This document shows positions 1 to 64,000 of a DNA stretch of 64,000 bases, piece after piece (position 1 is the stretch's first letter; each line of letters begins with the position of its first letter). The DNA comes from Prochlorococcus sp. MIT 1341 (lineage in GTDB: Bacteria > Cyanobacteriota > Cyanobacteriia > PCC-6307 > Cyanobiaceae): assembly GCF_034092415.1 (NCBI RefSeq), contig NZ_CP139304.1, positions 124,001-188,000 of the forward strand, given 5' to 3'. Made by a program: the position numbers and the translations under genes. The notes under the pieces were generated by a model. That model had not been told where the DNA came from. It did no database searches and worked only from the letters and a program-made list of their open reading frames with translations.

Positions 1-236
1 TGAAAAAAAGGATAGTAGAAGGGCGAATTGGTAAAAGACTTAAGGAACTGGCTTTAATGGAACAACCTTTTATTAGAGATAGCTCCTTAACTGTTGCTGA
101 ACTTGTTAAACAGGTGGCAGGCCAGATTGGAGAGAATGTCAAAATTCGTCGCTTCACAAGATTTACTCTTGGAGAAGGAATTGATATTGAAAAGACAGAT
201 TTTGCATCTGAAGTTGCTTCAATGTCAGTTGGTTGA
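1..236 (+). CDS. tsf: Elongation factor Ts, C-terminal end (partial)
   Basis: Only the last 77 codons are in the window; the reading frame begins at base 3 and stops at TGA 234-236. EF-Ts is the guanine nucleotide exchange factor that recycles EF-Tu in the cytoplasm. The visible part matches the EF-Ts C-terminal region: a basic segment ([15 protein letters not shown]), then LMEQPFIRD and a terminal stretch with [15 protein letters not shown]. The LMEQPFI...VKIRRF pattern is characteristic of bacterial EF-Ts. In this lineage rpsB normally precedes it, but that lies outside the window. The next gene starts 24 bases downstream on the same strand. Confidence 0.93.
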
Positions 237-260
237 TTCTCCTTAGAACATAACCTTATT

Positions 261-1451
261 TTGAAGAGACTAGACCCATCTAATCAGTTAGATCTTCTTC
301 GCTCAAAGAGTAAGAAGTTAGCGTCACTCATTTATCTTGATGAGGCTCTTTACCTTCAAGAGTTGAGAAGTTCCTTACTTGGTGCAGTTAGGCAAGCAAT
401 CTTTCAGCTGATTACCTACGGAAATAAAAATAGACTAAGCAAAATTTCTGTCCCTCTACGCGATAACTTAATTCAATCTGTTGACAGGTCAGTCTCACAA
501 TGTTGTTCGTTATTAACCGTTGAACATTTGATAGCTCTAATGAATCAAATGAGAGAGGAAAAGCGAATCCGTCAAGAAAGGGCTAGGCAGAAGTTGCTTA
601 TGGAAATTAACAATCAGAATAAATCAAAGCAAGAGCCCTATGGTTCTTTATCTATAAGTATGGTCCCCCCGCTGGAAAATACTGAGCCTGTTGAAAAGCT
701 TTTTACCAGCTTGGATTATAACGATGTCCTTAATGATACAAGTAGTATTACTTCAGAAGAAGAGCTTTCTCTCCTCCCCTTAGATGAGGGGCAAGACTCA
801 AAAGATGTTGAGTCAGATGAGTTCGTTAATAATTCCAAGGCAAAAGCAAAAACTGAACAACCTTTTGAAATGTTCCGATCGCTTTTTGGAATGGCTGAGG
901 ATACCCTTGAGCCTTCTAATTCTTTGTTGGTTGGTAACAATAATGATGATGACATTAAAGATGGCGAAGAATTTGTGATTAATGAAGAAGACTATTTGAA
1001 AGATGGACTTCTGCCTAGAAATCCAATCGAACTCTCCCGATGGCTTGACTCCTTTGAGAAAGCCATTACAAGAAGGCTGCGAAACCTTTCCCATGCTTTA
1101 AACGTAGAACTTTTGAGGACAGGAGTTATTAGTAATCTTTTGCCAGTTCCACTTTTGGACGCTGCAATCGAGGGAGAATTGGAATTTATTTCTGTTGGGT
1201 CTAACCTTTTAAAAATCCCTTCCCCGGTTCTTTTCTCGCAGTTAGATGATGGAATGGATTTAATTTGTGTTTTGCTACGTTTTTCAGATTTGGAATATGA
1301 ATCCCATCGACTGCGTCGATGTAGATCAAAGATAACGAATCATAAAAACTTATTACTGACAATGGCACGACAACAGCGTCATTGGCAAAGTCGATTTTCT
1401 AATAAGGAGGCACATCAACAATGGTGGGGAAATCCTCCGGAACAGAATTAA
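261..1451 (+). CDS. Conserved hypothetical protein between tsf and recG
   Basis: A 396-residue protein of unknown function beginning at TTG 261. I recognise no catalytic motif. The N-terminal ~110 residues are helical and basic, residues ~150-250 are acidic and low-complexity (many D, E, S and N), and the C-terminal ~150 residues are again ordered and basic, ending in a QRHWQSRF-type stretch. There is no signal peptide or membrane segment. It lies 24 bases after tsf and its last 31 bases overlap the start of recG, so the three are probably co-transcribed. The tsf-unknown-recG order suggests a gene conserved in picocyanobacteria. The start is uncertain because there is no clear ribosome binding site. 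Confidence 0.75.
   Translation: MKRLDPSNQLDLLRSKSKKLASLIYLDEALYLQELRSSLLGAVRQAIFQLITYGNKNRLSKISVPLRDNLIQSVDRSVSQCCSLLTVEHLIALMNQMREEKRIRQERARQKLLMEINNQNKSKQEPYGSLSISMVPPLENTEPVEKLFTSLDYNDVLNDTSSITSEEELSLLPLDEGQDSKDVESDEFVNNSKAKAKTEQPFEMFRSLFGMAEDTLEPSNSLLVGNNNDDDIKDGEEFVINEEDYLKDGLLPRNPIELSRWLDSFEKAITRRLRNLSHALNVELLRTGVISNLLPVPLLDAAIEGELEFISVGSNLLKIPSPVLFSQLDDGMDLICVLLRFSDLEYESHRLRRCRSKITNHKNLLLTMARQQRHWQSRFSNKEAHQQWWGNPPEQN
1404..1410 (+). promoter_or_regulatory. Strong ribosome binding site of recG
   Basis: AAGGAGG lies 10 bases before ATG 1421, inside the 3' end of the preceding gene. Such a full Shine-Dalgarno match is rare in this window, and it fixes the recG start even though it creates a 31-base overlap between the two genes. 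Confidence 0.7.
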
Positions 1452-3964
1452 CTGGTAATTCCAAGAATTCTCTAGATACGCAACAACTGTGCTCTGTATT
1501 GGATTGGATCAGACTTCTTCAAAAAGCTTTTACACTTGAAGTCGAACAGGGTTTTAACAATCTTCAAGGACGACGGGAGTTCTTTCACGAGTTTGCAGAA
1601 CGACAACTTTTGGAGTTCCAGGAAGTTCCTTTACCTGCAGAAACAAGGGTTCAGTTAAAAGAATTGTCAACACAATTCCATCTTTACCCCGAGAAGAATA
1701 AAACTTCACGAAGGCGATTAATTACTAAATCTCGCTTTGAACTGCATCGCCTTAGCAAACATCTTCAGCCCGAATCCCCAATAGGGCCACCACATATCAG
1801 GCATGCTAAAGAATCTATCTCAAATTTCTCTTCTCATACGAAGTTAAACTCTTCTTTAAGTCTTGAAAGTTTGTTGATAGATGTAAAAGGTGTAGGACCT
1901 AGGTTTGCTGAGAAACTTTCTGCTCTTGGCATTATTTTTATTAAAGATCTTCTGGAATATTACCCACGAGATTATGTTGACTATTCTTCCTTGCGTCGAA
2001 TCTCTGATTTAAGAGTAGGTGAAACATCAACGATAGTGGCTAATGTAAAAAGATCTAATGGTTTTAAGAGTCCTCGTAATCCAAACTTATCAATTCTTGA
2101 ACTTCATTTAGAGGATTTGACTGGCAAGTTAAAGGTCACTCGATTTTTTGCAGGTCGTAGGTTTAGTAGTTATGCCTATATAAAGAGTCAGGCTAATTTA
2201 TATCCTCCAGGTTCAACTGTTGCTGTAAGCGGATTAGTTAAGAGTGGCGATTATGGGGTTAGTTTTCAAGATCCTTTGATTGAAGTCATGGAAAATCCTT
2301 CTTCACCTATTAGATCGCAAAGTATTGGACGTATTTTGTCCGTTTACCCTTTAACGGAAGGACTTAAGGCAGATAAATTTCGCGAGTTAGTTGCAAATGT
2401 GTTGCCTCTGGCAGAAAAGTTTTTAGACCCTCTACCACCCTTTACTTTGAAAGGGCTTAATTTGATGCCAAAAAGCGATGCGATTGTTCAAATCCATAAA
2501 CCAGGATCAACTGATTTATTACAGGCTGCTAGACGAAGGTTGGTTTTTGATGAGTTTTTCTTTCTTCAACTGGGTTTACTCAGGAAACGCTTTGAAATTC
2601 GAACTCGGGAAGCTCCTTCTTTAAGAACTGAACTTCAACAAGGAGGCTTAGTAGAGAAATTTCTTGATCTTTTGCCTTTTTCTTTGACGGGAGCACAAGA
2701 AAGAGTGCTTGCAGAAATTAGCTCAGATGTCTCCAAGTCAGAACCAATGGCGAGATTAATCCAGGGTGATGTTGGAAGTGGAAAGACGGTTGTGGCTATT
2801 GCTTCTCTTTTAAAAGCAGTTGAATCAGGCTGGCAAGGAGCTTTGATGGCACCTACAGAGGTTTTAGCTGATCAACATTATCGATCTCTTTGCAAGTGGC
2901 TACCGCAAATTCATGTGAATGTGGAGTTGCTAACGGGATCTACGCCTCGTTTAAGTAGGCGAAGAATTTTGGAAGATTTAGCGAATGGCTCGATAAAGAT
3001 ACTTGTGGGTACTCATGCTCTTATTGAAGACCCTGTAGTTTTCAACAGATTAGGTTTAGTGGTCGTTGATGAACAACATCGTTTCGGTGTTCATCAGAGA
3101 AACAACTTGCTTGGGAAGGGACTACAGCCACATCTTCTTACTATGACGGCAACACCAATACCTAGAACACTTGCCCTTTCGCTACATGGTGATCTTGATG
3201 TAAGTCAGATTGATGAACTTCCCCCAGGGCGCAAAGCCATTAAAACTTCTCTGCTCAAAGGTTCTGAGAGAAATAGGGCGTATGAACTTATCAGAGAGGG
3301 GGTTGAGAAAGGACAGCGAGCATATGTCGTTTTGCCCCTAGTAAAAGATTCGGAAAAACTTGATCTTCGTTCGGCAGTGATGACTCATCAGGAACTATCT
3401 AAACAAATTTTTCCCGAATTTGAAGTTGGGTTATTGCATGGACGTATGACTAGTGTGGACAAGCAAGAAATTATTCGAAATTTCTCTTCAGGACAGTGTC
3501 AGGTACTTGTTTCTACAACTGTAGTCGAAGTTGGAGTTGATGTGCCAGAAGCGTCAATCATGGTTATTGAACATGCTGAACGCTTTGGCCTGGCACAGCT
3601 GCATCAACTTAGAGGTCGAGTCGGACGCGGATCTTGTTCGTCCTATTGCTTGTTGATTAATGACAGTAAAACACCTCTAGGTAAGGAACGACTTGAAGTT
3701 CTTACTAAATCTAACGATGGATTTGAAATAGCTGAAATCGACCTTCGTCTTAGAGGCCCCGGGCAAATTCTTGGTACTAGACAGTCTGGGTTGCCAGATT
3801 TTGCATTGGCAAGTCTTGTAAAAGATGCAGACGTTTTAAAGCAGGCAAGAGTAGAAGCTATTCGATTATTAAATGAGAGCCCAGATTTAATTTCCAAAGG
3901 TTTGTTGAGGGAAATGCTTGACGAAAACTGGAAGAAATTCAGTGGTAAAGCACATTTAAATTAA
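1421..3964 (+). CDS. recG: ATP-dependent DNA helicase RecG
   Basis: RecG remodels stalled replication forks and branch-migrates Holliday junctions. The 847-residue product is longer than E. coli RecG (693 aa) because of a ~150-residue N-terminal extension before the wedge domain, which begins near residue 151 (DVKGVGPRFAEKL). Superfamily 2 helicase motifs are present: Walker A GDVGSGKT (449-456), motif II DEQH (550-553) followed by RFGV as is usual in RecG, motif III TATPIPRTL, and motif VI QLRGRVGRG. Such N-terminal extensions are familiar in cyanobacterial and plant RecG. The start at ATG 1421 is supported by the AAGGAGG site. Confidence 0.96.
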   Translation: MVGKSSGTELTGNSKNSLDTQQLCSVLDWIRLLQKAFTLEVEQGFNNLQGRREFFHEFAERQLLEFQEVPLPAETRVQLKELSTQFHLYPEKNKTSRRRLITKSRFELHRLSKHLQPESPIGPPHIRHAKESISNFSSHTKLNSSLSLESLLIDVKGVGPRFAEKLSALGIIFIKDLLEYYPRDYVDYSSLRRISDLRVGETSTIVANVKRSNGFKSPRNPNLSILELHLEDLTGKLKVTRFFAGRRFSSYAYIKSQANLYPPGSTVAVSGLVKSGDYGVSFQDPLIEVMENPSSPIRSQSIGRILSVYPLTEGLKADKFRELVANVLPLAEKFLDPLPPFTLKGLNLMPKSDAIVQIHKPGSTDLLQAARRRLVFDEFFFLQLGLLRKRFEIRTREAPSLRTELQQGGLVEKFLDLLPFSLTGAQERVLAEISSDVSKSEPMARLIQGDVGSGKTVVAIASLLKAVESGWQGALMAPTEVLADQHYRSLCKWLPQIHVNVELLTGSTPRLSRRRILEDLANGSIKILVGTHALIEDPVVFNRLGLVVVDEQHRFGVHQRNNLLGKGLQPHLLTMTATPIPRTLALSLHGDLDVSQIDELPPGRKAIKTSLLKGSERNRAYELIREGVEKGQRAYVVLPLVKDSEKLDLRSAVMTHQELSKQIFPEFEVGLLHGRMTSVDKQEIIRNFSSGQCQVLVSTTVVEVGVDVPEASIMVIEHAERFGLAQLHQLRGRVGRGSCSSYCLLINDSKTPLGKERLEVLTKSNDGFEIAEIDLRLRGPGQILGTRQSGLPDFALASLVKDADVLKQARVEAIRLLNESPDLISKGLLREMLDENWKKFSGKAHLN

Positions 3965-4308
3965 AGTAATACTTTTCCACAAACGCTGGTCTCAGATGAG
4001 TCTTAAAAATAGATTTTGGCGTCTTGGTTTCCGCTCTTCCTTCGCGTTGTTCGTTTTCTCTTCAAGTCAGCTATTCCTCTGGTAGATGAACTCGCTATGT
4101 ACAAAAATTTGTATAAAATCTTGCTTTGTCAATGGTTCTTGATCAAAGAATCAAGAAATTGGATTGCTGGTTTTCTTCTCTAAAGCTTTGTAAAATTTCT
4201 TGCTGCTTAGGGCTCTATAGTTTTAAATCGATCCAAATCATTTTTCCTCTGCGAGATCAGACCTGTGGAAAAAATCGAGATATCTGTGGAAATTTTTAAA
4301 TAATTTTC
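3965..4308. other. 344-base intergenic region with DnaA-box-like sites
   Basis: No convincing gene lies here. Two perfect cyanobacterial-type DnaA boxes are visible: TTTTCCACA at 3973-3981 and its inverse TGTGGAAAA at 4264-4272. A third copy with one mismatch, TGTGGAAAT, is at 4285-4293. A 29-codon ORF (3996-4085) has a hydrophobic middle but no ribosome binding site and is probably chance. The downstream end must contain the vanX promoter. Confidence 0.5.
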
Positions 4309-5043
4309 ATGATAAGGCCTTGGGCGACTGTTCCTATCCTTGATAATGGGGAATCTCTTTGTTTGATCCCAAATTCACTCCATCGACTAACCCCGCATCC
4401 ATATGTGGCCTTGGGTGCCCCTTACGTTGATGGAATCGATCCGTTTTGGCTCAGAGAAGGGGTTGTAAGTCGTTTGGTTGCTGCAGAAGATCAACTTCTA
4501 CGTAGTGTTTCGGGATATCGTTTGGCAATATTTGATGCATGGAGACCAATTGCTGTTCAAGCGTTTATGTTTCAACATGCAGTTGATGAGGAGTGCAGGC
4601 TAAAGGGTGTTAGCCAAACTGAGTCAAAAGACTCGCCCAAAATGAGGGCAATTCTTGAGGAAGTCAAGCAGTTTTGGGCTTCTCCATCTGAGGATCCCTC
4701 AACCCCTCCTCCTCATTCCACTGGGGGGGCTGTCGATCTAACTTTGGTTGATTTGCAGGGAAAAGAAGTTGAAATGGGAGGTGAAATTGATGAAATTAGT
4801 GTAATTTCAAAGCCCAATTATTATGCTCTCAAGGCAGAAAAGTATAAAGAATCGGATTTTTTTCGTTGGCATAATAGGAGATTGATTCTAGCTGATGTAA
4901 TGAGAGATTTAGGGTTCGCTCAGCATCCAAATGAATGGTGGCACTTTAGTTATGGAGATCAACTCTGGGCTTGGTCCGAAGGACGCAAAAATGCTGTTTA
5001 TGGTAAATCCAACCCTCCAGAGATTAAATCAAGTACAAATTGA
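4309..5043 (+). CDS. vanX: D-alanyl-D-alanine dipeptidase (VanX/DdpX family)
   Basis: Zinc peptidase of family M15D that hydrolyses D-Ala-D-Ala. The 244-residue protein shows the family motifs: FDAWRP around residue 75, the zinc-binding SxHxxGxAxDL pattern as HSTGGAVDLTL near residue 138, and EWWHF near residue 208 with the catalytic Glu and third zinc ligand. Outside resistance clusters such enzymes are thought to recycle D-Ala from peptidoglycan precursors, and nothing here suggests a glycopeptide-resistance cassette (no vanH or vanA). There is no signal peptide, so it is probably cytoplasmic. Its last 46 bases overlap the end of the convergent sulfite reductase gene. Confidence 0.9.
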   Translation: MIRPWATVPILDNGESLCLIPNSLHRLTPHPYVALGAPYVDGIDPFWLREGVVSRLVAAEDQLLRSVSGYRLAIFDAWRPIAVQAFMFQHAVDEECRLKGVSQTESKDSPKMRAILEEVKQFWASPSEDPSTPPPHSTGGAVDLTLVDLQGKEVEMGGEIDEISVISKPNYYALKAEKYKESDFFRWHNRRLILADVMRDLGFAQHPNEWWHFSYGDQLWAWSEGRKNAVYGKSNPPEIKSSTN

Positions 5044-6815
5044 TCTCCTCTATTACTAATGTGCTTTCCTAGTGAATGCTTTAATCCTGTCTTCTTCCAG
5101 TCCAAAAGTAACGGCTCGATTGTTTTCTCTAAATGGTTTAGTGGCATCTTTTGCAGATATGGTTTTGCAAGTGTTTTTAAATCTGGCGTTCCACCTAGCC
5201 AAAGTTGATATTGATTTACCCCACTTCCTACTAATCCAATTTCGGCCATATATGGACGAGCACAACCATTCGGGCATCCAGTCATACGTATTAGTATTGA
5301 TTTTTCAATCTTTAGCTTCGCAAGTAAAGTCTCTACCCTGTTAAGTACGTTGGGTAGATAACGCTCAGCCTCAGTAATCGCAAGGCCGCATAATGGTAAT
5401 GCAGGACAGGCTATTGCATGTCTTTCAAGTTTTTTAGGGTGTTTGGGATCTTTTATTCCAATCTCATCAAGACTTTTCTTTACGCTAGAAAGTTGTTGTA
5501 CGCCTACATTGCAAAGTAGGAGGTCTTGATTAGGGGTTAGACGTACATCAAGTTGATACGTTTGTATGATCTTATTTAATCCTTTTTTGAGTTCCCCTGA
5601 CAGCCTTCCAGATAAAAGTGGAATACCTACAAACCATCTTTTCCGATCTTGTTTATGCCATCCTAGATAATCCTCTAATTTAGATTCTGGCTCTGGTCTT
5701 ATTTCCTCAAGACCATGCATATAGTATTTTTTGATTTCATTCCTAAACCATCCTATCCCTCTATCATTAATAAGATATTTCATACGTGCATGTCGTCTAT
5801 CCTTTCTATCCCCGTAGTCTCTTTGTAAGGCGAGGATTGACTGAATAAGTTCTAATATGTTTTCTGCTTTTACATACCCTAGAGGATTTGCAATTCTAGC
5901 AAAGGTTTCCTCCTTATTATGAGTTCTTCCCATCCCACCTCCTACATATACGTTGCATCCTTTTAAAAGGCCGTTTGGATTAGTAAAAACAACAATTCCT
6001 ATATCTTGAGTTAAGAGGTCAACAGAGTTATCTCCTTGAACTGTTACGGCACATTTGAATTTCCTTGGAAGATAGGTGCTGCCATAAAGAGGCTCTTTTG
6101 GATCGCCGCTAAAAACAGCAGATTCTTTTTGCTTTATTTCTGCGTTTTTCACCCTTTTACTAGGTTTGATTTTGTAAGCAAGGTCCCCGTCAGCCCAAAG
6201 CTCTAAGTAGGCTTCTTCCGCTGCTTTTGGGCTGAGAAGATCGGCGATATCTTGAGCTAATTTCCTCGCGGCTGGATAAGCTCCTTTCTCGAAAGGCGCC
6301 GCAGGTGCCATAACGTTGCGTGAGATATCACCACAAGCAGCCAATGTTGACCCCATTGAGCATATGACTGTGTTTATAACTTGATGCAGATCGTCTTTAC
6401 GGATTCCATGCATTTGAAAAGCTTGGCGTGTTGTAACCCTCAGGGTCCTGTTGCCCAGCTTCTCAGATAGTGAATCAAGCGCATTGAAAAGATCAGGTGA
6501 AACGCGACCGCCAGGACTTCGAAGACGAAGCATCATTTGCCAGTCTTTTTCTTTCCCTTTTTCTCTTTTGTCACGATTGTCTTGTTGATAGCTTCCGTGA
6601 AACTTTAATAGCTGTAAAGCATCATTAGAAAAGTGGTTGCTATCGTTTTTAAGCTCGGTAAATAGTGGCTCGCGTAGATAGTCGCTATTTTCTTTAAAAT
6701 TTTCAAATTTGTTTGGCTCTCCACCAAGTGCAATGCATGGTGAAAATCCTCTATCCATGTTTTCCTTTGTGGATGTTTCGCCTTCTTTCACGGCTTTAAA
6801 TCGCTCCTCGGCCAC
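4998..6815 (-). CDS. sir: Ferredoxin-dependent sulfite reductase
   Basis: Reduces sulfite to sulfide with six electrons from ferredoxin, in assimilatory sulfate reduction. The 605-residue protein has the siroheme/[4Fe-4S] cysteine signatures of the nitrite/sulfite reductase family: ACPALPLCGLA followed ~40 residues later by TGCPNGCARPYMAE, the form typical of plant and cyanobacterial sulfite reductase. Upstream are the two ferredoxin-like half domains, with RVTTRQAFQMHGI near residue 105. The start used is GTG 6815-6813. The gene diverges from glyS (69 bases between starts) and its 3' end overlaps vanX by 46 bases. Confidence 0.95.
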   Translation of the reverse strand: MAEERFKAVKEGETSTKENMDRGFSPCIALGGEPNKFENFKENSDYLREPLFTELKNDSNHFSNDALQLLKFHGSYQQDNRDKREKGKEKDWQMMLRLRSPGGRVSPDLFNALDSLSEKLGNRTLRVTTRQAFQMHGIRKDDLHQVINTVICSMGSTLAACGDISRNVMAPAAPFEKGAYPAARKLAQDIADLLSPKAAEEAYLELWADGDLAYKIKPSKRVKNAEIKQKESAVFSGDPKEPLYGSTYLPRKFKCAVTVQGDNSVDLLTQDIGIVVFTNPNGLLKGCNVYVGGGMGRTHNKEETFARIANPLGYVKAENILELIQSILALQRDYGDRKDRRHARMKYLINDRGIGWFRNEIKKYYMHGLEEIRPEPESKLEDYLGWHKQDRKRWFVGIPLLSGRLSGELKKGLNKIIQTYQLDVRLTPNQDLLLCNVGVQQLSSVKKSLDEIGIKDPKHPKKLERHAIACPALPLCGLAITEAERYLPNVLNRVETLLAKLKIEKSILIRMTGCPNGCARPYMAEIGLVGSGVNQYQLWLGGTPDLKTLAKPYLQKMPLNHLEKTIEPLLLDWKKTGLKHSLGKHISNRGDQFVLDLISGGLDLP

Positions 6816-6884
6816 GGTAGCTAAAAGAAGAATACTTTTTTTGCTCAGATTTCAATAAAGTATGAAAAACCACTTTTTGTAGAT

Positions 6885-9050
6885 TTGCCAAACTTTCTTC
6901 TTGAGATCGGGACTGAGGAACTCCCTGCAGATTTTGCTCGCCTTGCATTGCCGCAGTTAGAGGAATCTGTTCGTAGTGACTTGGCACAGGTGCGACTTTC
7001 TCATGGCTTGATTTCATGCAATAGCACCCCTAGAAGAATAGCTCTACTAGTCGAAAACTTGGCAAAGTTTGCAGAAGACATCTTTGAAGAGAGGAAAGGT
7101 CCACCAGCAGAGCAAGCTTTTTGTAATGATGCTCCAACCTCTGCTGCAATTGGTTTTGCCAAGCGGATTGGTGTCGATTTAAAGGATTTGGAAGTAAAAG
7201 AGACAGAAAAAGGCCCTTTTGTTTTTGCGAATACTACGTGTATTGGAGCTCCTACGATCGAGATCCTGGAAAATCTGATTCCATCTTGGATAAACAGTTT
7301 GCAAGGACGTCGTTTTATGCGCTGGGGGCAAGGGGAAAGACGCTTTTCTCGTCCAATTAGATGGCTTTTGGCTTTGCTTGATGAGGAGTTGGTACCTGTT
7401 TCTCTTTGTGATACCGACCCGAAAATTTCGTCAGGAAAGGAGAGTCGAGGACACCGACTACATAATAATGTTATTAGCATCTTTTCTACTAAAGATTATA
7501 AAGAGGCCCTTTGGTCATCAGGTGTAATTGTTAATCGAGATGAAAGAACCTCTTTTATTACCGGGTTGGTCTATCCAGCCGCTAAGAGTTTAAATGCAGA
7601 GCCAGATTTACCGGAAAGCCTTTTGAATGAACTTATAGATTTAGTCGAGTTCCCCGTTTTAATAGAGGGATCTATCCCTGAAAAATACCTTGGACTTCCT
7701 CCCGAGGTCTTGAGTACAGTGATGAGGGTTCATCAACGTTATATACCTCTTTATTTATCGAATTGTCCTAAAGATCCATTGGTAGAAAATTCAAGAGGGG
7801 TACTGCTTTCACGTTTTTTATGCATTGGTAACGGCCTTGCTGCTTCGGTGGATAAAGTTAGGTTAGGGAATGAAAGAGTTTTAAAAGCAAGGCTTGAAGA
7901 TGCAGAGTTTTTCGTTAGTGCAGATAGGTCTATAAGTAGCGAGGAGCGTGTTGGTAAATTATCTTCAGTTACTTTTGCTGAAGGATTGGGTTCATTGCTG
8001 GATCGTGTAGGTCGGATGCAATGGTTAATGGACCCTTTAATAAAAGAATTGGAACTTGATCAAAGTTCTTCAAGCAATCTTCGAAGGGCAACATATCTTT
8101 GTAAGCATGACTTGGTAAGTCATATGGTTGGAGAGTTCCCTGAATTGCAAGGAATTATTGGGGGGAAATATCTTCTCTCAGAAGGTGAAGAAAGAGCTGT
8201 GGCATTAGCAGTTTCAGAACACTATTTCCCTAGGGGCTCTGGTGACTTATTACCGCAATCGCATATTGGTGCTGTTCTAGCCATTATTGATAGATTGGAG
8301 CTTTTAATTAGTATTTTTGCAAAAGGAGGACGCCCTACTGGGTCCTCAGATCCTTATGGACTAAGAAGAGCAGGTAATGGGATCCTACAGATTCTGTGGT
8401 CAAGAGGGTGGAAGTTGAATTTAGATTCTTTGTTGAGACAGTCTATTGAGCATTGGAAAGATCTTTTGCCAATTTTTGAAATAAACCATTTAGAACTTTA
8501 TGAGGAGATCTCAGGGTTCTTTTGTCAAAGAATTGTTAGCTTGCTAGAGGATTCTGATTTTGATTATGATTTAGTTCAAGCAGTTGCTGGAGAAAGTACT
8601 TCTTCTCTGCGATTACTTTCGGACCCTAATGATGCCAGGAATCGTATTGAACTGTTGTTAAAGATGCGAATAAATGGAACGCTTTCAACCTTACAAGCTG
8701 TTGTTACAAGGGCTTCAGGACTTGCAGATAAAGGAGACCTTGATTCCACAACTCTAAATCCCTTAAGTGCTGTAGATCCTAAGTTGTTCGAAAAAGAAAG
8801 TGAGATAAGAATGCTAAATGTATTATTAGATCTCGAGCCACTCGCAACTAATAAAACGGGTGCTTGTTATTTGGAGTTGGCTGAAGGACTTAGCTCTGGT
8901 GCAAATGTTTTGTCCTCTTTCTTTGATGGCAAAGACAGTGTGATGGTTATGTCGGATAATGAAATTGTGAGAAAAAATCGATTGAATTTATTAGGGGTAT
9001 TGAGAAATCAAGCATCTGTACTTGCAGACTTCAGCAAGCTATCTATATAG
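6885..9050 (+). CDS. glyS: Glycyl-tRNA synthetase beta subunit
   Basis: Beta chain of the alpha2beta2 glycyl-tRNA synthetase; it provides tRNA recognition and the HD-like and anticodon-binding parts, while the catalytic alpha chain (glyQ) is encoded elsewhere. At 721 residues it has the normal length. It opens with the family hallmark FLLEIGTEELP, carries KGPPAEQAF near residue 70, and ends with an anticodon-binding-like region (ARNRIELLLKMR). It starts at TTG 6885; the ATG at 6862 is in another frame and runs into a stop. It diverges from sir, so the 69-base gap must carry both promoters. Confidence 0.95.
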   Translation: MPNFLLEIGTEELPADFARLALPQLEESVRSDLAQVRLSHGLISCNSTPRRIALLVENLAKFAEDIFEERKGPPAEQAFCNDAPTSAAIGFAKRIGVDLKDLEVKETEKGPFVFANTTCIGAPTIEILENLIPSWINSLQGRRFMRWGQGERRFSRPIRWLLALLDEELVPVSLCDTDPKISSGKESRGHRLHNNVISIFSTKDYKEALWSSGVIVNRDERTSFITGLVYPAAKSLNAEPDLPESLLNELIDLVEFPVLIEGSIPEKYLGLPPEVLSTVMRVHQRYIPLYLSNCPKDPLVENSRGVLLSRFLCIGNGLAASVDKVRLGNERVLKARLEDAEFFVSADRSISSEERVGKLSSVTFAEGLGSLLDRVGRMQWLMDPLIKELELDQSSSSNLRRATYLCKHDLVSHMVGEFPELQGIIGGKYLLSEGEERAVALAVSEHYFPRGSGDLLPQSHIGAVLAIIDRLELLISIFAKGGRPTGSSDPYGLRRAGNGILQILWSRGWKLNLDSLLRQSIEHWKDLLPIFEINHLELYEEISGFFCQRIVSLLEDSDFDYDLVQAVAGESTSSLRLLSDPNDARNRIELLLKMRINGTLSTLQAVVTRASGLADKGDLDSTTLNPLSAVDPKLFEKESEIRMLNVLLDLEPLATNKTGACYLELAEGLSSGANVLSSFFDGKDSVMVMSDNEIVRKNRLNLLGVLRNQASVLADFSKLSI

Positions 9051-9070
9051 GGTTTTTAGTTACTTCTTTG

Positions 9071-10417
9071 TTAGGCTGATATTTTATTTTTTTCTACTTT
9101 AATTCCACCCTTTATTGTACTTACTGCAAGCATCTTATTCACTTCATCATCATCTCTAACAGTGCTTGGTACGGGCTTATAATTCTCTGGAGCAAGTGCA
9201 CGTCCTCTTAAGACAGAGCCTATTGTCAGAAGAGTAAGCTTTAGTTGTTGCCATGGTTTCATTGCAACAACTGTTTTATATAGGTAGCTATCAAATGTTA
9301 AACGCTGCACATCCATGTCATCGCACATCTCAACAAATGCTTCTCTAGCTGCATCATTTGAGTAGAAGATGTTTTGAAGAATCTCAAGAACTTTATATGT
9401 AGTCCCGTACTTTTTATCCCATTTCTTTAAATATTTTTTCAGGTCTGCTTCCGTAGGAATCTTTTCTCCGCCTTTTGATGCGTCTACTATTTCTTCTGCA
9501 CACATTCGCCCACTTTTGGCAGCAAAGTAAATCCCTTCACCTGAACTCTTTGTCACATAGCCAGCAGCATCCCCTACTAATGCCATCCTTCCAACAACCC
9601 TCCTGGGTCTTGGGTGTTCTGGAATTGGGTGTGCTTCGACTTTAATTACTTCACCATTAACTAAGCGTTTTTTAGCACGTTCTCTTACACCAACTTGAAG
9701 GCTTTTGATAAGAGATTGGTTCTTCTGCATTGTGCCAGTTCCTACAGCCACATGGTCATACTTTGGAAAAACCCAACCATAGAAATCTGGTGAAACATCT
9801 GTTCCTACATACATCTCTGCAAGGTCTTCATAGTATTTCATCTCTTTCTCAGGGAGTTTTATTCTCTCCTGAAAGGCTATGGCCACGTTGTAATCACCAG
9901 CATCCATTGCTTTAGCAACACGACTGTTAGCGCCGTCAGCCCCAACAATTAAATCGACTTCAAGAGTTTTCGTTTCCCCTGTTGACTCCCCATTTGTGTA
10001 ATCCGAATAGGTCAGCTTGTAGGGTCCCTGGCGATTTGTTCCGGTTTCGATTTTGGTGACCAATCCATTCACAAGGTTTGCTCCTAGTTCGGCAGCACGA
10101 TCTCGCATGAACGCATCCATTACTTCTCTTCGGCACATTCCTATATATTCGTTTTCTGTTTCTCCATAGACTTTGTCAAGGCTTATATCTACCTCACGAT
10201 TTGAGGGGGAAATCATCCTCATATTGCGTACTTTTCGATCAATAATTGATTCAGGCAAGTCAAATTCTGAAACCATGCAAAGTGGAATTGCCCCTCCACA
10301 GGGTTTTGCGTTGTCTAGCTTGCGTTCAAAAATCCAAGTTTTTATACCAGCTTTCGCAAGGATTTCAGCAGCACAAGAACCACTTGGTCCTCCACCGATT
10401 ACTGCAACTCGCAACAT
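9071..10417 (-). CDS. chlP: Geranylgeranyl diphosphate/chlorophyll reductase
   Basis: NADPH-dependent flavoprotein that reduces the geranylgeranyl chain to phytyl for chlorophyll and tocopherol synthesis at the thylakoid membrane. The FAD-binding GxGxxG motif, VIGGGPSGSCAAE, lies at the extreme N-terminus, followed by ERKLDNAKPCGGAIPLCM, highly specific for ChlP. The second FAD motif GRMALVGDAAGYVTKSSGEG is in the last third. I chose ATG 10417 (MLRVAVIGGG, 448 aa) because family members start there; an in-frame ATG at 10456 would add 13 basic residues. The gene is convergent with glyS (20 bases apart). Confidence 0.95.
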   Translation of the reverse strand: MLRVAVIGGGPSGSCAAEILAKAGIKTWIFERKLDNAKPCGGAIPLCMVSEFDLPESIIDRKVRNMRMISPSNREVDISLDKVYGETENEYIGMCRREVMDAFMRDRAAELGANLVNGLVTKIETGTNRQGPYKLTYSDYTNGESTGETKTLEVDLIVGADGANSRVAKAMDAGDYNVAIAFQERIKLPEKEMKYYEDLAEMYVGTDVSPDFYGWVFPKYDHVAVGTGTMQKNQSLIKSLQVGVRERAKKRLVNGEVIKVEAHPIPEHPRPRRVVGRMALVGDAAGYVTKSSGEGIYFAAKSGRMCAEEIVDASKGGEKIPTEADLKKYLKKWDKKYGTTYKVLEILQNIFYSNDAAREAFVEMCDDMDVQRLTFDSYLYKTVVAMKPWQQLKLTLLTIGSVLRGRALAPENYKPVPSTVRDDDEVNKMLAVSTIKGGIKVEKNKISA

Positions 10418-10539
10418 TCCTATGCCTTTTCTTGATTTGTTTTTGAAAAATAACATCTAAGGAAGGTATCTTGTTGAGCTAAGTGGGTTAGGTCGTTACG
10501 ATCGAAACATCAGCTATTGATTTTTTGTGGTCCGAATTG

Positions 10540-10546
10540 AGGAGGT
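10540..10546 (+). promoter_or_regulatory. Strong Shine-Dalgarno without a standard start behind it
   Basis: AGGAGGT at 10540-10546. The only in-frame codon at suitable spacing for the downstream carboxypeptidase is ATA at 10556. The GTG inside the site (10545) reads only four codons before a stop. This points to a non-standard or mutated start for the next gene. Confidence 0.45.
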
Positions 10547-10636
10547 GAGAAGGCTATAGAAGCTTTTAAGGATGACATCCCTGTAGCAGAAAGATCAGTC
10601 TCTAGTAGGAATCTGATCAGAAATAGTCGATTTCTA

Positions 10637-11281
10637 GTGTTGTTTCTTCTGATTGGAGCATCTTCATTTTCTGCCTTATTGATCTTTGGTTCTAGGAAGG
10701 TCTGGTTAGGGGACGACTCTCTTGAATTGCCTCCTTCTATAAGTGAAATCTCCCAAGATCGCCGTCTACTTGGCCATTTCCCTTATCCTGAGGCTGATCA
10801 AAACATGTTGGTTGTTGTCCATCCAGGAATCAGGGTGCATCTAGATACTGCTAGGGCTTTAAAGAAGATGACTGCTGCAGCTGTTTCAGATGGAATATCC
10901 TTAAGTTTTCTTAGTGGTTATAGATCTCATAATTTGCAAAAGGAGATTTTCTTTGAGGTGAAATCGGAGAGAAATCAAACTGCAATACAAAGGGCAAAAG
11001 TTTCTGCTCCTCCTGGTTATTCCGAGCACAGTACAGGGTATGCAATTGATTTAGGCGACTCGACTCGTCCAGAGACTCATTTCCGCAAGGAATTTGAGAA
11101 CACACCCGCTTTTAAATGGCTAGAGAAAAATGCCCCTAGATATCACTTCACTCTTTCCTTCCCGGAAGGTAACCCACAAGGAGTTAGCTATGAACCTTGG
11201 CATTGGAGGTATGAGGGATCTGCTGACGCCTTAAGAGAATTTGAGAATGCACGAACAAGATCCTCTAGTATCAAAAACTAA
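10637..11281 (+). CDS. vanY: D-alanyl-D-alanine carboxypeptidase (VanY/M15B family)
   Basis: Zinc peptidase that trims the terminal D-Ala of peptidoglycan stem peptides, expected to be membrane-anchored and facing the periplasm. Motifs are SGYRSHNLQKEIF, the zinc site SEHSTGYAIDLGD and EPWHWRYEG. With the first standard codon, GTG 10637, the protein is 214 aa and begins inside a hydrophobic anchor with no positive residues in front. The frame stays open back to 10541 and would add 27 residues, including an arginine-rich segment just before the anchor, if translation began at ATA 10556 behind a strong ribosome binding site. I consider that longer form likely. The gene diverges from chlP and precedes typA. 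Confidence 0.85.
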   Translation: MLFLLIGASSFSALLIFGSRKVWLGDDSLELPPSISEISQDRRLLGHFPYPEADQNMLVVVHPGIRVHLDTARALKKMTAAAVSDGISLSFLSGYRSHNLQKEIFFEVKSERNQTAIQRAKVSAPPGYSEHSTGYAIDLGDSTRPETHFRKEFENTPAFKWLEKNAPRYHFTLSFPEGNPQGVSYEPWHWRYEGSADALREFENARTRSSSIKN

Positions 11282-11308
11282 GCTATTTATTGTCCAAAGA
11301 CACTTCCA

Positions 11309-11325
11309 AAGCGATTATTTCGCTT
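11309..11325 (+). terminator. Hairpin after the carboxypeptidase gene
   Basis: AAGCGA and TCGCTT form a perfect 6-bp stem with a TTATT loop, 28 bases after the stop codon. There is no following T-run, so termination is only suggested. Confidence 0.3.
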
Positions 11326-11439
11326 GATAGAAACCCTGCCAACTTTCTAATTAAATAACCTATTGGTTAGTCTATATGCGTCTTCAAAGTGAGATTGCCC
11401 CAAAAGGGGTTCCTTTTCTCAGAGAAATTTTTCTTACCC

Positions 11440-13242
11440 ATGGTTGCCCAGACTAAGTCGATTCGAAATATTGCGATCATTGCCCACGTGGATCATGGCA
11501 AAACAACTCTGGTTGATGCCCTCCTCACTCAGTCAGGGATTTTTCGAGAGAATGAGTCTGTACCAACCTGTGTATTGGATTCAAATGACTTGGAGAGGGA
11601 GCGAGGAATAACAATTCTTTCAAAAAATACAGCAGTTAACTACAACGAAACTCGAATAAATATTGTCGATACTCCAGGACATGCTGATTTTGGAGGTGAG
11701 GTTGAGCGAGTTTTAGGAATGGTAGATGGGTGTCTTTTGATTGTTGACGCAAATGAAGGACCTATGCCTCAAACTAGGTTTGTTCTAAAGAAGGCGCTCG
11801 AGCAGGGCCTAAGACCAATTGTCTTTGTTAACAAAATTGACCGCTCTAGAGTTGATCCGGAAACAGCAGTAGATAAAGTCCTTGATCTATTTATTGAATT
11901 AGGTGCTGATGATGATCAGTGTGATTTCCCCTATTTATTTGGCAGTGGACTAGGAGGTTTTGCAAAACCAGATATGGCCACCGAAAGTGATAATATGAAG
12001 CCTCTTTTTGAAGCGATAATTCGACATGTACCCCCTCCGATTGGCGACATAAGTAAACCGCTACAACTTCAAATAACCACATTAGATTATTCAGATTTTT
12101 TAGGAAGAGTTATAATAGGAAGAGTTCATAATGGTGTTATTAGAAAGGGACAAAATGCATCTTTAATTAAAGATAATGGAACTGTAAGGAGAGGTCGGAT
12201 TAGTAAATTGCTTGGATTCCAAGGTTTGCAAAGGATTGAGATTGAACAGGCAAATGCAGGAGATATGGTTGCTTTGGCTGGTTTTGATGATGTCAACATT
12301 GGAGAAACTATCGCATGTCCTGATGAGCCAAAAGCTCTTCCTTTGATTAAGGTTGATGAGCCAACATTGCAGATGACATTTGTGGTTAATGACTCTCCTT
12401 TTGCTGGAAGAGAAGGTAAGTTTGTTACAAGTAGGCAATTGCGAGATCGACTGAATAAGGAGCTATTAACTAATGTTGCACTTAGAGTTGAGGAAACTGA
12501 TTCTCCAGATCGTTTTTCAGTTAGTGGTCGAGGAGAACTTCATTTAGGTATTCTCATAGAAACTATGCGGAGAGAAGGTTATGAATTTCAAGTTTCACAG
12601 CCGCAAGTAATTTTCCGAACTATTGAGGATATTTGTTGTGAGCCAGTTGAGACTCTTGTGATGGATGTTCAAGAAGAAGCTGTAGGTTCCTGTATTGAAA
12701 AAATTGGCTGTCGTAAGGGTGAGATGAAGAATATGGAAGTAGGACTTGATGGAAGAACTCAACTTGAGTTTTTGGTACCTTCAAGAGGTCTTATTGGCTT
12801 TAGAGGAGAGTTTGTACGAGCAACACGTGGCGAAGGGATAATGAGCCACTCATTTTTTGAATATCGTCCAATGACTGAACAATTTGAGGGTCGGAGGAAT
12901 GGTGTTCTTATTGCCTTTGAAGAGGGGACTGCAACCTTTTATGCACTAAAGAATGCAGAGGGGCGGGGACAGTTCTTTATTACTCCTGGCACGAAGGTAT
13001 ATAAGGGGATGATTGTAGGGGAGAATAATCGTCCACAAGATTTAGAAATCAATGTATGTAAAACTAAGCAGCTAACAAATATGCGCTCAGCGGGTGCAGA
13101 AGAATTGGATACCCTACAGAGTCCTTTGCAGATGACTCTTGAGAGAGCTTTAGAGTATATAGGCGAAGAGGAAATGCTTGAAGTTACTCCAGAGTCGATA
13201 CGCCTTAGGAAGCTTTCTTCTAGGAAGTTTGCTAAACGTTGA
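11440..13242 (+). CDS. typA: Ribosome-associated GTPase TypA/BipA
   Basis: Translational GTPase of the EF-G/LepA class that binds ribosomes under stress and assists large-subunit assembly. The G1 motif [10 protein letters not shown] lies near residue 15, with the switch sequence [14 protein letters not shown]3 [15 protein letters not shown] and G4 NKIDR. The BipA-specific C-terminal domain includes [14 protein letters not shown] and [14 protein letters not shown] chose ATG 11440 ([14 protein letters not shown], 600 aa), the usual TypA length; an upstream GTG at 11389 would add 17 residues unlike the family. The leader holds a CCCC-AAAA-GGGG hairpin (11398-11409). Confidence 0.96.
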
Positions 13243-13261
13243 TATTAATCTGACTTTATAA

Positions 13262-13627
13262 GTGCCTGAAGATTTTGATGATTCTCGTTTGAAGGAGGCA
13301 GTTCGTCTTTTTAATAATGCCGAATGGTATAGAGCCCATGATGCTTTAGAGGAGATTTGGCATGAAACTAATGGAGTAGAACGAAGAACTATTCAGGGAT
13401 TCTTGCAAGTGGCTGTTGCTCAATTACATCTGGAAAGGGGTAATAGAACTGGGGCAACTATTCTTTATGGAGAAGGACTTGGCCGTCTTCGCGCTTTAGG
13501 AACACCAGACTTGGGTTTTGATATTGAAACCTTTTGTCTTTGTGTTCAGGAACGTTTAAGACTTCTACAGGAACAGGGTAATCCAGATGAATATGGTTTG
13601 CCTGTATTGGATTTACGGGATGATTGA
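13262..13627 (+). CDS. DUF309 family protein
   Basis: A 121-residue member of the DUF309 family, which is common in cyanobacteria and plastid-bearing eukaryotes. The helical signature is clear: RLFNNAEWYRAHDALEEIWH near residue 15, then an RRTIQGFLQVAVAQLHLERGN segment containing the conserved Gln and His. Biochemical function is unknown. It starts at GTG 13262, 19 bases after typA on the same strand, so the two are probably co-transcribed. There is no membrane or secretion signal. Confidence 0.85.
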   Translation: MPEDFDDSRLKEAVRLFNNAEWYRAHDALEEIWHETNGVERRTIQGFLQVAVAQLHLERGNRTGATILYGEGLGRLRALGTPDLGFDIETFCLCVQERLRLLQEQGNPDEYGLPVLDLRDD

Positions 13628-13649
13628 TCTGTAGATTTTAGGAATGTAG

Positions 13650-13670
13650 ATCAAAGCTTTAATCTTTGAT
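13650..13670 (+). terminator. Probable terminator hairpin after DUF309
   Basis: ATCAAAG and CTTTGAT form a perfect 7-bp stem around a 7-base loop, followed by a T-rich stretch (GATGTTTTATTCTT). It lies between the DUF309 stop codon and lptB on the same strand. Confidence 0.45.
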
Positions 13671-13736
13671 GATGTTTTATTCTTGAACTTCTCAATTCAC
13701 TCTTAGAAATAAACACTCTATGCATTCCCCATTCAA

Positions 13737-14465
13737 ATGAGCCTCTCTTTGGTAAATGTAGCGCTTACATTGGCTGGTAGGCCTTTGGTTAGAGATGTTT
13801 CATTGGAGTTAAACCCTGGCGAGGTGGTTGGACTTTTGGGGCCAAATGGTGCCGGTAAGACCACTACATTTAATTTGGTTATAGGCTTGTTGCGACCAGA
13901 TCTTGGAAGAGTTTTGTTAGATGGAAAACATGTAAGTATGTTGCCCATGCCTTATAGAGCCCGACTAGGGATTGGTTATTTACCTCAGGAACCAAGTATT
14001 TTCAGGTCATTGTCTGTACTTGAGAATTTAAAACTGGCTTTATCTGAGAGTAAATTATCTTCGGGTTTGCTAAGAGAACGTCTTGATCAATTGATTGAAG
14101 CCTTTAGACTCAGATCTTTTTTGCATAGAAAGGGATATCAGCTTTCCGGTGGTGAGAGAAGGCGTTGTGAAGTCGCAAGGGCTCTAGCCGTGGGAGTTAA
14201 GGGACCTAGGTATTTATTGTTGGATGAGCCCTTTGCAGGGGTTGACCCTTTGGCTGTGGCCGATCTTCAGGGGTTAATACAAGATCTTAGGCAGAGTGGG
14301 ATGGGCATTCTTATCACTGATCATAATGTTAGAGAAACTCTTGCTATAACAGATCGTTCTTACATCCTGACTGACGGCAAAATACTTTCTTCTGGAAAAT
14401 CCGAAGAAGTAGCGCATGATCCTTTAGTCAGGCGACATTATTTAGGGGAGGGTTTTCAGCTTTGA
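13737..14465 (+). CDS. lptB: Lipopolysaccharide export ABC ATPase LptB
   Basis: ATPase that powers extraction of lipopolysaccharide from the inner membrane by the LptBFG complex. The 242-residue protein has Walker A GPNGAGKT (35-42), signature LSGGERRR and Walker B LLLDEPFAGVDPLA. GERRRCEVARAL and the FAGVDP sequence are typical of LptB. It starts at ATG 13737, and its TGA overlaps the TTG start of the permease gene by four bases (TTGA), which indicates translational coupling. LpxD, at 37.3 kb, makes the lipid A that this system exports. Confidence 0.92.
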   Translation: MSLSLVNVALTLAGRPLVRDVSLELNPGEVVGLLGPNGAGKTTTFNLVIGLLRPDLGRVLLDGKHVSMLPMPYRARLGIGYLPQEPSIFRSLSVLENLKLALSESKLSSGLLRERLDQLIEAFRLRSFLHRKGYQLSGGERRRCEVARALAVGVKGPRYLLLDEPFAGVDPLAVADLQGLIQDLRQSGMGILITDHNVRETLAITDRSYILTDGKILSSGKSEEVAHDPLVRRHYLGEGFQL

Positions 14466-15673
14466 AATTATTGCGCAGGGTTGAATTGAATCCCCCTGAA
14501 TCTTTTTATTTGTTATTCAGAAGATATTTTTTACCAACCTGGAAAAGGTTTCCTCTATTAGATAGATGGATCTTTGGTGAATTAATAGCCCCCTTAATTT
14601 TTGCTATTTCTGCATTTACTGTGGTTTCTCTTTCGGTAGGTGTGATGTTTGATTTGGTTCGAAAAATTGTTGAATCAGGCTTACCAGTTTTGACCGCAGT
14701 AAAAGTCTTAGGCTTAAGGCTTCCTAGTTTCTTAGTTATTTCTTTCCCAATGGCCACATTAATGGCAACATTATTGGCTTACAGCAGGCTTTCTGCAAAT
14801 AGTGAATTAAAGGCTTTAAGGAGTGTTGGAATTAGTACAAAAAGAATGATTGTCCCCGCAATTATCCTTGCATTTTTCATGACAGGATTGACATTTATTT
14901 TTAACGATGTAATTGTTCCTAGGGCTAATCGATCGGCTGAATTTACATTGCAACGCGCCTTAGGGAGAGCTATTTCTACTGAAAAAGGCGATGACATAAT
15001 TTACTCACGTTTCGGGAAAATAACCACCCAAGATGATAAGGATAAGAAGAAGGGATTGTCTCAATTGTTTTATGCGAGAGAGTTTAGAAGAGGAGAAATG
15101 AATGGTGTTACTGTGCTTGATTTTTCCAGATATGGATATACTCAAATGTTAACTTCAAAGAAAGCAATATGGAATGAAAAGCTGGCGAAGTGGGAATTTC
15201 TTGATGGCCAGGTACTTACTACAACTCCAAACGGAAGCACTACCTCTGCTGAATTTGATAAATATTTATATCCGTTAAGTTCTGCCCCAATAAGAATATC
15301 AAAACTACCAAAAGATGCTAATAATATGACTGTTCAGGAAGCAATTCAAGCCCAGAAGTTATATGCAGAAGCGGGTAATCGTAAGGAGGCTAGGCGAATG
15401 AAAGTACGTATACAAGAGAAATTTACTTTACCTATGGCATGTTTGGTCTTTGGCCTTATTGGCAGTAGCCTAGGGGCTAAACCAAACTCTAGGACAAGCC
15501 GAAGCCAGGGTTTTGGGATAAGCGTAGTCCTTATACTTGTTTATTACGTTCTTAGCTTTAGTTTTAGCTCCTTAGGAGTAAAAGGAACGCTTTTGCCTTT
15601 CGTTGCTGCATGGTCCCCTGTAGTTATATCTATGCTTGGGGGATGGGCTTTGCTTCAACAGGCAAATAGATGA
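14462..15673 (+). CDS. LptF/LptG-family permease
   Basis: Inner-membrane permease of the YjgP/YjgQ family that partners LptB. The 403-residue protein shows the family plan: an N-terminal helix pair (LDRWIFGELIAPLIFAIS), two more helices around residues 85-150, a large periplasmic beta-jellyroll region (~165-310), and three C-terminal helices with MACLVFGLIGSSLGA. Cyanobacteria often have a single LptF/G-type gene beside lptB, so I cannot separate LptF from LptG. The start is TTG 14462, overlapping the lptB stop. Confidence 0.85.
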   Translation: MKLLRRVELNPPESFYLLFRRYFLPTWKRFPLLDRWIFGELIAPLIFAISAFTVVSLSVGVMFDLVRKIVESGLPVLTAVKVLGLRLPSFLVISFPMATLMATLLAYSRLSANSELKALRSVGISTKRMIVPAIILAFFMTGLTFIFNDVIVPRANRSAEFTLQRALGRAISTEKGDDIIYSRFGKITTQDDKDKKKGLSQLFYAREFRRGEMNGVTVLDFSRYGYTQMLTSKKAIWNEKLAKWEFLDGQVLTTTPNGSTTSAEFDKYLYPLSSAPIRISKLPKDANNMTVQEAIQAQKLYAEAGNRKEARRMKVRIQEKFTLPMACLVFGLIGSSLGAKPNSRTSRSQGFGISVVLILVYYVLSFSFSSLGVKGTLLPFVAAWSPVVISMLGGWALLQQANR

Positions 15674-15736
15674 GTTTTTGGGTAATATTAGTCTATTGTT
15701 TACCTTTTGTTGGAGCACTTTGTGAGGTTGGCCAAT

Positions 15737-16669
15737 ATGCCAGTAATAATTGACGACCCGGTACTTTTGTTGGCCTTTGTTTCTTTTGTTTTACTCCTTT
15801 TTGCTCTTCCGCTCGCCTTTTGGTCCGTAAGTGGGAATAAAAATTCGCAATTTGCAAGGTTATTAATTGCTTTGGCAAACTTTTTCTTAACTGCTCTGCT
15901 GATTTTGCGTTGGTGGCAGTCAGGTCATTTTCCTATAAGTAATCTTTACGAATCACTTTGTTTTTTGGGTTGGGCTTCCACACTTATTCAGCTTTTAGCC
16001 GAACGTTCTTGGCCCTCCCCGTTGGTTGCAGCAGCTTCTACTCCAATAGCTCTTATTTCAGTAGGCTTTGCGAACTTTGCCCTGCCAGCGACTTTGCAAG
16101 AAGCATCCCCTTTAGTTCCAGCTCTTCGCTCAAGTTGGCTTGTTATGCATGTGAGTGTAATTATGAGCAGCTATGCCTCTTTATTGATAGGTTCAGCACT
16201 TTCAATGGCTGTTATTTTTGTTGATAGGGAGGATTCGTTAGTACTTAGAAGTAGTTCAATTGGTATTGGTGGTTTTAGGAAGGTAAACGTATTTACAAGG
16301 CAAAAGGATAATGAAAAAACTGGATTAAGGCTCAGCCCCCTTGAAATAAGCAGAGTTGAGAAGTTAGATAGTTTGAGTTATCGAATGATAACAGTTGGAT
16401 TTTTACTTTTAACTATAGGTTTGATAAGTGGAGCTGTATGGGCGAATGAGGCCTGGGGTAGTTGGTGGAGTTGGGACCCAAAGGAGACTTGGGCTTTGAT
16501 TTGTTGGTTTTTTTATGCTGCATATCTTCATACTCGCCTTTCAAGAGGGTGGAGTGGTAGAAGGCCAGCATTTCTTGCAGTTGGTGGATTTATTGTCATT
16601 ACTTTATGTTATATAGGTGTAAATCTTATGGGGTTAGGGCTTCATAGCTATGGTTGGTTTTTCAGCTAA
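15737..16669 (+). CDS. ccsA: Cytochrome c biogenesis protein CcsA (ResC/Ycf5)
   Basis: Heme-handling membrane subunit of the System II cytochrome c maturation machinery, which delivers heme to apocytochromes such as cytochrome f and c6 on the lumenal side of thylakoids. The diagnostic tryptophan-rich WWD motif is present as [18 protein letters not shown] near residue 245, and about eight hydrophobic segments are visible. I chose ATG 15737 (310 aa); an upstream in-frame TTG at 15707 would add 10 residues without clear benefit. It follows the Lpt permease by 63 bases and is convergent with rpe. The partner Ccs1 is not in this window. Confidence 0.92.
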
Positions 16670-16712
16670 TCAGTTAATTCTTTTTTTAATATTCCATTTA
16701 TTGTTACTAGCT

Positions 16713-17381
16713 TTATTGTCGTTTGCTATTTCGAATCCCTTCTATGGCTTCTGAATAGTTAGGTTGATTAAAAATTCCAGATCCGCTTACGATCGCATTT
16801 GCGCCAGCTTCTATTACCTTCCAAGCATTATTAGCTTTAATACCACCATCAACTTCTATCCAGGGATCAAGATTTTTTTCTTTGCAAATTGTTCTCAAAT
16901 CTTTAATTTTTTGGATCTGACTATCAATAAAACTTTGTCCTCCGAAACCAGGGTTCACACTCATTATTAAAACAAGATCACAAAGCTCGAGGCAATATTC
17001 AAGTGTGTCAAGTGGTGTGCTGGGATTTAGTACTGCTCCAGCCTTTTTTCCTAGATCTTTGATTTGGGCAAGGTTTCTATGCAAATGAGGGCAGGCCTCA
17101 ACTTGAACATAAATGTGGTCCGCCCCTGCTTTTGCAAAATCTTCTACATATTTCTCGGGCTCAATAATCATCAAATGGACATCTAATGGCTTTGTTGTAA
17201 CAGGCCTAATAGCTTCAACGATTAGGGGCCCAATTGTAATGTTTGGGACAAATCTCCCATCCATTACATCGACATGAATCCAGTCAGCGCCTGCTTTGTC
17301 TACAGCGGAAACCTCTTCTCCTAGACGCGCAAAGTCAGCTGAGAGTATCGAGGGGGCTATTACTAGTGGCTTGGTGCTCAT
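16713..17381 (-). CDS. rpe: Ribulose-phosphate 3-epimerase
   Basis: Interconverts ribulose 5-phosphate and xylulose 5-phosphate in the Calvin cycle and pentose phosphate pathway. This TIM-barrel of 222 residues has all family landmarks: [16 protein letters not shown] at the N-terminus, the metal-binding [23 protein letters not shown], and the phosphate-binding [10 protein letters not shown] plus EVDGGI and GSGIF near the end. It is transcribed away from glpX, and the 214 bases between the two starts must hold both promoters. Its function fits the Calvin-cycle genes glpX, prk and fba in the same window. Confidence 0.97.
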
Positions 17382-17595
17382 CGATCTTTCATATTGAAAA
17401 GCGATTCTATTGATTGAAGGGCATAGAACATTTGAGTTTTACTTGCACTGATACAGTTAGCGGCGCTTAAGAGGGTAATTCACTCCTGTTTTTCAGGCCT
17501 AATGAAATTTGGCTATAAGGGTTTCCCTTTGCTTCTTAGAATTACAGTAGCTTTCTCTCTCTTGAGTTTCATAATCATCATCCCTTACTTATCCA

Positions 17596-18600
17596 GTGGA
17601 CCGCACCCTTATTCAAGAAATTCTCGAGGTTGTTGAACAAGCAGCCATAGCTTCTGCTCATTTGACTGGTTTAGGGAAGAAGGATGAGGCTGATGCAGCC
17701 GCTGTAGAGGCCATGCGCAAGCGAATGGGCTTAATTGAGATGCAAGGTCGAATCGTCATCGGAGAGGGTGAGCGAGATGAGGCTCCAATGCTTTATATCG
17801 GAGAGAGTGTTGGGAGTGGTAATGGGCCAGGAGTGGACTTTGCTGTTGACCCTTGCGAAGGAACAAATCTTTGTGCAAATAACCAACGTGGTTCTATGGC
17901 TGTCCTTGCAGCTTCAGATCGAGGAGGTTTGTTTAATGCACCAGATTTTTATATGAAAAAATTAGCTGCACCACCAGCCGCTAAAGGAAAGGTCGATATT
18001 CGCAAGTCAGCGACTGAAAATATTAAGACTCTCTCTCAATGTCTAGATTTGTCTATTGGAGAGTTGACCATTGTTGTTATGGATCGGGCCAGGCACAAGG
18101 ATCTTATTTCTGAGATTCGTTCGACTGGTGCAAGAGTTCAGCCGATATCTGATGGAGATGTTCAAGCTGCAATTGCTTGTGGGTTTGCAGGAACTGGTAC
18201 GCATTGTCTGATGGGTATTGGGGCTGCTCCAGAAGGGGTCATTTCAGCAGCTGCGATGAGGGCGCTTGGAGGTCATTTCCAGGGACAATTGGTTTATGAC
18301 CCTGCGATTGCTCAAACGAAAGAATGGGCCGATTACACCAAGGAAGGGAATATCTCACGCCTGAATGAAATGGGTATTACGGATGTCGATAAGGTTTATG
18401 AAGCCGAGGAACTTGCTTCGGGTAAGAATGTTGTTTTTGCTGGTAGTGGCATAACTGATGGCCTTCTTTTCAACGGGGTAAAGTTTGAAACCGATTGCAC
18501 TCGAACAAGCAGTCTTGTAATTAGTACTTTGGACAAAACAGCTCGATTCACCAATACTGTTCATATCAAGGAAGGTGCTCAGAGCATTGCCTTAAGCTGA
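17596..18600 (+). CDS. glpX: Class II fructose-1,6-/sedoheptulose-1,7-bisphosphatase
   Basis: In cyanobacteria the GlpX-type enzyme is the main dual-function phosphatase of the Calvin cycle, dephosphorylating both fructose 1,6- and sedoheptulose 1,7-bisphosphate. The 334-residue protein starts at GTG 17596 and shows the metal-binding motifs [15 protein letters not shown] and [13 protein letters not shown] (near residue 85), then GDVQAAIA and [14 protein letters not shown] further on. Length and N-terminus ([17 protein letters not shown]) match cyanobacterial homologues. It precedes hemA by 34 bases on the same strand. A 44-codon ORF (17502-17636) overlapping the start looks like leader sequence rather than a gene. 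Confidence 0.95.
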
Positions 18601-18634
18601 TTAATTCACTACATAAACCCTAAGGAAAGACTTT

Positions 18635-19948
18635 ATGCACATTGCCGTCGTCGGTCTTAGTCATCGAACGGCCCCGGTTGAGATCCGGGAAAAACTGAGC
18701 ATTCAAGAGCAGACTATTAAGTCCTCACTAGAGACCTTAAAAGGAAATAGTGAGATTCTTGAGGCTTCGATCCTTAGTACCTGTAACCGCTTAGAAATTT
18801 ATACAGTTGTACGAAATCCTCAGAATGGAATTTCGGCGATTAATCAATTTCTAAGCAATTATTCAGGAATTGACTTTAAGGAGTTGTCTCCTCATCTTTT
18901 CGTTTTTCATCATGATGAAGCAATTGCACATCTGATGAAGGTTGCGGCAGGCTTAGACAGTTTGGTTTTAGGCGAAGGTCAAATTCTTTCTCAAGTGAAG
19001 AAAATGGTTCGTTTAGGCCAAGAAAATAACTCTATGGGGCCAATACTTAATCGTCTTCTTACTCAGGCTGTAAGTACGGGTAAACGTGTTAGAAGTGAGA
19101 CTAGTCTTGGCACTGGAGCAGTTTCTATTAGCTCAGCCGCAGTTGAGCTGGCTCAGTTAAAGCTGGGCCAATCTTTTGGAAAAGATGATTTGATGAGCCT
19201 TGAGTCCGAGAAGGTAGTCGTTGTTGGAGCAGGAAGAATGAGTAGGTTGCTTTTGCAGCATTTACAAGCGAAGGGCTGCTCAAGTTTGGTTCTTATTAAT
19301 CGAACTAAAGAAAGGGCTGAGTCTCTGGCCTCGGATTTTCCAGATCTTTCAGTTCAATGCCTTTTATTAGAGGAATTGGATAATTGTTTATGTAATTGCA
19401 CTCTTTTGTTTACAAGCACTGCGACTGAAGAGCCCATTATTGATGCATCCCGTCTTGCTCCTCTAAAAAGAGAAGGATTGTTGCGGCTTATAGATATTGG
19501 GGTGCCAAGAAATATTTCTGCAGATGTTGAGGGTATTAGCGGAATTGAGTCTCATGATGTGGATGACTTGCAAGAAGTTGTTGCCAGAAATCAGGAGGCA
19601 CGTCAGCAGGTTGCTCTTCAAGCAAACGTCCTTCTTGAAGAAGAAGGACGTTTATTCCTTGAATGGTGGGATAGCCTTGAGGCTGTCCCAACAATTAATC
19701 GTCTTAGATCATCGCTTGAGGCTATTCGAGCGGTTGAATTACAAAAAGCACTAAGCAGAATGGGACCAGATTTTTCAGCTCGTGAGCGAAAAGTTGTTGA
19801 GGCTCTTAGTAAAGGAATTATCAACAAAATTCTTCATACGCCCGTCACGAGATTGCGAGCCCCTCAAGGGAGAAATGATCGCCAAAACTCTCTAAGTGTT
19901 GTTGAAAGCCTTTTTGATCTGAATCCTGAAAAAGCTAGTGATAAATAG
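18635..19948 (+). CDS. hemA: Glutamyl-tRNA reductase
   Basis: First committed step of tetrapyrrole (chlorophyll, heme) synthesis by the C5 route: NADPH-dependent reduction of Glu-tRNA to glutamate 1-semialdehyde. The catalytic cysteine is Cys50 in STCNRLEIY. GLDSLVLGEGQILSQVK, the NADPH-binding VVVGAGRMSRL (near residue 195) and the C-terminal dimerisation helix follow. The 437-aa length is normal. The start at ATG 18635 is backed by AAGGAAAG five bases upstream. It sits 34 bases behind glpX, which would couple pigment synthesis with carbon fixation if they share a transcript. Confidence 0.97.
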   Translation: MHIAVVGLSHRTAPVEIREKLSIQEQTIKSSLETLKGNSEILEASILSTCNRLEIYTVVRNPQNGISAINQFLSNYSGIDFKELSPHLFVFHHDEAIAHLMKVAAGLDSLVLGEGQILSQVKKMVRLGQENNSMGPILNRLLTQAVSTGKRVRSETSLGTGAVSISSAAVELAQLKLGQSFGKDDLMSLESEKVVVVGAGRMSRLLLQHLQAKGCSSLVLINRTKERAESLASDFPDLSVQCLLLEELDNCLCNCTLLFTSTATEEPIIDASRLAPLKREGLLRLIDIGVPRNISADVEGISGIESHDVDDLQEVVARNQEARQQVALQANVLLEEEGRLFLEWWDSLEAVPTINRLRSSLEAIRAVELQKALSRMGPDFSARERKVVEALSKGIINKILHTPVTRLRAPQGRNDRQNSLSVVESLFDLNPEKASDK

Positions 19949-20069
19949 GTTTCTTCTCAACTAGTACCCTTTCGACTTTTCTTCGTCTTATGTGATCTGC
20001 TCTACGAATTCAATATTGGTGCACGCTGTCCGTTAGGTTTGCTCGGTAATGACAATCTGTCATGACGGC

Positions 20070-21365
20070 ATGAAAAGGGTTTTAGCAATCATTCTTGGAG
20101 GCGGGGCAGGAACTCGTCTCTATCCATTGACCAAGATGCGGGCAAAGCCCGCTGTTCCCTTGGCGGGTAAATATCGCCTCATTGATATCCCAATAAGTAA
20201 CTGCATTAATTCCGGCATCAATAAGATGTACGTCTTAACTCAGTTCAATAGTGCTTCCCTTAATAGGCACCTTACTCAGAGTTACAACCTTAGTGCTCCC
20301 TTTGGACAAGGATTTGTTGAGGTCCTAGCGGCTCAGCAAACACCTGAGAGCCCTTCTTGGTTCGAGGGTACAGCTGATGCGGTTCGCAAGTACCAGTGGC
20401 TTTTTCAAGAATGGGACGTAGATGAATATTTGATTCTTTCAGGTGACCAGTTATACCGAATGGATTACAGCCTTTTTGTAGATTACCATCGAACAAATAA
20501 AGCCGATTTAACTGTTGCTGCTTTGCCCGTAGATGCCCAGCAAGCCGAAGGATTCGGTCTTATGAAAACTGATGAAGAGGGGAATATAAAAAGTTTTAGT
20601 GAAAAGCCAAAAGGAGATGCTTTGAAGGCAATGGCAGTAGATACCTCGCGTTTTGGTCTTTCCAAGGAATCATCAATTAAGAAGCCTTACCTTGCTTCTA
20701 TGGGTATCTATGTATTTAGTAGAGATACATTATTTGATTTGTTAAATAAGAATCCACTTCATAAAGATTTCGGGAAGGAAATAATACCTGAATCACTTTC
20801 TAGGGGGGATCATTTGAGGAGTTATGTTTTTGATGATTACTGGGAAGATATTGGAACGATTGGTGCTTTTTATGAATCTAACCTTGCCCTTACACAACAA
20901 CCTACACCTCCTTTTAGCTTTTATGACGAAAAATTCCCCATTTATACAAGACCACGATATTTACCTCCTACAAAACTTGTTGACGCACAAATTACTGATT
21001 CCATTATTGGGGAAGGCTCTATTCTTAAGTCATGCAGCATTCATCATTGTGTTCTGGGAGTTAGAAGTCGTGTTGAAAGCAATGTAGTTCTTAAAGATTC
21101 TTTGGTTATGGGTTCTGATTTTGTTGAGTCTTCTGAAGAACGCCTTCTTTTAAGGCAAGGTGGTGGAATCCCCCTAGGAGTAGGAGAAGGAACTACAGTT
21201 AAGAGAGCAATACTTGATAAAAATACACGAATTGGGAATAATGTAGCGATAGTAAATAAAGATAATGTTGAGGATACGGATAGACCTGAGGAGGGATTTT
21301 ATATACGCAATGGAATTGTAGTTGTTGTTAAGAATGCCACAATTTCTGATGGAGCTGTTATTTAA
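20070..21365 (+). CDS. glgC: Glucose-1-phosphate adenylyltransferase
   Basis: ADP-glucose pyrophosphorylase, the allosterically controlled entry step of glycogen synthesis. The nucleotide-binding [12 protein letters not shown] and [16 protein letters not shown] lie at the N-terminus, [13 protein letters not shown] and the catalytic [11 protein letters not shown] near residues 110-140, and a left-handed beta-helix C-terminal domain ends the protein. I chose ATG 20070 ([12 protein letters not shown], 431 aa), matching cyanobacterial GlgC; an in-frame ATG at 20049 adds seven residues and lies in the inverted repeat ATGACA-ATC-TGTCAT (20049-20063). It is followed by gnd and pgl. Confidence 0.95.
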
Positions 21366-21527
21366 ATAACAAGATAATACTTTTATTTAGGGGTCTTATT
21401 TTTATTGCTAGAGCCTTTTTAGATGCTTTATTGAGGAAAGGATGGTTTATTCCTGACAAACCGCTCGAGATTGCGGCAAGTCTCCTGTTGGTTAGTCACA
21501 CTAACCCCAGTAGATATTCTTCTTGAA

Positions 21528-22946
21528 ATGTCCAAGGCTCATTTCGGATTAATTGGTCTTGGTGTTATGGGCGAAAACCTCGTCTTAAATGCTGAGCGAA
21601 ATGGTTTTTCAAGTGTTGTTTATAACCGCACATATTCCAAAACAGAAGAGTTCTTAAACGGACGTGGTGCTGGAAAACAGATTTCCGGTGCAAGAGACCT
21701 TAAAGATTTTGTAAACAAGTTAGATCGCCCTAGAAGGATCCTCATGATGATTAAGGCTGGATCTGCGATTGATTCGGTAATTGAATCGATTTCTCCTTAT
21801 TTAGAAGTTGGTGATTTATTGATAGATGGGGGGAATTCAGAATTTCGTGATACTGAACGCAGAGTTTTGGAATTGGAAAGAAAAAGTTTTGGATTTATTG
21901 GGATGGGAATCTCAGGAGGATCTAAGGGAGCTCTTGAAGGGCCAAGCATGATGCCAGGCGGAACAAAGACTTCCTATGAGGCCATAGAGAGCCTAGTTTG
22001 CAAAATGTCTGCCCAGGTAGAAGATGGTCCTTGTGTGACTTATATCGGTCCAGGAGGCTCAGGCCATTTTGTTAAGACAGTGCATAACGGTATTGAGTAT
22101 GCAATAGAGCAGATTCTTGCTGAGGCCTATGACCTTATGAAGCGTATATGTGGAATGTCAGGTGATGAGATCGCTGATGTTTTTAGAAGGTGGAATGCTA
22201 CAGAACAGTTGTCTTCTTATTTGGTTGAAATAACTGAATCTTGCCTTCGTACGAAAGATTGTGGGGGGAAAGAGGATCTTGTTGAAAAGATTATGGATAA
22301 GGCCGGACAAAAAGGTACAGGATTATGGACTGTGCTTAGTGCTTTGGAGCTTGGTGCACCTGTACCAACAATTTATGCAGCTCTTAATGCTCGGGTAATG
22401 AGTTCAATGAAGGAGCAGAGAATATTGGCTCAACAAATTATTTCAGGTCCCTCTATAAAGTCTTTTGATCTTGGGAAGACAGATAATGATATGTCTTTTT
22501 TGATGGATGCAGTTGTGCTTGCTTGCTTCGCAAGCTATGCACAAGGGATGGAATTATTGCGAATTGGTTCGAATGAATATAACTACAAATTGAACATGCC
22601 TTCAATAGCTCAGATTTGGAAGGGAGGCTGCATTATTCGTTCTCAGCTTTTAGGTAGAATTCAAAATGCCTATAGTGCTTGCCCGGAGTTGCAAAACCTT
22701 CTAGTTGATCCTTGGTTTTCGCTAGAGGTGAATAGACGACTACCGGGGTTAGCCTCTGTAGTAGCAGGTGGTGTAGCAAGCGGGATTCCTTTACCCTGTT
22801 TGACCAGTACACTTGATTACATTAATAGCTATCGTACCGGACGGTTGCCACAGAACCTTGTTCAGGCTATGAGAGATTGCTTTGGTTCACATACCTACCA
22901 ACGAGTAGATAAAGAAGGTATCTTTCATACAAATTGGATAGATTAA
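21528..22946 (+). CDS. gnd: 6-phosphogluconate dehydrogenase
   Basis: Oxidative decarboxylation of 6-phosphogluconate to ribulose 5-phosphate with NADPH formation, the main night-time reductant source in cyanobacteria. The Rossmann motif GLIGLGVMGENL is at the N-terminus, the signature ISGGSKGALEGPSMMPGG lies near residue 130, and VKTVHNGIEYAI holds the catalytic Lys. I chose ATG 21528 (472 aa, standard length) over an in-frame upstream codon at 21471 that adds 19 unrelated residues. A GGTTAG-TCACA-CTAACC hairpin (21490-21506) sits in the leader. pgl follows 7 bases later. Confidence 0.96.
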   Translation: MSKAHFGLIGLGVMGENLVLNAERNGFSSVVYNRTYSKTEEFLNGRGAGKQISGARDLKDFVNKLDRPRRILMMIKAGSAIDSVIESISPYLEVGDLLIDGGNSEFRDTERRVLELERKSFGFIGMGISGGSKGALEGPSMMPGGTKTSYEAIESLVCKMSAQVEDGPCVTYIGPGGSGHFVKTVHNGIEYAIEQILAEAYDLMKRICGMSGDEIADVFRRWNATEQLSSYLVEITESCLRTKDCGGKEDLVEKIMDKAGQKGTGLWTVLSALELGAPVPTIYAALNARVMSSMKEQRILAQQIISGPSIKSFDLGKTDNDMSFLMDAVVLACFASYAQGMELLRIGSNEYNYKLNMPSIAQIWKGGCIIRSQLLGRIQNAYSACPELQNLLVDPWFSLEVNRRLPGLASVVAGGVASGIPLPCLTSTLDYINSYRTGRLPQNLVQAMRDCFGSHTYQRVDKEGIFHTNWID

Positions 22947-22953
22947 ATATACG

Positions 22954-23670
22954 ATGACGACTTATAAGTTGATTACGGCTAAAGACAAGCATGATTTGGC
23001 ACGTCTTGCATGCGATGTAATTGCTTCAAGTATTGATCTTGTTCTTGACCAGAGAGATCGCTGTTCGTTAACTCTTTCAGGAGGATCGACACCACAAGCT
23101 ACTTATGAATCCCTTGCAAGAGAACATTTGCCTTGGGATCGCGTTGATGTGTTCCTTGGAGACGAGCGTTGGGTTGATCTTAACGATGAAAGAAGTAATG
23201 CCAGAATGATTAGAGGGAGTCTATTGGCTAGTGGACCTGGGGCCAAGGCTACCTTTCACCCTATTCCTACCCTTGAATTTCCTAGTCCTGAACAAAGTGC
23301 TAGTGCATACTCCACTCTTCTTCAGAAACATTGTGACGGAGCCCCACCGATTCTTGATTTAGTACTACTTGGATTAGGAAATGATGGCCATACGGCATCT
23401 TTGTTTCCGTATTCATCTGCACTGAATGTAACTGATAAGGCCGCAACTGTTTGCAGGGGGAATGGATTAGAAAGGGTGACTATTACTTCTTCTGTTTTGA
23501 GCTCTGCTAGAAAAGTTATTTTTTTAGTAAGTGGAAAATCTAAGAATTTGGCCCTTAACCGGTTGCAGGATTTCTCTGAGCCTTTAGAGAGAACCCCAGC
23601 TCGTTTGATTCAACCAAATACTGAAGTCTTAATTCTTGCAGATAGACTTGCAGTCGAAGGAACTTTATAA
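22954..23670 (+). CDS. pgl: 6-phosphogluconolactonase
   Basis: Hydrolyses 6-phosphogluconolactone to 6-phosphogluconate, the step before Gnd in the oxidative pentose phosphate pathway. The 238-residue DevB/SOL-type protein has SLTLSGGSTPQATYESL near residue 45, VDVFLGDERWVDLNDERSN near residue 68 and the family GLGNDGHTASLFPYS motif near residue 145. It lies 7 bases after gnd, consistent with a gnd-pgl operon. Together with the upstream glgC this forms a glycogen and reductant block. Confidence 0.95.
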   Translation: MTTYKLITAKDKHDLARLACDVIASSIDLVLDQRDRCSLTLSGGSTPQATYESLAREHLPWDRVDVFLGDERWVDLNDERSNARMIRGSLLASGPGAKATFHPIPTLEFPSPEQSASAYSTLLQKHCDGAPPILDLVLLGLGNDGHTASLFPYSSALNVTDKAATVCRGNGLERVTITSSVLSSARKVIFLVSGKSKNLALNRLQDFSEPLERTPARLIQPNTEVLILADRLAVEGTL

Positions 23671-23722
23671 GTTATTTTAACTATGCGTTCTTTCGCTGTT
23701 GCTTTTCTGAAACCACCTTTAC

Positions 23723-24304
23723 GTGAAAAACGATTTATCCTCTTCAAAAGAACAAGAATCTTTTTGTCAGATATTATCTGAGGATCAGTTTTCAGAATGG
23801 ACGTGTATTAATGACACAATTATGGGAGGTAATAGTCAAGCTGGGTGTGAAGTCACTTCAGAAGGTTTAGTTTTTGTTGGTAACCTTGTTGAAGAAGGAG
23901 GAGGTTTCGTAAGTTGTTGTTCTCCTCAAATTGATCCTGCTTTGGATCTTTCTAGCTTTCGTGGTTTGAGAATAATACTTGACGGCGATGGACGTAATAT
24001 GAAGTTTGCAGTTGCCTGCGGAGCTAATACTTTTGTTTTTCCAGAGTTTTTTACAGGGGGGGTTAAATGGATCTCTGAATTTCCAACTCGAGAGTCAGAC
24101 TCGACTACTGTAGACATATTTTTTGATAGTTTAAAGCCTACAATCCGGGCGAAAAAGGTAAGGGTGCCCTTGCGTTTTGATTCTTCTAAGATCATTCAAT
24201 TTCAGTTGCTGCATTCAAAGTTTGGTAACCCTGGCCAATTAAATTCTCGATTCCGACCTGGGCCTATAAGGCTTTTATTGCGTTCTATTAGTGGAATCCT
24301 TTAA
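23723..24304 (+). CDS. CIA30/NDUFAF1-like protein
   Basis: A 193-residue protein of the CIA30 family, a galactose-binding-like jellyroll first known from mitochondrial complex I assembly. The diagnostic N-terminal motif is present as CINDTIMGGNSQAG near residue 30, followed by GGGFVSCCSP and a later RVPLRFDSSKIIQFQLLHSK strand region. In cyanobacteria these proteins are uncharacterised; a role in NDH-1 or other complex assembly is only an inference. It starts at GTG 23723 and overlaps the next gene by 14 bases, so the two are probably co-expressed downstream of gnd-pgl. Confidence 0.8.
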   Translation: MKNDLSSSKEQESFCQILSEDQFSEWTCINDTIMGGNSQAGCEVTSEGLVFVGNLVEEGGGFVSCCSPQIDPALDLSSFRGLRIILDGDGRNMKFAVACGANTFVFPEFFTGGVKWISEFPTRESDSTTVDIFFDSLKPTIRAKKVRVPLRFDSSKIIQFQLLHSKFGNPGQLNSRFRPGPIRLLLRSISGIL

Positions 24305-24719
24305 TTTATCTCAAAGTTGGTGTGAAGTAATTGCTAAAGCGGCCGATGTCTGCCTTAAACCCTGGCGTCATGCCGTTGTGGGCACTGACAATATGCCTTG
24401 TCCAGATTCCAATTTAAATGATTTAAAGATAGGTGTTCAACAAGAGCCTCTTGATTTTGTAGTACGTATTGAATCAAGGGATTCTGAAGGATTACGGCAC
24501 CCTGACCGTGATCTTGAACTAGAGGTCTACCGCAGTGGTAATGACGTCAACCTTCTTTTGAGTTGGTTTGGTCAGCCAGAGAGACCAATCCTTTGGCAAG
24601 GAAAGCATCCCGTTTGGATGGATGGAATTAATGGTAAAAAATGTGTGGTTCCAATTGATGGTGAGTTGATTGAGTCATTGGCTCGTAGGTTAAAAGCTTT
24701 ACTTGAAACATCTTCTTGA
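24291..24719 (+). CDS. Conserved hypothetical protein
   Basis: A 142-residue soluble protein I cannot assign. It starts at GTG 24291, inside the end of the CIA30-like gene (14-base overlap), which suggests translational coupling. Visible features are a helical N-terminus (SWCEVIAKAADVCLKPWRH), a beta-rich middle with several acidic patches and LLLSWFGQPERPILWQGKHP, and a C-terminal helix ESLARRLKALLE. There is no signal sequence, membrane segment or metal-binding cluster. It is convergent with ilvD, 12 bases away. Confidence 0.7.
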   Translation: MESFNLSQSWCEVIAKAADVCLKPWRHAVVGTDNMPCPDSNLNDLKIGVQQEPLDFVVRIESRDSEGLRHPDRDLELEVYRSGNDVNLLLSWFGQPERPILWQGKHPVWMDGINGKKCVVPIDGELIESLARRLKALLETSS

Positions 24720-24731
24720 CTGGTCCAGATA

Positions 24732-26402
24732 TTAAATTTGATCAGTAATAGCCCCTTTGCTAGAACTGCTTACTAACCGTCCATATTTGCCCAACACTCC
24801 TTTTGTATATCTAGATTTTGGTGCGATCCAAATTGAACGTCTCAGCTCCAGCTCGTTATCATCGACATTTAGCTGAATAAGGCTACGTTCTGCATTTATG
24901 GTAATGCTGTCACCTTCCTGAACTAAAGCGATTGTTCCACCTACGGCAGCTTCAGGTGCTACATGCCCAACAACCATCCCATAGGTTCCACCACTAAATC
25001 TACCGTCCGTAATAAGGGCAACTTTGTCTCCAAGGCCCTGCCCAACAATTGCTGATGTTGGAGCTAACATCTCGCGCATTCCTGGCCCTCCAACGGGACC
25101 TTCGTAACGGATCACAATGACATCACCGGCTTTAATTTGATTGTTTAAAATTGCTTCCAGGCAGGATTCCTCGCTTTCAAATACCCTTGCAGGACCAGTG
25201 ATTTCTGGAGTCTTTACTCCACTTATTTTGGCCACACTTCCTTCACTAGCAAGATTCCCCTTGAGAATTGCTAAGTGCCCCTTTTTGTAAAGAGGTTTTG
25301 AAAGGGGGCGGATGATTTCTTGTGAATTTGGGGGTGTTGATGGAATGTTTTGAAGTGATTCTGTGATTGTTTTGCCCTCGATAGTGATGCATTCACCATG
25401 CAGTAAACCACCATCCAATAACAATTTCATAACCTGAGGAATCCCACCTGCTTTGTGTAAGTCGACAGTGACAAATCGTCCACTAGGCTTTAAATCACAA
25501 ATCACAGGGACCTTTTGGCGAATCCTCTCAAAGTCGTCAATACATAGGTCGATACCGGCTGTTTTTGCTATCGCAAGAAGATGAAGAACTGCGTTTGTCG
25601 ACCCACCAATAGCCATGACCACGCTAATAGCGTTTTCAAATGCTTTTTTTGAAAGAATATCTAAGGGGCGAATGTTTGCTTGAATTGCTTTTACTAGAGC
25701 ATGGGCACTCTGTTTCGCATTTTCGGTCTTCTCTTCGTCTTCGGCTGCCATGGTTGAGCTGAAGGGGAGACTTAGCCCCATGGTTTCTATTGCAGCTGAC
25801 ATCGTATTAGCTGTGAACATTCCACCACAGCTTCCAGCCCCAGGGCAGGCATGCTTCTCAATTGCGAGAAGCTGCTCTTTATCAATCTTGCCGTTTGCAA
25901 ATTGGCCGACTGCTTCAAAAGCACTTACAACTGTTAGATCAGAATTATTTAGCCTTCCTGGTTTGATTGTTCCTCCATAAACAAAAATTGCTGGAATATT
26001 CATTCTTGCCATGGCGAGCATGGCTCCTGGCATGTTTTTGTCACATCCCCCTATAGCTAATACTCCATCCATGCTCTGAGCATTACACGCAGTTTCTATT
26101 GCATCGGCTATTACTTCTCTTGAAACAAGGGAATATTTCATACCTTCTGTGCCCATTGAAATGCCATCGCTAACCGTGATGGTGCCGAACATTTGCGGCA
26201 TGGCACCTTTATTTCTTAAAGCTTCCTCGGATGCTTTAGCTAAATCATTTAGGCCAAGATTACATGGTGTAATTGTGCTATAACCATTTGCAATACCGAT
26301 AATTGGCTTGTTGAAATCATCATCATTAAACCCAACTGCACGAAGCATGGCTCGGTTTGGTGAGCGTTGAATCCCTCCGGTTATGGCGCTTGATCGAAGC
26401 AT
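24732..26402 (-). CDS. ilvD: Dihydroxy-acid dehydratase
   Basis: Iron-sulfur enzyme of branched-chain amino acid synthesis that dehydrates dihydroxyacids to 2-keto acids. The 556-residue protein opens with [20 protein letters not shown] and carries the cluster motifs GGCDKNMPG and [16 protein letters not shown], plus the C-terminal [17 protein letters not shown] and [11 protein letters not shown]. All three expected cluster cysteines are present. It stands alone as a transcription unit, convergent with the CIA30 pair and 48 bases downstream of the start-side neighbour, a small membrane protein. Confidence 0.97.
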
Positions 26403-26450
26403 GATTGAGTTGTTGAGGTCTGGATTTTTGAAAAGGATAGAACTTGATTT

Positions 26451-26750
26451 TTAATTTCGTGCACCAAGATCTTCAAGTTGTTTCCTTACATCTGCTATTG
26501 CTGCATTGAGTTGCTCAACACGTTCTTCTAGCTGCTCACTGGTTTCAGTTTTCAATTTTGGCGATGAAGTCTCAAGAGCCTCGGAACCATCTTGCATTCG
26601 TGGGGCATATAGCATTGCTCTCTGCTTTCGTGTCTTTTGTCGACGTTCGGCTTCAGAAAAAAGCCACCAGGCCAAGCCTGCGGCTCCTAGGATGGCACCA
26701 GTTACCAGTGAGGTAAGACTGCTAGTTGAACCTTCGCGATATTGACTCAT
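26451..26750 (-). CDS. Small single-pass membrane protein with coiled coil
   Basis: A 99-residue protein of unknown function. Residues ~12-30 form one hydrophobic segment (LTSLVTGAILGAAGLAWWLF), then a basic stretch (ERRQKTRKQR), and residues ~68-97 form a strongly predicted coiled coil (TSEQLEERVEQLNAAIADVR). It lies between upp-like (24 bases upstream) and ilvD (48 bases downstream) on the same strand. I recognise no family; similar short anchor-plus-coil proteins occur in picocyanobacteria. Confidence 0.75.
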   Translation of the reverse strand: MSQYREGSTSSLTSLVTGAILGAAGLAWWLFSEAERRQKTRKQRAMLYAPRMQDGSEALETSSPKLKTETSEQLEERVEQLNAAIADVRKQLEDLGARN

Positions 26751-26774
26751 GGGAGCAGAAGCATTCCTCTAATC

Positions 26775-27392
26775 CTAGGTCGGGTCTGTTGTTCTGGTGT
26801 TCAGTCGCAACACTGGATTTCCAATTCCTGGTTTAATTTCACCATTTGGTGCTAGCTCAGGGTCTATGCAAGCACAATGAATAGTTAGATCTGGAATCAC
26901 TTCTCCAATTCGTTTAAGGCCAGGACTAGAAGCCAAGGGAGTAATCAAACGAATTCGCCTAGCTTCTACGTTCTGCATACTAAGCCTTTTCAGCTCTTTA
27001 ATAATTCGTTCTCCAGTGGCAATTTGGTCGATAAATAAAATTATTCCTTCATTATTTTTTATATTAGAAGGCACACCTTCTAGGCATAAGTCTGCGTTGG
27101 GAAGAACGCTTCTTGCTCCATTCCAGAGATGAACTCCGGTTGGAAGTATTGGGATTGCGATTAGAGGGATAGATGCTTCGACAATGGTTCCCTGTGTCTT
27201 CCCCTGAGGTGTGGTTATTTCTTCTACACGGGTTGGTATCCAATCTCTTATTGCTTCGTAAGTAAGCCATTTCCCAAGTTCTTCTAAGCCTGTTGCGTAT
27301 ATCGCTGGTGGTGTAGTTGATGTCCTTAGGAGAGTAAGCCAGTGAAAAATTAATGGATGTGGAGGGACGATAACTCTCAGTGCAATAGTCAT
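26775..27392 (-). CDS. upp: Uracil phosphoribosyltransferase-like protein, divergent active site
   Basis: The N-terminal part aligns well with uracil phosphoribosyltransferase: HPLIFHWLTLLR, then EELGKWLTYEAIRDW, and a VEASIPLIAIPIL strand. The catalytic elements differ from E. coli Upp as I recall it: PILRAG is PILPTG, the PRPP loop DPMLATGGS is DQIATGERI, and the C-terminal uracil-binding GDAGDR region is GIGNPVLRL. It may be a non-catalytic or repurposed homologue rather than a working salvage enzyme. At 205 aa the length is normal. It diverges from the pentapeptide gene with 84 bases between starts. Confidence 0.7.
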   Translation of the reverse strand: MTIALRVIVPPHPLIFHWLTLLRTSTTPPAIYATGLEELGKWLTYEAIRDWIPTRVEEITTPQGKTQGTIVEASIPLIAIPILPTGVHLWNGARSVLPNADLCLEGVPSNIKNNEGIILFIDQIATGERIIKELKRLSMQNVEARRIRLITPLASSPGLKRIGEVIPDLTIHCACIDPELAPNGEIKPGIGNPVLRLNTRTTDPT

Positions 27393-27476
27393 GAGGTCGA
27401 AATAGCTGTTGATAGAGATCGAAGTTGGGAAAATTTTGGTTTAAGATCTATTTTTGCAGTACTTTTTAATTCCTCC

Positions 27477-27977
27477 ATGTGGAATCAGTTAATTGCTTTT
27501 GTAGGGCCTCTTATTTCCCTTTGCACAATAGGATTTTTTGCTTCCATTGCATTGGCGATTACTCCACCAGAGATTAGAGGCCAGGGTGATCTGCCAATTT
27601 CACCCGACATGCATGGGCGAGATTTAAATAATTATGAGTTTGTAAAGTCAGATTTACGAGGTTTTGACTTTAGTGATGCTGATTTGCGAGGAGCTGTTTT
27701 CAATAATAGTCAGCTTCAGCAGGCAAACTTGCATGGTGCAGATTTGGAGGATGTTGTTGCTTTCGCAAGTATTTTTGAGGGAGCTAATCTTACAGATGCT
27801 AATTTTACAAATTGCTTATTAATGGAAAGTAACTTTAATGATGCCCAGATTGCTGGAGCAGATTTTACTAATGCAGTTATCGATAAGTCTCAACAGAAGA
27901 ACCTTTGCATGAGGGCTGAAGGTACTAACTCCCAGACGGGAATTAGTACTTATGAAAGTCTTGCTTGTTCAGGTTAA
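27477..27977 (+). CDS. Pentapeptide-repeat protein, probably lumenal
   Basis: A 166-residue protein with an N-terminal signal-like segment (MWNQLIAFVGPLISLCTIGF, then SIALAITPPE) followed by about 18 tandem A(D/N)LXX pentapeptides, such as ANLHGADLEDV and ANLTDANFTN, which build a right-handed beta helix. Two C-terminal cysteines lie outside the repeats. Cyanobacterial proteins of this kind are often targeted to the thylakoid lumen, with unknown function. I chose ATG 27477 because the secretion signal begins there; the frame is open upstream to 27357 but that part overlaps the divergent upp-like gene. Confidence 0.82.
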   Translation: MWNQLIAFVGPLISLCTIGFFASIALAITPPEIRGQGDLPISPDMHGRDLNNYEFVKSDLRGFDFSDADLRGAVFNNSQLQQANLHGADLEDVVAFASIFEGANLTDANFTNCLLMESNFNDAQIAGADFTNAVIDKSQQKNLCMRAEGTNSQTGISTYESLACSG

Positions 27978-27999
27978 GAAGGACTTTTAGAGGATTTTT

Positions 28000-29067
28000 A
28001 TGGCTAAACGACTTCCTGTAACAGTTATCACTGGATTTCTAGGTAGTGGCAAGACAACACTTCTTCGACATTTGCTTTTAGAGGGGAAGCAACGGTTGGC
28101 AGTGATGGTTAATGAGTTTGGGAGTATTGGTTTAGATGGTGATCTAATTCGGAGTTGTGGTTTTTGTCCTGATGATGAGATTAATGGACGTTTAGTTGAA
28201 TTAAATAATGGTTGTCTTTGTTGCACTGTTCAGGAGGACTTCCTCCCTACCATGGAAAGGTTGTTGAAAATTTCTGACCAGTTAGATGGAATAGTTGTTG
28301 AAACTAGTGGTTTAGCTTTGCCAAGGCCTCTTCTTCAGGCCCTTGATTGGCCTGAGGTACGAGCAGCTGTTTACGTTAATGGAGTAGTCACAATGGTTGA
28401 TGGAGAAGCTCTTTCGGCAGGAAGTCCAGTGGGCGATCCAGAAGGCTTAAGACTTCAACGTGAGGCAGATCCCAATTTGGATCATCTGACGCCAGTTGAG
28501 GAGTTGTTTTCAGATCAATTAGAGTCTGCGGATTTGGTATTAATTAGTAGAGCTGACATTTTAGATAGCACAGTTTTAGAAGGCTTAAAAGTTGATTTAA
28601 AGGACTTTGTCCGCCCTGGAACCCCATTGATACCCGCCAATAATGGTCAAATTGACCCTTCTTTGGTTTTAGGGCTTGAGAAAGGAGTTCAAGACACCAA
28701 TAATGACTCTTCACATTTAGACGATCAGCATGATGATGATCACCACCATGTTGAGGTTTTTGACGGTGTAGTTCGTTTAGAAATAGACATAGATACTGAG
28801 AAGCTAAAAGGTCATTTACGTGAATTAGTTTTGCGTCATCAGGTCGTTCGCCTAAAGGGTCGAGTCTGGTTGCATGAAAAAACTTTTCCGTTGCAAATTC
28901 AAATGGTTGGACCTCGCATTGATACCTGGTTTGAGGCTGCTCCTGATAATGCTTGGAAACCTTCTGTTGATGGTGTGGATTTTGTCGTGCTCTCTTTTCA
29001 GGAGAATGCGGATCACCAAATTGAAGAAGCTTTAGTAAAGGCTTTCTCTAAACAGGAAAATTTTTAG
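28000..29067 (+). CDS. COG0523 (CobW/YeiR) metal-chaperone GTPase
   Basis: P-loop GTPase of the G3E family, members of which insert or traffic metals (zinc, cobalt). Walker A is GFLGSGKT (12-19), the metal-binding CxCC motif is CLCC at 72-75 (LNNGCLCCTVQEDF), and a His/Asp-rich patch with DDDHHH near residues 245-250 precedes the CobW C-terminal domain. The substrate metal cannot be read from the sequence; zinc is common in this family, and no cobalamin genes are adjacent. A TAGAGGA site precedes ATG 28000, and the gene lies 22 bases after the pentapeptide gene. Confidence 0.88.
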   Translation: MAKRLPVTVITGFLGSGKTTLLRHLLLEGKQRLAVMVNEFGSIGLDGDLIRSCGFCPDDEINGRLVELNNGCLCCTVQEDFLPTMERLLKISDQLDGIVVETSGLALPRPLLQALDWPEVRAAVYVNGVVTMVDGEALSAGSPVGDPEGLRLQREADPNLDHLTPVEELFSDQLESADLVLISRADILDSTVLEGLKVDLKDFVRPGTPLIPANNGQIDPSLVLGLEKGVQDTNNDSSHLDDQHDDDHHHVEVFDGVVRLEIDIDTEKLKGHLRELVLRHQVVRLKGRVWLHEKTFPLQIQMVGPRIDTWFEAAPDNAWKPSVDGVDFVVLSFQENADHQIEEALVKAFSKQENF

Positions 29068-29077
29068 AAGTTCTTGA

Positions 29078-29575
29078 TCAGCAGAAAGCACTTGTAGAAC
29101 TTTTCCCCTTGATGAATACTCTTAAGTTTACCCCTGCTTCTAATGATGCTTTTAGAAGTTCTTCTTTTTGGTTGAGTTCGAGCCCTTCCCAGAAAGCATT
29201 GAAAACCTCTATAGAGGCTTTCCCAATGCCTACTACACCAACTATTGAGAAAGGAACACTCAACCATGGGAAACAGAGTAGTAAGACTCCCAATAGGAAG
29301 GTTGTAGTTACTCCATTGGAGATAGAGGTAGCAACTGAGGAAGTAAGGATTTGAATCTGTTCGTATCTAGAGATTAGTCCTTTTTTCCGTAGCGTTTCAG
29401 TCTTAAACCCTGTGAGAAGGCTCTGGTAGAGACCATAGATAACAACTGAACTTAATGTTGCTTTTTTTAAAAAATTAAAATTGCTTATTCCACTCTGGTA
29501 GTTATAGAGGTTCACTTGCGCCGAGTTGAAAGGTGCAAGTGCTGTAGACCCAAATTTGGAATTAAAATTTCGCAA
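29078..29575 (-). CDS. Conserved hypothetical membrane protein
   Basis: A 165-residue protein of unknown function with a hydrophobic centre: a segment near 40-58 (KKATLSSVVIYGLYQSLLTG) and a long one near 90-120 (TTTFLLGVLLLCFPWL, then SIVGVVGIGKA). The C-terminus is amphipathic (EELLKASLEAGVNLRVFIKG). This resembles small cyanobacterial membrane proteins, but I cannot place it in a family. It is convergent with the COG0523 gene, 10 bases apart. The 278 bases on its upstream side hold no recognisable gene. Confidence 0.7.
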   Translation of the reverse strand: MRNFNSKFGSTALAPFNSAQVNLYNYQSGISNFNFLKKATLSSVVIYGLYQSLLTGFKTETLRKKGLISRYEQIQILTSSVATSISNGVTTTFLLGVLLLCFPWLSVPFSIVGVVGIGKASIEVFNAFWEGLELNQKEELLKASLEAGVNLRVFIKGKSSTSAFC

Positions 29576-29853
29576 TGGTTTGAGTTTCCTGGAAATCTCT
29601 CCATTGGTCTTATTTCAGCAGGAAATCACAGTAATGCAAACAATCGAGTTTTTTTTGAACATCAGTTGAAGTAAATTCTTAAGAAACCTATTTGGAAGTC
29701 TGTTTTTCGAATCACTTTGCCAAAAGGACTAAAGAAATCAACAATTGCCTCAATGGGGTTGTTCATTCTGTTTGGATTAGCGATCGTTGATCTGCAAAGA
29801 AGGGGATTCGATTGTGGATTTCCTCCCAAATTTTAACAAAATCAGGAGATTAA

Positions 29854-30036
29854 GTGGCCCAGCTGACTGCAAAAACAAAAGAGAAGCTCTGTTGTTTTGA
29901 TCAGGTGAATTTCAAATCGGATTCAATCTGTTCTCATTGTGGTGGGAATGGCTATACAAAGAGCTCTCCAAATTGCTACCGCACATGTTTTGATTGCCTA
30001 GGTAGAGGTATATCTTTAAGCTCTGCTCTGAATTGA
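29854..30036 (+). CDS. Small DnaJ-type zinc-finger protein
   Basis: A 60-residue protein consisting almost only of two CxxCxGxG-like repeats: CSHCGGNGYT and CFDCLGRGIS, the zinc-binding units of the DnaJ cysteine-rich domain, without a J domain. Four cysteines in two CxxC pairs could bind one zinc. Similar stand-alone finger proteins occur in cyanobacteria and plastids (BSD2-like), where some assist Rubisco or photosystem assembly; that role is inference here. It starts at GTG 29854 with AGGAG five bases upstream, and lies 89 bases before purS. Confidence 0.78.
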   Translation: MAQLTAKTKEKLCCFDQVNFKSDSICSHCGGNGYTKSSPNCYRTCFDCLGRGISLSSALN

Positions 30037-30125
30037 ATTTGGGATTTCTCCTCGTTTCAGATTCTAATAAGGCTTTCTTTCAGAAGGGTTTTCACAATTG
30101 CCCTACATGATTTTTTTTTAATTTA

Positions 30126-30398
30126 ATGGCTAACTTTCAAGCTCGTGTTTTTGTCAATCTTAGGCCTTCTGTCCTTGACCCTGCAGGGGAAGCCGCTAGA
30201 TCAGCCGCTAAAAGATTGGGCGTGGATGGGATTCAGAAACTCAGAATTGGTAAATTAGTTGATCTTTCTATAGACGCCACTAATGAGAAAGAAGCACGTC
30301 AAAGGGTAGAAATGCTTGCAGAAAGACTCTTGTCAAACCCTGTTATTGAAGATTGGAGTCTTGAGATTAATGCTTCAGAGTCTTCGCTTTTAGATTGA
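30126..30398 (+). CDS. purS: Phosphoribosylformylglycinamidine synthase, PurS subunit
   Basis: Small structural subunit of the three-part FGAM synthase (PurS, PurQ, PurL), which bridges glutaminase and synthetase in step 4 of purine synthesis. The 90-residue protein has the family pattern [18 protein letters not shown] near the N-terminus and IGKLVDLSI in the middle. It is followed by purQ after 7 bases. The large subunit PurL is not in this window. It starts at ATG 30126. Confidence 0.93.
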
Positions 30399-30405
30399 GG
30401 AAATT

Positions 30406-31059
30406 ATGAGCATTGGCGTAGTGATTTTCCCTGGATCAAATTGTGATCGAGACGTTAGATGGGCTGCTGAAGGTATTCTTGGGATCCCAACAAAGTTTTT
30501 ATGGCATGAGACAACAGATTTGTCAGGCCTAGAAGCAGTTGTACTTCCTGGTGGTTTTAGTTATGGGGATTATCTTCGTTGCGGAGCAATAGCTCGTTTT
30601 GCTCCAGTTCTCAACTCTCTCCTGGAATTTGTTGATAGAGGTGGAAGAGTTTTGGGTATTTGCAATGGCTTTCAAATATTAACCGAACTTGGACTTTTAC
30701 CCGGTGCCCTTACAAGGAATAGAGGCCTTAACTTTATTTGTAGATCTGTTGAATTAAATGTTGTGAGTAATAGATCCTGCTGGTTAAAAGCTAAAGATCA
30801 AGGAGATCTTTTAACCTTGCCAATTGCTCATGGTGAAGGGCGTTATCACTGTACTGAGGAAACACTTTTTAGGCTTCAGGATGATAATTTAATTGCATTA
30901 AAATATAAAGATAATCCCAATGGCTCAATAGATGATATAGCAGGAATTACAAATTCCTCTGGGAATGTTTTTGGCTTAATGCCTCACCCTGAGAGAGCTT
31001 GTGATTCAGTTTTGGGAGGTATTGATGGTCAAGTAATAATGGAGGCTTTACTTGGATGA
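30406..31059 (+). CDS. purQ: Phosphoribosylformylglycinamidine synthase, glutaminase PurQ
   Basis: Class I glutamine amidotransferase that supplies ammonia to PurL. The 217-residue protein starts with [13 protein letters not shown] and carries the nucleophilic cysteine in [17 protein letters not shown] (near residue 85) and the catalytic His-Glu pair in MPHPERA near residue 195. It forms an operon with purS, 7 bases upstream. The start at ATG 30406 follows an AGGAAA sequence. It is convergent with fba, and two hairpins fill the gap between them. Confidence 0.95.
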
Positions 31060-31076
31060 AATTCATTTTTTCTCGT

Positions 31077-31106
31077 AAATAAGTATTTTAAAAAGCTTAT
31101 TTTTTA
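31077..31106 (+). terminator. Probable intrinsic terminator of purSQ
   Basis: AAATAAG (31077-31083) pairs with CTTATTT (31096-31102), a 7-bp AT-rich stem followed directly by further T residues. It begins 17 bases after the purQ stop. Confidence 0.5.
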
Positions 31107-31134
31107 GCCTATTGCTCGATTTATAGAATAGTGA

Positions 31135-31162
31135 AGGGAAAGGAGATTAAATACCTTTCCCT
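31135..31162 (-). terminator. Probable terminator hairpin of fba
   Basis: AGGGAAAGG (31135-31143) and CCTTTCCCT (31154-31162) form a perfect 9-bp stem with a 10-base loop, 10 bases past the fba stop. The T-run is weak, which is common for terminators in this group. Confidence 0.55.
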
Positions 31163-31172
31163 AGATTTTGCT

Positions 31173-32246
31173 TCAAGCTGCTACGGCTGTTTTGGGGTCA
31201 AGTTGACCTTTTGAATAAAGACCAGCGTAGTAATTAATACTTTCTTGCTTGATTTTGCTTGCTTGTCCTGCACACCAGAACTGTTGGTATCGGTCTAAGC
31301 AAACTTGCTTCATATATTTGCGTGCAGGCTTGTTGAAATGACGAGGGTCGAAGTTGGTTGGATCGGCTGCAGCTGCCTCACGGACAGCTGCAGTGAAAGC
31401 AAGTCTGTTGTCAGTATCAATGTTGACTTTGCGAACACCATTTCTAATACCTTCTTGTATTTCCTCAACAGGTACACCATAAGTTTCGGGGATTGAGCCA
31501 CCAAACTTATTAATCATATCAAGCCATTCTTGAGGTACTGAGCTTGAGCCGTGCATTACAAGATGAGTATTAGGTAATGCTTTGTGTATTTCTGCAATTC
31601 TACTTATGGCTAGTACTTCACCAGTAGGTTTTCTAGTGAACTTGTAGGCACCATGGCTTGTTCCAATTGCGATAGCCAATGCGTCAACTTTAGTTTTTGC
31701 TACGAAATCTGCAGCTTCATTGGGATCTGTAAGAAGCATGTCTTTGGATAGCTCACCTTCAAAGCCATGACCGTCTTCTGCTTCTCCTTTGCCAGTTTCA
31801 AGTGAGCCTAAGCAACCCAATTCTCCCTCAACACTTACTCCTACTGAGTGTGCAAAATCTACAACTGTTTTTGTAACCTTTACATTGTATTCATAACTTG
31901 CTGGCGTCTTAGCATCAGCTTCTAAAGAGCCATCCATCATTACTGAAGTGAAACCATTTATTGCTGCTGAATAGCAAGTGGATGGGTCATTACCATGGTC
32001 CTGGTGCATTACAACAGGAATGTTCGGATAGGTTTCTGTTGCAGCAATAATGAGATGACGAAGAAAAATTTCGCCTGCATAGCTTCGAGCTCCTCGTGAT
32101 GCCTGCAGAATTACAGGACTATCAGTTTCTTGAGCAGCTTCCATGATGGCTTGAACCTGCTCAAGGTTGTTCACATTGAATGCAGGGATTCCATAGCCGT
32201 TTTCTGCGGCGTGGTCTAGCAAAAGCCTTAGCGGAACAAGGGCCAT
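31173..32246 (-). CDS. fba: Class II fructose-bisphosphate aldolase
   Basis: Zinc-dependent aldolase of glycolysis and the Calvin cycle, which also makes sedoheptulose bisphosphate. The 357-residue protein ([19 protein letters not shown]) matches the class II, CbbA-type enzymes found in Calvin-cycle organisms. Metal and substrate motifs are [10 protein letters not shown] near residue 78, [13 protein letters not shown] near 140, GTSHGAYKF and HGSSSVP. It is monocistronic, with a clear hairpin downstream; the Gfo/Idh gene lies upstream on the same strand 76 bases away. Confidence 0.96.
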
Positions 32247-32322
32247 CGATGTCTCCGGAGTATCTGGCAGACCCTTTAAGGGGCCTTTGGGCCAGGACTT
32301 TAAAAGATGGAGGTCATATATG

Positions 32323-33447
32323 TCACGTAAAAGTATCGATTGCTAGTTGAAGACCGCTTTTAGTGGATTCCTTTAAGGCATCGCAAACTAATTGGCTAAG
32401 AAGACCTTCGCTAAGCCCTGGGATCATTGGAAGACCGTTCTGAATGCTATTTGCCCACCATCGTTGAATTCTTTTGACAGGAGCAATTCGGCCATCACTC
32501 CAGGTGGTTTTGAATGCCAAGTCACTATCGGGTTGGATGTCTTTATAGGGTTCCCCTGCTCTTGACACTCTCAGGCTGAATCCATGTACGTAGTCTTTTT
32601 GATTGTCACTGCCTATTAGAAGGGTCCCCTCGGTGCCGTAAACCTCTATCCAGCAGCCTCTCCCTTGCTGCGCAATAGATGAAATACTGACTTGTGCTGG
32701 AATTTCTGTTGATATAAAGGGGGTTTTTAACTTTAATTGAGCTAGACAAACATCCTCACTATCGACTTCCATTATCTTTCCTGTTTTTGGATTTAAGCGT
32801 TCTTTAATAGATGTTGAGGTAAGCCCATGTATCTGTGTTGTTGGTCCAAAAAGCCAATGCAGAATGTCAAATGCATGTGTCCCAAGAGCCCCTATTACTC
32901 CTCCACCTTCTGTAGAACTTGAATACCAATTCCATGGTCTTGCTGGATTCGCTCTGCTTCCCATTAGCCAATCAAATTTCACAAGCAATGGAGTTCCTAT
33001 TGCACCATTTTCCAGCAAGCGTTTAGCTTGCATAAATAAAGGGACTGCTCTGTACTCGAAATCAACAGCCACGCTTAAGTTCTTTTCAAGTGCCAATCGT
33101 TGAAGGTCTGCAATTTCGTTGGCGAATAGTGCAACTGGTTTTTCTAAAAGTAAATGCTTATTGGCTTGAAGTGCTTCTTTCGCCATTTGAAAGCGAGGAG
33201 CAGGTGGCGTGGCAATTATCACTGCTTTGATTGAGGGATTTTTTAGGACTTCATCCCAATTTTGATAACCCTCAAGTTCATTTTTCTTGCAAGCTTGTTC
33301 AAGACGATCTGACCTTGGATGCCAAAGACTTATCGGGGCAAAGAGGTCTTCATTTGCTTGCAAAGCAGGCAAATGAACTGACTCTCCAAAGCCAAGGCCG
33401 GCAATCGCAACACTGATCTTTTCTTGCCTGTTAAATATATTTGTCAT
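32323..33447 (-). CDS. Gfo/Idh/MocA-family oxidoreductase
   Basis: NAD(P)-dependent sugar-type dehydrogenase of 374 residues. The Rossmann fold is [12 protein letters not shown] near residue 15, the family-specific EKPVAL motif is near residue 100, and the C-terminal alpha/beta domain contains [21 protein letters not shown] with the catalytic Asp and His. The substrate is unknown; some cyanobacterial relatives act in cell-envelope or biliverdin metabolism, but nothing here decides it. The ATG directly abuts the stop of the 106-residue gene upstream, indicating an operon with that gene and accD. Confidence 0.88.
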
Positions 33448-33768
33448 TTATACTACCTCGTTTGAGACAACTTTGTGGATGATGTTCACCGCGAGAATAT
33501 ATTTCTTTGAGGACTCCAAAAGAGATATATTTTTAGTAATGGCATTTACTGATTTATCTTCATAGAGTTCGTTCTGAAAAACTTTGTGCCTCATAAAGTG
33601 AGCTTTTGCTTTTGATTGCCCTTCAAGATGAGGTTTCGTTAGAAATATTGCTTTTATTGATAGTTTTCCATTTTTCCATTTGCCTGGACTTTTTAAACCG
33701 TACCAGTGCCTATCTTGTTTTGCAATAACTACTTCCTTCACTTTAAATACTCGTGCAAATATGTTCAT
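33448..33768 (-). CDS. Conserved hypothetical protein between accD and the oxidoreductase
   Basis: A 106-residue basic protein of unknown function. Visible elements are [19 protein letters not shown] in the first half and a hydrophobic C-terminal stretch ([15 protein letters not shown]). Its start overlaps the accD stop (ATGA, four bases) and its stop abuts the next start with no gap, so it is almost certainly translated as part of an accD operon. I recognise no domain or motif. Confidence 0.65.
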
Positions 33769-34646
33769 CTTCTTGAGATTTTTAAGGGTAGACTTCCATG
33801 TAGTTTCATGAGATTAGAGAGTGTTGTTTTGAGTTTTGTACGGGGAACAATTGTGTCCACAAAACCATGCTCTTGAAGGTACTCAGCAGTTTGAAAGTTA
33901 TCAGGAAGTTTTTCTCTTAATGTCTGCTCTATTACTCTCCTGCCTGCAAAACCTATAAGAGCTTTTGGCTCGGCAAGAATTAGATCGCCAAGCATTGCAA
34001 AGCTGGCAGTTACACCTCCAGTAGTTGGATGAGTTAGCAATGGCATATACAACAGTTGAGCTTCCTTATGACGTTCCAGGGCTCCCGAAATCTTAGCCAT
34101 TTGCATAAGACTTAGCATTCCTTCCTGCATTCGAGCACCACCTGATGCACAAACTATAAGTAGTGGAACCTTTTCCTTTGTTGCCATTTCTACCAGTCGA
34201 GTAATTTTTTCTCCAACTACGGATCCCATGGATCCACCCATGAAACGAAAGTCCATTACGCCAAGTGCCAAAGGCATTTCTTCGACTAGGCAAATACCAG
34301 TGACCACACCATCCTTAAGGCCAGTACTTGCCTGACTTTCACGTAATCGATCTGCATATGCGCGCCTATCTTTAAAGCCAAGTGGATCTGTTGGGCTTAA
34401 ATCTTTATCAAAAACTTTAAAGGTATTTTCATCTGCTATAAGAGAAATTCTTTCCTCGCTGTTAATACGGTTGTGATAGCCACAATTACTGCAGACACTA
34501 GCGTTTGCAAGTAGGTCTTTTCGGTACACAACTTGTCCACACTCTGGACATTTACACCAAAGACCGTCGCTTTCTTCAGTTTCTTGGTTCACTTTGCCAA
34601 CAAATTGGCCTTTGCGACGATCAGCAAACCAGTCAAATAGTGACAC
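33765..34646 (-). CDS. accD: Acetyl-CoA carboxylase carboxyltransferase beta subunit
   Basis: Beta subunit of the carboxyltransferase half of acetyl-CoA carboxylase, the first step of fatty acid synthesis. An N-terminal four-cysteine zinc ribbon is visible (Cys33, Cys36, Cys52, Cys55; [13 protein letters not shown]...CSNCGYHNR). The crotonase-like core contains [33 protein letters not shown] and [15 protein letters not shown], which are strongly conserved in AccD. The 293-aa length is normal. The partner accA is not in the window. It leads a tightly packed run with the 106-aa unknown and the oxidoreductase. Confidence 0.97.
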
Positions 34647-34803
34647 GGAATTTAAAGTATTTGATTCTATTAAAGACCGTCCAGGTTCTTCTGAACATCA
34701 TAAAAGCATCAAAGTGAATTTTATTTTGACTATTTTCTGGAAACTTTGAGTTGAATCCCTAGAGGAAGATAGATTCCGTAAAGCAACTTTTAGTTTCTAC
34801 TCC

Positions 34804-35022
34804 CTAAGGCTTTTTAGCTTTACTTCTAGAAAGTGTCTTTTGCTTTTGCCTCAATAGGCCTATTTCAATGAATAGTTCTTCCGGTAGCAAGACAGGGGGA
34901 TGATATACGACACGTCCTTCTCCATTGCCTTCTTTGAGAACTACCCCAAAGGGTTCATTCTCCTGGCAAAAACTGGTTATGTGCTTGAAGTAAATTCGCC
35001 TGGCTTGGTTTATAAGAGTCAT
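34804..35022 (-). CDS. Small conserved hypothetical protein
   Basis: A 72-residue soluble protein of unknown function, with NQARRIYFKHITSFCQENEP at the start, FGVVLKEGNGEGRVVYHPP in the middle and a basic end (SRSKAKKP). It lies alone between prk and accD on the minus strand. Composition and codon use look like those of its neighbours, and I take it for a real gene specific to picocyanobacteria, though no motif supports a function. Confidence 0.6.
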   Translation of the reverse strand: MTLINQARRIYFKHITSFCQENEPFGVVLKEGNGEGRVVYHPPVLLPEELFIEIGLLRQKQKTLSRSKAKKP

Positions 35023-35176
35023 GCTGTTGTGACAGTCCCACCTTGGATGTGGCTTATGGATACCACCTGAACCTTGTATTAAAAATGATGGTTGAATAGT
35101 TGAGATAAGATTGTCTTTTTAGGATATATATATATTAATAGTATTAATCCAATTTGGTAAGCATACTTTGAAAAAG

Positions 35177-36067
35177 TTATTTCTCATGAATCATTCTGTG
35201 AATGATAGGAGTTAGGATTAGTTCCATTGCAAAGCCCATCTTGCCTCCATTAACAACAATACTTGTGGGGCTAGACATGAATGAATCGTGAATCATTGAG
35301 AGTAAATAGTTGAAGTCTATTCCCCATTTTTCACGCGAACCCTTTCGAAAATGAATGATTACAAAGCTTTCATCTGGGGTAGGTATGTTCCTGCAAATAA
35401 AGGGGTTGGATGTATCTACAGTTGGGATCCTTTGAAAGTTGATATCTGTTCTCCCAAATTGAGGGGTTATATGGTTTATATAATCAGGCATTCTCCTTAG
35501 GATAGTGTCTACAATTGCTTCTGCTGAATATCCCCTTTCAGCATTGTCACGGTGGATTTTTTGTATCCACTCAAGATTAGTTATTGGAACCACTCCTACG
35601 AGGAGGTCAGCAAAAGAGGCGACATCGTAATTTTCTCCTACAACACCACCGTGAAGCCCTTCGTAGAAGAGAACATCTGTACCTTTAGGGATTTGTTCCC
35701 AAGGGGTAAATTGGCCAGGGTCTAGGTTTGTCCCAAGTCTTGCATTGTGTTCTGCTGCTTCTTCGGGACTATGGAGGTAATAACGTTTTTCTCCGGTCCC
35801 AGTTTGGCCATATGTTTTGAAAAGTTCTTCTAGTTTTTCAAATAGATTAGCTTCAGGACCAAAGTGTGAAAAATTCTCTCCTTTTGAAAGTGCATCTGCC
35901 ATTGCTTCTTTCATGGGAGCTCTTTCAAACCGGTGATAGCTATCGCCCTCAACAACTGCAGGTACTATGTTCTCACGGGCGAAAATATGCTCGAAGGCTC
36001 TTTTTACAGTACTAGTTCCTGCTCCTGATGAACCTGTAACGGCTACAACGGGGTGGCGCTTCGACAT
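35177..36067 (-). CDS. prk: Phosphoribulokinase, proteobacterial type
   Basis: Makes ribulose 1,5-bisphosphate, the Rubisco substrate, from ribulose 5-phosphate and ATP. The P-loop is VTGSSGAGTST (10-20), then EGDSYHRFERAPMKEA and the signature DVLFYEGLHGGVV. At 296 residues, with this N-terminus, it is the short class I (octameric, proteobacterial) form rather than the ~330-aa form of most cyanobacteria and plants. The two redox cysteines expected in the longer form are not in its P-loop region. This fits alpha-cyanobacteria with a transferred carbon-fixation gene set. leuB lies 95 bases upstream. Confidence 0.96.
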   Translation of the reverse strand: MSKRHPVVAVTGSSGAGTSTVKRAFEHIFARENIVPAVVEGDSYHRFERAPMKEAMADALSKGENFSHFGPEANLFEKLEELFKTYGQTGTGEKRYYLHSPEEAAEHNARLGTNLDPGQFTPWEQIPKGTDVLFYEGLHGGVVGENYDVASFADLLVGVVPITNLEWIQKIHRDNAERGYSAEAIVDTILRRMPDYINHITPQFGRTDINFQRIPTVDTSNPFICRNIPTPDESFVIIHFRKGSREKWGIDFNYLLSMIHDSFMSSPTSIVVNGGKMGFAMELILTPIIHRMIHEK

Positions 36068-36162
36068 CTTCGCTGAGATTTACTTCTATGCGATTTTGGC
36101 AGGTCAACTGCCAAACACAGCGATTTTTTGAAAGATGGGTGACTTGTAACAAGATTTTGAAA

Positions 36163-37236
36163 TCAGAGTGCTTTTAATAATTCATTCCCTATTTCTTCAC
36201 AACCCAGTTCTGTACAGCTTTCGTTGGCAAGATCTTTAGTTCGAAAGCCTGCACTTAAAACTTTGTCCACAGATGTTTCTAGAGCCTCAGCTGCTTTTGT
36301 TTCTTTAAGTCCAATTCTCAGCATCATTGAGGCTGAGAGAACCATTGCTAGGGGGTTGGCAAGGTTTCTTCCTGCGATATCTGGAGCAGAACCATGGACA
36401 GGTTCAAATAGGCCAGGTCCCTTGCTGCCTAAAGAAGCTGAAGGAAGCATGCCTATTGAGCCACTAAGCATGGCAGCTTCATCACTAAGAATGTCGCCAA
36501 AAAGATTGCTTGTTAGGAGTACATCAAATTGTCTTGGATCTTTCACTAATTGCATTGCTGCATTGTCTACATATAGATGATTAACTTCAATGTCGGGGTT
36601 CTGTTGCTTCAAGATTTCTACCCTTTCTCTCCAAAGTTGGCTGACATCTAGAACATTTGCCTTGTCAACAGAACAAAGCTTTCCTTTGCGTTGTTTTGCT
36701 AATTCGAAGCCCACTTTAGCTATTCGATCAATTTCACTAGTGCAATAAGACATTGTATTAAATGCTCTTTCTTCAGTATTAGTTTTTATTCGTCCTTTTG
36801 GTTTAGCAAAATAAATACCGCCTGTTAATTCACGAACTACTAGTAGATCGACTCCTTCTATTACTTCTTTTTTTAGGGTGCTAGCGCTAGTTAGAGCAGG
36901 GCGAATCTTTACGGGCCTTAAGTTGGCAAATAATTCGAGGCCTGCTCTTAGTTCTAACAGACCAGTTTCAGGTCTTTTTTCTCTTGGGAGTGTGTCATAT
37001 TTTGGGTCACCTATTGCGGCTAGCAAAACTGAATCACTTTTTTTGCATGCAGATAGGGTTGCCTCTGGTAAGGGCGTCCCATTTGTTTCAATTGCTGATC
37101 CACCGATTTGGTGCTGCTCAAAAATGAGCTGAAAACCATGTTTTTTGCTTACAGCCTCTAATAAGAGTCTTGTTACAGAGGTGATTTCTGGACCAATACC
37201 ATCACCTGGCAATAGAACGACTTGGTGTTGGCGCAT
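36163..37236 (-). CDS. leuB: 3-isopropylmalate dehydrogenase
   Basis: NAD- and metal-dependent oxidative decarboxylase of leucine synthesis. The 357-residue protein starts with LPGDGIGPEI and carries RELTGGIYFAKPKGR, the substrate-binding VDKANVLDVSQLWRE and the signature NLFGDILSDEAAMLSGSIGM, then EPVHGSAPDIAGR near residue 275. Length and motifs are typical. It sits between lpxD (34 bases upstream) and prk (95 bases downstream) on the minus strand. IlvD, in the same branched-chain pathway, is at 25 kb. Confidence 0.97.
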   Translation of the reverse strand: MRQHQVVLLPGDGIGPEITSVTRLLLEAVSKKHGFQLIFEQHQIGGSAIETNGTPLPEATLSACKKSDSVLLAAIGDPKYDTLPREKRPETGLLELRAGLELFANLRPVKIRPALTSASTLKKEVIEGVDLLVVRELTGGIYFAKPKGRIKTNTEERAFNTMSYCTSEIDRIAKVGFELAKQRKGKLCSVDKANVLDVSQLWRERVEILKQQNPDIEVNHLYVDNAAMQLVKDPRQFDVLLTSNLFGDILSDEAAMLSGSIGMLPSASLGSKGPGLFEPVHGSAPDIAGRNLANPLAMVLSASMMLRIGLKETKAAEALETSVDKVLSAGFRTKDLANESCTELGCEEIGNELLKAL

Positions 37237-37270
37237 ATTGATGTTGGGACTATGGAAATATCAATAGAGA

Positions 37271-38314
37271 TTACTGATTGGCTTTGTTTTTGAGCTCGCG
37301 AAGAGTTTTGGTTATTTCGGGTAGTTTGCTGAATGCAGCTGAGCAACGAAGCCAAAGACGATTTGGAATAGCTGGAAATCCGCTCACGACTTCGTTAGCA
37401 GAAACGACACCATGAATACCACTTTTCGAACTGGCTATCACGTGATCACCAATGATTGCTCGGTTGGCGACACCAACTTGTCCTGCAAGGATTACTCCAT
37501 TCCCAAGTTGTGCTCCACCTGCGATACCAACTTGGGAAGCAATTGCACAACCTTTACCAGTCTTCACACCATGGCCAATTTGTACCAAATTATCTATTTT
37601 CGTACCTGCTCCAATGAGAGTTTCACCTACACATGGACGGTCGATTGTTGAATTAGAACCAACCTCTACCTCGTCCTCCAGAATGACTGATCCAGTTTGG
37701 GGCATTTTTCTCCATCCTTTTGATGTTGGAACAAAGCCGAACCCCTCAGATCCAATAACTGCATTTGAGTTCACAATACATTTTTGTCCTAATTGACAAC
37801 CTGAGTGAATAACTACGTTGGCATGTAATTCATTTAATTCGCCAATGACAACGTCTTCATAGATAATTGTTCCTGGATGAAGAACACTTCCTGCACCTAT
37901 CTTTGACCGGTCACCGATAAAAACATTTGCACCAATTGATACATTTTCCCCAATGACTACCTCTTCACCGACGACTGCAGTTGGATGCATACCTGTTGGT
38001 GGAGAAGTTTTGATTTGGAGTAAATCAAGTGTTTCGGCGAAGGCTAGGCGGGGATCTTTTACAGTTGCCCAAGCAATTCCTTTTTCTTTAGCTAGTAAGC
38101 AAAGATCTTCGTTGTTTGGGAGTAAAATCGCATCAACTTCACTAACATTTAAAGCAGTAGACAATTTGCTATTTTTCTCCAGAAAGCTTATTTGTTGCGA
38201 TTTCCCCTTATCTATAGAGGCTCCGCTGATAATTTCTGGGTCACCTCCAATTTCGTAAGAAAGAAGGCCTGCTTCACTTTCTTTCAGAATATTGATTATT
38301 GAGCTGAAAAACAT
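37271..38314 (-). CDS. lpxD: UDP-3-O-(3-hydroxyacyl)glucosamine N-acyltransferase
   Basis: Third step of lipid A synthesis. An N-terminal uridine-binding domain (~1-105) is followed by a left-handed beta helix of hexapeptide repeats ([19 protein letters not shown], then many similar units), and the catalytic His lies in [11 protein letters not shown] or the following [13 protein letters not shown]; the NLVQIGHGV sequence is typical of LpxD. The 347-aa length is normal. It starts 2 bases after the proB stop, so it belongs to the minus-strand proB operon. With lptB-lptF it shows that this cell makes an outer-membrane lipopolysaccharide. Confidence 0.94.
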
Positions 38315-38315
38315 T

Positions 38316-39458
38316 TTAAGAAATCTTTAGGGATGGATCTTGAGTCTCTCTATTGGAATTGTCTACTTCTCTTCTCGTAATTACCATGAAGTCCCGATGA
38401 ATCACAATAGGAGAACGACCGGAAGAAGTGGTTGTAATTTTTTCTTGAAGTATCTTCGCACTACTTAGGGAACAAAGTCCCCGCGCAAGTTCACTACCAT
38501 CAGGGCTCAATAGTCTTACAGGTTGGTTAGCAGTAAATTCTCCAACAATCTTTTTTACCCCTACCAAAAGGAGGGATGCACCTTTATTTTGTAAAGCCTT
38601 ACAGGCACCCTCGTCTATATGTAGATCACCTTGTGGCTTTAATGCATGAGCAAGCCAACTTTTTCTACTAGGAAAAGGTTTCGGACTTGGATAGAAAACT
38701 GTTCCTCCTCTAGAACCGTTAAGCATTTCGTCTAAGGCTTTTGGATCTCGTCCATCAGTTAGATGAACTGTTATTCCGCTATCAGTAGCAATCCTTGCAG
38801 CTGCTAGTTTTGTAGTTATCCCCCCAGTTCCCCAACTACCTCCTTTGGCACCTTTTGTTTGAGCTTCGAGAGTTGTCAATCCATCAGGGTAATGAACTTC
38901 AGTAATAGGATATGCGTTTGCATCTTTTCGGGGATCTGATGAGTAAAGACGATCGATATCTGTAAGAAGAATTAACTGGTCGGCATTTATTGCGCTAGCA
39001 ACAAGAGCCGACAGTGTGTCATTGTCACCAAAACGTAATTCCTCCTGGGAAACAGTGTCATTCTCATTGACTACTGGCATCACTCCCCATTCAAGAAGTT
39101 TACGGAGCGTGTTTGATGCATTGCAATAACCCTGTTTAGATTCAAGGTCTGATCTTGTGAGCAAAATTTGTGCAACCATGGCTTTATGGCGTCCCATGGC
39201 GGCTTCGTACAGAGACATCAGGTAGCCCTGCCCTATCGCCGCAGTTGCTTGTAGTGAAACCACATCTCCTGGACGTTGTCTTAGACCAAGTTTGTGGGAG
39301 CCGAGTCCAACTGCTCCACTTGTGACAAGAACAACTTTTTCACCTTTTTGTATGCTGCTAGCGATGTATTTGCTATAGCTGTTGATCATGTCAATGGTTG
39401 ACCTTTCTTTTGTCCCTCTGAGCAGACTCGTGCCGATTTTTATCACCCATAAGCTCAT
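38316..39458 (-). CDS. proB: Glutamate 5-kinase
   Basis: First step of proline synthesis; phosphorylates glutamate with ATP. The N-terminal amino-acid kinase domain shows [34 protein letters not shown] and [20 protein letters not shown]. The C-terminal ~90 residues form a PUA domain ([20 protein letters not shown]). The 380-residue length is usual. It overlaps yqeG at the 5' end (ATGA) and is 2 bases from lpxD at the 3' end, so these genes form one operon. Confidence 0.96.
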
Positions 39459-39964
39459 TGTTTGATCCTCCCTATTAAATTCGCAATACTTTGTTCGAGA
39501 AATTGAATCTTGTTATTTTCGTTAGGATAACCGTTAGTTTGCAGTGGTTTCACTAGAACTGTATATAGTCCAATTCGGTTACCCACTAAAATATCTGTAA
39601 AGAGACGATCGCCTACGATCGCTGTATTTGATGGACTTGCTTGCAGTTGGCTCATCACTTTCAATAAAGCTTTTTTACGAGGCTTTGCAGCACCGCAGGT
39701 AAATTTAAGCTCTAAGTGACTTGCTACAGAGCCGATTCTTTTTACAGATGGGTTATTGCTTAAAAGGTGTATCTGCAGATATTTCTTTGTCTCAAAGACC
39801 CATTTTCTAACAGAATCATGTACCACGATACCCCTACCTGTAATCAGGGTACCGTCTACATCTAAAACCAAAGCCTTTATTCCTTTTTGTAGAAAATGTT
39901 CAATAGGCAGACTAGGAACTGTTAGGCCTGGATTCCAATCAGGTTGAAGCCAGTTTTGGCTCAT
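39455..39964 (-). CDS. YqeG-family HAD phosphatase
   Basis: A 169-residue HAD-superfamily (subclass IIIA) hydrolase. Motif I is ALVLDVDGTLI with the catalytic Asp pair, motif II is LLSNN, the motif III lysine lies in GAAKPRKKALLKV, and motif IV is AIVGDRLFTDILVGNRIG. The closest named group is YqeG, related to mitochondrial PTPMT1/Gep4-like phosphatidylglycerophosphate phosphatases; that activity is plausible, and pgsA (47.7 kb) makes the substrate. The ATG shares one base with the DUF3727 stop (TGATG), and the stop overlaps proB. Confidence 0.85.
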   Translation of the reverse strand: MSQNWLQPDWNPGLTVPSLPIEHFLQKGIKALVLDVDGTLITGRGIVVHDSVRKWVFETKKYLQIHLLSNNPSVKRIGSVASHLELKFTCGAAKPRKKALLKVMSQLQASPSNTAIVGDRLFTDILVGNRIGLYTVLVKPLQTNGYPNENNKIQFLEQSIANLIGRIKQ

Positions 39965-40503
39965 CAGTTGGATGACTCCCTTTCTTCTAACTCTGCCTCA
40001 ATAAGGGGTTGAATCCTGTCGAACTCTTGATCTTCTACAAGTATGGCTTTCCCGTCTATTAGTTTTGCCACAATGAAAAATGGATCTAAAGGTATATAAA
40101 GCCCATATTCTTTGTCATCAACTTTGAAGCTAACTAATAGTTCGTATGTTTCTGATTCGTCATCAATTGAATCATCTTCAAGTTCTTCTGGATCTGGTTC
40201 TTCTAGTTCTCCAGTCACTGTTAGCGTTACTGCTGAGCGAACAAGAGTCAAATCATGCTCTTGCAGGACCACATCAGCTACTGCGAGGATAGGTTCGCTA
40301 CTAGTGATTGTTTCAATCAACTCTGGATCTACTCCTTCTGTTAAACGAAATAGAGATACAGGTGTGTCTACAGGAGTAAGTAATGCATATTCTTTTTCTT
40401 CAAGAGGTATTAACTCTTCTAGGAAACATAAAAGATCAGCACCATTGTTATCTTTTACCAGTACTGTTGGCACCTCTCCGTTGGTATCAGGTGTTTGAAC
40501 TGA
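39964..40503 (-). CDS. DUF3727 family protein
   Basis: A very acidic protein of ~179 residues shared by cyanobacteria and plastids, without known function. The conserved N-terminal part reads VLVKDNNGADLLCFLEELIP followed by YALLTPVDTPVSLF; the middle is Asp/Glu-rich, and the C-terminus has LYIPLDPFFIVAKLIDGKAI. I chose ATG 40503 (MSVQTPDTNGEVP), which avoids overlap with ruvX; an in-frame GTG at 40536 would add 11 residues. It lies between ruvX and yqeG in a compact operon. Confidence 0.85.
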   Translation of the reverse strand, partial: SVQTPDTNGEVPTVLVKDNNGADLLCFLEELIPLEEKEYALLTPVDTPVSLFRLTEGVDPELIETITSSEPILAVADVVLQEHDLTLVRSAVTLTVTGELEEPDPEELEDDSIDDESETYELLVSFKVDDKEYGLYIPLDPFFIVAKLIDGKAILVEDQEFDRIQPLIEAELEERESSN

Positions 40504-40525
40504 CATGAGTTTTCGGACTTTTAAT

Positions 40526-41014
40526 TCATAATCCACTATTACCTACCACTTTGCTATCAACAGTTACTGTCAAGTGGACCGGTTTTAGTTCAGGCCCTTC
40601 CCTTAACCATTGCTCAAGAATTAGAGCAGCTGCTGCACTGTCTAGCGCACCACTACGATCTTTTTTTAAATTGAATTGTATGGAGGCAGACCAGCTACTG
40701 CTGTGTTCGTTCACCCATGCAACAGGAAGTTGGAGAGAATGAGCAATTCTTTTGCCCAATCTTTGGCATAAATAGGTTTGCTTTGTTGATAAACCTTTTG
40801 AGTCCATAGGCAAGCCAATTACAAGGCCTTCAACAAGGCGTATTTGACAATGTCTTTTGAGTATTTCTATATCGTGATCAAAGTTTCCTCTGTGGAGAGC
40901 TGGCAGGGGCTTGATAGTTATGCCAAGAGGATCACAGCCTGCCAATCCGATTCTTTTATGACCAATATCAATACTTAAAACTGACCGAGGAAAAGGCTTT
41001 TTTGTTTTCATCAC
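40526..41014 (-). CDS. ruvX: RuvX/YqgF Holliday-junction resolvase-like protein
   Basis: RNase H-fold protein of the YqgF family, needed for 16S rRNA 5'-end processing in E. coli and proposed as a resolvase. The first catalytic Asp lies in VLSIDIGHKRIGLAG, a glycine-rich VIGLPMDSKG motif follows near residue 65, then WVNEHSSSW and the last Asp region SGALDSAAAALILEQWL. The 162-aa length is usual. Its ATG overlaps the stop of the upstream GNAT gene by four bases. Confidence 0.88.
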   Translation of the reverse strand: MMKTKKPFPRSVLSIDIGHKRIGLAGCDPLGITIKPLPALHRGNFDHDIEILKRHCQIRLVEGLVIGLPMDSKGLSTKQTYLCQRLGKRIAHSLQLPVAWVNEHSSSWSASIQFNLKKDRSGALDSAAAALILEQWLREGPELKPVHLTVTVDSKVVGNSGL

Positions 41015-42057
41015 CTTCTTTCTAGACTGGGAGTTGGAAGTTGAGGTTGCTGAGGTTGCAATCTCCCTAGCATCGATTCAAGAGCTCTTGATTGAGAAGT
41101 GAGTTTGCTTGTACTTTTTCGTCTCCAGAGACTTCTACCAAGAAGTATTTCCTCGTTAGATTTTTCCCATCCATATTTTTCTAATATTTCGTTTATCGGT
41201 AAGTCATTTGCTGTTGTTTCGAGTTGAAAATTACTTGTTTCTATAGGCAGTTTGCTGAGGATTGATGGGAGGATATTTGAAAGGCGATTGTCCCAGGCGA
41301 AATCTCTAAGTAGTTGAATGACTTCTTGAGGCTTAAACCCTGGTTGACTGATCAGTCCTGCTAAGGCATTAGTTGTGCCCTCTTTACGAGAAAGAAGCAC
41401 ACCACTGCATTCTTTTTTTTGATTGAGCAAGTCTCTCCAATGTCTATCTGAAATTTGTCGTAGGTGAGCAGAAAGATTTGTTTGTTCTAGAGACCAAAGG
41501 ATTGGTGCATTCCGACGAGTCAGCTGTTGCCATTCATATTGTTCTGGAAGAGAAGAAATTGGGTAATTAATTTTATTTTTAATGTTTTTAGAGGGGTTCC
41601 AGTATTGAAAGAGTTTTAATGGTTGGAAGCCAAGCTCTCTTGCTATAGCTAACTGTTCATTATTATTTGCAGAACATCTGACAACCCAACTTTTTGAACG
41701 ACTACTGTCGAACTCTAAGGCACTTTTAAAAAGTGCAAGATATATATCTCTCGAAGTATTTCTTTTTGGATTTTGGAGGATTTTAGGAAATGTTATTGAC
41801 CAGCAAGTTCCTTTAATATTATATGGTTGAATAACTATATATCCGATTACTTTGTTCTCTTCCAGAGCAATTAAGCAAAAAGGGTTTCGTGATGGAAGCA
41901 GTTTTACAAAGCTATTCTCTGCAATGGCAAAAAAACTTCTTAAAAGCAATGCCTGCAACCAAGCAGAGTCTTTTGCTTGGTTGCAGGCATTAATCATTGG
42001 CAAGTGAGTAGCCCTAAGGGACTCAACTCGAAGGTTGCTGGCGCATTCTTCTCTCAA
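41011..42057 (-). CDS. GNAT-fold hypothetical protein
   Basis: A 348-residue cyanobacterial protein. Residues ~55-145 resemble a GNAT acetyltransferase core (CLIALEENKVIGYIVIQPYN, then NEQLAIARELGFQPLKLFQYW, typical of the last GNAT strand). A second region of ~150 residues resembles another, degenerate GNAT repeat. The acetyl-CoA-binding R/QxxGxG/A loop is not obvious, so activity is uncertain. The start is TTG 42057. It overlaps ruvX by four bases, which suggests joint expression. Confidence 0.6.
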   Translation of the reverse strand: MREECASNLRVESLRATHLPMINACNQAKDSAWLQALLLRSFFAIAENSFVKLLPSRNPFCLIALEENKVIGYIVIQPYNIKGTCWSITFPKILQNPKRNTSRDIYLALFKSALEFDSSRSKSWVVRCSANNNEQLAIARELGFQPLKLFQYWNPSKNIKNKINYPISSLPEQYEWQQLTRRNAPILWSLEQTNLSAHLRQISDRHWRDLLNQKKECSGVLLSRKEGTTNALAGLISQPGFKPQEVIQLLRDFAWDNRLSNILPSILSKLPIETSNFQLETTANDLPINEILEKYGWEKSNEEILLGRSLWRRKSTSKLTSQSRALESMLGRLQPQQPQLPTPSLERR

Positions 42058-42107
42058 GCTAATCTCAAGATGCCTGTTCTTAATCTATCCATTATTGGTG
42101 GATTGGG

Positions 42108-43286
42108 TTAGGTCTTATTTTGATTTGGTCTTACTAAGACAATAGGGGTTTGCTGATTCGCATTTCCTGCAGGGTTGTTCTGGAGTGAAGATAGCAAAAG
42201 GCTTTTGTCACAATTTGAGCTTGAGGCTACAACTTTCACCCGCCCCAGGTCATTTACATCGACAATTGCCACTCTTGCTCCAAGTCTTTTGGAGGCTTCG
42301 TCGCATATTTCTTTGGATCGTTTTGGACCTAGCACGATTGTCTGGTCATAAGGAGGTGTTGTGCCAGTAATATCATCAATAAGTCTCGCTTGTTCCCCTG
42401 CAAGTCGATAGAAGCCACCTTTTATTCCTATTAGTTTCATTCCTGCTCCTAGGCTCCAGGCAATAATTACTCGAGTAGGACCAACGAGGTCAATAAGGGT
42501 TTGAAGCCCACAAGCAGTAGCAAGACTGCTTGTGGGATGAAATGCCTTGCATAATATTTTTGCAATCCCGCTTGGATTAATTGTACTTGGGTGTAAATAT
42601 CTCCCCTGCATTACAGCTAAGGGTGTTTCTCCAATGGTAATAATGTCATCAGGTTTACGAATGTTTTTCGTGTATTGATCAAGAACCTCTGAACAATTAT
42701 CAAGCATGCCTAGTAAATGAGTTTTTACTGGCAATAATGAATAGCCTTTCCCTTCGATAAAATTTGCCTCTGATGAAGTGAGGGGTTTTGGCCTCTTTAT
42801 AGAAACAATAAAACAATTATGGCATTTTATCCGTCCAAAAGGTCCATAATTTATCCAGTTAATTTCCACCCAGATGTTATCAGGTGAATTACCTTTGTTA
42901 TTAGAATGCTGCACATTTAGTTCAATATCTAGTTCGATTTCTGTTTCTTTTTTGCTTTTTACAATGTATGCAAACCAATAGCCATCTTCCCTTGATTTCT
43001 CGTCAGGGTGCCAGGGTATAATGCTTATTTTTGATTTAATTCCATCTAAATCTTTATTTCCTAGCAAGGTTACTTTTGCTTTAAGCTCTGGAACCATTAC
43101 TTCCATTTTGGGGTCAGGATTTATAATCTTAATTCTTCCATTTAGATTAATATGATCAGTCTCAGTGGTAATTCGCCAGCTAAAAGGTTTTAGTAAGAGT
43201 GGTGATTTAGGCCTGAGACTATGATGAGTTTCAATACACACAATAAGCAAACATAATATTAGTAATAGGACGCTAATTAAACTCAT
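42108..43286 (-). CDS. Membrane-anchored CofE-like (F420-0:gamma-glutamyl ligase-like) protein
   Basis: Residues 1-20 are one hydrophobic anchor (SLISVLLLILCLLIVCI). Residues ~30-180 form a beta-rich domain unlike CofE, and residues ~185-392 resemble the CofE ligase fold: KGYSLLPVKTHLL, DDIITIGETPLAVMQGRYLH, PYDQTIVLGPKR and VAIVDVNDLGRVKVVASS. CofE adds gamma-linked glutamate to F420-0, but this fused, anchored form and the absence of other F420 genes here argue against that exact reaction. An amide-ligase activity is inference. Confidence 0.65.
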   Translation of the reverse strand: MSLISVLLLILCLLIVCIETHHSLRPKSPLLLKPFSWRITTETDHINLNGRIKIINPDPKMEVMVPELKAKVTLLGNKDLDGIKSKISIIPWHPDEKSREDGYWFAYIVKSKKETEIELDIELNVQHSNNKGNSPDNIWVEINWINYGPFGRIKCHNCFIVSIKRPKPLTSSEANFIEGKGYSLLPVKTHLLGMLDNCSEVLDQYTKNIRKPDDIITIGETPLAVMQGRYLHPSTINPSGIAKILCKAFHPTSSLATACGLQTLIDLVGPTRVIIAWSLGAGMKLIGIKGGFYRLAGEQARLIDDITGTTPPYDQTIVLGPKRSKEICDEASKRLGARVAIVDVNDLGRVKVVASSSNCDKSLLLSSLQNNPAGNANQQTPIVLVRPNQNKT

Positions 43287-43375
43287 TTGTATATGGTTTT
43301 GGTGGGTTAATTAAGAATAGTTTAATGGAATCGATGATTGCCTTTGGAGGTGATTGAGCGGACGTCACAAGAGAG

Positions 43376-43924
43376 TTACTGCTGTTCTTTTTCGACAGAT
43401 GGCTCACTATTATATTCATTAAAACTCTTTATTTTTACAGAATAAGATGGTTTTTCTAATCCTGTCGCTTCGCTTATTGCTTCGTTGATTGTTTCTAGAG
43501 ATATTTGGCCTTCTTGGTCGAGCTTTACATTTCCTTGACCATCAATAACAACTACTTGAGGGATTCGACCATGCCAATAATAGGAAGGCTTTCTAGGGTC
43601 GTCATTGGGTTGATTTTGCAGTTCATCAGTTGTTAGAGGTATTAGTTCTATTGCTCCACTCCAGATAAGTTTTAAAGCTGAAACGGAAGGTGCAAATGCT
43701 TTGCTATCAGCACTATCATCTAAGTAGTAAACGATCACACTGGTTCGTTTTTTGTCTAGGGCTTCCGATAAAGTATTAGTTGGTGGGACTAAAGAACCGT
43801 TCCCAGCATATATGGGGAAAATATTCCCATCATAACTATTGGTATCTCTAGCAGCGTATGCTGGCACGACATTAACAATTAGTGCTAATAATATTGAGAG
43901 GATTGTCTTAAGAAGTTTGGTCAT
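43376..43924 (-). CDS. Secreted thioredoxin-like protein without CxxC
   Basis: A 182-residue protein with a clear signal peptide (LLKTILSILLALIVNVVPAYA, cleavage likely after AYA), so probably lumenal or periplasmic. The mature part resembles a thioredoxin fold: KRTSVIVYYLDDSADSKAFAPSV, then a strand IELIPLTTDE, and the cis-Pro-like RIPQVVVIDGQGNVKLDQEG. No CxxC is present (DSADSK takes that place), so it cannot work as an ordinary disulfide reductase. It lies 38 bases downstream of the DUF3685 gene. The exact family is unknown to me. Confidence 0.7.
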   Translation of the reverse strand: MTKLLKTILSILLALIVNVVPAYAARDTNSYDGNIFPIYAGNGSLVPPTNTLSEALDKKRTSVIVYYLDDSADSKAFAPSVSALKLIWSGAIELIPLTTDELQNQPNDDPRKPSYYWHGRIPQVVVIDGQGNVKLDQEGQISLETINEAISEATGLEKPSYSVKIKSFNEYNSEPSVEKEQQ

Positions 43925-43962
43925 TAGTCTTGGTTTAGTGAAAGTTGAAACGTAGTTTATGT

Positions 43963-45609
43963 TTATGAGCTTCTAGTCAAGCTTCGACCCATGCCTTGGG
44001 CTATTCCTCGCCCAACCAGTCCTATAGCTCTTCCCACTACTTGGGTAAGTATGATCACCATTAAATCTCCAAAATGTTTGACAACTGACTGAATTTGTGG
44101 TGCAAGTGCATCGCGTGTCTCAACTATTAAGGCAACTTGTTGCTGCCACCATCCTAGCTGGCGTAGTTCTTCATCACGTGGTTCAGTAAGCATAAGGGGT
44201 TGAATGCTTTTGTTTAAGAATCTAAAAAGAAGCCGCTTGCTTTCATACAGTCTTATGGGCCTTTGAATTAGGTTTTGCCACCTTGCTTGACTGTTTAGTT
44301 GATTGCGAAACCTTTCCAATTCTCTTGTTGAAATAAGTTGTTGGCAAAGCATATGTCTCCTTAGTTCAGGCCATTCTCCACAGGCATCTAATATTTCCGC
44401 ACTTATAAGTTCTGCTGTACGTATAAGCCAGTTACTTGTGAGTATTTCAAGTTGCATTACAGCACGAGGGTCGTCAGCTGGTAGAAGCTGTCCATCTACT
44501 AATACAGGTTTATTGAGAAGCAGAGGGGCAAGCATTCGACTTGGTTCAGGTAACTCTTCATCGCTTTCAGACAGATCGGTTATACGTAATAGTTGCTCTC
44601 CAAGAGGTTTCAGCTCATTACCTTTGGTGATTTGCAAGTAGCTCCCAATCATTTTGCGGATCGATTGCTGACGAATTTCAATTTGTATATTGCTCCATAT
44701 TTGTTCGATAGATTGATCTGATTTATTGCCATCCATAAGCTTCTGCATGACTTTATGAAGCTGATTTAATAAGGCAACAAGAAGGTCTTTTTGACGTGAG
44801 AGGTTCAAGGATTCTATGGCCAGAATTGTACCTGTTGAGTTCGTAATCTGTTCTTCTAAAACAGCTTGAAGTCTTTCATTTATCGCTTTCCAAACTGCAA
44901 TTGAGTTGCGTTCTTTAAGGGTGATGTTAGTGCCGTATCTGTTGTTAGATTCGTCTGCATTCGTTAATTGCTTGGCTCCAGACACATTGATATTTGAACT
45001 GTTTGGTTCGTGAATTGGTCCCCATAGCCATAAAACAAGTGACTTTGCGCTTTGAAGCTCTCTTCTTCGTCCTTCAATGACGAGAATAGCTAATTTATTC
45101 GATGTCTTGTGGTTGAGGATGTCTTCTATATGCTTTAGATCAGTGTTGATTTGCTTTAATGCTGTTCTAAGTAGCCAATGACTTAGCCCAAGAGGCATGC
45201 TGCGTGGAACAGCTATTGAGTTTGCGTTATCCTTAAGTCTTACAACTCTTCCACCTTGCAATAAAGTTTTAATAGCTTCTTTAAGTGTTTTTAGGTCAGG
45301 GGCTTGTAGTAGTCCAGGTGAATCTAATTTCAGCAATTCCATAGCACTTATACGTACTTTCTCTGGGAGAAGCACAAGTACAGGCGAAGGTTCCCAATGT
45401 GCTTGAAGTTTTTTTAGCTCAATTTCTATTGTGGTTAGAGTCTCTAGGGTTTCTATTGACCAAATGACTAAGGAAGGATACTTGTTAAGTTGGCCACTTT
45501 TCGTAAAAACCTCTACATCAAGATCTGATTGGGTTAGCTGCAATGCCAAAGATTCACCAAGCAAATCAGAGGCTAGTAAAAGAATTTGATTTGAGCTGCT
45601 GTTAGCCAA
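43963..45609 (-). CDS. DUF3685 family protein
   Basis: A 548-residue protein of cyanobacteria with homologues in plastids, function unknown. The first ~120 residues resemble a response-regulator receiver fold (NQILLLASDLLGESLALQL, VLVLLPEK, TLLQGGRVVRL) without an obvious phospho-acceptor Asp pocket. The remainder is long, helical and rich in Leu and Gln, ending in a hydrophobic, glycine-rich part (FGDLMVIILTQVVGRAIGLV, then GRGIAQGMGRS). The helical C-terminus may be membrane-associated. It is followed by the thioredoxin-like gene. Confidence 0.75.
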   Translation of the reverse strand: MANSSSNQILLLASDLLGESLALQLTQSDLDVEVFTKSGQLNKYPSLVIWSIETLETLTTIEIELKKLQAHWEPSPVLVLLPEKVRISAMELLKLDSPGLLQAPDLKTLKEAIKTLLQGGRVVRLKDNANSIAVPRSMPLGLSHWLLRTALKQINTDLKHIEDILNHKTSNKLAILVIEGRRRELQSAKSLVLWLWGPIHEPNSSNINVSGAKQLTNADESNNRYGTNITLKERNSIAVWKAINERLQAVLEEQITNSTGTILAIESLNLSRQKDLLVALLNQLHKVMQKLMDGNKSDQSIEQIWSNIQIEIRQQSIRKMIGSYLQITKGNELKPLGEQLLRITDLSESDEELPEPSRMLAPLLLNKPVLVDGQLLPADDPRAVMQLEILTSNWLIRTAELISAEILDACGEWPELRRHMLCQQLISTRELERFRNQLNSQARWQNLIQRPIRLYESKRLLFRFLNKSIQPLMLTEPRDEELRQLGWWQQQVALIVETRDALAPQIQSVVKHFGDLMVIILTQVVGRAIGLVGRGIAQGMGRSLTRSS

Positions 45610-45902
45610 GTCTGTGAGAGCAAAACTTCTTTAATACAAACTTAACTACTAAAATACTAAATCTCCAGTCCATATGTTTTTTTTGGTGATAGATCATTCT
45701 CTATATCCGGACCATCCGATAAGAAATTTGCTGTGATCAGCTAAATATCTACGTCGAATAGCCTTTTATTAAAATTTTATTGATTAATCTTTTGGAAACT
45801 GGGAAATACTTCAATATTATTCAAATTTTTAAATCATAGCTTAAACCAATACAAGAGAAAATTTCTGGCCATTTTGTTGATATAAGCTTTCAGAGCAGCT
45901 TT
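45610..45902. other. 293-base intergenic region, nothing recognised
   Basis: AT-rich sequence between two minus-strand genes (hisA upstream, DUF3685 downstream). I see no ORF with a ribosome binding site, no tRNA-like fold and no strong hairpin. It should contain the end of the hisA transcript and the DUF3685 promoter. Confidence 0.4.
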
Positions 45903-46670
45903 TCATGCGAATGAGTTTAGGCCTTGTGGGAAGTCTTGAAGTTTATTTTCCCCAAGAGCTTTTTTGGCTTCTTTCAAGTCAACCCTTCCATCATAAAGTG
46001 CTCTTCCAACAATTACACCTGTAACTCCAAGTGCTTCAAGGCTAAGTAATGAGAGTAGATCGCTCATGGACCCAACTCCTCCAGAGGCAATAACTGGTTT
46101 TTTTGAGACGTTGGCAATTGATCTCATGGCTTTAAGGTTTGGGCCCTTAAGTGTGCCATCCGTTTCTATATCCGTAGTGATGATTGAAGCTATGTCTGAA
46201 TCATTAAAATATTTTGCTAGTTCAGTTGCTAAAACATTACTCTCGTTTAGCCATCCTTGAGTGGCTACCTTTCCTTTTTTTGAATCTATACCGACTATTA
46301 TCCGTTCGGGATGTTTTTTGGCTAATGATTTAATCGATTGGGGCTTATCAATAGCTAAGGTCCCCAAAATTATTTTATCAAGACCCAGGTCTATTAGCGC
46401 TTCGGCTCTTTCGACTGAGCGGATACCACCTCCTATTTGGACTGGTATCTCTAGTGCTGATGCGATTTTCTTGATGGATGAGTCATTTACAGGCTTCCCA
46501 CTCCTTGCTCCATCGAGATCCACCAGGTGAAGTCTTGAGGCACCTTGTTTTTGCCATGACAAAGCTTGTGCTACTGGATCTTTATTGAATTGCGTGACCC
46601 TTTCATAGTTTCCTTGATTTAGACGAACACAGGTTCCATTAAGCAAATCAATGGCTGGAATGATTTCCAT
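45903..46670 (-). CDS. hisA: Phosphoribosylformimino-5-aminoimidazole carboxamide ribotide isomerase
   Basis: Fourth step of histidine synthesis, an Amadori rearrangement on a TIM barrel. The 255-residue protein starts EIIPAIDLLNGTCVRLNQG with the catalytic Asp, followed by LHLVDLDGARSGKPVN, the phosphate loop VQIGGGIRSVE, the second catalytic Asp in ITTDIETDGTLKGPN, and VIASGGVGSMSDLL. These sequences are diagnostic of HisA rather than HisF. It diverges from the epimerase gene with ~100 bases between starts. Confidence 0.96.
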   Translation of the reverse strand: MEIIPAIDLLNGTCVRLNQGNYERVTQFNKDPVAQALSWQKQGASRLHLVDLDGARSGKPVNDSSIKKIASALEIPVQIGGGIRSVERAEALIDLGLDKIILGTLAIDKPQSIKSLAKKHPERIIVGIDSKKGKVATQGWLNESNVLATELAKYFNDSDIASIITTDIETDGTLKGPNLKAMRSIANVSKKPVIASGGVGSMSDLLSLLSLEALGVTGVIVGRALYDGRVDLKEAKKALGENKLQDFPQGLNSFA

Positions 46671-46771
46671 AGGAGTGGCTTTAAATTACTTTTTTTCATC
46701 TTGGACTAGATGACTAGCTTAGGAGTAGCCGGTGACGCGCTTCAATAGTCAGACTTAATAAAGTCAAGCTT

Positions 46772-47692
46772 GTGAAGATTTTGATTATGGGAGGCACCCG
46801 TTTTGTGGGTAAGGCCTTATTACTGAAGCTTCAATCCGATGGACATGATCTGACTGTGTTTACCAGAGGCCGCAATCCTGTCCCTGGAAAGGTTGAACAT
46901 CTCATTGGAGATAGACAAATTGAAGAGGATTTAAATCCTCTTATAGGAAAGCATTTTGACGTCATTGTTGATAGTTCTGGCAGAACTCTTCCTGATACCA
47001 GAAATGTTTTAGAAAGAACTGGCTCACCAACGCATCGTTTTCTTTATGTAAGTTCTGCTGGGGTATATCAAGATTCAGATTACTTACCTTTGCGAGAAGA
47101 TAGCCCAATAGACTCATTAAGTAGGCACATAGGAAAGGCTCATACAGAGGAATGGCTGATCAAAGAGGGAGTACCCTTTACAAGTTTTCGCCCAACATAT
47201 ATATATGGACCAGGGAATTACAACTCAATCGAAAGGTGGTTTTTCGATAGAATTATTTCTGGAAGAGTAATTCCTTTGCCCTATGAAGGTTCCAACTTAA
47301 CGCATTTAGGTCACGTTGATGACTTGGCAGATGCAATGGCTCGAAGCCTTGTTAATGAGAGCTCGGTTAATCAAATATTTAATTGTTCCGGTCCTAAGGG
47401 AGTTACATTTTTGGGAGTTGTAAAAGCTGCAGCACTGGCTTGTGGTAAGAACCCAGAAGATATACAAATTAGAAGGTTTGACCCTTATAAAATAGATCCA
47501 AAGGGGCGTAAGTCCTTCCCCTTAAGGTTAACAAACTTCTTAGTTGATACCACTAAAATTGAAAAACTTTTAGAATGGAAACCAAAATATGATTTAATTT
47601 CTGGATTACGAGATAGTTATATAAATGATTACTTAATTAACCCAACTGTAGATCCTGACTTTGCTAAAGATGAGCAACTTACTCCCTTTTGA
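46772..47692 (+). CDS. CSP41-like NAD-dependent epimerase-family protein
   Basis: A 306-residue atypical short-chain dehydrogenase. The Rossmann motif is ILIMGGTRFVGKALL and the middle contains YVSSAGVYQDSDYLPL and SFRPTYIYGPGNYNS with a conserved Tyr. TRFVGKAL and the downstream layout resemble the chloroplast stem-loop binding proteins CSP41a/b and cyanobacterial relatives, which bind RNA and ribosomes; a sugar-nucleotide epimerase activity is the alternative. It starts at GTG 46772. Its last 14 bases overlap the convergent pgsA gene. Confidence 0.78.
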   Translation: MKILIMGGTRFVGKALLLKLQSDGHDLTVFTRGRNPVPGKVEHLIGDRQIEEDLNPLIGKHFDVIVDSSGRTLPDTRNVLERTGSPTHRFLYVSSAGVYQDSDYLPLREDSPIDSLSRHIGKAHTEEWLIKEGVPFTSFRPTYIYGPGNYNSIERWFFDRIISGRVIPLPYEGSNLTHLGHVDDLADAMARSLVNESSVNQIFNCSGPKGVTFLGVVKAAALACGKNPEDIQIRRFDPYKIDPKGRKSFPLRLTNFLVDTTKIEKLLEWKPKYDLISGLRDSYINDYLINPTVDPDFAKDEQLTPF

Positions 47693-48230
47693 GATAATGA
47701 ATAGCTGAAAAATAGGCAAAGAATAAGGACAACCAAAAGAAAATCAATGCTGTTTGTATGAAGAGTTGATGCAGCTCCTCATTTCCCAAAAATGATGGCC
47801 ATAATATGAGATATATAGTTGAAAACTGAAGAATTGTCTTCAGTTTTCCTAGATTTGATGCGGGACCTCCGCTAGGAAGATCTGATCGCCAGCATGAGAT
47901 AAATACCTCTCTCATTATTAATAAATATACTCCCCAAATTGGTAATACTGATTCTTTTGCAAACCAAAGAAAAATACCTGCTATAAGAACTTTGTCCGCA
48001 AGTGGATCCATTTGTGCTCCCCAAGAACTGCCTCCCCCTGAAAATCTTGCCAGCCAGCCGTCTGCAAGATCACTTAGGGAGGCCAGGACCAATATTAAGA
48101 ATCCAATGAACTGATTACCAGTTGACAGTGAAATAAGAATAGGGATTACAAGGAGAGCCCTCGTAATAGTTAGTGCATTTGCAAGTTTTCTTGCCTTTGT
48201 TTTTTGTTTATGGGTAGGTTTTGGATTCAA
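47679..48230 (-). CDS. pgsA: CDP-diacylglycerol-glycerol-3-phosphate phosphatidyltransferase
   Basis: Makes phosphatidylglycerol phosphate; phosphatidylglycerol is essential in thylakoids. The 183-residue membrane protein shows the CDP-alcohol phosphatidyltransferase signature DLADGWLAR...GAQMDPLADK, with all conserved aspartates in place, after NALTITRALLVIPIL. About five membrane helices are visible. It could in principle be another CDP-alcohol transferase, but length and the NxLTxxR start match PgsA. The yqeG-type phosphatase at 39.5 kb may process its product. Confidence 0.92.
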   Translation of the reverse strand: MNPKPTHKQKTKARKLANALTITRALLVIPILISLSTGNQFIGFLILVLASLSDLADGWLARFSGGGSSWGAQMDPLADKVLIAGIFLWFAKESVLPIWGVYLLIMREVFISCWRSDLPSGGPASNLGKLKTILQFSTIYLILWPSFLGNEELHQLFIQTALIFFWLSLFFAYFSAIHYLKRE

Positions 48231-48316
48231 TGAAACTTCTCGCAGAGTTGATCTAATTCGATTCTCATTAAAGCGTTTGATTCTATTTGTTCAGTGTAGC
48301 AAAACTTGTTCGAAAT

Positions 48317-49450
48317 CTATTTAAGCTCTTGCCTTAAAATCTTTATTATGGGATCAATCCATGACTCCGCAATTCTATTGAAACCTGCTAGTGCACGATC
48401 TAATAAAATTCCTAACCATTGTTTAGAACAATCTTTGATTGTAATGCAATTTTTTTCTTTATCAGAAGTACTAGGCTGGCCGGATAAATTGCTGACCCAT
48501 TGTTCGTACTTTTTGTTGCCAAATAAAAATCTTGAAATACTGTCTAACCGAAAAAGATCAGTACGCAATGAAAACTCTTTTCTTTGTATGCGAATCATAT
48601 AGGGAGTTTGAAAATTGGAAATCGCTAATGAGCTGTTCCAGTTTAGGTCTTCTGCTGTGAACTTTTTTCTTGATGGAACAATTAGTCGGCTTTTTGAACC
48701 ATGGTCCGGTAGATAGGCAGTAAGAAGATTTCTACGTCTTCCAAGCTCTTTTGTTTGTTCATAAGTCAATCCTGTTTTACTCATTAGGATTTCTATTCGG
48801 CCATCTCTTCTTAACCCATAAATTACTCTTATTCTTGGGAGGTAATATCTAATTCTCTGGCTAATTGATACATGGTACCCACCTTTATAATTGCTTGGTG
48901 CTTCTTGCAAGTCGTTATAGATGCTATGTAAACCACCTATAAATATTTTATATTTTTTTATTCTCTTTTTAGTAAGTTCGCCATAACCAAAGTCCACAAC
49001 TCCATTATACTTTACTCCTATAAAGGCACGCTGCAATGATGCTGCTCGATTTCTACTGAGCAGAATTTTTTCATTAAATTTTAAGTCACCCAAGTGATAT
49101 ATTACTACATTATTTGATTTATTGATATCAGTTTCGTACATTGGTCCGGAAACATAAGCTAAAGCAGACATATCCTCATATGCCTGTTGTTCCATCCTCC
49201 ACCCTTCTAGAAGACTAAATTGTACTTTTCTTGAATCTAGATCTATAACATAAAAGTCTTTGTTATCCTTATAGCGCAAGGTAGTTCTTTCTTCTTTGTC
49301 AGGATTTTTTGATCCTTGTATAGAAATAGATGGTTGGATTGGAGTGGGCGATGTTCCTAGAACAACGAGACTCACAAAGGTGCCTATAGGAAGGCCGAGA
49401 ATAAAAAGCCATCTTTTTTTACTTAAGAGTTCGATGGAATTGCAGAACAC
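48317..49450 (-). CDS. Hypothetical membrane-anchored protein with NAGPA-like features
   Basis: A 377-residue protein with one N-terminal membrane segment (WLFILGLPIGTFVSLVVLG), so probably a periplasmic or lumenal domain on an anchor. By eye the body resembles the phosphodiester glycosidase (NAGPA/DUF2233) fold: ALAYVSGPMYETD where active members have a glycine-rich NGGMF-type motif, RRDGRIEILMSKTGLTYEQT, and TAYLPDHGSKSRLIVP in place of the LDGGGS loop. The DGGG core is not conserved, so it is either very remote or inactive. The assignment is tentative. Confidence 0.55.
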   Translation of the reverse strand: MFCNSIELLSKKRWLFILGLPIGTFVSLVVLGTSPTPIQPSISIQGSKNPDKEERTTLRYKDNKDFYVIDLDSRKVQFSLLEGWRMEQQAYEDMSALAYVSGPMYETDINKSNNVVIYHLGDLKFNEKILLSRNRAASLQRAFIGVKYNGVVDFGYGELTKKRIKKYKIFIGGLHSIYNDLQEAPSNYKGGYHVSISQRIRYYLPRIRVIYGLRRDGRIEILMSKTGLTYEQTKELGRRRNLLTAYLPDHGSKSRLIVPSRKKFTAEDLNWNSSLAISNFQTPYMIRIQRKEFSLRTDLFRLDSISRFLFGNKKYEQWVSNLSGQPSTSDKEKNCITIKDCSKQWLGILLDRALAGFNRIAESWIDPIIKILRQELK

Positions 49451-49648
49451 AGCTTTTTTCTATCTTTCAATGGAGACATACTCCGTTGGGTTTGAAAGAT
49501 GACTTTTAACCCTAATGGAGCTATTTGTAGGGCGATGCTTTTGGATACTCATATTTACAATTTTTTGTTATCTAAATATTGAGTTAATTGATTTAGGCTT
49601 CGGGTCTGAAATAACATATGTCTATTCTAATCTAAATTTCGACAAGTT

Positions 49649-49729
49649 ATGACCGTTTTTTTATTGCTTGTGCTCCTCGGATCCCTTGTCTCCATGCTTT
49701 TCATCGTTCAACGACTTGAAAAGAAATAG
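49649..49729 (+). CDS. 26-residue single-pass membrane micropeptide
   Basis: ATG 49649 to TAG 49729 encodes 26 residues: a hydrophobic helix (FLLLVLLGSLVSMLFIV) followed by a short charged tail (QRLEKK). This is the design of small photosystem, cytochrome b6f or NDH-1 subunits, but the sequence does not match PsbM, PsbT, PsaM, PetL, PetN or PetG as I know them. Its bases are more GC-rich than the flanks, which supports coding. The ATG overlaps the TGA of an upstream 45-codon ORF (49515-49652). There is no clear ribosome binding site. Confidence 0.5.
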   Translation: MTVFLLLVLLGSLVSMLFIVQRLEKK

Positions 49730-49758
49730 CCTATATGATCACTCTTTTAGATTTCGAC

Positions 49759-49995
49759 TTAGTTTAGATATTTATGCCTTCTAATTCCATCCTCTATTAA
49801 AAATGAAGCAAGGCTGCTACAACTTCGTTTTTCTTTGATTGCATGATACTTTAATTTATTCATGATACCTACAGGTAGGGTAAGGTTTAATCTTTCTGAC
49901 TCTGCCGCTTCTGCTACTTCAGAAGTGCTGTAAGTCTTATGAAGAGATTTTTGTTGTTTTTGTAGCTCTTCAATTAACTCTTGAATTAATGACAC
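49759..49995 (-). CDS. Ribbon-helix-helix (CopG-like) protein
   Basis: A 78-residue protein whose second half matches the ribbon-helix-helix DNA-binding fold: a strand (RLNLTLPVGIMNKLKYHAIK), then a helix and a SCSSLASFLIEDGIRRH helix. The N-terminal ~30 residues are helical and charged. No toxin partner is adjacent, so a plain repressor or nucleoid-type regulator is more likely than an antitoxin. A 12-bp palindrome (50041-50052) lies 46 bases upstream of its start and could be an operator. Confidence 0.75.
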   Translation of the reverse strand: MSLIQELIEELQKQQKSLHKTYSTSEVAEAAESERLNLTLPVGIMNKLKYHAIKEKRSCSSLASFLIEDGIRRHKYLN

Positions 49996-50040
49996 GTTTG
50001 GTATGCACTACTAACCAACATAGCCTTTTAGACATAGCCC

Positions 50041-50052
50041 GTATTTAAATAC
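50041..50052. promoter_or_regulatory. Perfect 12-bp palindrome between divergent genes
   Basis: GTATTTAAATAC is fully palindromic and lies in the 148-base gap between the ribbon-helix-helix gene (minus) and the DUF296-glutaredoxin gene (plus). Ribbon-helix-helix proteins often bind short palindromes near their own promoters. Operator function is inferred; a chance AT-rich palindrome is possible. Confidence 0.3.
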
Positions 50053-50143
50053 AACATGGCCTCAGAGAGGAATTCCTTCTATTAAATATCAGACTTTCTT
50101 ATAAGGTCTATCCCCTAATCTATATGCCCATAACAAAAACTTT

Positions 50144-50761
50144 ATGGAATCTTTGCCACTACAACTGAGTCCTGGTTGTGATCTCCGAGGTAGCCTTGAG
50201 GACCTTGGTCGTCAATACAAAGAAAATGGTTTTGTACTGGGTGTGGTAGGGAACCTATCTAGAGCTGCATTTCAATGCCCAGGCAATCCAGAACCGACAA
50301 TCCTTGAAGGCAACCTTGAGATAATTACGCTTAATGGGACGGTTTCACCTAGTGGTGTACATCTCCATTTAAGTATTTCTGATGGAGCCTGTCAGGTTTG
50401 GGGTGGGCATTTGGAACCAGGTAGTTTGGTCTTGAAAGGGGCAGATATTTTAGTGGGTTTTCATACAAGTAATTTTGCTATAGCGCCATCTCTAGATTCA
50501 CCCTATGAGACAAAATCTCCAAGGTTAAGGATTGCAGTAATCGCTGGCTGCCCATGGTCAGCTAGGGCCTTACGGCTTTTGAGACCTTTAGGCATCCCTT
50601 TCTCGATAGAGACTATTGAGGAGCAAGTTGACTTTGAAAAATTAAGACAAATCACTAAATCAGAAACATTTCCGCAAATATTCATCGATGATAATTTTAT
50701 TGGTGGTTATGAAGCCTTAGTCGAAATTCATGGTTCTGGAAAATTAGAGGACCTTAGATGA
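50144..50761 (+). CDS. DUF296/PPC domain fused to glutaredoxin
   Basis: A 205-residue two-domain protein. Residues ~5-115 form a DUF296 (PPC) domain, with ITLNGTVSPSGVHLHLSISD and GGHLEPGSLVLKGADI matching the conserved strand and histidine pattern of that fold. Residues ~127-205 form a glutaredoxin: IAVIAGCPWSARALRLL with a single active Cys136 (CPWS, monothiol-like), then FPQIFIDDNFIGGYEAL with the cis-Pro and GG glutathione-binding motifs. Domain boundaries are clear. The stop overlaps the next start (ATGA). Confidence 0.82.
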   Translation: MESLPLQLSPGCDLRGSLEDLGRQYKENGFVLGVVGNLSRAAFQCPGNPEPTILEGNLEIITLNGTVSPSGVHLHLSISDGACQVWGGHLEPGSLVLKGADILVGFHTSNFAIAPSLDSPYETKSPRLRIAVIAGCPWSARALRLLRPLGIPFSIETIEEQVDFEKLRQITKSETFPQIFIDDNFIGGYEALVEIHGSGKLEDLR

Positions 50762-50994
50762 AATCCGACAAGGAACTGGAAGCAGCAACAAGTTTCTGGA
50801 ATGAAAAACCTTGGTGGTGCAGGCCTTGGAGCATTGTAATTACTGGTTTGATCATAGTTGCAATAAGTTGGGCATACTTTTATCCTTTCATAACTGTTTT
50901 ATGTATTATTACTGTAATTATTTGGTGGTTATTGTTTCTTAAAATAGTTCCAGAGCAATATCTTCTTTCAAATAAGTTAAATGATGATAAATAA
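50758..50994 (+). CDS. Small DUF6737-like membrane protein
   Basis: A 78-residue membrane protein with the conserved cyanobacterial pattern FWNEKPWWCRPWSIVITGL followed by two hydrophobic helices (~20-42 and ~46-62) and a polar tail. The Trp-rich N-terminal motif before the first helix is characteristic. No function is known. It overlaps the glutaredoxin fusion gene by four bases (ATGA), implying coupled translation. Confidence 0.75.
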   Translation: MKSDKELEAATSFWNEKPWWCRPWSIVITGLIIVAISWAYFYPFITVLCIITVIIWWLLFLKIVPEQYLLSNKLNDDK

Positions 50995-51111
50995 GAATTC
51001 ACTGTAGTTAGTTAATGATTACAGAAAAAGTGAATGAAGACATTGTTTCAAATCTGTTCTTTTTCACAAATTTACTATTTAGTCGTCAATATGTGATCAG
51101 CAGTTTCTTTC

Positions 51112-52038
51112 TTGTTGTCAGAATCTTTTCCTGAACCTCTAAAAAGGAAATCTTTCCTAACTATCAAACCATTAGAGGCAGCGGATATCCCTTTGGTTAC
51201 AGAATGGGCGAGGCAAGAGGGGTTTGCCCCGGGAAATGGAGACGTGGGTATTTATCAACATACTGATAGGCAGGGCCTTTGGGTTGGGTGGCTTGGGGAA
51301 AAGCCAATAGGTTGTATAGCTGGTGTTCGATATAACTCAGAGTATGGATTTCTTGGATTGTTTCTTGTTATCCCAGAGGAGAGAGGGCATGGATATGGCG
51401 TACAGCTTTGGCAACATGCCCTAGAGCATTTAGCAGACCTTCCTTGTATAGGTCTTGAGGCTGCACTCAATCGTATTGATGATTATAAAAAATGGGATTT
51501 CTCAGTATCTTCATCAACCACACGTTGGCAATGGTTCGGTGATGGGGCAGGTGCCTCGAAAACTCCCTATAACTATGACGAACAACATGGGGAGTTGAAA
51601 CTTCTTTCTGGTCAATCTATTCCACCAAGCTCTGTCCAGGCTTATGACGCTATGCGTGAGCCAAGCCCCAGGCCTCACTTCATAGCAGATTGGATTAAAC
51701 ATCCAGCAGGAACAGTTATGGCACTTGTTGATAGCAATGGATGTTGTCATGGCTTTGGAAGGATTCGGCCATGTTTACTTACTAAAGGAGAAGGTTGGCG
51801 AATAGGTCCTCTTCTGGCGAATTCTCAGGATTTGGCAGAAATTTTATTGAATAGTTTGATTAGACGCCATCCGGGAGCAGTTCTTTTAGATGCTCCAGGG
51901 TCTAATCCTTTGGCAGATCAACTTTTTGAAAGATTAGGTTTTAAAGCCTTGTCAACAACGGTACGTATGTATCGCGGCCAGCAGCCTCCTATTTCTATGA
52001 AAGATGTTTATGGGTTAGCTTGTCTTGAACTTGGCTAG
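51112..52038 (+). CDS. Two-domain GNAT acetyltransferase
   Basis: A 308-residue protein with two GNAT modules. The N-terminal one is complete: AADIPLVTEWARQEGF, LGLFLVIPEERGHGYGVQLWQ containing the acetyl-CoA-binding RGHGYG loop, and LEAALNRIDDYKKWDF. The C-terminal one (~170-300) resembles the YitH/Acetyltransf_18 C-terminal domain, with GFGRIRPCLLTKGEGWRIGP and ADQLFERLGFKAL. The substrate is unknown. The start used is TTG 51112; no better start lies in frame. Confidence 0.83.
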   Translation: MLSESFPEPLKRKSFLTIKPLEAADIPLVTEWARQEGFAPGNGDVGIYQHTDRQGLWVGWLGEKPIGCIAGVRYNSEYGFLGLFLVIPEERGHGYGVQLWQHALEHLADLPCIGLEAALNRIDDYKKWDFSVSSSTTRWQWFGDGAGASKTPYNYDEQHGELKLLSGQSIPPSSVQAYDAMREPSPRPHFIADWIKHPAGTVMALVDSNGCCHGFGRIRPCLLTKGEGWRIGPLLANSQDLAEILLNSLIRRHPGAVLLDAPGSNPLADQLFERLGFKALSTTVRMYRGQQPPISMKDVYGLACLELG

Positions 52039-52093
52039 AGTATTTAAAAAAAAATTTTTTAAATAAGGTCTCTATCAAGCAAGTACATAATTT

Positions 52094-52288
52094 TCATTTG
52101 ATTTTTTCTCTAAGGCTTTGCTTCTCTTGAAGAAGCTCATTCTCAAGTTGCTCTATCAGCTTACTGACTAGAGATTGGAATTCAGGCTGGCAACCTTTGA
52201 AGGCCGCTTTATGCCTTATTGGTTCATGTCGAGTTCTTAGATCTGTCAGCATTAGCTGTAAAGCATCGATCTTCGCGTTGGTGATCAT
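52094..52288 (-). CDS. Small helical hypothetical protein
   Basis: A 64-residue protein without recognisable domain. It is helical throughout, and residues ~35-62 look like a coiled coil (SLVSKLIEQLENELLQEKQS). It lies 26 bases downstream of the NAD-binding protein gene on the same strand and probably shares its transcript. Support is limited to the open frame, normal composition and context. Confidence 0.55.
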   Translation of the reverse strand: MITNAKIDALQLMLTDLRTRHEPIRHKAAFKGCQPEFQSLVSKLIEQLENELLQEKQSLREKIK

Positions 52289-52314
52289 TTGCTACAGAGG
52301 CTTTTGGCAGGTTA

Positions 52315-52995
52315 TTACGTCGAGAGCCTAATTTCCCTAAGTGCTTCTTTCATCTTTATCTGAGGGACTGAATTGTCACTCGTCACTTCTATAATTTCTC
52401 CAATTGAATCAGGCGTCTTTATTGCTTCAATGCAGCAGCGTGCTACGAGCCTTCTAGGAATATAGGCATCTTGTTGCTTGTTTGGACCTGTAAAAAGTAT
52501 TCCTTGTTCTTCAAGATTGTCTTCAGTCTCTGATAGTCCACCCGGTCTAATTACAGTCCAGTCTAGGCCACTTTTCTCAAGTGCTTCCTCGCCCACCCTT
52601 TTCCAAATTAGAATTAAACCAAAGAGATTAAGTGGATGGAGTAAACGACCTGCACACAAAGAACTAACAAGAACCAGTCTTCGAACGCCTACCCGCTTAC
52701 AGCTTTCTACTTGTTTTTGGACTCCACAAGCATCTACTCGAGCAGGACCAGTTAGGTCGAAGGATGGTTTTGCTCCGGTTGCAATCAAGAGGGCGTCACA
52801 GCCCTTTATCGCCTCGTCAAGAGAGTTCTCGTCTCCTAGAGAAAGTACGTATTTTTCACAGGTTTCTAGAGTTTCTGGGAGCAACGAACTCTTTCTGACT
52901 AATAAACGTACTTTGAATCCACTTGCAAGTGCTTCCTCTGCTATTCGAAAACCTGTTTTTCCGGAAGCCCCGCTAATCGCTAGTTTCACTTGCAA
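52315..52995 (-). CDS. NAD(P)-binding atypical short-chain dehydrogenase
   Basis: A 226-residue Rossmann protein of the NmrA/Ycf39-like atypical SDR group. The nucleotide motif is LAISGASGKTGFRIAEEAL, followed by the VRLLVRKSSLLP strand that favours NADPH, DALLIATGAKPSF, RLVLVSSLCAGRL and WTVIRPGGLSE. The catalytic Tyr-x3-Lys of classical SDRs is absent. Cyanobacterial relatives assist photosystem assembly or act as reductases; the substrate here is unknown. Confidence 0.85.
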   Translation of the reverse strand: MQVKLAISGASGKTGFRIAEEALASGFKVRLLVRKSSLLPETLETCEKYVLSLGDENSLDEAIKGCDALLIATGAKPSFDLTGPARVDACGVQKQVESCKRVGVRRLVLVSSLCAGRLLHPLNLFGLILIWKRVGEEALEKSGLDWTVIRPGGLSETEDNLEEQGILFTGPNKQQDAYIPRRLVARCCIEAIKTPDSIGEIIEVTSDNSVPQIKMKEALREIRLST

Positions 52996-53103
52996 ATTTA
53001 TTTTCTCTTCATGACTTTATAGCTATTCCAGAGCATTTTTGCGAATTTTCTTACGTGGCTTAGTTAGTAAAAGGTAGCAATAGAATTATTAAATATACTT
53101 TTG

Positions 53104-53757
53104 TTAGGCTTTTTTGCAAATGATTGGTTTACATCTATTTGGATAAAGTTCCTTACATATAGAACAAACTCTACCATCACACCCCCTAGCAGTACAGTGT
53201 TCTCGTCCATAGAAAATTATTTGCAGGTGGAGTTTATTCCATTCGCTTTCAGGAAATATAGCTTTAAGATCTTTTTCTGTCTGTAAAACATTTTTTCCTT
53301 TTGAGAGGCCCCACCTCTGTGCAAGTCTGTGAATATGAGTGTCAACTGGAAAAGTTTGGAAACCAAAGGCTTGTGAAAGAACAACACTTGCTGTTTTATG
53401 ACCTACCCCAGGCAGTGATTCCAGGTCTTTGAAGTTGCAAGGGACCTTACCTTTGAATTTTTCAATAAGAATTTTGGAAAGATTGGCTATGTTTTTAGCT
53501 TTTTGTCTTGAAAGACCTATTTGCCTTATTGAAGATTGTATTTCCCTTTCACCTAGCTTTTGCATGTCTAAGGGGGTATTTGCTTTTTTGAAAAGAGCAG
53601 GTGTTATCTCATTAACCTTTTTATCTGTACTTTGGGCACTTAGTAGTACAGCAATTAACAATGTAAATTCATCATGATGATTTAGTGGTATGGGAGGATT
53701 GGGGTATAATTCATTAAGACGCTTTCTTATCAAGCTCACTCGATCCAGCTTATTCAT
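53104..53757 (-). CDS. nth: Endonuclease III (DNA glycosylase/AP lyase)
   Basis: Removes oxidised pyrimidines and cleaves abasic sites in base excision repair. The helix-hairpin-helix with the catalytic Lys is LESLPGVGHKTASVVLSQAFG and the catalytic Asp is in FPVDTHIHRLAQRWGL, both near residues 110-140. The C-terminal cysteine cluster reads HCTARGCDGRVCSICKELYP, a spacing unlike the E. coli C-x6-C-x2-C-x5-C iron-sulfur loop. The 217-aa length is normal, and the start at ATG 53757 is clear. Confidence 0.93.
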   Translation of the reverse strand: MNKLDRVSLIRKRLNELYPNPPIPLNHHDEFTLLIAVLLSAQSTDKKVNEITPALFKKANTPLDMQKLGEREIQSSIRQIGLSRQKAKNIANLSKILIEKFKGKVPCNFKDLESLPGVGHKTASVVLSQAFGFQTFPVDTHIHRLAQRWGLSKGKNVLQTEKDLKAIFPESEWNKLHLQIIFYGREHCTARGCDGRVCSICKELYPNRCKPIICKKA

Positions 53758-53947
53758 TGGATTATTTCAGTTGGAAAGCAATTTGAAAGCAAGCATTACA
53801 TATTTGAGTAACTATTGGTGTAATTTACAGTAATTATCAAGATGTGTCATAAGCTTTGGCAAAATATATAGTTTTTTATGTCACAAGATTAGCCGAAAGG
53901 TTCATTCTCTCTAAGATAGTTTGACCTTAATTTCTATATGATAGAGC

Positions 53948-54622
53948 TTATAATTGATTATTTTTTTTCTTTACCCATGCTGAAACTAAGCCTAGCAGCA
54001 ATATTCCAAAGCTAGATAAAATCAAAATTTTACCTCCTCCTTCAAGGATGCCAGCACCCAAAGCCACCACAGGAAGGTCTGAAAGTAAAATACTTATAAT
54101 TAAGGCTGGCATGAATTTTCTCCAAGAGGTCTTAGTTAGTCCAATTCCATAGCAAACAAAGTCAAAAAGCCCGGTCATTAAAAGTCCTGTCATAAGAAAG
54201 AAATTTCCTTCAAGATGTTTATTACTAAAGTTTTCAACCCGTTTCATAAATCTATTGCCTACAAATCGTTTTACTGCTCTTCTACCGTAAACTCTTGATA
54301 TAGTAAAACATGTTGAACAAGATATGAAATCTGCTAAATAAATAATCAATAAACCTTTCTTAAATCCTAATATACCCCCTGCAAGTAATGAGTATGCAGT
54401 ACTTGGAAGGGCAGGAACTAATATACTTGTGAACCTTAGAATAAAAATAGAAAACTCTGCTAAGGAGCTTCCATCGCTTACTCCTTGCTTTATTTGATTA
54501 ATCCCACCAAAGTATATTAAATAAGATACTAGCATGAAAAATATTAGGCCTATAAAGATATTAAAAGCCCTTGTCTTATGAACATTTCCTGAATGGACCA
54601 TTTTCATGGTTTTGATAATCAA
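53948..54622 (-). CDS. VTT-domain (TVP38/DedA-like) membrane protein
   Basis: A 224-residue integral membrane protein of the VTT family. Conserved features are LVPALPSTAYSLLAGGILGFKKG near residue 75, followed by YLADFISCSTCFTISRVYGR, which has the polar re-entrant pattern of the family, then a helix with LMTGLFDFVCYGIGLT and three C-terminal helices. Members act as lipid scramblases or transporters in membrane homeostasis. Any of three closely spaced ATG codons (54622, 54607, 54601) could be the start. Confidence 0.8.
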   Translation of the reverse strand: MIIKTMKMVHSGNVHKTRAFNIFIGLIFFMLVSYLIYFGGINQIKQGVSDGSSLAEFSIFILRFTSILVPALPSTAYSLLAGGILGFKKGLLIIYLADFISCSTCFTISRVYGRRAVKRFVGNRFMKRVENFSNKHLEGNFFLMTGLLMTGLFDFVCYGIGLTKTSWRKFMPALIISILLSDLPVVALGAGILEGGGKILILSSFGILLLGLVSAWVKKKNNQL

Positions 54623-55013
54623 AGTTTTCCCAACTAAAACTATAACAAACCGTAATCTTATAGATAGGCCTTAATTGAGTATAAAAATTAGCCATAGAAC
54701 TTTATTTTTTAGAAATCCATCTTCTTAAATTTATGATTTGTCGTGTTGATTCACTTTGCTTTATCGCACCTTAATTTGACTCCTTATATTTTTTCGAGCC
54801 ATCAGAAGCACTTGGTATTAAATGATACGATAAATTGTATCCGATGACCAGCTTTTTTAATTTCCTTTGGATTTTCCCTAATGATCAGAAATACATAATT
54901 AAAATCTTTTATATTTATGACTATCTCTGTAGGAGAATCTACAGGCTTTATTGCAGTCCAAAGTCTTACCATCCTGCTTCCTTAGTTCAAATTACGATTA
55001 TTAAAATTTTTCT
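54623..55013. other. 391-base intergenic region without a recognised gene
   Basis: AT-rich spacer between the divergent VTT and FutC-like genes. A 65-codon frame (54835-55032) has no ribosome binding site, overlaps the FutC-like start and has composition unlike neighbouring proteins, so I reject it. The imperfect palindrome ATGATACGATAAATTGTATCC around 54820 is a possible regulatory site. Confidence 0.4.
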
Positions 55014-56072
55014 GTGCTCGACACTTGTTTAAAAATTAAAGGACTTTGGCATCTTTATGGAAAAAGTTCTACTTCAGATTGGTCTCTCAAGGATATAGAT
55101 TTCACTCTGGAGAGAGGAGAGCTGGTTGGCCTCTTAGGCCCTTCCGGCTGCGGGAAGACAACTCTTTTAAGGTTGATTGCTGGTTTTGAGAAACCTTCTA
55201 AAGGACAGATATATATAAATGGGCGTGAGGTGGCAAGCACGAAGAGATTGGTTCCTGCGGAACAAAGAGGCATAGGTATGGTTTTTCAAGATTATGCTCT
55301 TTTCCCCCACCTCGATGCTTGGCAAAATGTATGTTTTGGGTTGCGTCGAGGACAAGATAAAACCAGAGTTAATTATTTGTTGGAACTGCTTGGACTTGCT
55401 GATCTACGTTCAAGATACCCTCATGAATTGTCTGGTGGACAAAGACAAAGACTTGCCTTGGCAAGGGCTCTTGCTCCTGGCTCATCAATTGTTCTATTGG
55501 ATGAACCCTTCTCCAATCTTGATGTTGAGGTGAGGTTAAGGCTCAGAAGCGAACTTTCAGGTGTCCTTAAATCTTGTGGGGCCAGTGGTGTTTTGGTTAC
55601 ACATGATCCAGAAGAGGCTTTGGCAATATGCGATCGTGTGGCGGTGTTGAGAGAAGGTGAGCTGCATCAATGTTCTGAACCAAGTGCAATTGTGCAGGAA
55701 CCAGCAACACCTTTTGTGGGAAGGTTTGTTCTTCAGCGTAATGTTTTGCCGTTACAAAATTGTGGGGAATTTTGGTCAACTCCAATAGGCTCTATTGAAC
55801 TCCCTGATCAAGATAAATCTTTTTATGCCAATGAATTAATGATTGACGAGCAAGCTCTATGTATTCAAGCTGACCCTCTTGGGGAAGGAACCATTAAAGG
55901 AAGAGAATTTTTAGGCAATTATTGGCTTCTCAAAATACAGGTAGGAAACCATCTTCTAAGGGTTCGTCAACCATTGGACAATGTTTTTGATATTGGTGAT
56001 ACATGTAGTGTGGAATTTTTGTCTGGTGGTGCGGGGATTCTATTTCCAGGATCTATCCCTTGTACGCTTTAG
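55014..56072 (+). CDS. futC: FutC/FbpC-like iron ABC transporter ATPase
   Basis: ATPase of a binding-protein-dependent importer. Walker A is LLGPSGCGKTTLLRLIAGF near residue 45, followed by Q-loop GMVFQDYALFPHL, signature LSGGQRQRLALARAL, Walker B VLLDEPFSNLDVEVR and H-loop VLVTHDPEEAL. The C-terminal ~100 residues are a TOBE-like regulatory domain. The best match is the ferric-iron group (FbpC/FutC); polyamine-type ATPases are the alternative. The iron assignment is strengthened by ferritin 370 bases downstream. The permease and binding protein are not in the window. It starts at GTG 55014. Confidence 0.8.
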   Translation: MLDTCLKIKGLWHLYGKSSTSDWSLKDIDFTLERGELVGLLGPSGCGKTTLLRLIAGFEKPSKGQIYINGREVASTKRLVPAEQRGIGMVFQDYALFPHLDAWQNVCFGLRRGQDKTRVNYLLELLGLADLRSRYPHELSGGQRQRLALARALAPGSSIVLLDEPFSNLDVEVRLRLRSELSGVLKSCGASGVLVTHDPEEALAICDRVAVLREGELHQCSEPSAIVQEPATPFVGRFVLQRNVLPLQNCGEFWSTPIGSIELPDQDKSFYANELMIDEQALCIQADPLGEGTIKGREFLGNYWLLKIQVGNHLLRVRQPLDNVFDIGDTCSVEFLSGGAGILFPGSIPCTL

Positions 56073-56141
56073 TTGAACTCACAATTAAAACTATTAGATA
56101 AAAATTAGATTATAAACTTTTTTGATATTTTATATAGTTAA

Positions 56142-56273
56142 TTAATTTCCGCATTGGCATTTCCCACCTTTCCATTTTGAACATTTTTTCTTCTTGCAAC
56201 CTTTTTTTCTTGCCTGCTTAGTAGCTTTTCTGGGAGAGTCTTTGGTGAAAGGCAGGCCAATCGAGTGAGACAT
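56142..56273 (-). CDS. 43-residue Lys/Cys-rich small protein
   Basis: ATG 56273 to TAA 56142 encodes 43 residues. The N-terminus is MSHSIGLPFTKDS; the rest is very basic with four cysteines in CKKKKCSKWKGGKCQC, spacing C-x4-C-x6-C-x-C, ending GN. The charge and cysteine pattern suggest a metal- or nucleic-acid-binding mini-protein. It diverges from ferritin (171 bases between starts) and is convergent with the FutC-like gene, so an iron role is plausible but unproven. I recognise no family. Confidence 0.55.
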   Translation of the reverse strand: MSHSIGLPFTKDSPRKATKQARKKGCKKKKCSKWKGGKCQCGN

Positions 56274-56365
56274 GGAGGTAAATATTTACCCAGACTTGAG
56301 ATTGATTCGCATTATATGCAATGTGGATTGTCATTAATTAGATCTTTGCATTAAATCAACGGGAT

Positions 56366-56379
56366 GTATCATTTTGTAC
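56366..56379 (+). promoter_or_regulatory. NtcA/Crp-type binding site upstream of ferritin
   Basis: GTA-N8-TAC (GTATCATTTTGTAC) is a perfect NtcA half-site arrangement, extended to GATGTA-N8-TACATC (56363-56382). TAAAAG at 56401-56406 lies 21 bases downstream and could be the -10 element of a class II activated promoter for ferritin (start 56445). The nearby Crp-family regulator could bind the same kind of site. Confidence 0.5.
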
Positions 56380-56444
56380 ATCTACTAAAGTGGGTATTGT
56401 TAAAAGTGCAGTACTCACAAATTTCAGAATTGCTTTTTTAAACT

Positions 56445-57023
56445 ATGACCTCTTCTACTCATACTTCCGTCTACAAGGTCTCTACAGGTCCAGCGGGCAG
56501 GGCGATGGCTCAGCCTATGGAAGCAGCTTTGGTAGAAGCACTACAACAGCACCTCACGATGGAGCGCTGTGCAAGTGCAGCTTATTTTGCGAATTCCATC
56601 TGGTTTGCTGAGCGTGAATTACGTGGATTTTCTCAATATTTCAAACAAGAATCTTTAAATGAACAAAGCCATGCTGGGGCTTTCGCGGACTATTTACTTG
56701 CTCGTGGACAAACGGTATTGCTTCAAGATATACCAGCTCCTCGTCAAACCTGGAATTCAGTTGAAGAAGTGATGGCTGTTGCTTTCCAAATGGAAGCTGA
56801 TGTGACTTCCTCCTTGCACCAGCTTTATGCCATGGCCGAAAGATCCTCAGATATGAGAACCACTGTATTTTTAGATCCCACTATCGATAACCAAGTTGAT
56901 TCTGAGAATGAGTTTGCTCATCTTCTTGGTCGTGTAAAACTTGCCAGTAATGAGTCCTCTGCACTATTAATTATTGATGGGGAGTTAACTAACGGGAATC
57001 ACAAGCCAGCTCAATTAGCCTAG
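56445..57023 (+). CDS. ftn: Ferritin (non-heme, SynFtn-like)
   Basis: Iron-storage ferritin whose 24-mer shell oxidises and stores Fe2+. The 192-residue protein has the ferroxidase ligands Glu40, Glu73 and His76 (ESLNEQSHAG) and Glu117 (FQMEADVTSS), and Tyr47 next to the site. It closely resembles the marine Synechococcus ferritin as I remember it, including APRQTWNS and RTTVFLDPTI. An alternative start at Met21 would give the usual ~172 aa. It lies beside the FutC-like ATPase and the Crp-family regulator, and a GTA-N8-TAC site sits 65 bases upstream. Confidence 0.92.
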   Translation: MTSSTHTSVYKVSTGPAGRAMAQPMEAALVEALQQHLTMERCASAAYFANSIWFAERELRGFSQYFKQESLNEQSHAGAFADYLLARGQTVLLQDIPAPRQTWNSVEEVMAVAFQMEADVTSSLHQLYAMAERSSDMRTTVFLDPTIDNQVDSENEFAHLLGRVKLASNESSALLIIDGELTNGNHKPAQLA

Positions 57024-57072
57024 ATAAAGGTTGATTAATGGCAATTTCCAAAAGCTAAACATATAGTTTGGT

Positions 57073-57339
57073 CTAGATTGAGTTTCTAGAACTTACCTCT
57101 AGTAGAAACTCGATCGAATATTGATCATACTTTTCAGATTTAAGCCAAGTTTGAGCACTTTTATTAACTTCCCGCTTTCTCCTTATAAGAGCATGCAACT
57201 CGTTCATGAGTCGGCTTGTAAGTTCGGCGTCTCTAGATACTTGGATAGAGTCAAGTAGTTGTTTGATTCGATATCTAATCGAATCAACTTCTCTACAAAG
57301 CGAACCGATCAGTGTGTCTGAAATACTAAAAGAAGTTTT
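57073..57339 (-). CDS. Small helical hypothetical protein downstream of the Crp regulator
   Basis: An 88-residue protein of unknown function, helical and charged, with IGSLCREVDSIRYRIKQLL and MNELHALIRRKREVNKSAQ suggesting a helical bundle or coiled coil. I chose ATG 57339, 13 bases after the stop of the Crp-family gene; an in-frame start at 57381 would add 14 residues and overlap that gene by 29 bases. Its close spacing implies the same transcript as the regulator. It is convergent with ferritin. Confidence 0.6.
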   Translation of the reverse strand, partial: KTSFSISDTLIGSLCREVDSIRYRIKQLLDSIQVSRDAELTSRLMNELHALIRRKREVNKSAQTWLKSEKYDQYSIEFLLEVSSRNSI

Positions 57340-57352
57340 CATTTGTCTCAAA

Positions 57353-57946
57353 TCAGGCTGCAAGTGGCGAATTTTCAACAAGTTTTGGAGCTAAACGTAG
57401 AATTTGCTCTCCGCTAGGAATATTCAATAACTCAGCAGAACGCAATCGAGATATCAGGCGAGTAGAAGTTACTCGAGTGGAGCCAATAAGTTCCCCAATC
57501 CTTTCATGGGTTAATCGAAATGGGAGGTCACACCAATTTCCACATCTACGGCCTAGACGATTTACCAGAAGAGCTAAAAGCGCTTGCAAACGTTGTTCTG
57601 CACTGCCAAGGTGACGGATACGAAGCAATTGCAAAGTCCATTCATTGACTGCATCGAAACCAATTTCGTCAGTATTCTCAGAGTTTCGTTTAAAAGAAAA
57701 AGTCGTCAAGGCTTCAAGGCATACTCCTTCACTGCAGAGTCTGTCCGTTCTAAGTAAGTCACCAGCCTGTAGAAAGGCCAATGTCATGCCTTCTGTTTCT
57801 TGGCAAGGACAATAGACTCGAGCGACTCCTTCAAGCACTTCAAGGCAACTAATTCTATTAGAGGAGGCTGGATCTAATAGAATTGTTTGTCCAGTAGGCA
57901 TTCTTATGCTGCTTATTGGATCGTCTGGGAGATAACGGAAGCTCAT
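57353..57946 (-). CDS. Crp/Fnr-family transcriptional regulator
   Basis: A 197-residue regulator. The N-terminal ~110 residues form a cNMP-binding-like beta barrel (RMPTGQTILLDPASSNRISC, LEGVARVYCPC, FLQAGDLLRTD) without the cAMP phosphate-binding residues, so the effector is different or absent. The C-terminal winged helix is clear: RLTHERIGELIGSTRVTSTR with a recognition helix resembling NtcA (GSTRVTxTR). It is shorter than NtcA (~220 aa) and looks like a paralogue. Position beside ferritin suggests control of iron or redox genes. Inverted TTGAGA repeats lie upstream. Confidence 0.86.
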   Translation of the reverse strand: MSFRYLPDDPISSIRMPTGQTILLDPASSNRISCLEVLEGVARVYCPCQETEGMTLAFLQAGDLLRTDRLCSEGVCLEALTTFSFKRNSENTDEIGFDAVNEWTLQLLRIRHLGSAEQRLQALLALLVNRLGRRCGNWCDLPFRLTHERIGELIGSTRVTSTRLISRLRSAELLNIPSGEQILRLAPKLVENSPLAA

Positions 57947-57965
57947 CGAAAAAAAGAGGGAGCTT

Positions 57966-57984
57966 GTTGAGAACTTCTCTCAAC
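57966..57984. promoter_or_regulatory. Inverted repeat upstream of the Crp-family gene
   Basis: GTTGAGA and TCTCAAC, perfect 7-bp arms around a 5-base spacer, 20 bases upstream of the Crp-family start. It shares the TTGAGA half-site with the repeat at 58017-58042. It could be an operator or an RNA hairpin in the leader. Confidence 0.4.
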
Positions 57985-58016
57985 CTATAACAACGAGATC
58001 CTTTTTTGCAAGCGAT

Positions 58017-58042
58017 TCTCAATAGCAACTCAATTATTGAGA
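58017..58042. promoter_or_regulatory. Second TTGAGA inverted repeat, nested
   Basis: TCTCAATA and TATTGAGA form 8-bp arms 10 bases apart; a tighter repeat CTCAAT-T-ATTGAG (58029-58041) is nested inside. The region resembles a Fur-type AT-rich 6-1-6 palindrome and lies between the divergent Crp-family and 103-aa genes, so it could control both. Confidence 0.4.
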
Positions 58043-58067
58043 CCCCTATAGATCTTGATGCCTAGGG

Positions 58068-58379
58068 GTGTATAAAGTATTAGCTCTTGTTGTCTCGAAT
58101 TTTACCTTTTCATCCTTAATGTTAGAGGACGAGGAAAAACGATTTTTTCTTGTACTGAAAATTCCGCCCCCACCTCAAGTCTTTGCCAGAGTTCGAAGAT
58201 TTTCTTATTTAGGCATAAAGCATGAAATGAGTGGTTTGTGGTTCAGTAGGGGGGTAAAGTTAAATTGGAAATTTTATTCGCCAATATCTTTGCCCGATAT
58301 AGCAGTTAAGGAATTTTTCTTTGTTCTCTCTGACCAGGAAGACTTCTTTCTAGGTATAGAGACTAGATCTTTCTTATAA
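58068..58379 (+). CDS. Hypothetical protein upstream of the peroxiredoxin-like gene
   Basis: A 103-residue protein starting at GTG 58068; ATG 58119 would give 86 residues and may be the true start, since the first 17 residues are not conserved-looking. It is rich in Phe and charged residues (KRFFLVLKIPPPPQVFARVR, IAVKEFFFVLSDQEDFFLG), beta-rich and probably soluble. No domain is recognised. It is followed after 27 bases by the peroxiredoxin-like gene on the same strand and is divergent from the Crp-family regulator. Confidence 0.55.
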   Translation: MYKVLALVVSNFTFSSLMLEDEEKRFFLVLKIPPPPQVFARVRRFSYLGIKHEMSGLWFSRGVKLNWKFYSPISLPDIAVKEFFFVLSDQEDFFLGIETRSFL

Positions 58380-58406
58380 AGAGTCAGAAGTTAAATCCAA
58401 CAGTTT

Positions 58407-59141
58407 ATGCAAGCTAGTTTTTTTTCAGAATCTCTCTTCAAACGGCTTTCAAAAGTCTCAAGCATGCAAGAGGACTCCAGAAAGCTCATTATTCTTCTGG
58501 GACTTTTAGGTGATTTTGATAGCCTTGAGTATGGGCAACTCTTGGCGTTAAACCTCTCTCAACTTGAAAATAAGAACATTAAAACTCTGCTTATTGGAAT
58601 AGGTAGTGAGGAATCCTCAAACCGTTTTTCATCATTCACTGGTTTTCCTAGGGATTCACTTATTGTAGAGAAAACAAATTCTCTACATTTATCTCTAGGT
58701 CTAAGTCCAGGACTTCAGCTTACAAATAATTCATATATTAATTTACTTTTAATGTGTATGGGCTTTGGATCCCCTGGCACTATTCATGAGGTAATCAGGG
58801 GATATGTGGGAGATTTATATTCAAACCAACGAATTTTTTATAGGAATAAAGGAGGAGATCCCTTTTTACCTTTTCTTCAGCCTAAGTTTTTTAGTTTAGT
58901 TTTTGGAGATGGATATTTAAGGCCTTTTGAACTCGCTACGGTTCGCTTAATGAATATGATTGAGGTGTTGTCCAATTGGAACTTGTACATGTTTAATAAA
59001 GATTATTTGACCCAGAGAGGAGCCACCTATTTTTTAGAAACAGACAATTCTGTACTTTATAGTTATAAGTCAAAAGCTCTTTTAGATTTTACCGAGTCAA
59101 AAGGGAAGCCGTTGTCTTTTCTAAATAGATTTATATCATGA
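58407..59141 (+). CDS. Peroxiredoxin-like (AhpC/TSA-2, PRXL2-type) protein
   Basis: A 244-residue protein of the AhpC/TSA-2 or PRXL2 type. The thioredoxin-fold core is degenerate: KLIILLGLLGDFDSLEYGQLL and ENKNIKTLLIGIG are present, but no peroxidatic PxxxTxxC motif is visible. The C-terminal half matches the family pattern, with GDPFLPFLQPKFF and LTQRGATYFLETDNSVLYSY, where active members read QGGTFVLGPGNKVLYSY. Activity is uncertain. It follows the 103-aa gene by 27 bases and belongs to the iron/redox neighbourhood. Confidence 0.68.
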   Translation: MQASFFSESLFKRLSKVSSMQEDSRKLIILLGLLGDFDSLEYGQLLALNLSQLENKNIKTLLIGIGSEESSNRFSSFTGFPRDSLIVEKTNSLHLSLGLSPGLQLTNNSYINLLLMCMGFGSPGTIHEVIRGYVGDLYSNQRIFYRNKGGDPFLPFLQPKFFSLVFGDGYLRPFELATVRLMNMIEVLSNWNLYMFNKDYLTQRGATYFLETDNSVLYSYKSKALLDFTESKGKPLSFLNRFIS

Positions 59142-59282
59142 TCTTAATAATTTTTAGAGCATTAACCTTGTATAGTCTAATCTAAAAAAGAAATAGCTTG
59201 ATCTTAATTCCTATTTATATATGCACCCTACCTCATTTACTCCTGATTTTATAAACGTTGAAAAGCCCGGGGAGATTAGTCG

Positions 59283-59498
59283 ATGATTACAAGATCTTGT
59301 AAATTCTGCGGAAGCAAACTTTTTCGCGCTGATAGAGCACTTGCAGGAAGATTGGTCTGTAGCGTTTGTAGTAAACCTTTTGATGCCTCTAGTAGATCAA
59401 GAGCTATAAATAGAATGCCCAAATTTGCTGGAATAGATAAAAGATTATTTTTTGCATTTCTAATAATACTTGTGTTTATCGTAATTGTTTCTCTTTGA
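59283..59498 (+). CDS. Zinc-ribbon protein with a C-terminal membrane anchor
   Basis: A 71-residue protein. The N-terminal part has two CxxC pairs, CKFCGSKLFRADRALAG and CSVCSKPFD, forming a zinc ribbon. A basic linker (SRSRAINRMPKF) leads to a C-terminal hydrophobic helix (LFFAFLIILVFIVIVSL), so it is tail-anchored with the ribbon in the cytoplasm. Function is unknown. The ATG overlaps the stop of a 21-codon frame at 59221-59286 (ATGA), so a leader peptide is possible. Confidence 0.7.
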   Translation: MITRSCKFCGSKLFRADRALAGRLVCSVCSKPFDASSRSRAINRMPKFAGIDKRLFFAFLIILVFIVIVSL

Positions 59499-59632
59499 GT
59501 GACTATGTTATTACTATAGCTTTTATTTCAAGTTGATTTGTAAGAGTGAGTTCTATAGCTTTGAGAAAGATTTTGTTGGAGCAGTGAATTAAATTAACTT
59601 AGTCTGGTAGGTAAGGCAAAATAAAGCATGTC

Positions 59633-59746
59633 TCAAAAACCATTCAGTGTTTGCGACCAGAAACCATAAAGCTGCCAGCTTGACCACAAGAAAATACCAA
59701 GGAAGGCCCAGTTCATCCAAGCTGGCCTCTGATTATTTGATGTCAA
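59633..59746 (-). CDS. 37-residue aromatic-rich membrane micropeptide
   Basis: From TTG 59746 (37 aa) or ATG 59716 (27 aa) to TGA 59633. The peptide has a polar N-terminus (TSNNQRPAWMNW) and one very aromatic hydrophobic helix (AFLGIFLWSSWQLYGFWSQ) with four Trp, typical of small pigment- or quinone-complex subunits. It lies 144 bases downstream of the Rieske oxygenase gene on the same strand, so both may share a transcript. It matches no small subunit I know. Confidence rests on composition and position. Confidence 0.5.
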   Translation of the reverse strand: MTSNNQRPAWMNWAFLGIFLWSSWQLYGFWSQTLNGF

Positions 59747-59890
59747 TCTTAAAACGAATTAGTTTGCATAATTATATCTTAATTTAGTTAATTTTGAAAA
59801 TAACTAAATTAACTGAAATTTGTAATATCAACATATTTTTGTATGAAGACCTGCGTTTCGGGTTAAAAATAAAAAAATAGAATTTTTTAA

Positions 59891-61225
59891 TTATAGAAAA
59901 AGTGCCAACAGGCCAATGGGTACCAATAATCTGGCTATTAGGTTTAGGGTTATCGATCGATTGTTTTTGTGCATGAGTGTTTTGTTTTCTGGTGGGTAAG
60001 CCATTGGCATATCTAGATGAACTTTATTAGTATCTGCATTTGTAGGATGAAGGTCCCAGGGACGTTCATTATTTAAAGAGTTGTTAAACCAATCCCAATA
60101 GTATTGAATCATCTTGTCTTCTCCTAATAGCTTTACATTGTCTTTTTGTATATAGCCCATTTGCTCGTTAAATGTTTGTGTTTTTAGCACGAGATAGTCT
60201 TCGCAAAATATTTTATAGAAGATTCTTTGTTGAAGCTGTCTAAATAAAATTAGTTTTGTAATTAACTTGTTTTTCATAAATTTTCTGTAGTGCCTGACGA
60301 TTACTCTTGATCTGTTTTTAGCTAAAGGTATATGGTCGAGAACTTGTATATATCTTGCAGTTTCTGGGGTTCCTTTGTAGATACATATTCTACCTGGTGG
60401 AATAAATTTAATTGTAATAAACTCACCCTTTTCCTTTTCTTTATGGTTATATTTGCTTTCAATATGTCTACCATCTCGAGTTATATTTTGATGAAAACTC
60501 GTTATTACTTCTCGATTGACATCCTTATCTGGAATAGTATCACCATGTATCCAGAAAATATGTAAAATGTCTAGGTGATTCTCAATAATTCTTGCCCAAT
60601 CACACTTGAAGTCTACGCAAACCTCTTCATAGGCATAATCACTTGGCTTGAAGCCATATGACTCTGGTAATGTATTATCCAGAGAAGATTTGATTTCTAT
60701 TTCAGATAGATCTGTCTTAGCTTTTCCTCCATAATATATATACAGATAACCATCTTTTTCGATGCAGGGATATTGGTATAAATGAATTCTTTTTGCATAG
60801 TTATTGTAATTAGAGTCAATAATATGCTGACAGGTGATTCTATCTAAATTTGTACAATTGCCTTCTGCGGAAAATCGACCGCCATGGTAAGGGCATACGA
60901 TTTCACCATCTTTAATGCCGCCGCCTTGAAAGGAAGCTCCTCGATGAGGGCAAAGGTTCTTAATGCACCTGACCCTCTTGTCTTTATCCCTATATAGGAC
61001 AAGAGGCTCGTTGTACATACTAAAAAAATGCAGTTTATCTTCTTTTAAATCCTTAGTGGTGCAAATAGCGTACCAACCTAATAACCCGTTGGATAGTTGT
61101 CCAGAGGGTTTATTTGAGGTGTTCTTTTCAGTGATGACGGAAGAGTCATTTGAGGTTATGTCATTCTTCGGCAAGCCACTAGGCCAACTAAGTGATGAAG
61201 TTGTGGTGAGCCCAGTTTCACTCAT
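59891..61225 (-). CDS. Rieske non-heme iron oxygenase, candidate chlorophyllide a oxygenase
   Basis: A 444-residue oxygenase of the pheophorbide a oxygenase/CAO type. The Rieske [2Fe-2S] ligands are Cys92 and His94 (LCPHRGASF) and Cys111 and His114 (CPYHGGRF). The mononuclear iron motif is D219-x2-H222-x4-H227 in ENHLDILHIFWIH. A C-terminal hydrophobic anchor (LIARLLVPIGLLALFL) tethers it to the membrane. In Prochlorococcus a divergent Rieske protein makes chlorophyll b; this gene is a good candidate, but other Rieske oxygenases exist. An N-terminal Ser/Thr-rich stretch (1-45) precedes the core. Confidence 0.82.
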   Translation of the reverse strand: MSETGLTTTSSLSWPSGLPKNDITSNDSSVITEKNTSNKPSGQLSNGLLGWYAICTTKDLKEDKLHFFSMYNEPLVLYRDKDKRVRCIKNLCPHRGASFQGGGIKDGEIVCPYHGGRFSAEGNCTNLDRITCQHIIDSNYNNYAKRIHLYQYPCIEKDGYLYIYYGGKAKTDLSEIEIKSSLDNTLPESYGFKPSDYAYEEVCVDFKCDWARIIENHLDILHIFWIHGDTIPDKDVNREVITSFHQNITRDGRHIESKYNHKEKEKGEFITIKFIPPGRICIYKGTPETARYIQVLDHIPLAKNRSRVIVRHYRKFMKNKLITKLILFRQLQQRIFYKIFCEDYLVLKTQTFNEQMGYIQKDNVKLLGEDKMIQYYWDWFNNSLNNERPWDLHPTNADTNKVHLDMPMAYPPENKTLMHKNNRSITLNLIARLLVPIGLLALFL

Positions 61226-61527
61226 GGCTTATTTTGCCTTTTTTTCAGTAAATAACTGTCTTTTGATCTGACAATACTAAGCCATGTTGTCTTTTGTTCC
61301 CCGGTGGTTGTAAATCTCTAGGTTCAGTTGACTTGATTTTTTGAGTGGATTTATAAATGAAAAAAGGTTTCTTTGATACGAAATATGCAGCTTTTTTGCA
61401 TTGCTGTCTAACTGGTAGGCTATTTGTGGTAAGGGTTGTTTTATTGTCAAGGTTTGTTTATTAGACTAGGGGTTATATCCTTTGGAATGACTCTTTTTAT
61501 TGCCGGTTTTGAGCAGGGAAAGTTTTT
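61226..61527. other. 302-base divergent intergenic region
   Basis: It separates the Rieske gene (minus) from the ABC exporter (plus) and must hold both promoters. A 35-codon frame (61357-61464) has no ribosome binding site and I do not call it. No strong hairpin or palindrome was seen. Confidence 0.4.
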
Positions 61528-62511
61528 ATGGCTTTAGTTAAAGCGAAAGATCTATGTAAAAGTTATCGGGTTTCAGTAAAAACACCTGGTATATCAGGAG
61601 CATTATCAAATTTTTTCAATAGGAAGTTTCAAACTGTCCAAGCGGTTAGGAATGTGAGCTTTCAGATAAATCGTGGTGAAATGGTTGGGTTTATTGGCCC
61701 AAATGGGGCAGGTAAAACCACTACCTTGAAAATGTTGTGCGGGCTAATTTGTCCAACAAGTGGTGAAGTCATTGTTGGGGGTAAGAAACCATTCGCTAGA
61801 GATAAAGAATTTCTTCGTCAAATAACATTGGTGATGGGACAGAAGCAACAGCTGATTTGGGATTTGCCCCCATTAGACTCCTTGTATGTAAATGCTGCCG
61901 TCTACGGAATAAACAGAACAGAGGCCAAAGAGCGTATAAAAGAACTTTCTTCAATGTTGGAATTGGACGAAGAACTTACACGCCCTGTTAGAAAGCTTTC
62001 ACTTGGGCAAAGGATGAAGGCCGAGCTTTTAGCCTCTCTTTTGCATCGCCCTTCTGTCCTCTTTTTAGATGAACCTACCTTGGGCTTAGATGTAAATGCT
62101 CAGGCTAGGGTACGCAAGTTTTTAGCTGATTACAATAAAAAATATGGAGCAACGGTTCTACTTACAAGTCACTATATGGCCGATATCACCTCACTATGTT
62201 CTAGAGTTATGTTGATTCATAAGGGTTCATTGTTTCATGATGGATCCCTAGAGTCTCTTACTGAAAGACTTACACCTTATAGATCAGTAAAAATAGCCTT
62301 TAAAGAACCTCAGGAGCATCATTTGTTGAAAAAATTTGGAGAATTAGAAGAGTGTGATGGTTACCTTGCGCGGATCCTGATTCCCAGGGAAAAACTAACA
62401 AATTCAGTTTCGTCAATACTTAATAATTTTCCTGTTAAGGACCTTGAAATAGGAGACCCTCCTATTGAGGAACTAATTGGTAAACTTTTCCAATCTGGCA
62501 AAGTACAATAA
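61528..62511 (+). CDS. ABC-2-type exporter ATPase (viologen-exporter-like)
   Basis: A 327-residue ATPase of the COG4586 group. Walker A is GFIGPNGAGKTTTLKMLCGL near residue 60, the Q-loop region contains VMGQKQQLIWDLPP (a hallmark of this group), the signature is LSLGQRMKAELLASLLH and Walker B is VLFLDEPTLGLDVNAQ. The C-terminal ~80 residues form an extra beta domain. In Synechocystis such an ATPase works with two unequal permeases to export viologens; the natural substrate is unknown. The stop overlaps the next start by one base. Confidence 0.85.
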   Translation: MALVKAKDLCKSYRVSVKTPGISGALSNFFNRKFQTVQAVRNVSFQINRGEMVGFIGPNGAGKTTTLKMLCGLICPTSGEVIVGGKKPFARDKEFLRQITLVMGQKQQLIWDLPPLDSLYVNAAVYGINRTEAKERIKELSSMLELDEELTRPVRKLSLGQRMKAELLASLLHRPSVLFLDEPTLGLDVNAQARVRKFLADYNKKYGATVLLTSHYMADITSLCSRVMLIHKGSLFHDGSLESLTERLTPYRSVKIAFKEPQEHHLLKKFGELEECDGYLARILIPREKLTNSVSSILNNFPVKDLEIGDPPIEELIGKLFQSGKVQ

Positions 62512-63329
62512 TGATTAAATATTTTCGGAAAAAATTCCCTCTAAGAAATATTTTCCAGATTGCATATACATTGTTAAGTACACAATATGCACTTATGGTG
62601 GAATATCGGGCCGAAATTGTACTTTGGGCAGTTTCTGGTATTTTACCTCTAATAATGTTATCGATTTGGAGTGGTTCCCAAGCTCTTGTAATTGCAGGAA
62701 TTACTACAGAGGAAATAACCCGTTACTTTATAAGTGCTTTTGTAGTGCGTCAATTCACTGCTGTTTGGGTAATGGTGACTTTCGAAGAAGATTATGTTGA
62801 AGGTAAATTGTCTCCATATTTGTTGCAGCCCTTAACACCATTTTGGAGATACCTTTCCTCACATCTTGCTGAACAAATCACACGCATACCTATAGTCATA
62901 ATTATGCTTATTTTTGTCTTTTCACTTCTTCCTAAGGCTTTTTTTATACCTAACTTAAGTGATCTTGCTTTGGGAATTTTAATCATATTTATAGCTTTCC
63001 TGGTACGTTTTCTCTTGCATTGGACTTTTGCAATGCTTTGTTTTTGGAATGAACGATCAGCAGCTTTTGAGAGGGTTTTGCTTATACCATATATTTTTCT
63101 CTCTGGTATGGTTGCTCCTTTGGATACCTTCCCAGAACAGATTAAATCAATTGTTATGTTGACACCCTTTCCTTATTTTTTATATTTCCCTGCTCGCATT
63201 CTTTCTGGATCAAACATTGATGTTTTCAATGTGTTCCTAACGCTTATTGTATGGGGATTTATATTATTTCTATGTAGTCTTATTGCATGGAGACGAGGTA
63301 TTAAACATTACTCTGCAATGGGGGCATAG
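62511..63329 (+). CDS. ABC-2-type exporter permease, first subunit
   Basis: A 272-residue membrane protein (COG4587 group) with six hydrophobic segments. Characteristic parts are VEYRAEIVLWAVSGILPLIML near residue 30, VEGKLSPYLLQPLTPFWRYLSSH near 100 and LIPYIFLSGMVAPLDTFPEQ near 195; the last is typical of ABC-2 exporters. It starts at ATG 62511, overlapping the ATPase stop, and is followed 9 bases later by the second permease, so the three form one transporter operon. Confidence 0.85.
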   Translation: MIKYFRKKFPLRNIFQIAYTLLSTQYALMVEYRAEIVLWAVSGILPLIMLSIWSGSQALVIAGITTEEITRYFISAFVVRQFTAVWVMVTFEEDYVEGKLSPYLLQPLTPFWRYLSSHLAEQITRIPIVIIMLIFVFSLLPKAFFIPNLSDLALGILIIFIAFLVRFLLHWTFAMLCFWNERSAAFERVLLIPYIFLSGMVAPLDTFPEQIKSIVMLTPFPYFLYFPARILSGSNIDVFNVFLTLIVWGFILFLCSLIAWRRGIKHYSAMGA

Positions 63330-63338
63330 ATATATTAA

Positions 63339-64000
63339 ATGGTCAAGATCTTGAATTTTTATTTTAACATTATAAGATACTTTTGGTTAACTGCGATCGC
63401 AACCGAGTTGGAATATAGCTTTAATTTTTTTGTTGAACTAGTAGCAGTAATAGCCAACCTTTTTGGAAGTATTTTCTTATTATCGTTATTCTATACACCT
63501 TACTCTAATTTAGGAGGTTGGAGTTGGGATGAATCATTACTAGTGTTAGGGATTTATACCTTCTTAGAAGGTATAACAACCTCGATTCTACAGCCAAACC
63601 TTAGTAAGATTGTCCAGCATGTTCAAAATGGTACGCTTGATTTTGTACTTCTAAAGCCTATAGATAGTCAAATCTGGTTGTCTTTAAGAATGTTTTCTCC
63701 CTGGGGATTCCCTTCAGTTCTTTGTGGAGTATCTCTGGTTTTATTTTCACTTTTCAGATCTTCCTTTCATATCAATATATTTTCTGGTTTATTGTTTTTG
63801 TCGACGATCATCTCTAGTTTGTTGATTCTGTATAGCTTATGGTTTTTGCTAGCCACTACTAGTATTTGGTTTGTAAGGATTTGGAACGCTACCGAGGTAC
63901 TTAGGTCTATTTTAGTGGCAGGCCGTTATCCAGTCTCTTCTTATCCATATGTTTTGCGTACGATCTTTACCTTTATATTGCCTATAGCGTTTTTAACAAC
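63339..64000 (+). CDS. ABC-2-type exporter permease, second subunit (partial)
   Basis: Starts at ATG 63339 and runs open to the window end, so only the first ~220 residues are seen. It belongs to the COG3694 group, partner of the first permease: LNFYFNIIRYFWLTAIATEL, then ELVAVIANLFGSIFLLSLFY and the conserved loop KIVQHVQNGTLDFVLLKPID (near residue 105). About five hydrophobic segments are visible before the cut. A complete gene of this type is usually ~260 aa. Confidence 0.85.
   Translation, partial: MVKILNFYFNIIRYFWLTAIATELEYSFNFFVELVAVIANLFGSIFLLSLFYTPYSNLGGWSWDESLLVLGIYTFLEGITTSILQPNLSKIVQHVQNGTLDFVLLKPIDSQIWLSLRMFSPWGFPSVLCGVSLVLFSLFRSSFHINIFSGLLFLSTIISSLLILYSLWFLLATTSIWFVRIWNATEVLRSILVAGRYPVSSYPYVLRTIFTFILPIAFLT

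What the first reader, a model, noticed from the sequence alone, without database searches (positions are those of the whole stretch)
59891..61225. Rieske oxygenase that may make chlorophyll b
Prochlorococcus uses divinyl chlorophyll b, and a divergent Rieske protein with little similarity to plant CAO has been proposed as its chlorophyllide a oxygenase. This protein has both iron motifs intact, a membrane anchor and no plant-type regulatory A domain. Location in a ferritin-containing region is also suggestive.
Basis: partly seen in the sequence, partly recalled or inferred. Interest (0 to 1): 0.55.

Follow-up and report, generated by a model that had tools for sequence, protein, structure and literature searches.

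The report
Prochlorococcus chlorophyll b enzyme (PcCAO)
This gene is very probably the already described Prochlorococcus enzyme that converts the chlorophyll a precursor into the chlorophyll b precursor, so it is an expected gene here and not a discovery.

Summary
Window 59891-61225 (-) is an intact 444-aa Rieske non-haem iron oxygenase with both iron sites and a hydrophobic C-terminal tail. The genome length (1,937,096 bp) equals that printed for Prochlorococcus MIT1341xe (LLVII; PMC11559063). The genome has only two Rieske proteins: this one and PetC. Orthologues (55-76% identity) occur in 92 of 300 family genomes; their genera do not overlap with those holding PF04432 (BciB-type vinyl reductase family). 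All 80 named loci read are Prochlorococcus or loosely named picocyanobacterial single cells or bins. [quoted passage not shown] The relative MIT1300xe, which has an orthologue, makes chlorophyll b2 by published HPLC. The ferritin neighbourhood adds nothing. The chemistry is inferred, not shown here. Mildly open: the origin of the clade, and why MIT1223 has an intact copy but very little chlorophyll b2.

The parts
59891..61225 (-). PcCAO-type Rieske oxygenase gene, 444 codons plus stop
60884..60952 (-). Rieske [2Fe-2S] ligands, residues C92 to H114
   Evidence: sequence; invariant in 17 aligned rows and in 80 of 80 named orthologues
60545..60583 (-). mononuclear iron motif, residues E215 to H227 (E-N-x2-D-x2-H-x4-H)
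   Evidence: invariant in 80 of 80
60197..60199 (-). candidate third iron ligand D343 (assignment by analogy with the family)
   Evidence: invariant in 80 of 80; not proven by structure, as this region of the model has pLDDT below 50
59894..59953 (-). hydrophobic C-terminal tail, residues 425-444, possible membrane attachment
   Evidence: hydropathy

Best explanation
The gene encodes PcCAO, the chlorophyllide a oxygenase of Prochlorococcus. It would take electrons from reduced ferredoxin into its Rieske cluster, pass them to the mononuclear iron of the neighbouring subunit of a trimer, and use O2 twice at the C7 methyl of 8-vinyl chlorophyllide a, through a 7-hydroxymethyl intermediate, to give 8-vinyl chlorophyllide b, the precursor of the chlorophyll b2 bound by the Pcb antenna. 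Shown here: the gene, iron-site residues, orthology, distribution and fold class. Inferred: substrate, reaction, electron donor, trimer and membrane attachment.
For: Only non-PetC Rieske protein of the genome; exactly two Rieske proteins in 23 of 23 orthologue-bearing genomes of at least 99% completeness in the 151-genome sample (one search read). Orthologues in 92 of 300 family genomes with a wide gap to the next matches; 27 of 386 phylum genomes, all in the own family. Genera with the orthologue and genera with PF04432 are disjoint. Of 40 chosen genomes, 15 holders have 0-2 phycobiliprotein genes and none of 14 genomes with 9-15 holds it. [quoted passage not shown] MIT1300xe, whose genome length equals that of G058, contains chlorophyll b2 by HPLC (PMC11559063 passages) and G058 has a 74% identical orthologue. 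Fold like trimeric Rieske monooxygenases.
Against: No activity test. No direct comparison with the sequence of Satoh and Tanaka or with plant, Prochlorothrix or Prochloron CAO. PaO/CAO-type Pfam model not reached (21 bits against 27). 11 Prochlorococcus-like draft genomes lack it; most also lack the flanking genes, which suggests gaps, but G031 (94% complete, same genus) is not settled. MIT1223 has an intact orthologue but the lowest chlorophyll b2 of four strains.
Confidence: 0.93

Rival explanations
1. It is a Rieske oxygenase acting on another small molecule (for example a carotenoid, sterol-like or aromatic compound) that happens to be conserved in Prochlorococcus.
For: The best NCBIfam model is 4beta-methylsterol monooxygenase, though at 69 bits against a cut-off of 600; nearest solved folds are dicamba, carbazole and saxitoxin-type Rieske enzymes.
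Against: These are general family resemblances at 12-19% identity. The pairing with the phycobilisome-poor genomes and the lack of any other candidate Rieske oxygenase argue against it.
Confidence: 0.05
2. It is the Prochlorococcus version of the PaO-type Rieske gene (pheophorbide oxygenase-like) that Synechococcus-type genomes carry, and serves chlorophyll breakdown.
For: Similar length, weak PaO match, 20-25% identity to the Synechococcus PaO proteins over about 300 residues; Prochlorococcus genomes appear to lack a PaO gene of their own.
Against: PcCAO rows form their own clade outside the PaO clade that holds the Synechococcus genes (SH-aLRT 100 and 99); holding them together is rejected with p-AU 0.018 (long branches, and the grouping was named after the tree was seen).
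Confidence: 0.02

Closest known systems
[quoted passage not shown]
   Same: Host genus, restriction to Prochlorococcus, Rieske oxygenase (the last from the finding and recall, as the paper is not held), only candidate in the genome.
   Different: Nothing found; this is the copy of strain MIT1341, with orthologues at 55-76% identity in other lineages.
Chlorophyllide a oxygenase (CAO) of plants, green algae, Prochlorothrix and Prochloron
   Same: Rieske and mononuclear iron motifs; presumed reaction.
   Different: No plant-type A domain; PaO-family Pfam model not reached. Sequence relation to named CAOs not tested. In Acaryochloris RCC1774 a CAO 63-66% identical to those of Prochloron and Prochlorothrix is reported (PMC6002478 passage), so that lineage looks separate.
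PaO-family Rieske proteins of Synechococcus and other cyanobacteria
   Same: Length about 440-490 aa, same two iron motifs.
   Different: Different clade; iron motif of the ENV(A/L)D(P/V)SHVPF(A/T)H type against ENHLDILHIFW(I/V)H here.
Dicamba monooxygenase (DdmC) and other trimeric Rieske monooxygenases
   Same: Fold: Z 25.5, rmsd 3.3 A over 311 residues.
   Different: 15-16% identity, other substrates, and a longer C-terminal part here.

Membership tests
Rieske non-haem iron oxygenase | C-x-H ... C-x2-H Rieske motif | tested here: met
   C92, H94, C111, H114
Rieske non-haem iron oxygenase | mononuclear iron facial triad, two His and one Asp, with bridging Asp | tested here: met
   D219, H222, H227 and candidate D343 invariant in 80 of 80 named orthologues; D343 as ligand is by analogy
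Rieske non-haem iron oxygenase | fold of the family | tested here: met
   model of mean pLDDT 68.6 matches trimeric Rieske oxygenases, Z up to 25.5
PcCAO (Prochlorococcus-type CAO) | gene conserved in Prochlorococcus and absent from Synechococcus-type relatives | tested here: met
   11 draft exceptions told in the report
PcCAO (Prochlorococcus-type CAO) | orthology to the published PcCao sequence | not tested
   Satoh and Tanaka 2006 not held; no accession available. Supported indirectly, as the genome has no other non-PetC Rieske protein
PcCAO (Prochlorococcus-type CAO) | makes chlorophyll b from chlorophyllide a | not testable with these tools
   needs expression and pigment analysis
PaO/CAO Pfam family PF08417 | score over the curated cut-off of 27 bits | tested here: not met
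   21 bits; Synechococcus-type PaO proteins score about 78-96 bits
Plant-type CAO | N-terminal regulatory A domain | tested here: not met
   Rieske domain begins near residue 51; preceding residues unconserved and modelled at very low confidence
Plant-type CAO | sequence clade with named plant, Prochlorothrix or Prochloron CAO | not tested
   no named CAO sequence was available in the collections used

The most novel reading that the evidence does not exclude
PcCAO is a separate invention of chlorophyll b synthesis: a Rieske oxygenase from outside the PaO/CAO lineage that took over C7 oxidation when phycobilisomes were given up, while the PaO-type Rieske gene of the Synechococcus-like ancestor was lost. 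A side reading is that level or activity of the enzyme, not its presence, sets chlorophyll b2, since MIT1223 keeps an intact copy but has very little of the pigment.
Probability: 0.45. Interest if true: 0.4.

Novelty: already known. Interest (0 to 1): 0.15.

Why it matters
Chlorophyll b2 helps Prochlorococcus harvest blue light at depth, so its synthase is an important gene, but it has had a name and an assigned function in print since 2006.

Tried and rejected
Considered and rejected: (1) a Synechococcus-universal orthologue; rejected. (2) Phage carriage: no relative in IMG/VR with the single protein or the alignment; among phage records only six Acinetobacter phage records with kshA-type Rieske proteins at 20-25% identity. 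Both viral scans warn that records near the own genome may be left out. (3) Ferritin neighbourhood as functional evidence: neighbouring genes differ between loci, and the MIT 0701 and AG-412-I05 loci show none of the nine window genes sought except PcCAO itself within 4 kb. (4) True loss in draft genomes: 11 Prochlorococcus-like drafts lack the gene. In G021 the contig ends 673 bases beyond the AhpC/TSA gene; G027 has the ABC genes in another setting; G031 and eight others lack both flanking genes sought. A gap is likely but not proven. (5) A shared place of the PaO gene and PcCAO beside one ABC operon: seen on the PaO side in 3 of 4 g45 genomes (the fourth has no such operon match) and in none of the other Synechococcus-type genomes (G005 has both on one contig, about 23 kb apart), so I treat it as lineage-specific. 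(6) A solved CAO structure: no chain so named among the sequence matches or fold matches shown. The model is of middling confidence (mean pLDDT 68.6, 17 sequences); segments 223-240 and 342-368 in tool numbering, which hold parts of the iron site, are below 50. Note that the reference used for the protein lacks Met1, so residue numbers in tool outputs are one lower than mine.

Tree bookkeeping: 80 rows were extracted (69, 11); 15 were dropped by hand before the tree as redundant, leaving 65. Quick method, SH-aLRT only, no bootstrap; the program warned of long branches meeting and of unlike letter make-up. L063/L232-type rows (G071) start at an internal Met.

Papers: PMC3441193, PMC12629889, PMC3724816, PMC13297055, PMC7242693, PMC2823733, PMC6002478, PMC4500134, PMC8392590, PMC2435540, PMC4762379 and PMC11559063 were seen as found passages only; all others as search listings. 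Satoh and Tanaka 2006 and Ito and Tanaka 2011 were not seen. That the 2006 gene was shown to work by expression in a cyanobacterium is my recollection and is not relied on.

Full report
What is there. The window holds an intact gene of 444 codons at 59891-61225 on the minus strand. It encodes a Rieske oxygenase: Pfam Rieske 78.2 bits, a weak VanA-type C-terminal match, and a PaO match below cut-off. The cluster ligands C92, H94, C111, H114 and the iron-site residues E215, N216, D219, H222 and H227 are present; with D343 they are invariant in 17 aligned orthologues and in 80 of 80 named ones. The C-terminus is hydrophobic; the N-terminus is short and unconserved.

Whose genome. The window lies in a single-contig genome of 1,937,096 bases. 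PMC11559063 (passages) lists Prochlorococcus MIT1341xe, LLVII grade, with exactly that length. The contig lengths of G003, G058 and G052 (1,795,922, 1,855,146 and 2,032,419) equal those printed for MIT1223, MIT1300xe and MIT1307xe. The genome has 11 PF00421 match rows at 9 places plus 2 fragments, against 2 to 4 rows in three Synechococcus-type genomes, and 2 phycobiliprotein genes.

How many candidates. Pfam Rieske finds two proteins in this genome. The second is PetC, beside cytochrome f (named from its sequence). In the 151-genome sample, 23 of 23 orthologue-bearing genomes of at least 99% completeness have exactly two (one search read). So if these cells make chlorophyll b with a Rieske enzyme, this is the only candidate.

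Distribution. In 300 family genomes, 92 have a strong match (4e-57 or better, counted from the printed table, the own genome included); the other matches begin at 7e-22 with about 30% identity over the Rieske part. In 386 phylum genomes there are 27 orthologues, all in the own family; the next best match is 3e-24. A named scan found 235 relatives among 243 pattern matches. The best 80 were listed: 77 are titled Prochlorococcus, two are 'Synechococcaceae' records (AG-439-B13, AG-349-K03) and one is an 'uncultured cyanobacterium' bin; 155 relatives were not listed. PF04432 is in 133 of 300 genomes and absent from the own genome; the 18 genera with it and the 27 genera with the orthologue do not overlap (one search read). 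In 40 chosen genomes, 15 holders have 0-2 phycobiliprotein genes, 14 genomes with 9-15 have no orthologue, and 11 have 0-2 and no orthologue. Those 11 are drafts of 53-94% completeness, and 9 of them gave no match to either flanking gene sought, which suggests gaps. G031, same genus and 94% complete, is the least comfortable case.

Synechococcus-type genomes do carry a Rieske protein of similar size, but it belongs to the PaO family (about 78-96 bits). In a 65-row tree the 13 PcCAO rows form one clade (support 100) on a stem of 3.5 changes per column, outside a PaO clade that includes the Synechococcus genes (support 99). Holding PcCAO together with the Synechococcus genes costs 35.7 log units, p-AU 0.018. 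The long stem leaves the exact place of PcCAO unsure; the separation from the Synechococcus gene is fairly clear.

Mechanism. The model (mean pLDDT 68.6) matches dicamba monooxygenase with Z 25.5 over 311 residues, and other Rieske oxygenases. A 2026 review describes CAO as using reduced ferredoxin and carrying out two successive monooxygenations at the C7 methyl through a 7-hydroxymethyl intermediate, with electrons passing between subunits in a predicted trimer (PMC13297055 passages). I infer the same scheme here on the 8-vinyl substrate. None of it was tested.

What is known. [quoted passage not shown] The original is not held. PMC11559063 (passages) reports by HPLC-MS that MIT1327 and MIT1300xe contain 4-39% chlorophyll b2 and that MIT1223 has the lowest chlorophyll b2 values of four strains. 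The genome with the length of MIT1300xe (G058) has an orthologue at 74% identity. The genome with the length of MIT1223 (G003, locus L058) has an intact orthologue at 64% with all ligands, so the low pigment there is not explained by loss of the gene.

Neighbourhood. The gene lies between an AhpC/TSA-like gene with a small ORF on one side and an ABC exporter operon on the other. This order is kept in near relatives, but other loci have other neighbours. The ferritin, about 3 kb away, is shared with some loci and missing around others, so it says little about function.

Verdict. The finding is right and ordinary: an orthologue of a known gene. Open but modest: whether PcCAO arose separately from other CAOs, and what holds chlorophyll b2 low in MIT1223.

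Noticed in passing
own genome G000 and relatives; Synechococcus-type genomes: Synechococcus-type genomes with a PaO match each carry a PaO-family Rieske protein of about 440-590 aa open frame, while Prochlorococcus genomes seem to lack it: complete ones hold only PetC and PcCAO.
   Followed up: partly
L227 (G045) 2478-6247; window 59891-63998: In three g45 genomes the PaO gene sits directly after the ABC exporter operon whose orthologue lies beside PcCAO in the window; not seen in the other Synechococcus-type genomes compared.
   Followed up: partly
locus L058 (G003, length of MIT1223): Intact PcCAO with all iron ligands in the genome whose length equals that of MIT1223, a strain reported to have the lowest chlorophyll b2 of four.
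   Followed up: no
L074 (G209, G209:C1:60700-63000): The PcCAO copy in this draft is broken into two overlapping pieces with stops inside; may be a sequencing error or a decayed gene.
   Followed up: no
window 57353-57946 (-): CRP-family regulator gene near PcCAO, with a same-family gene also within 4 kb of PcCAO in many other loci, including MIT 9107 at 69% identity.
   Followed up: no
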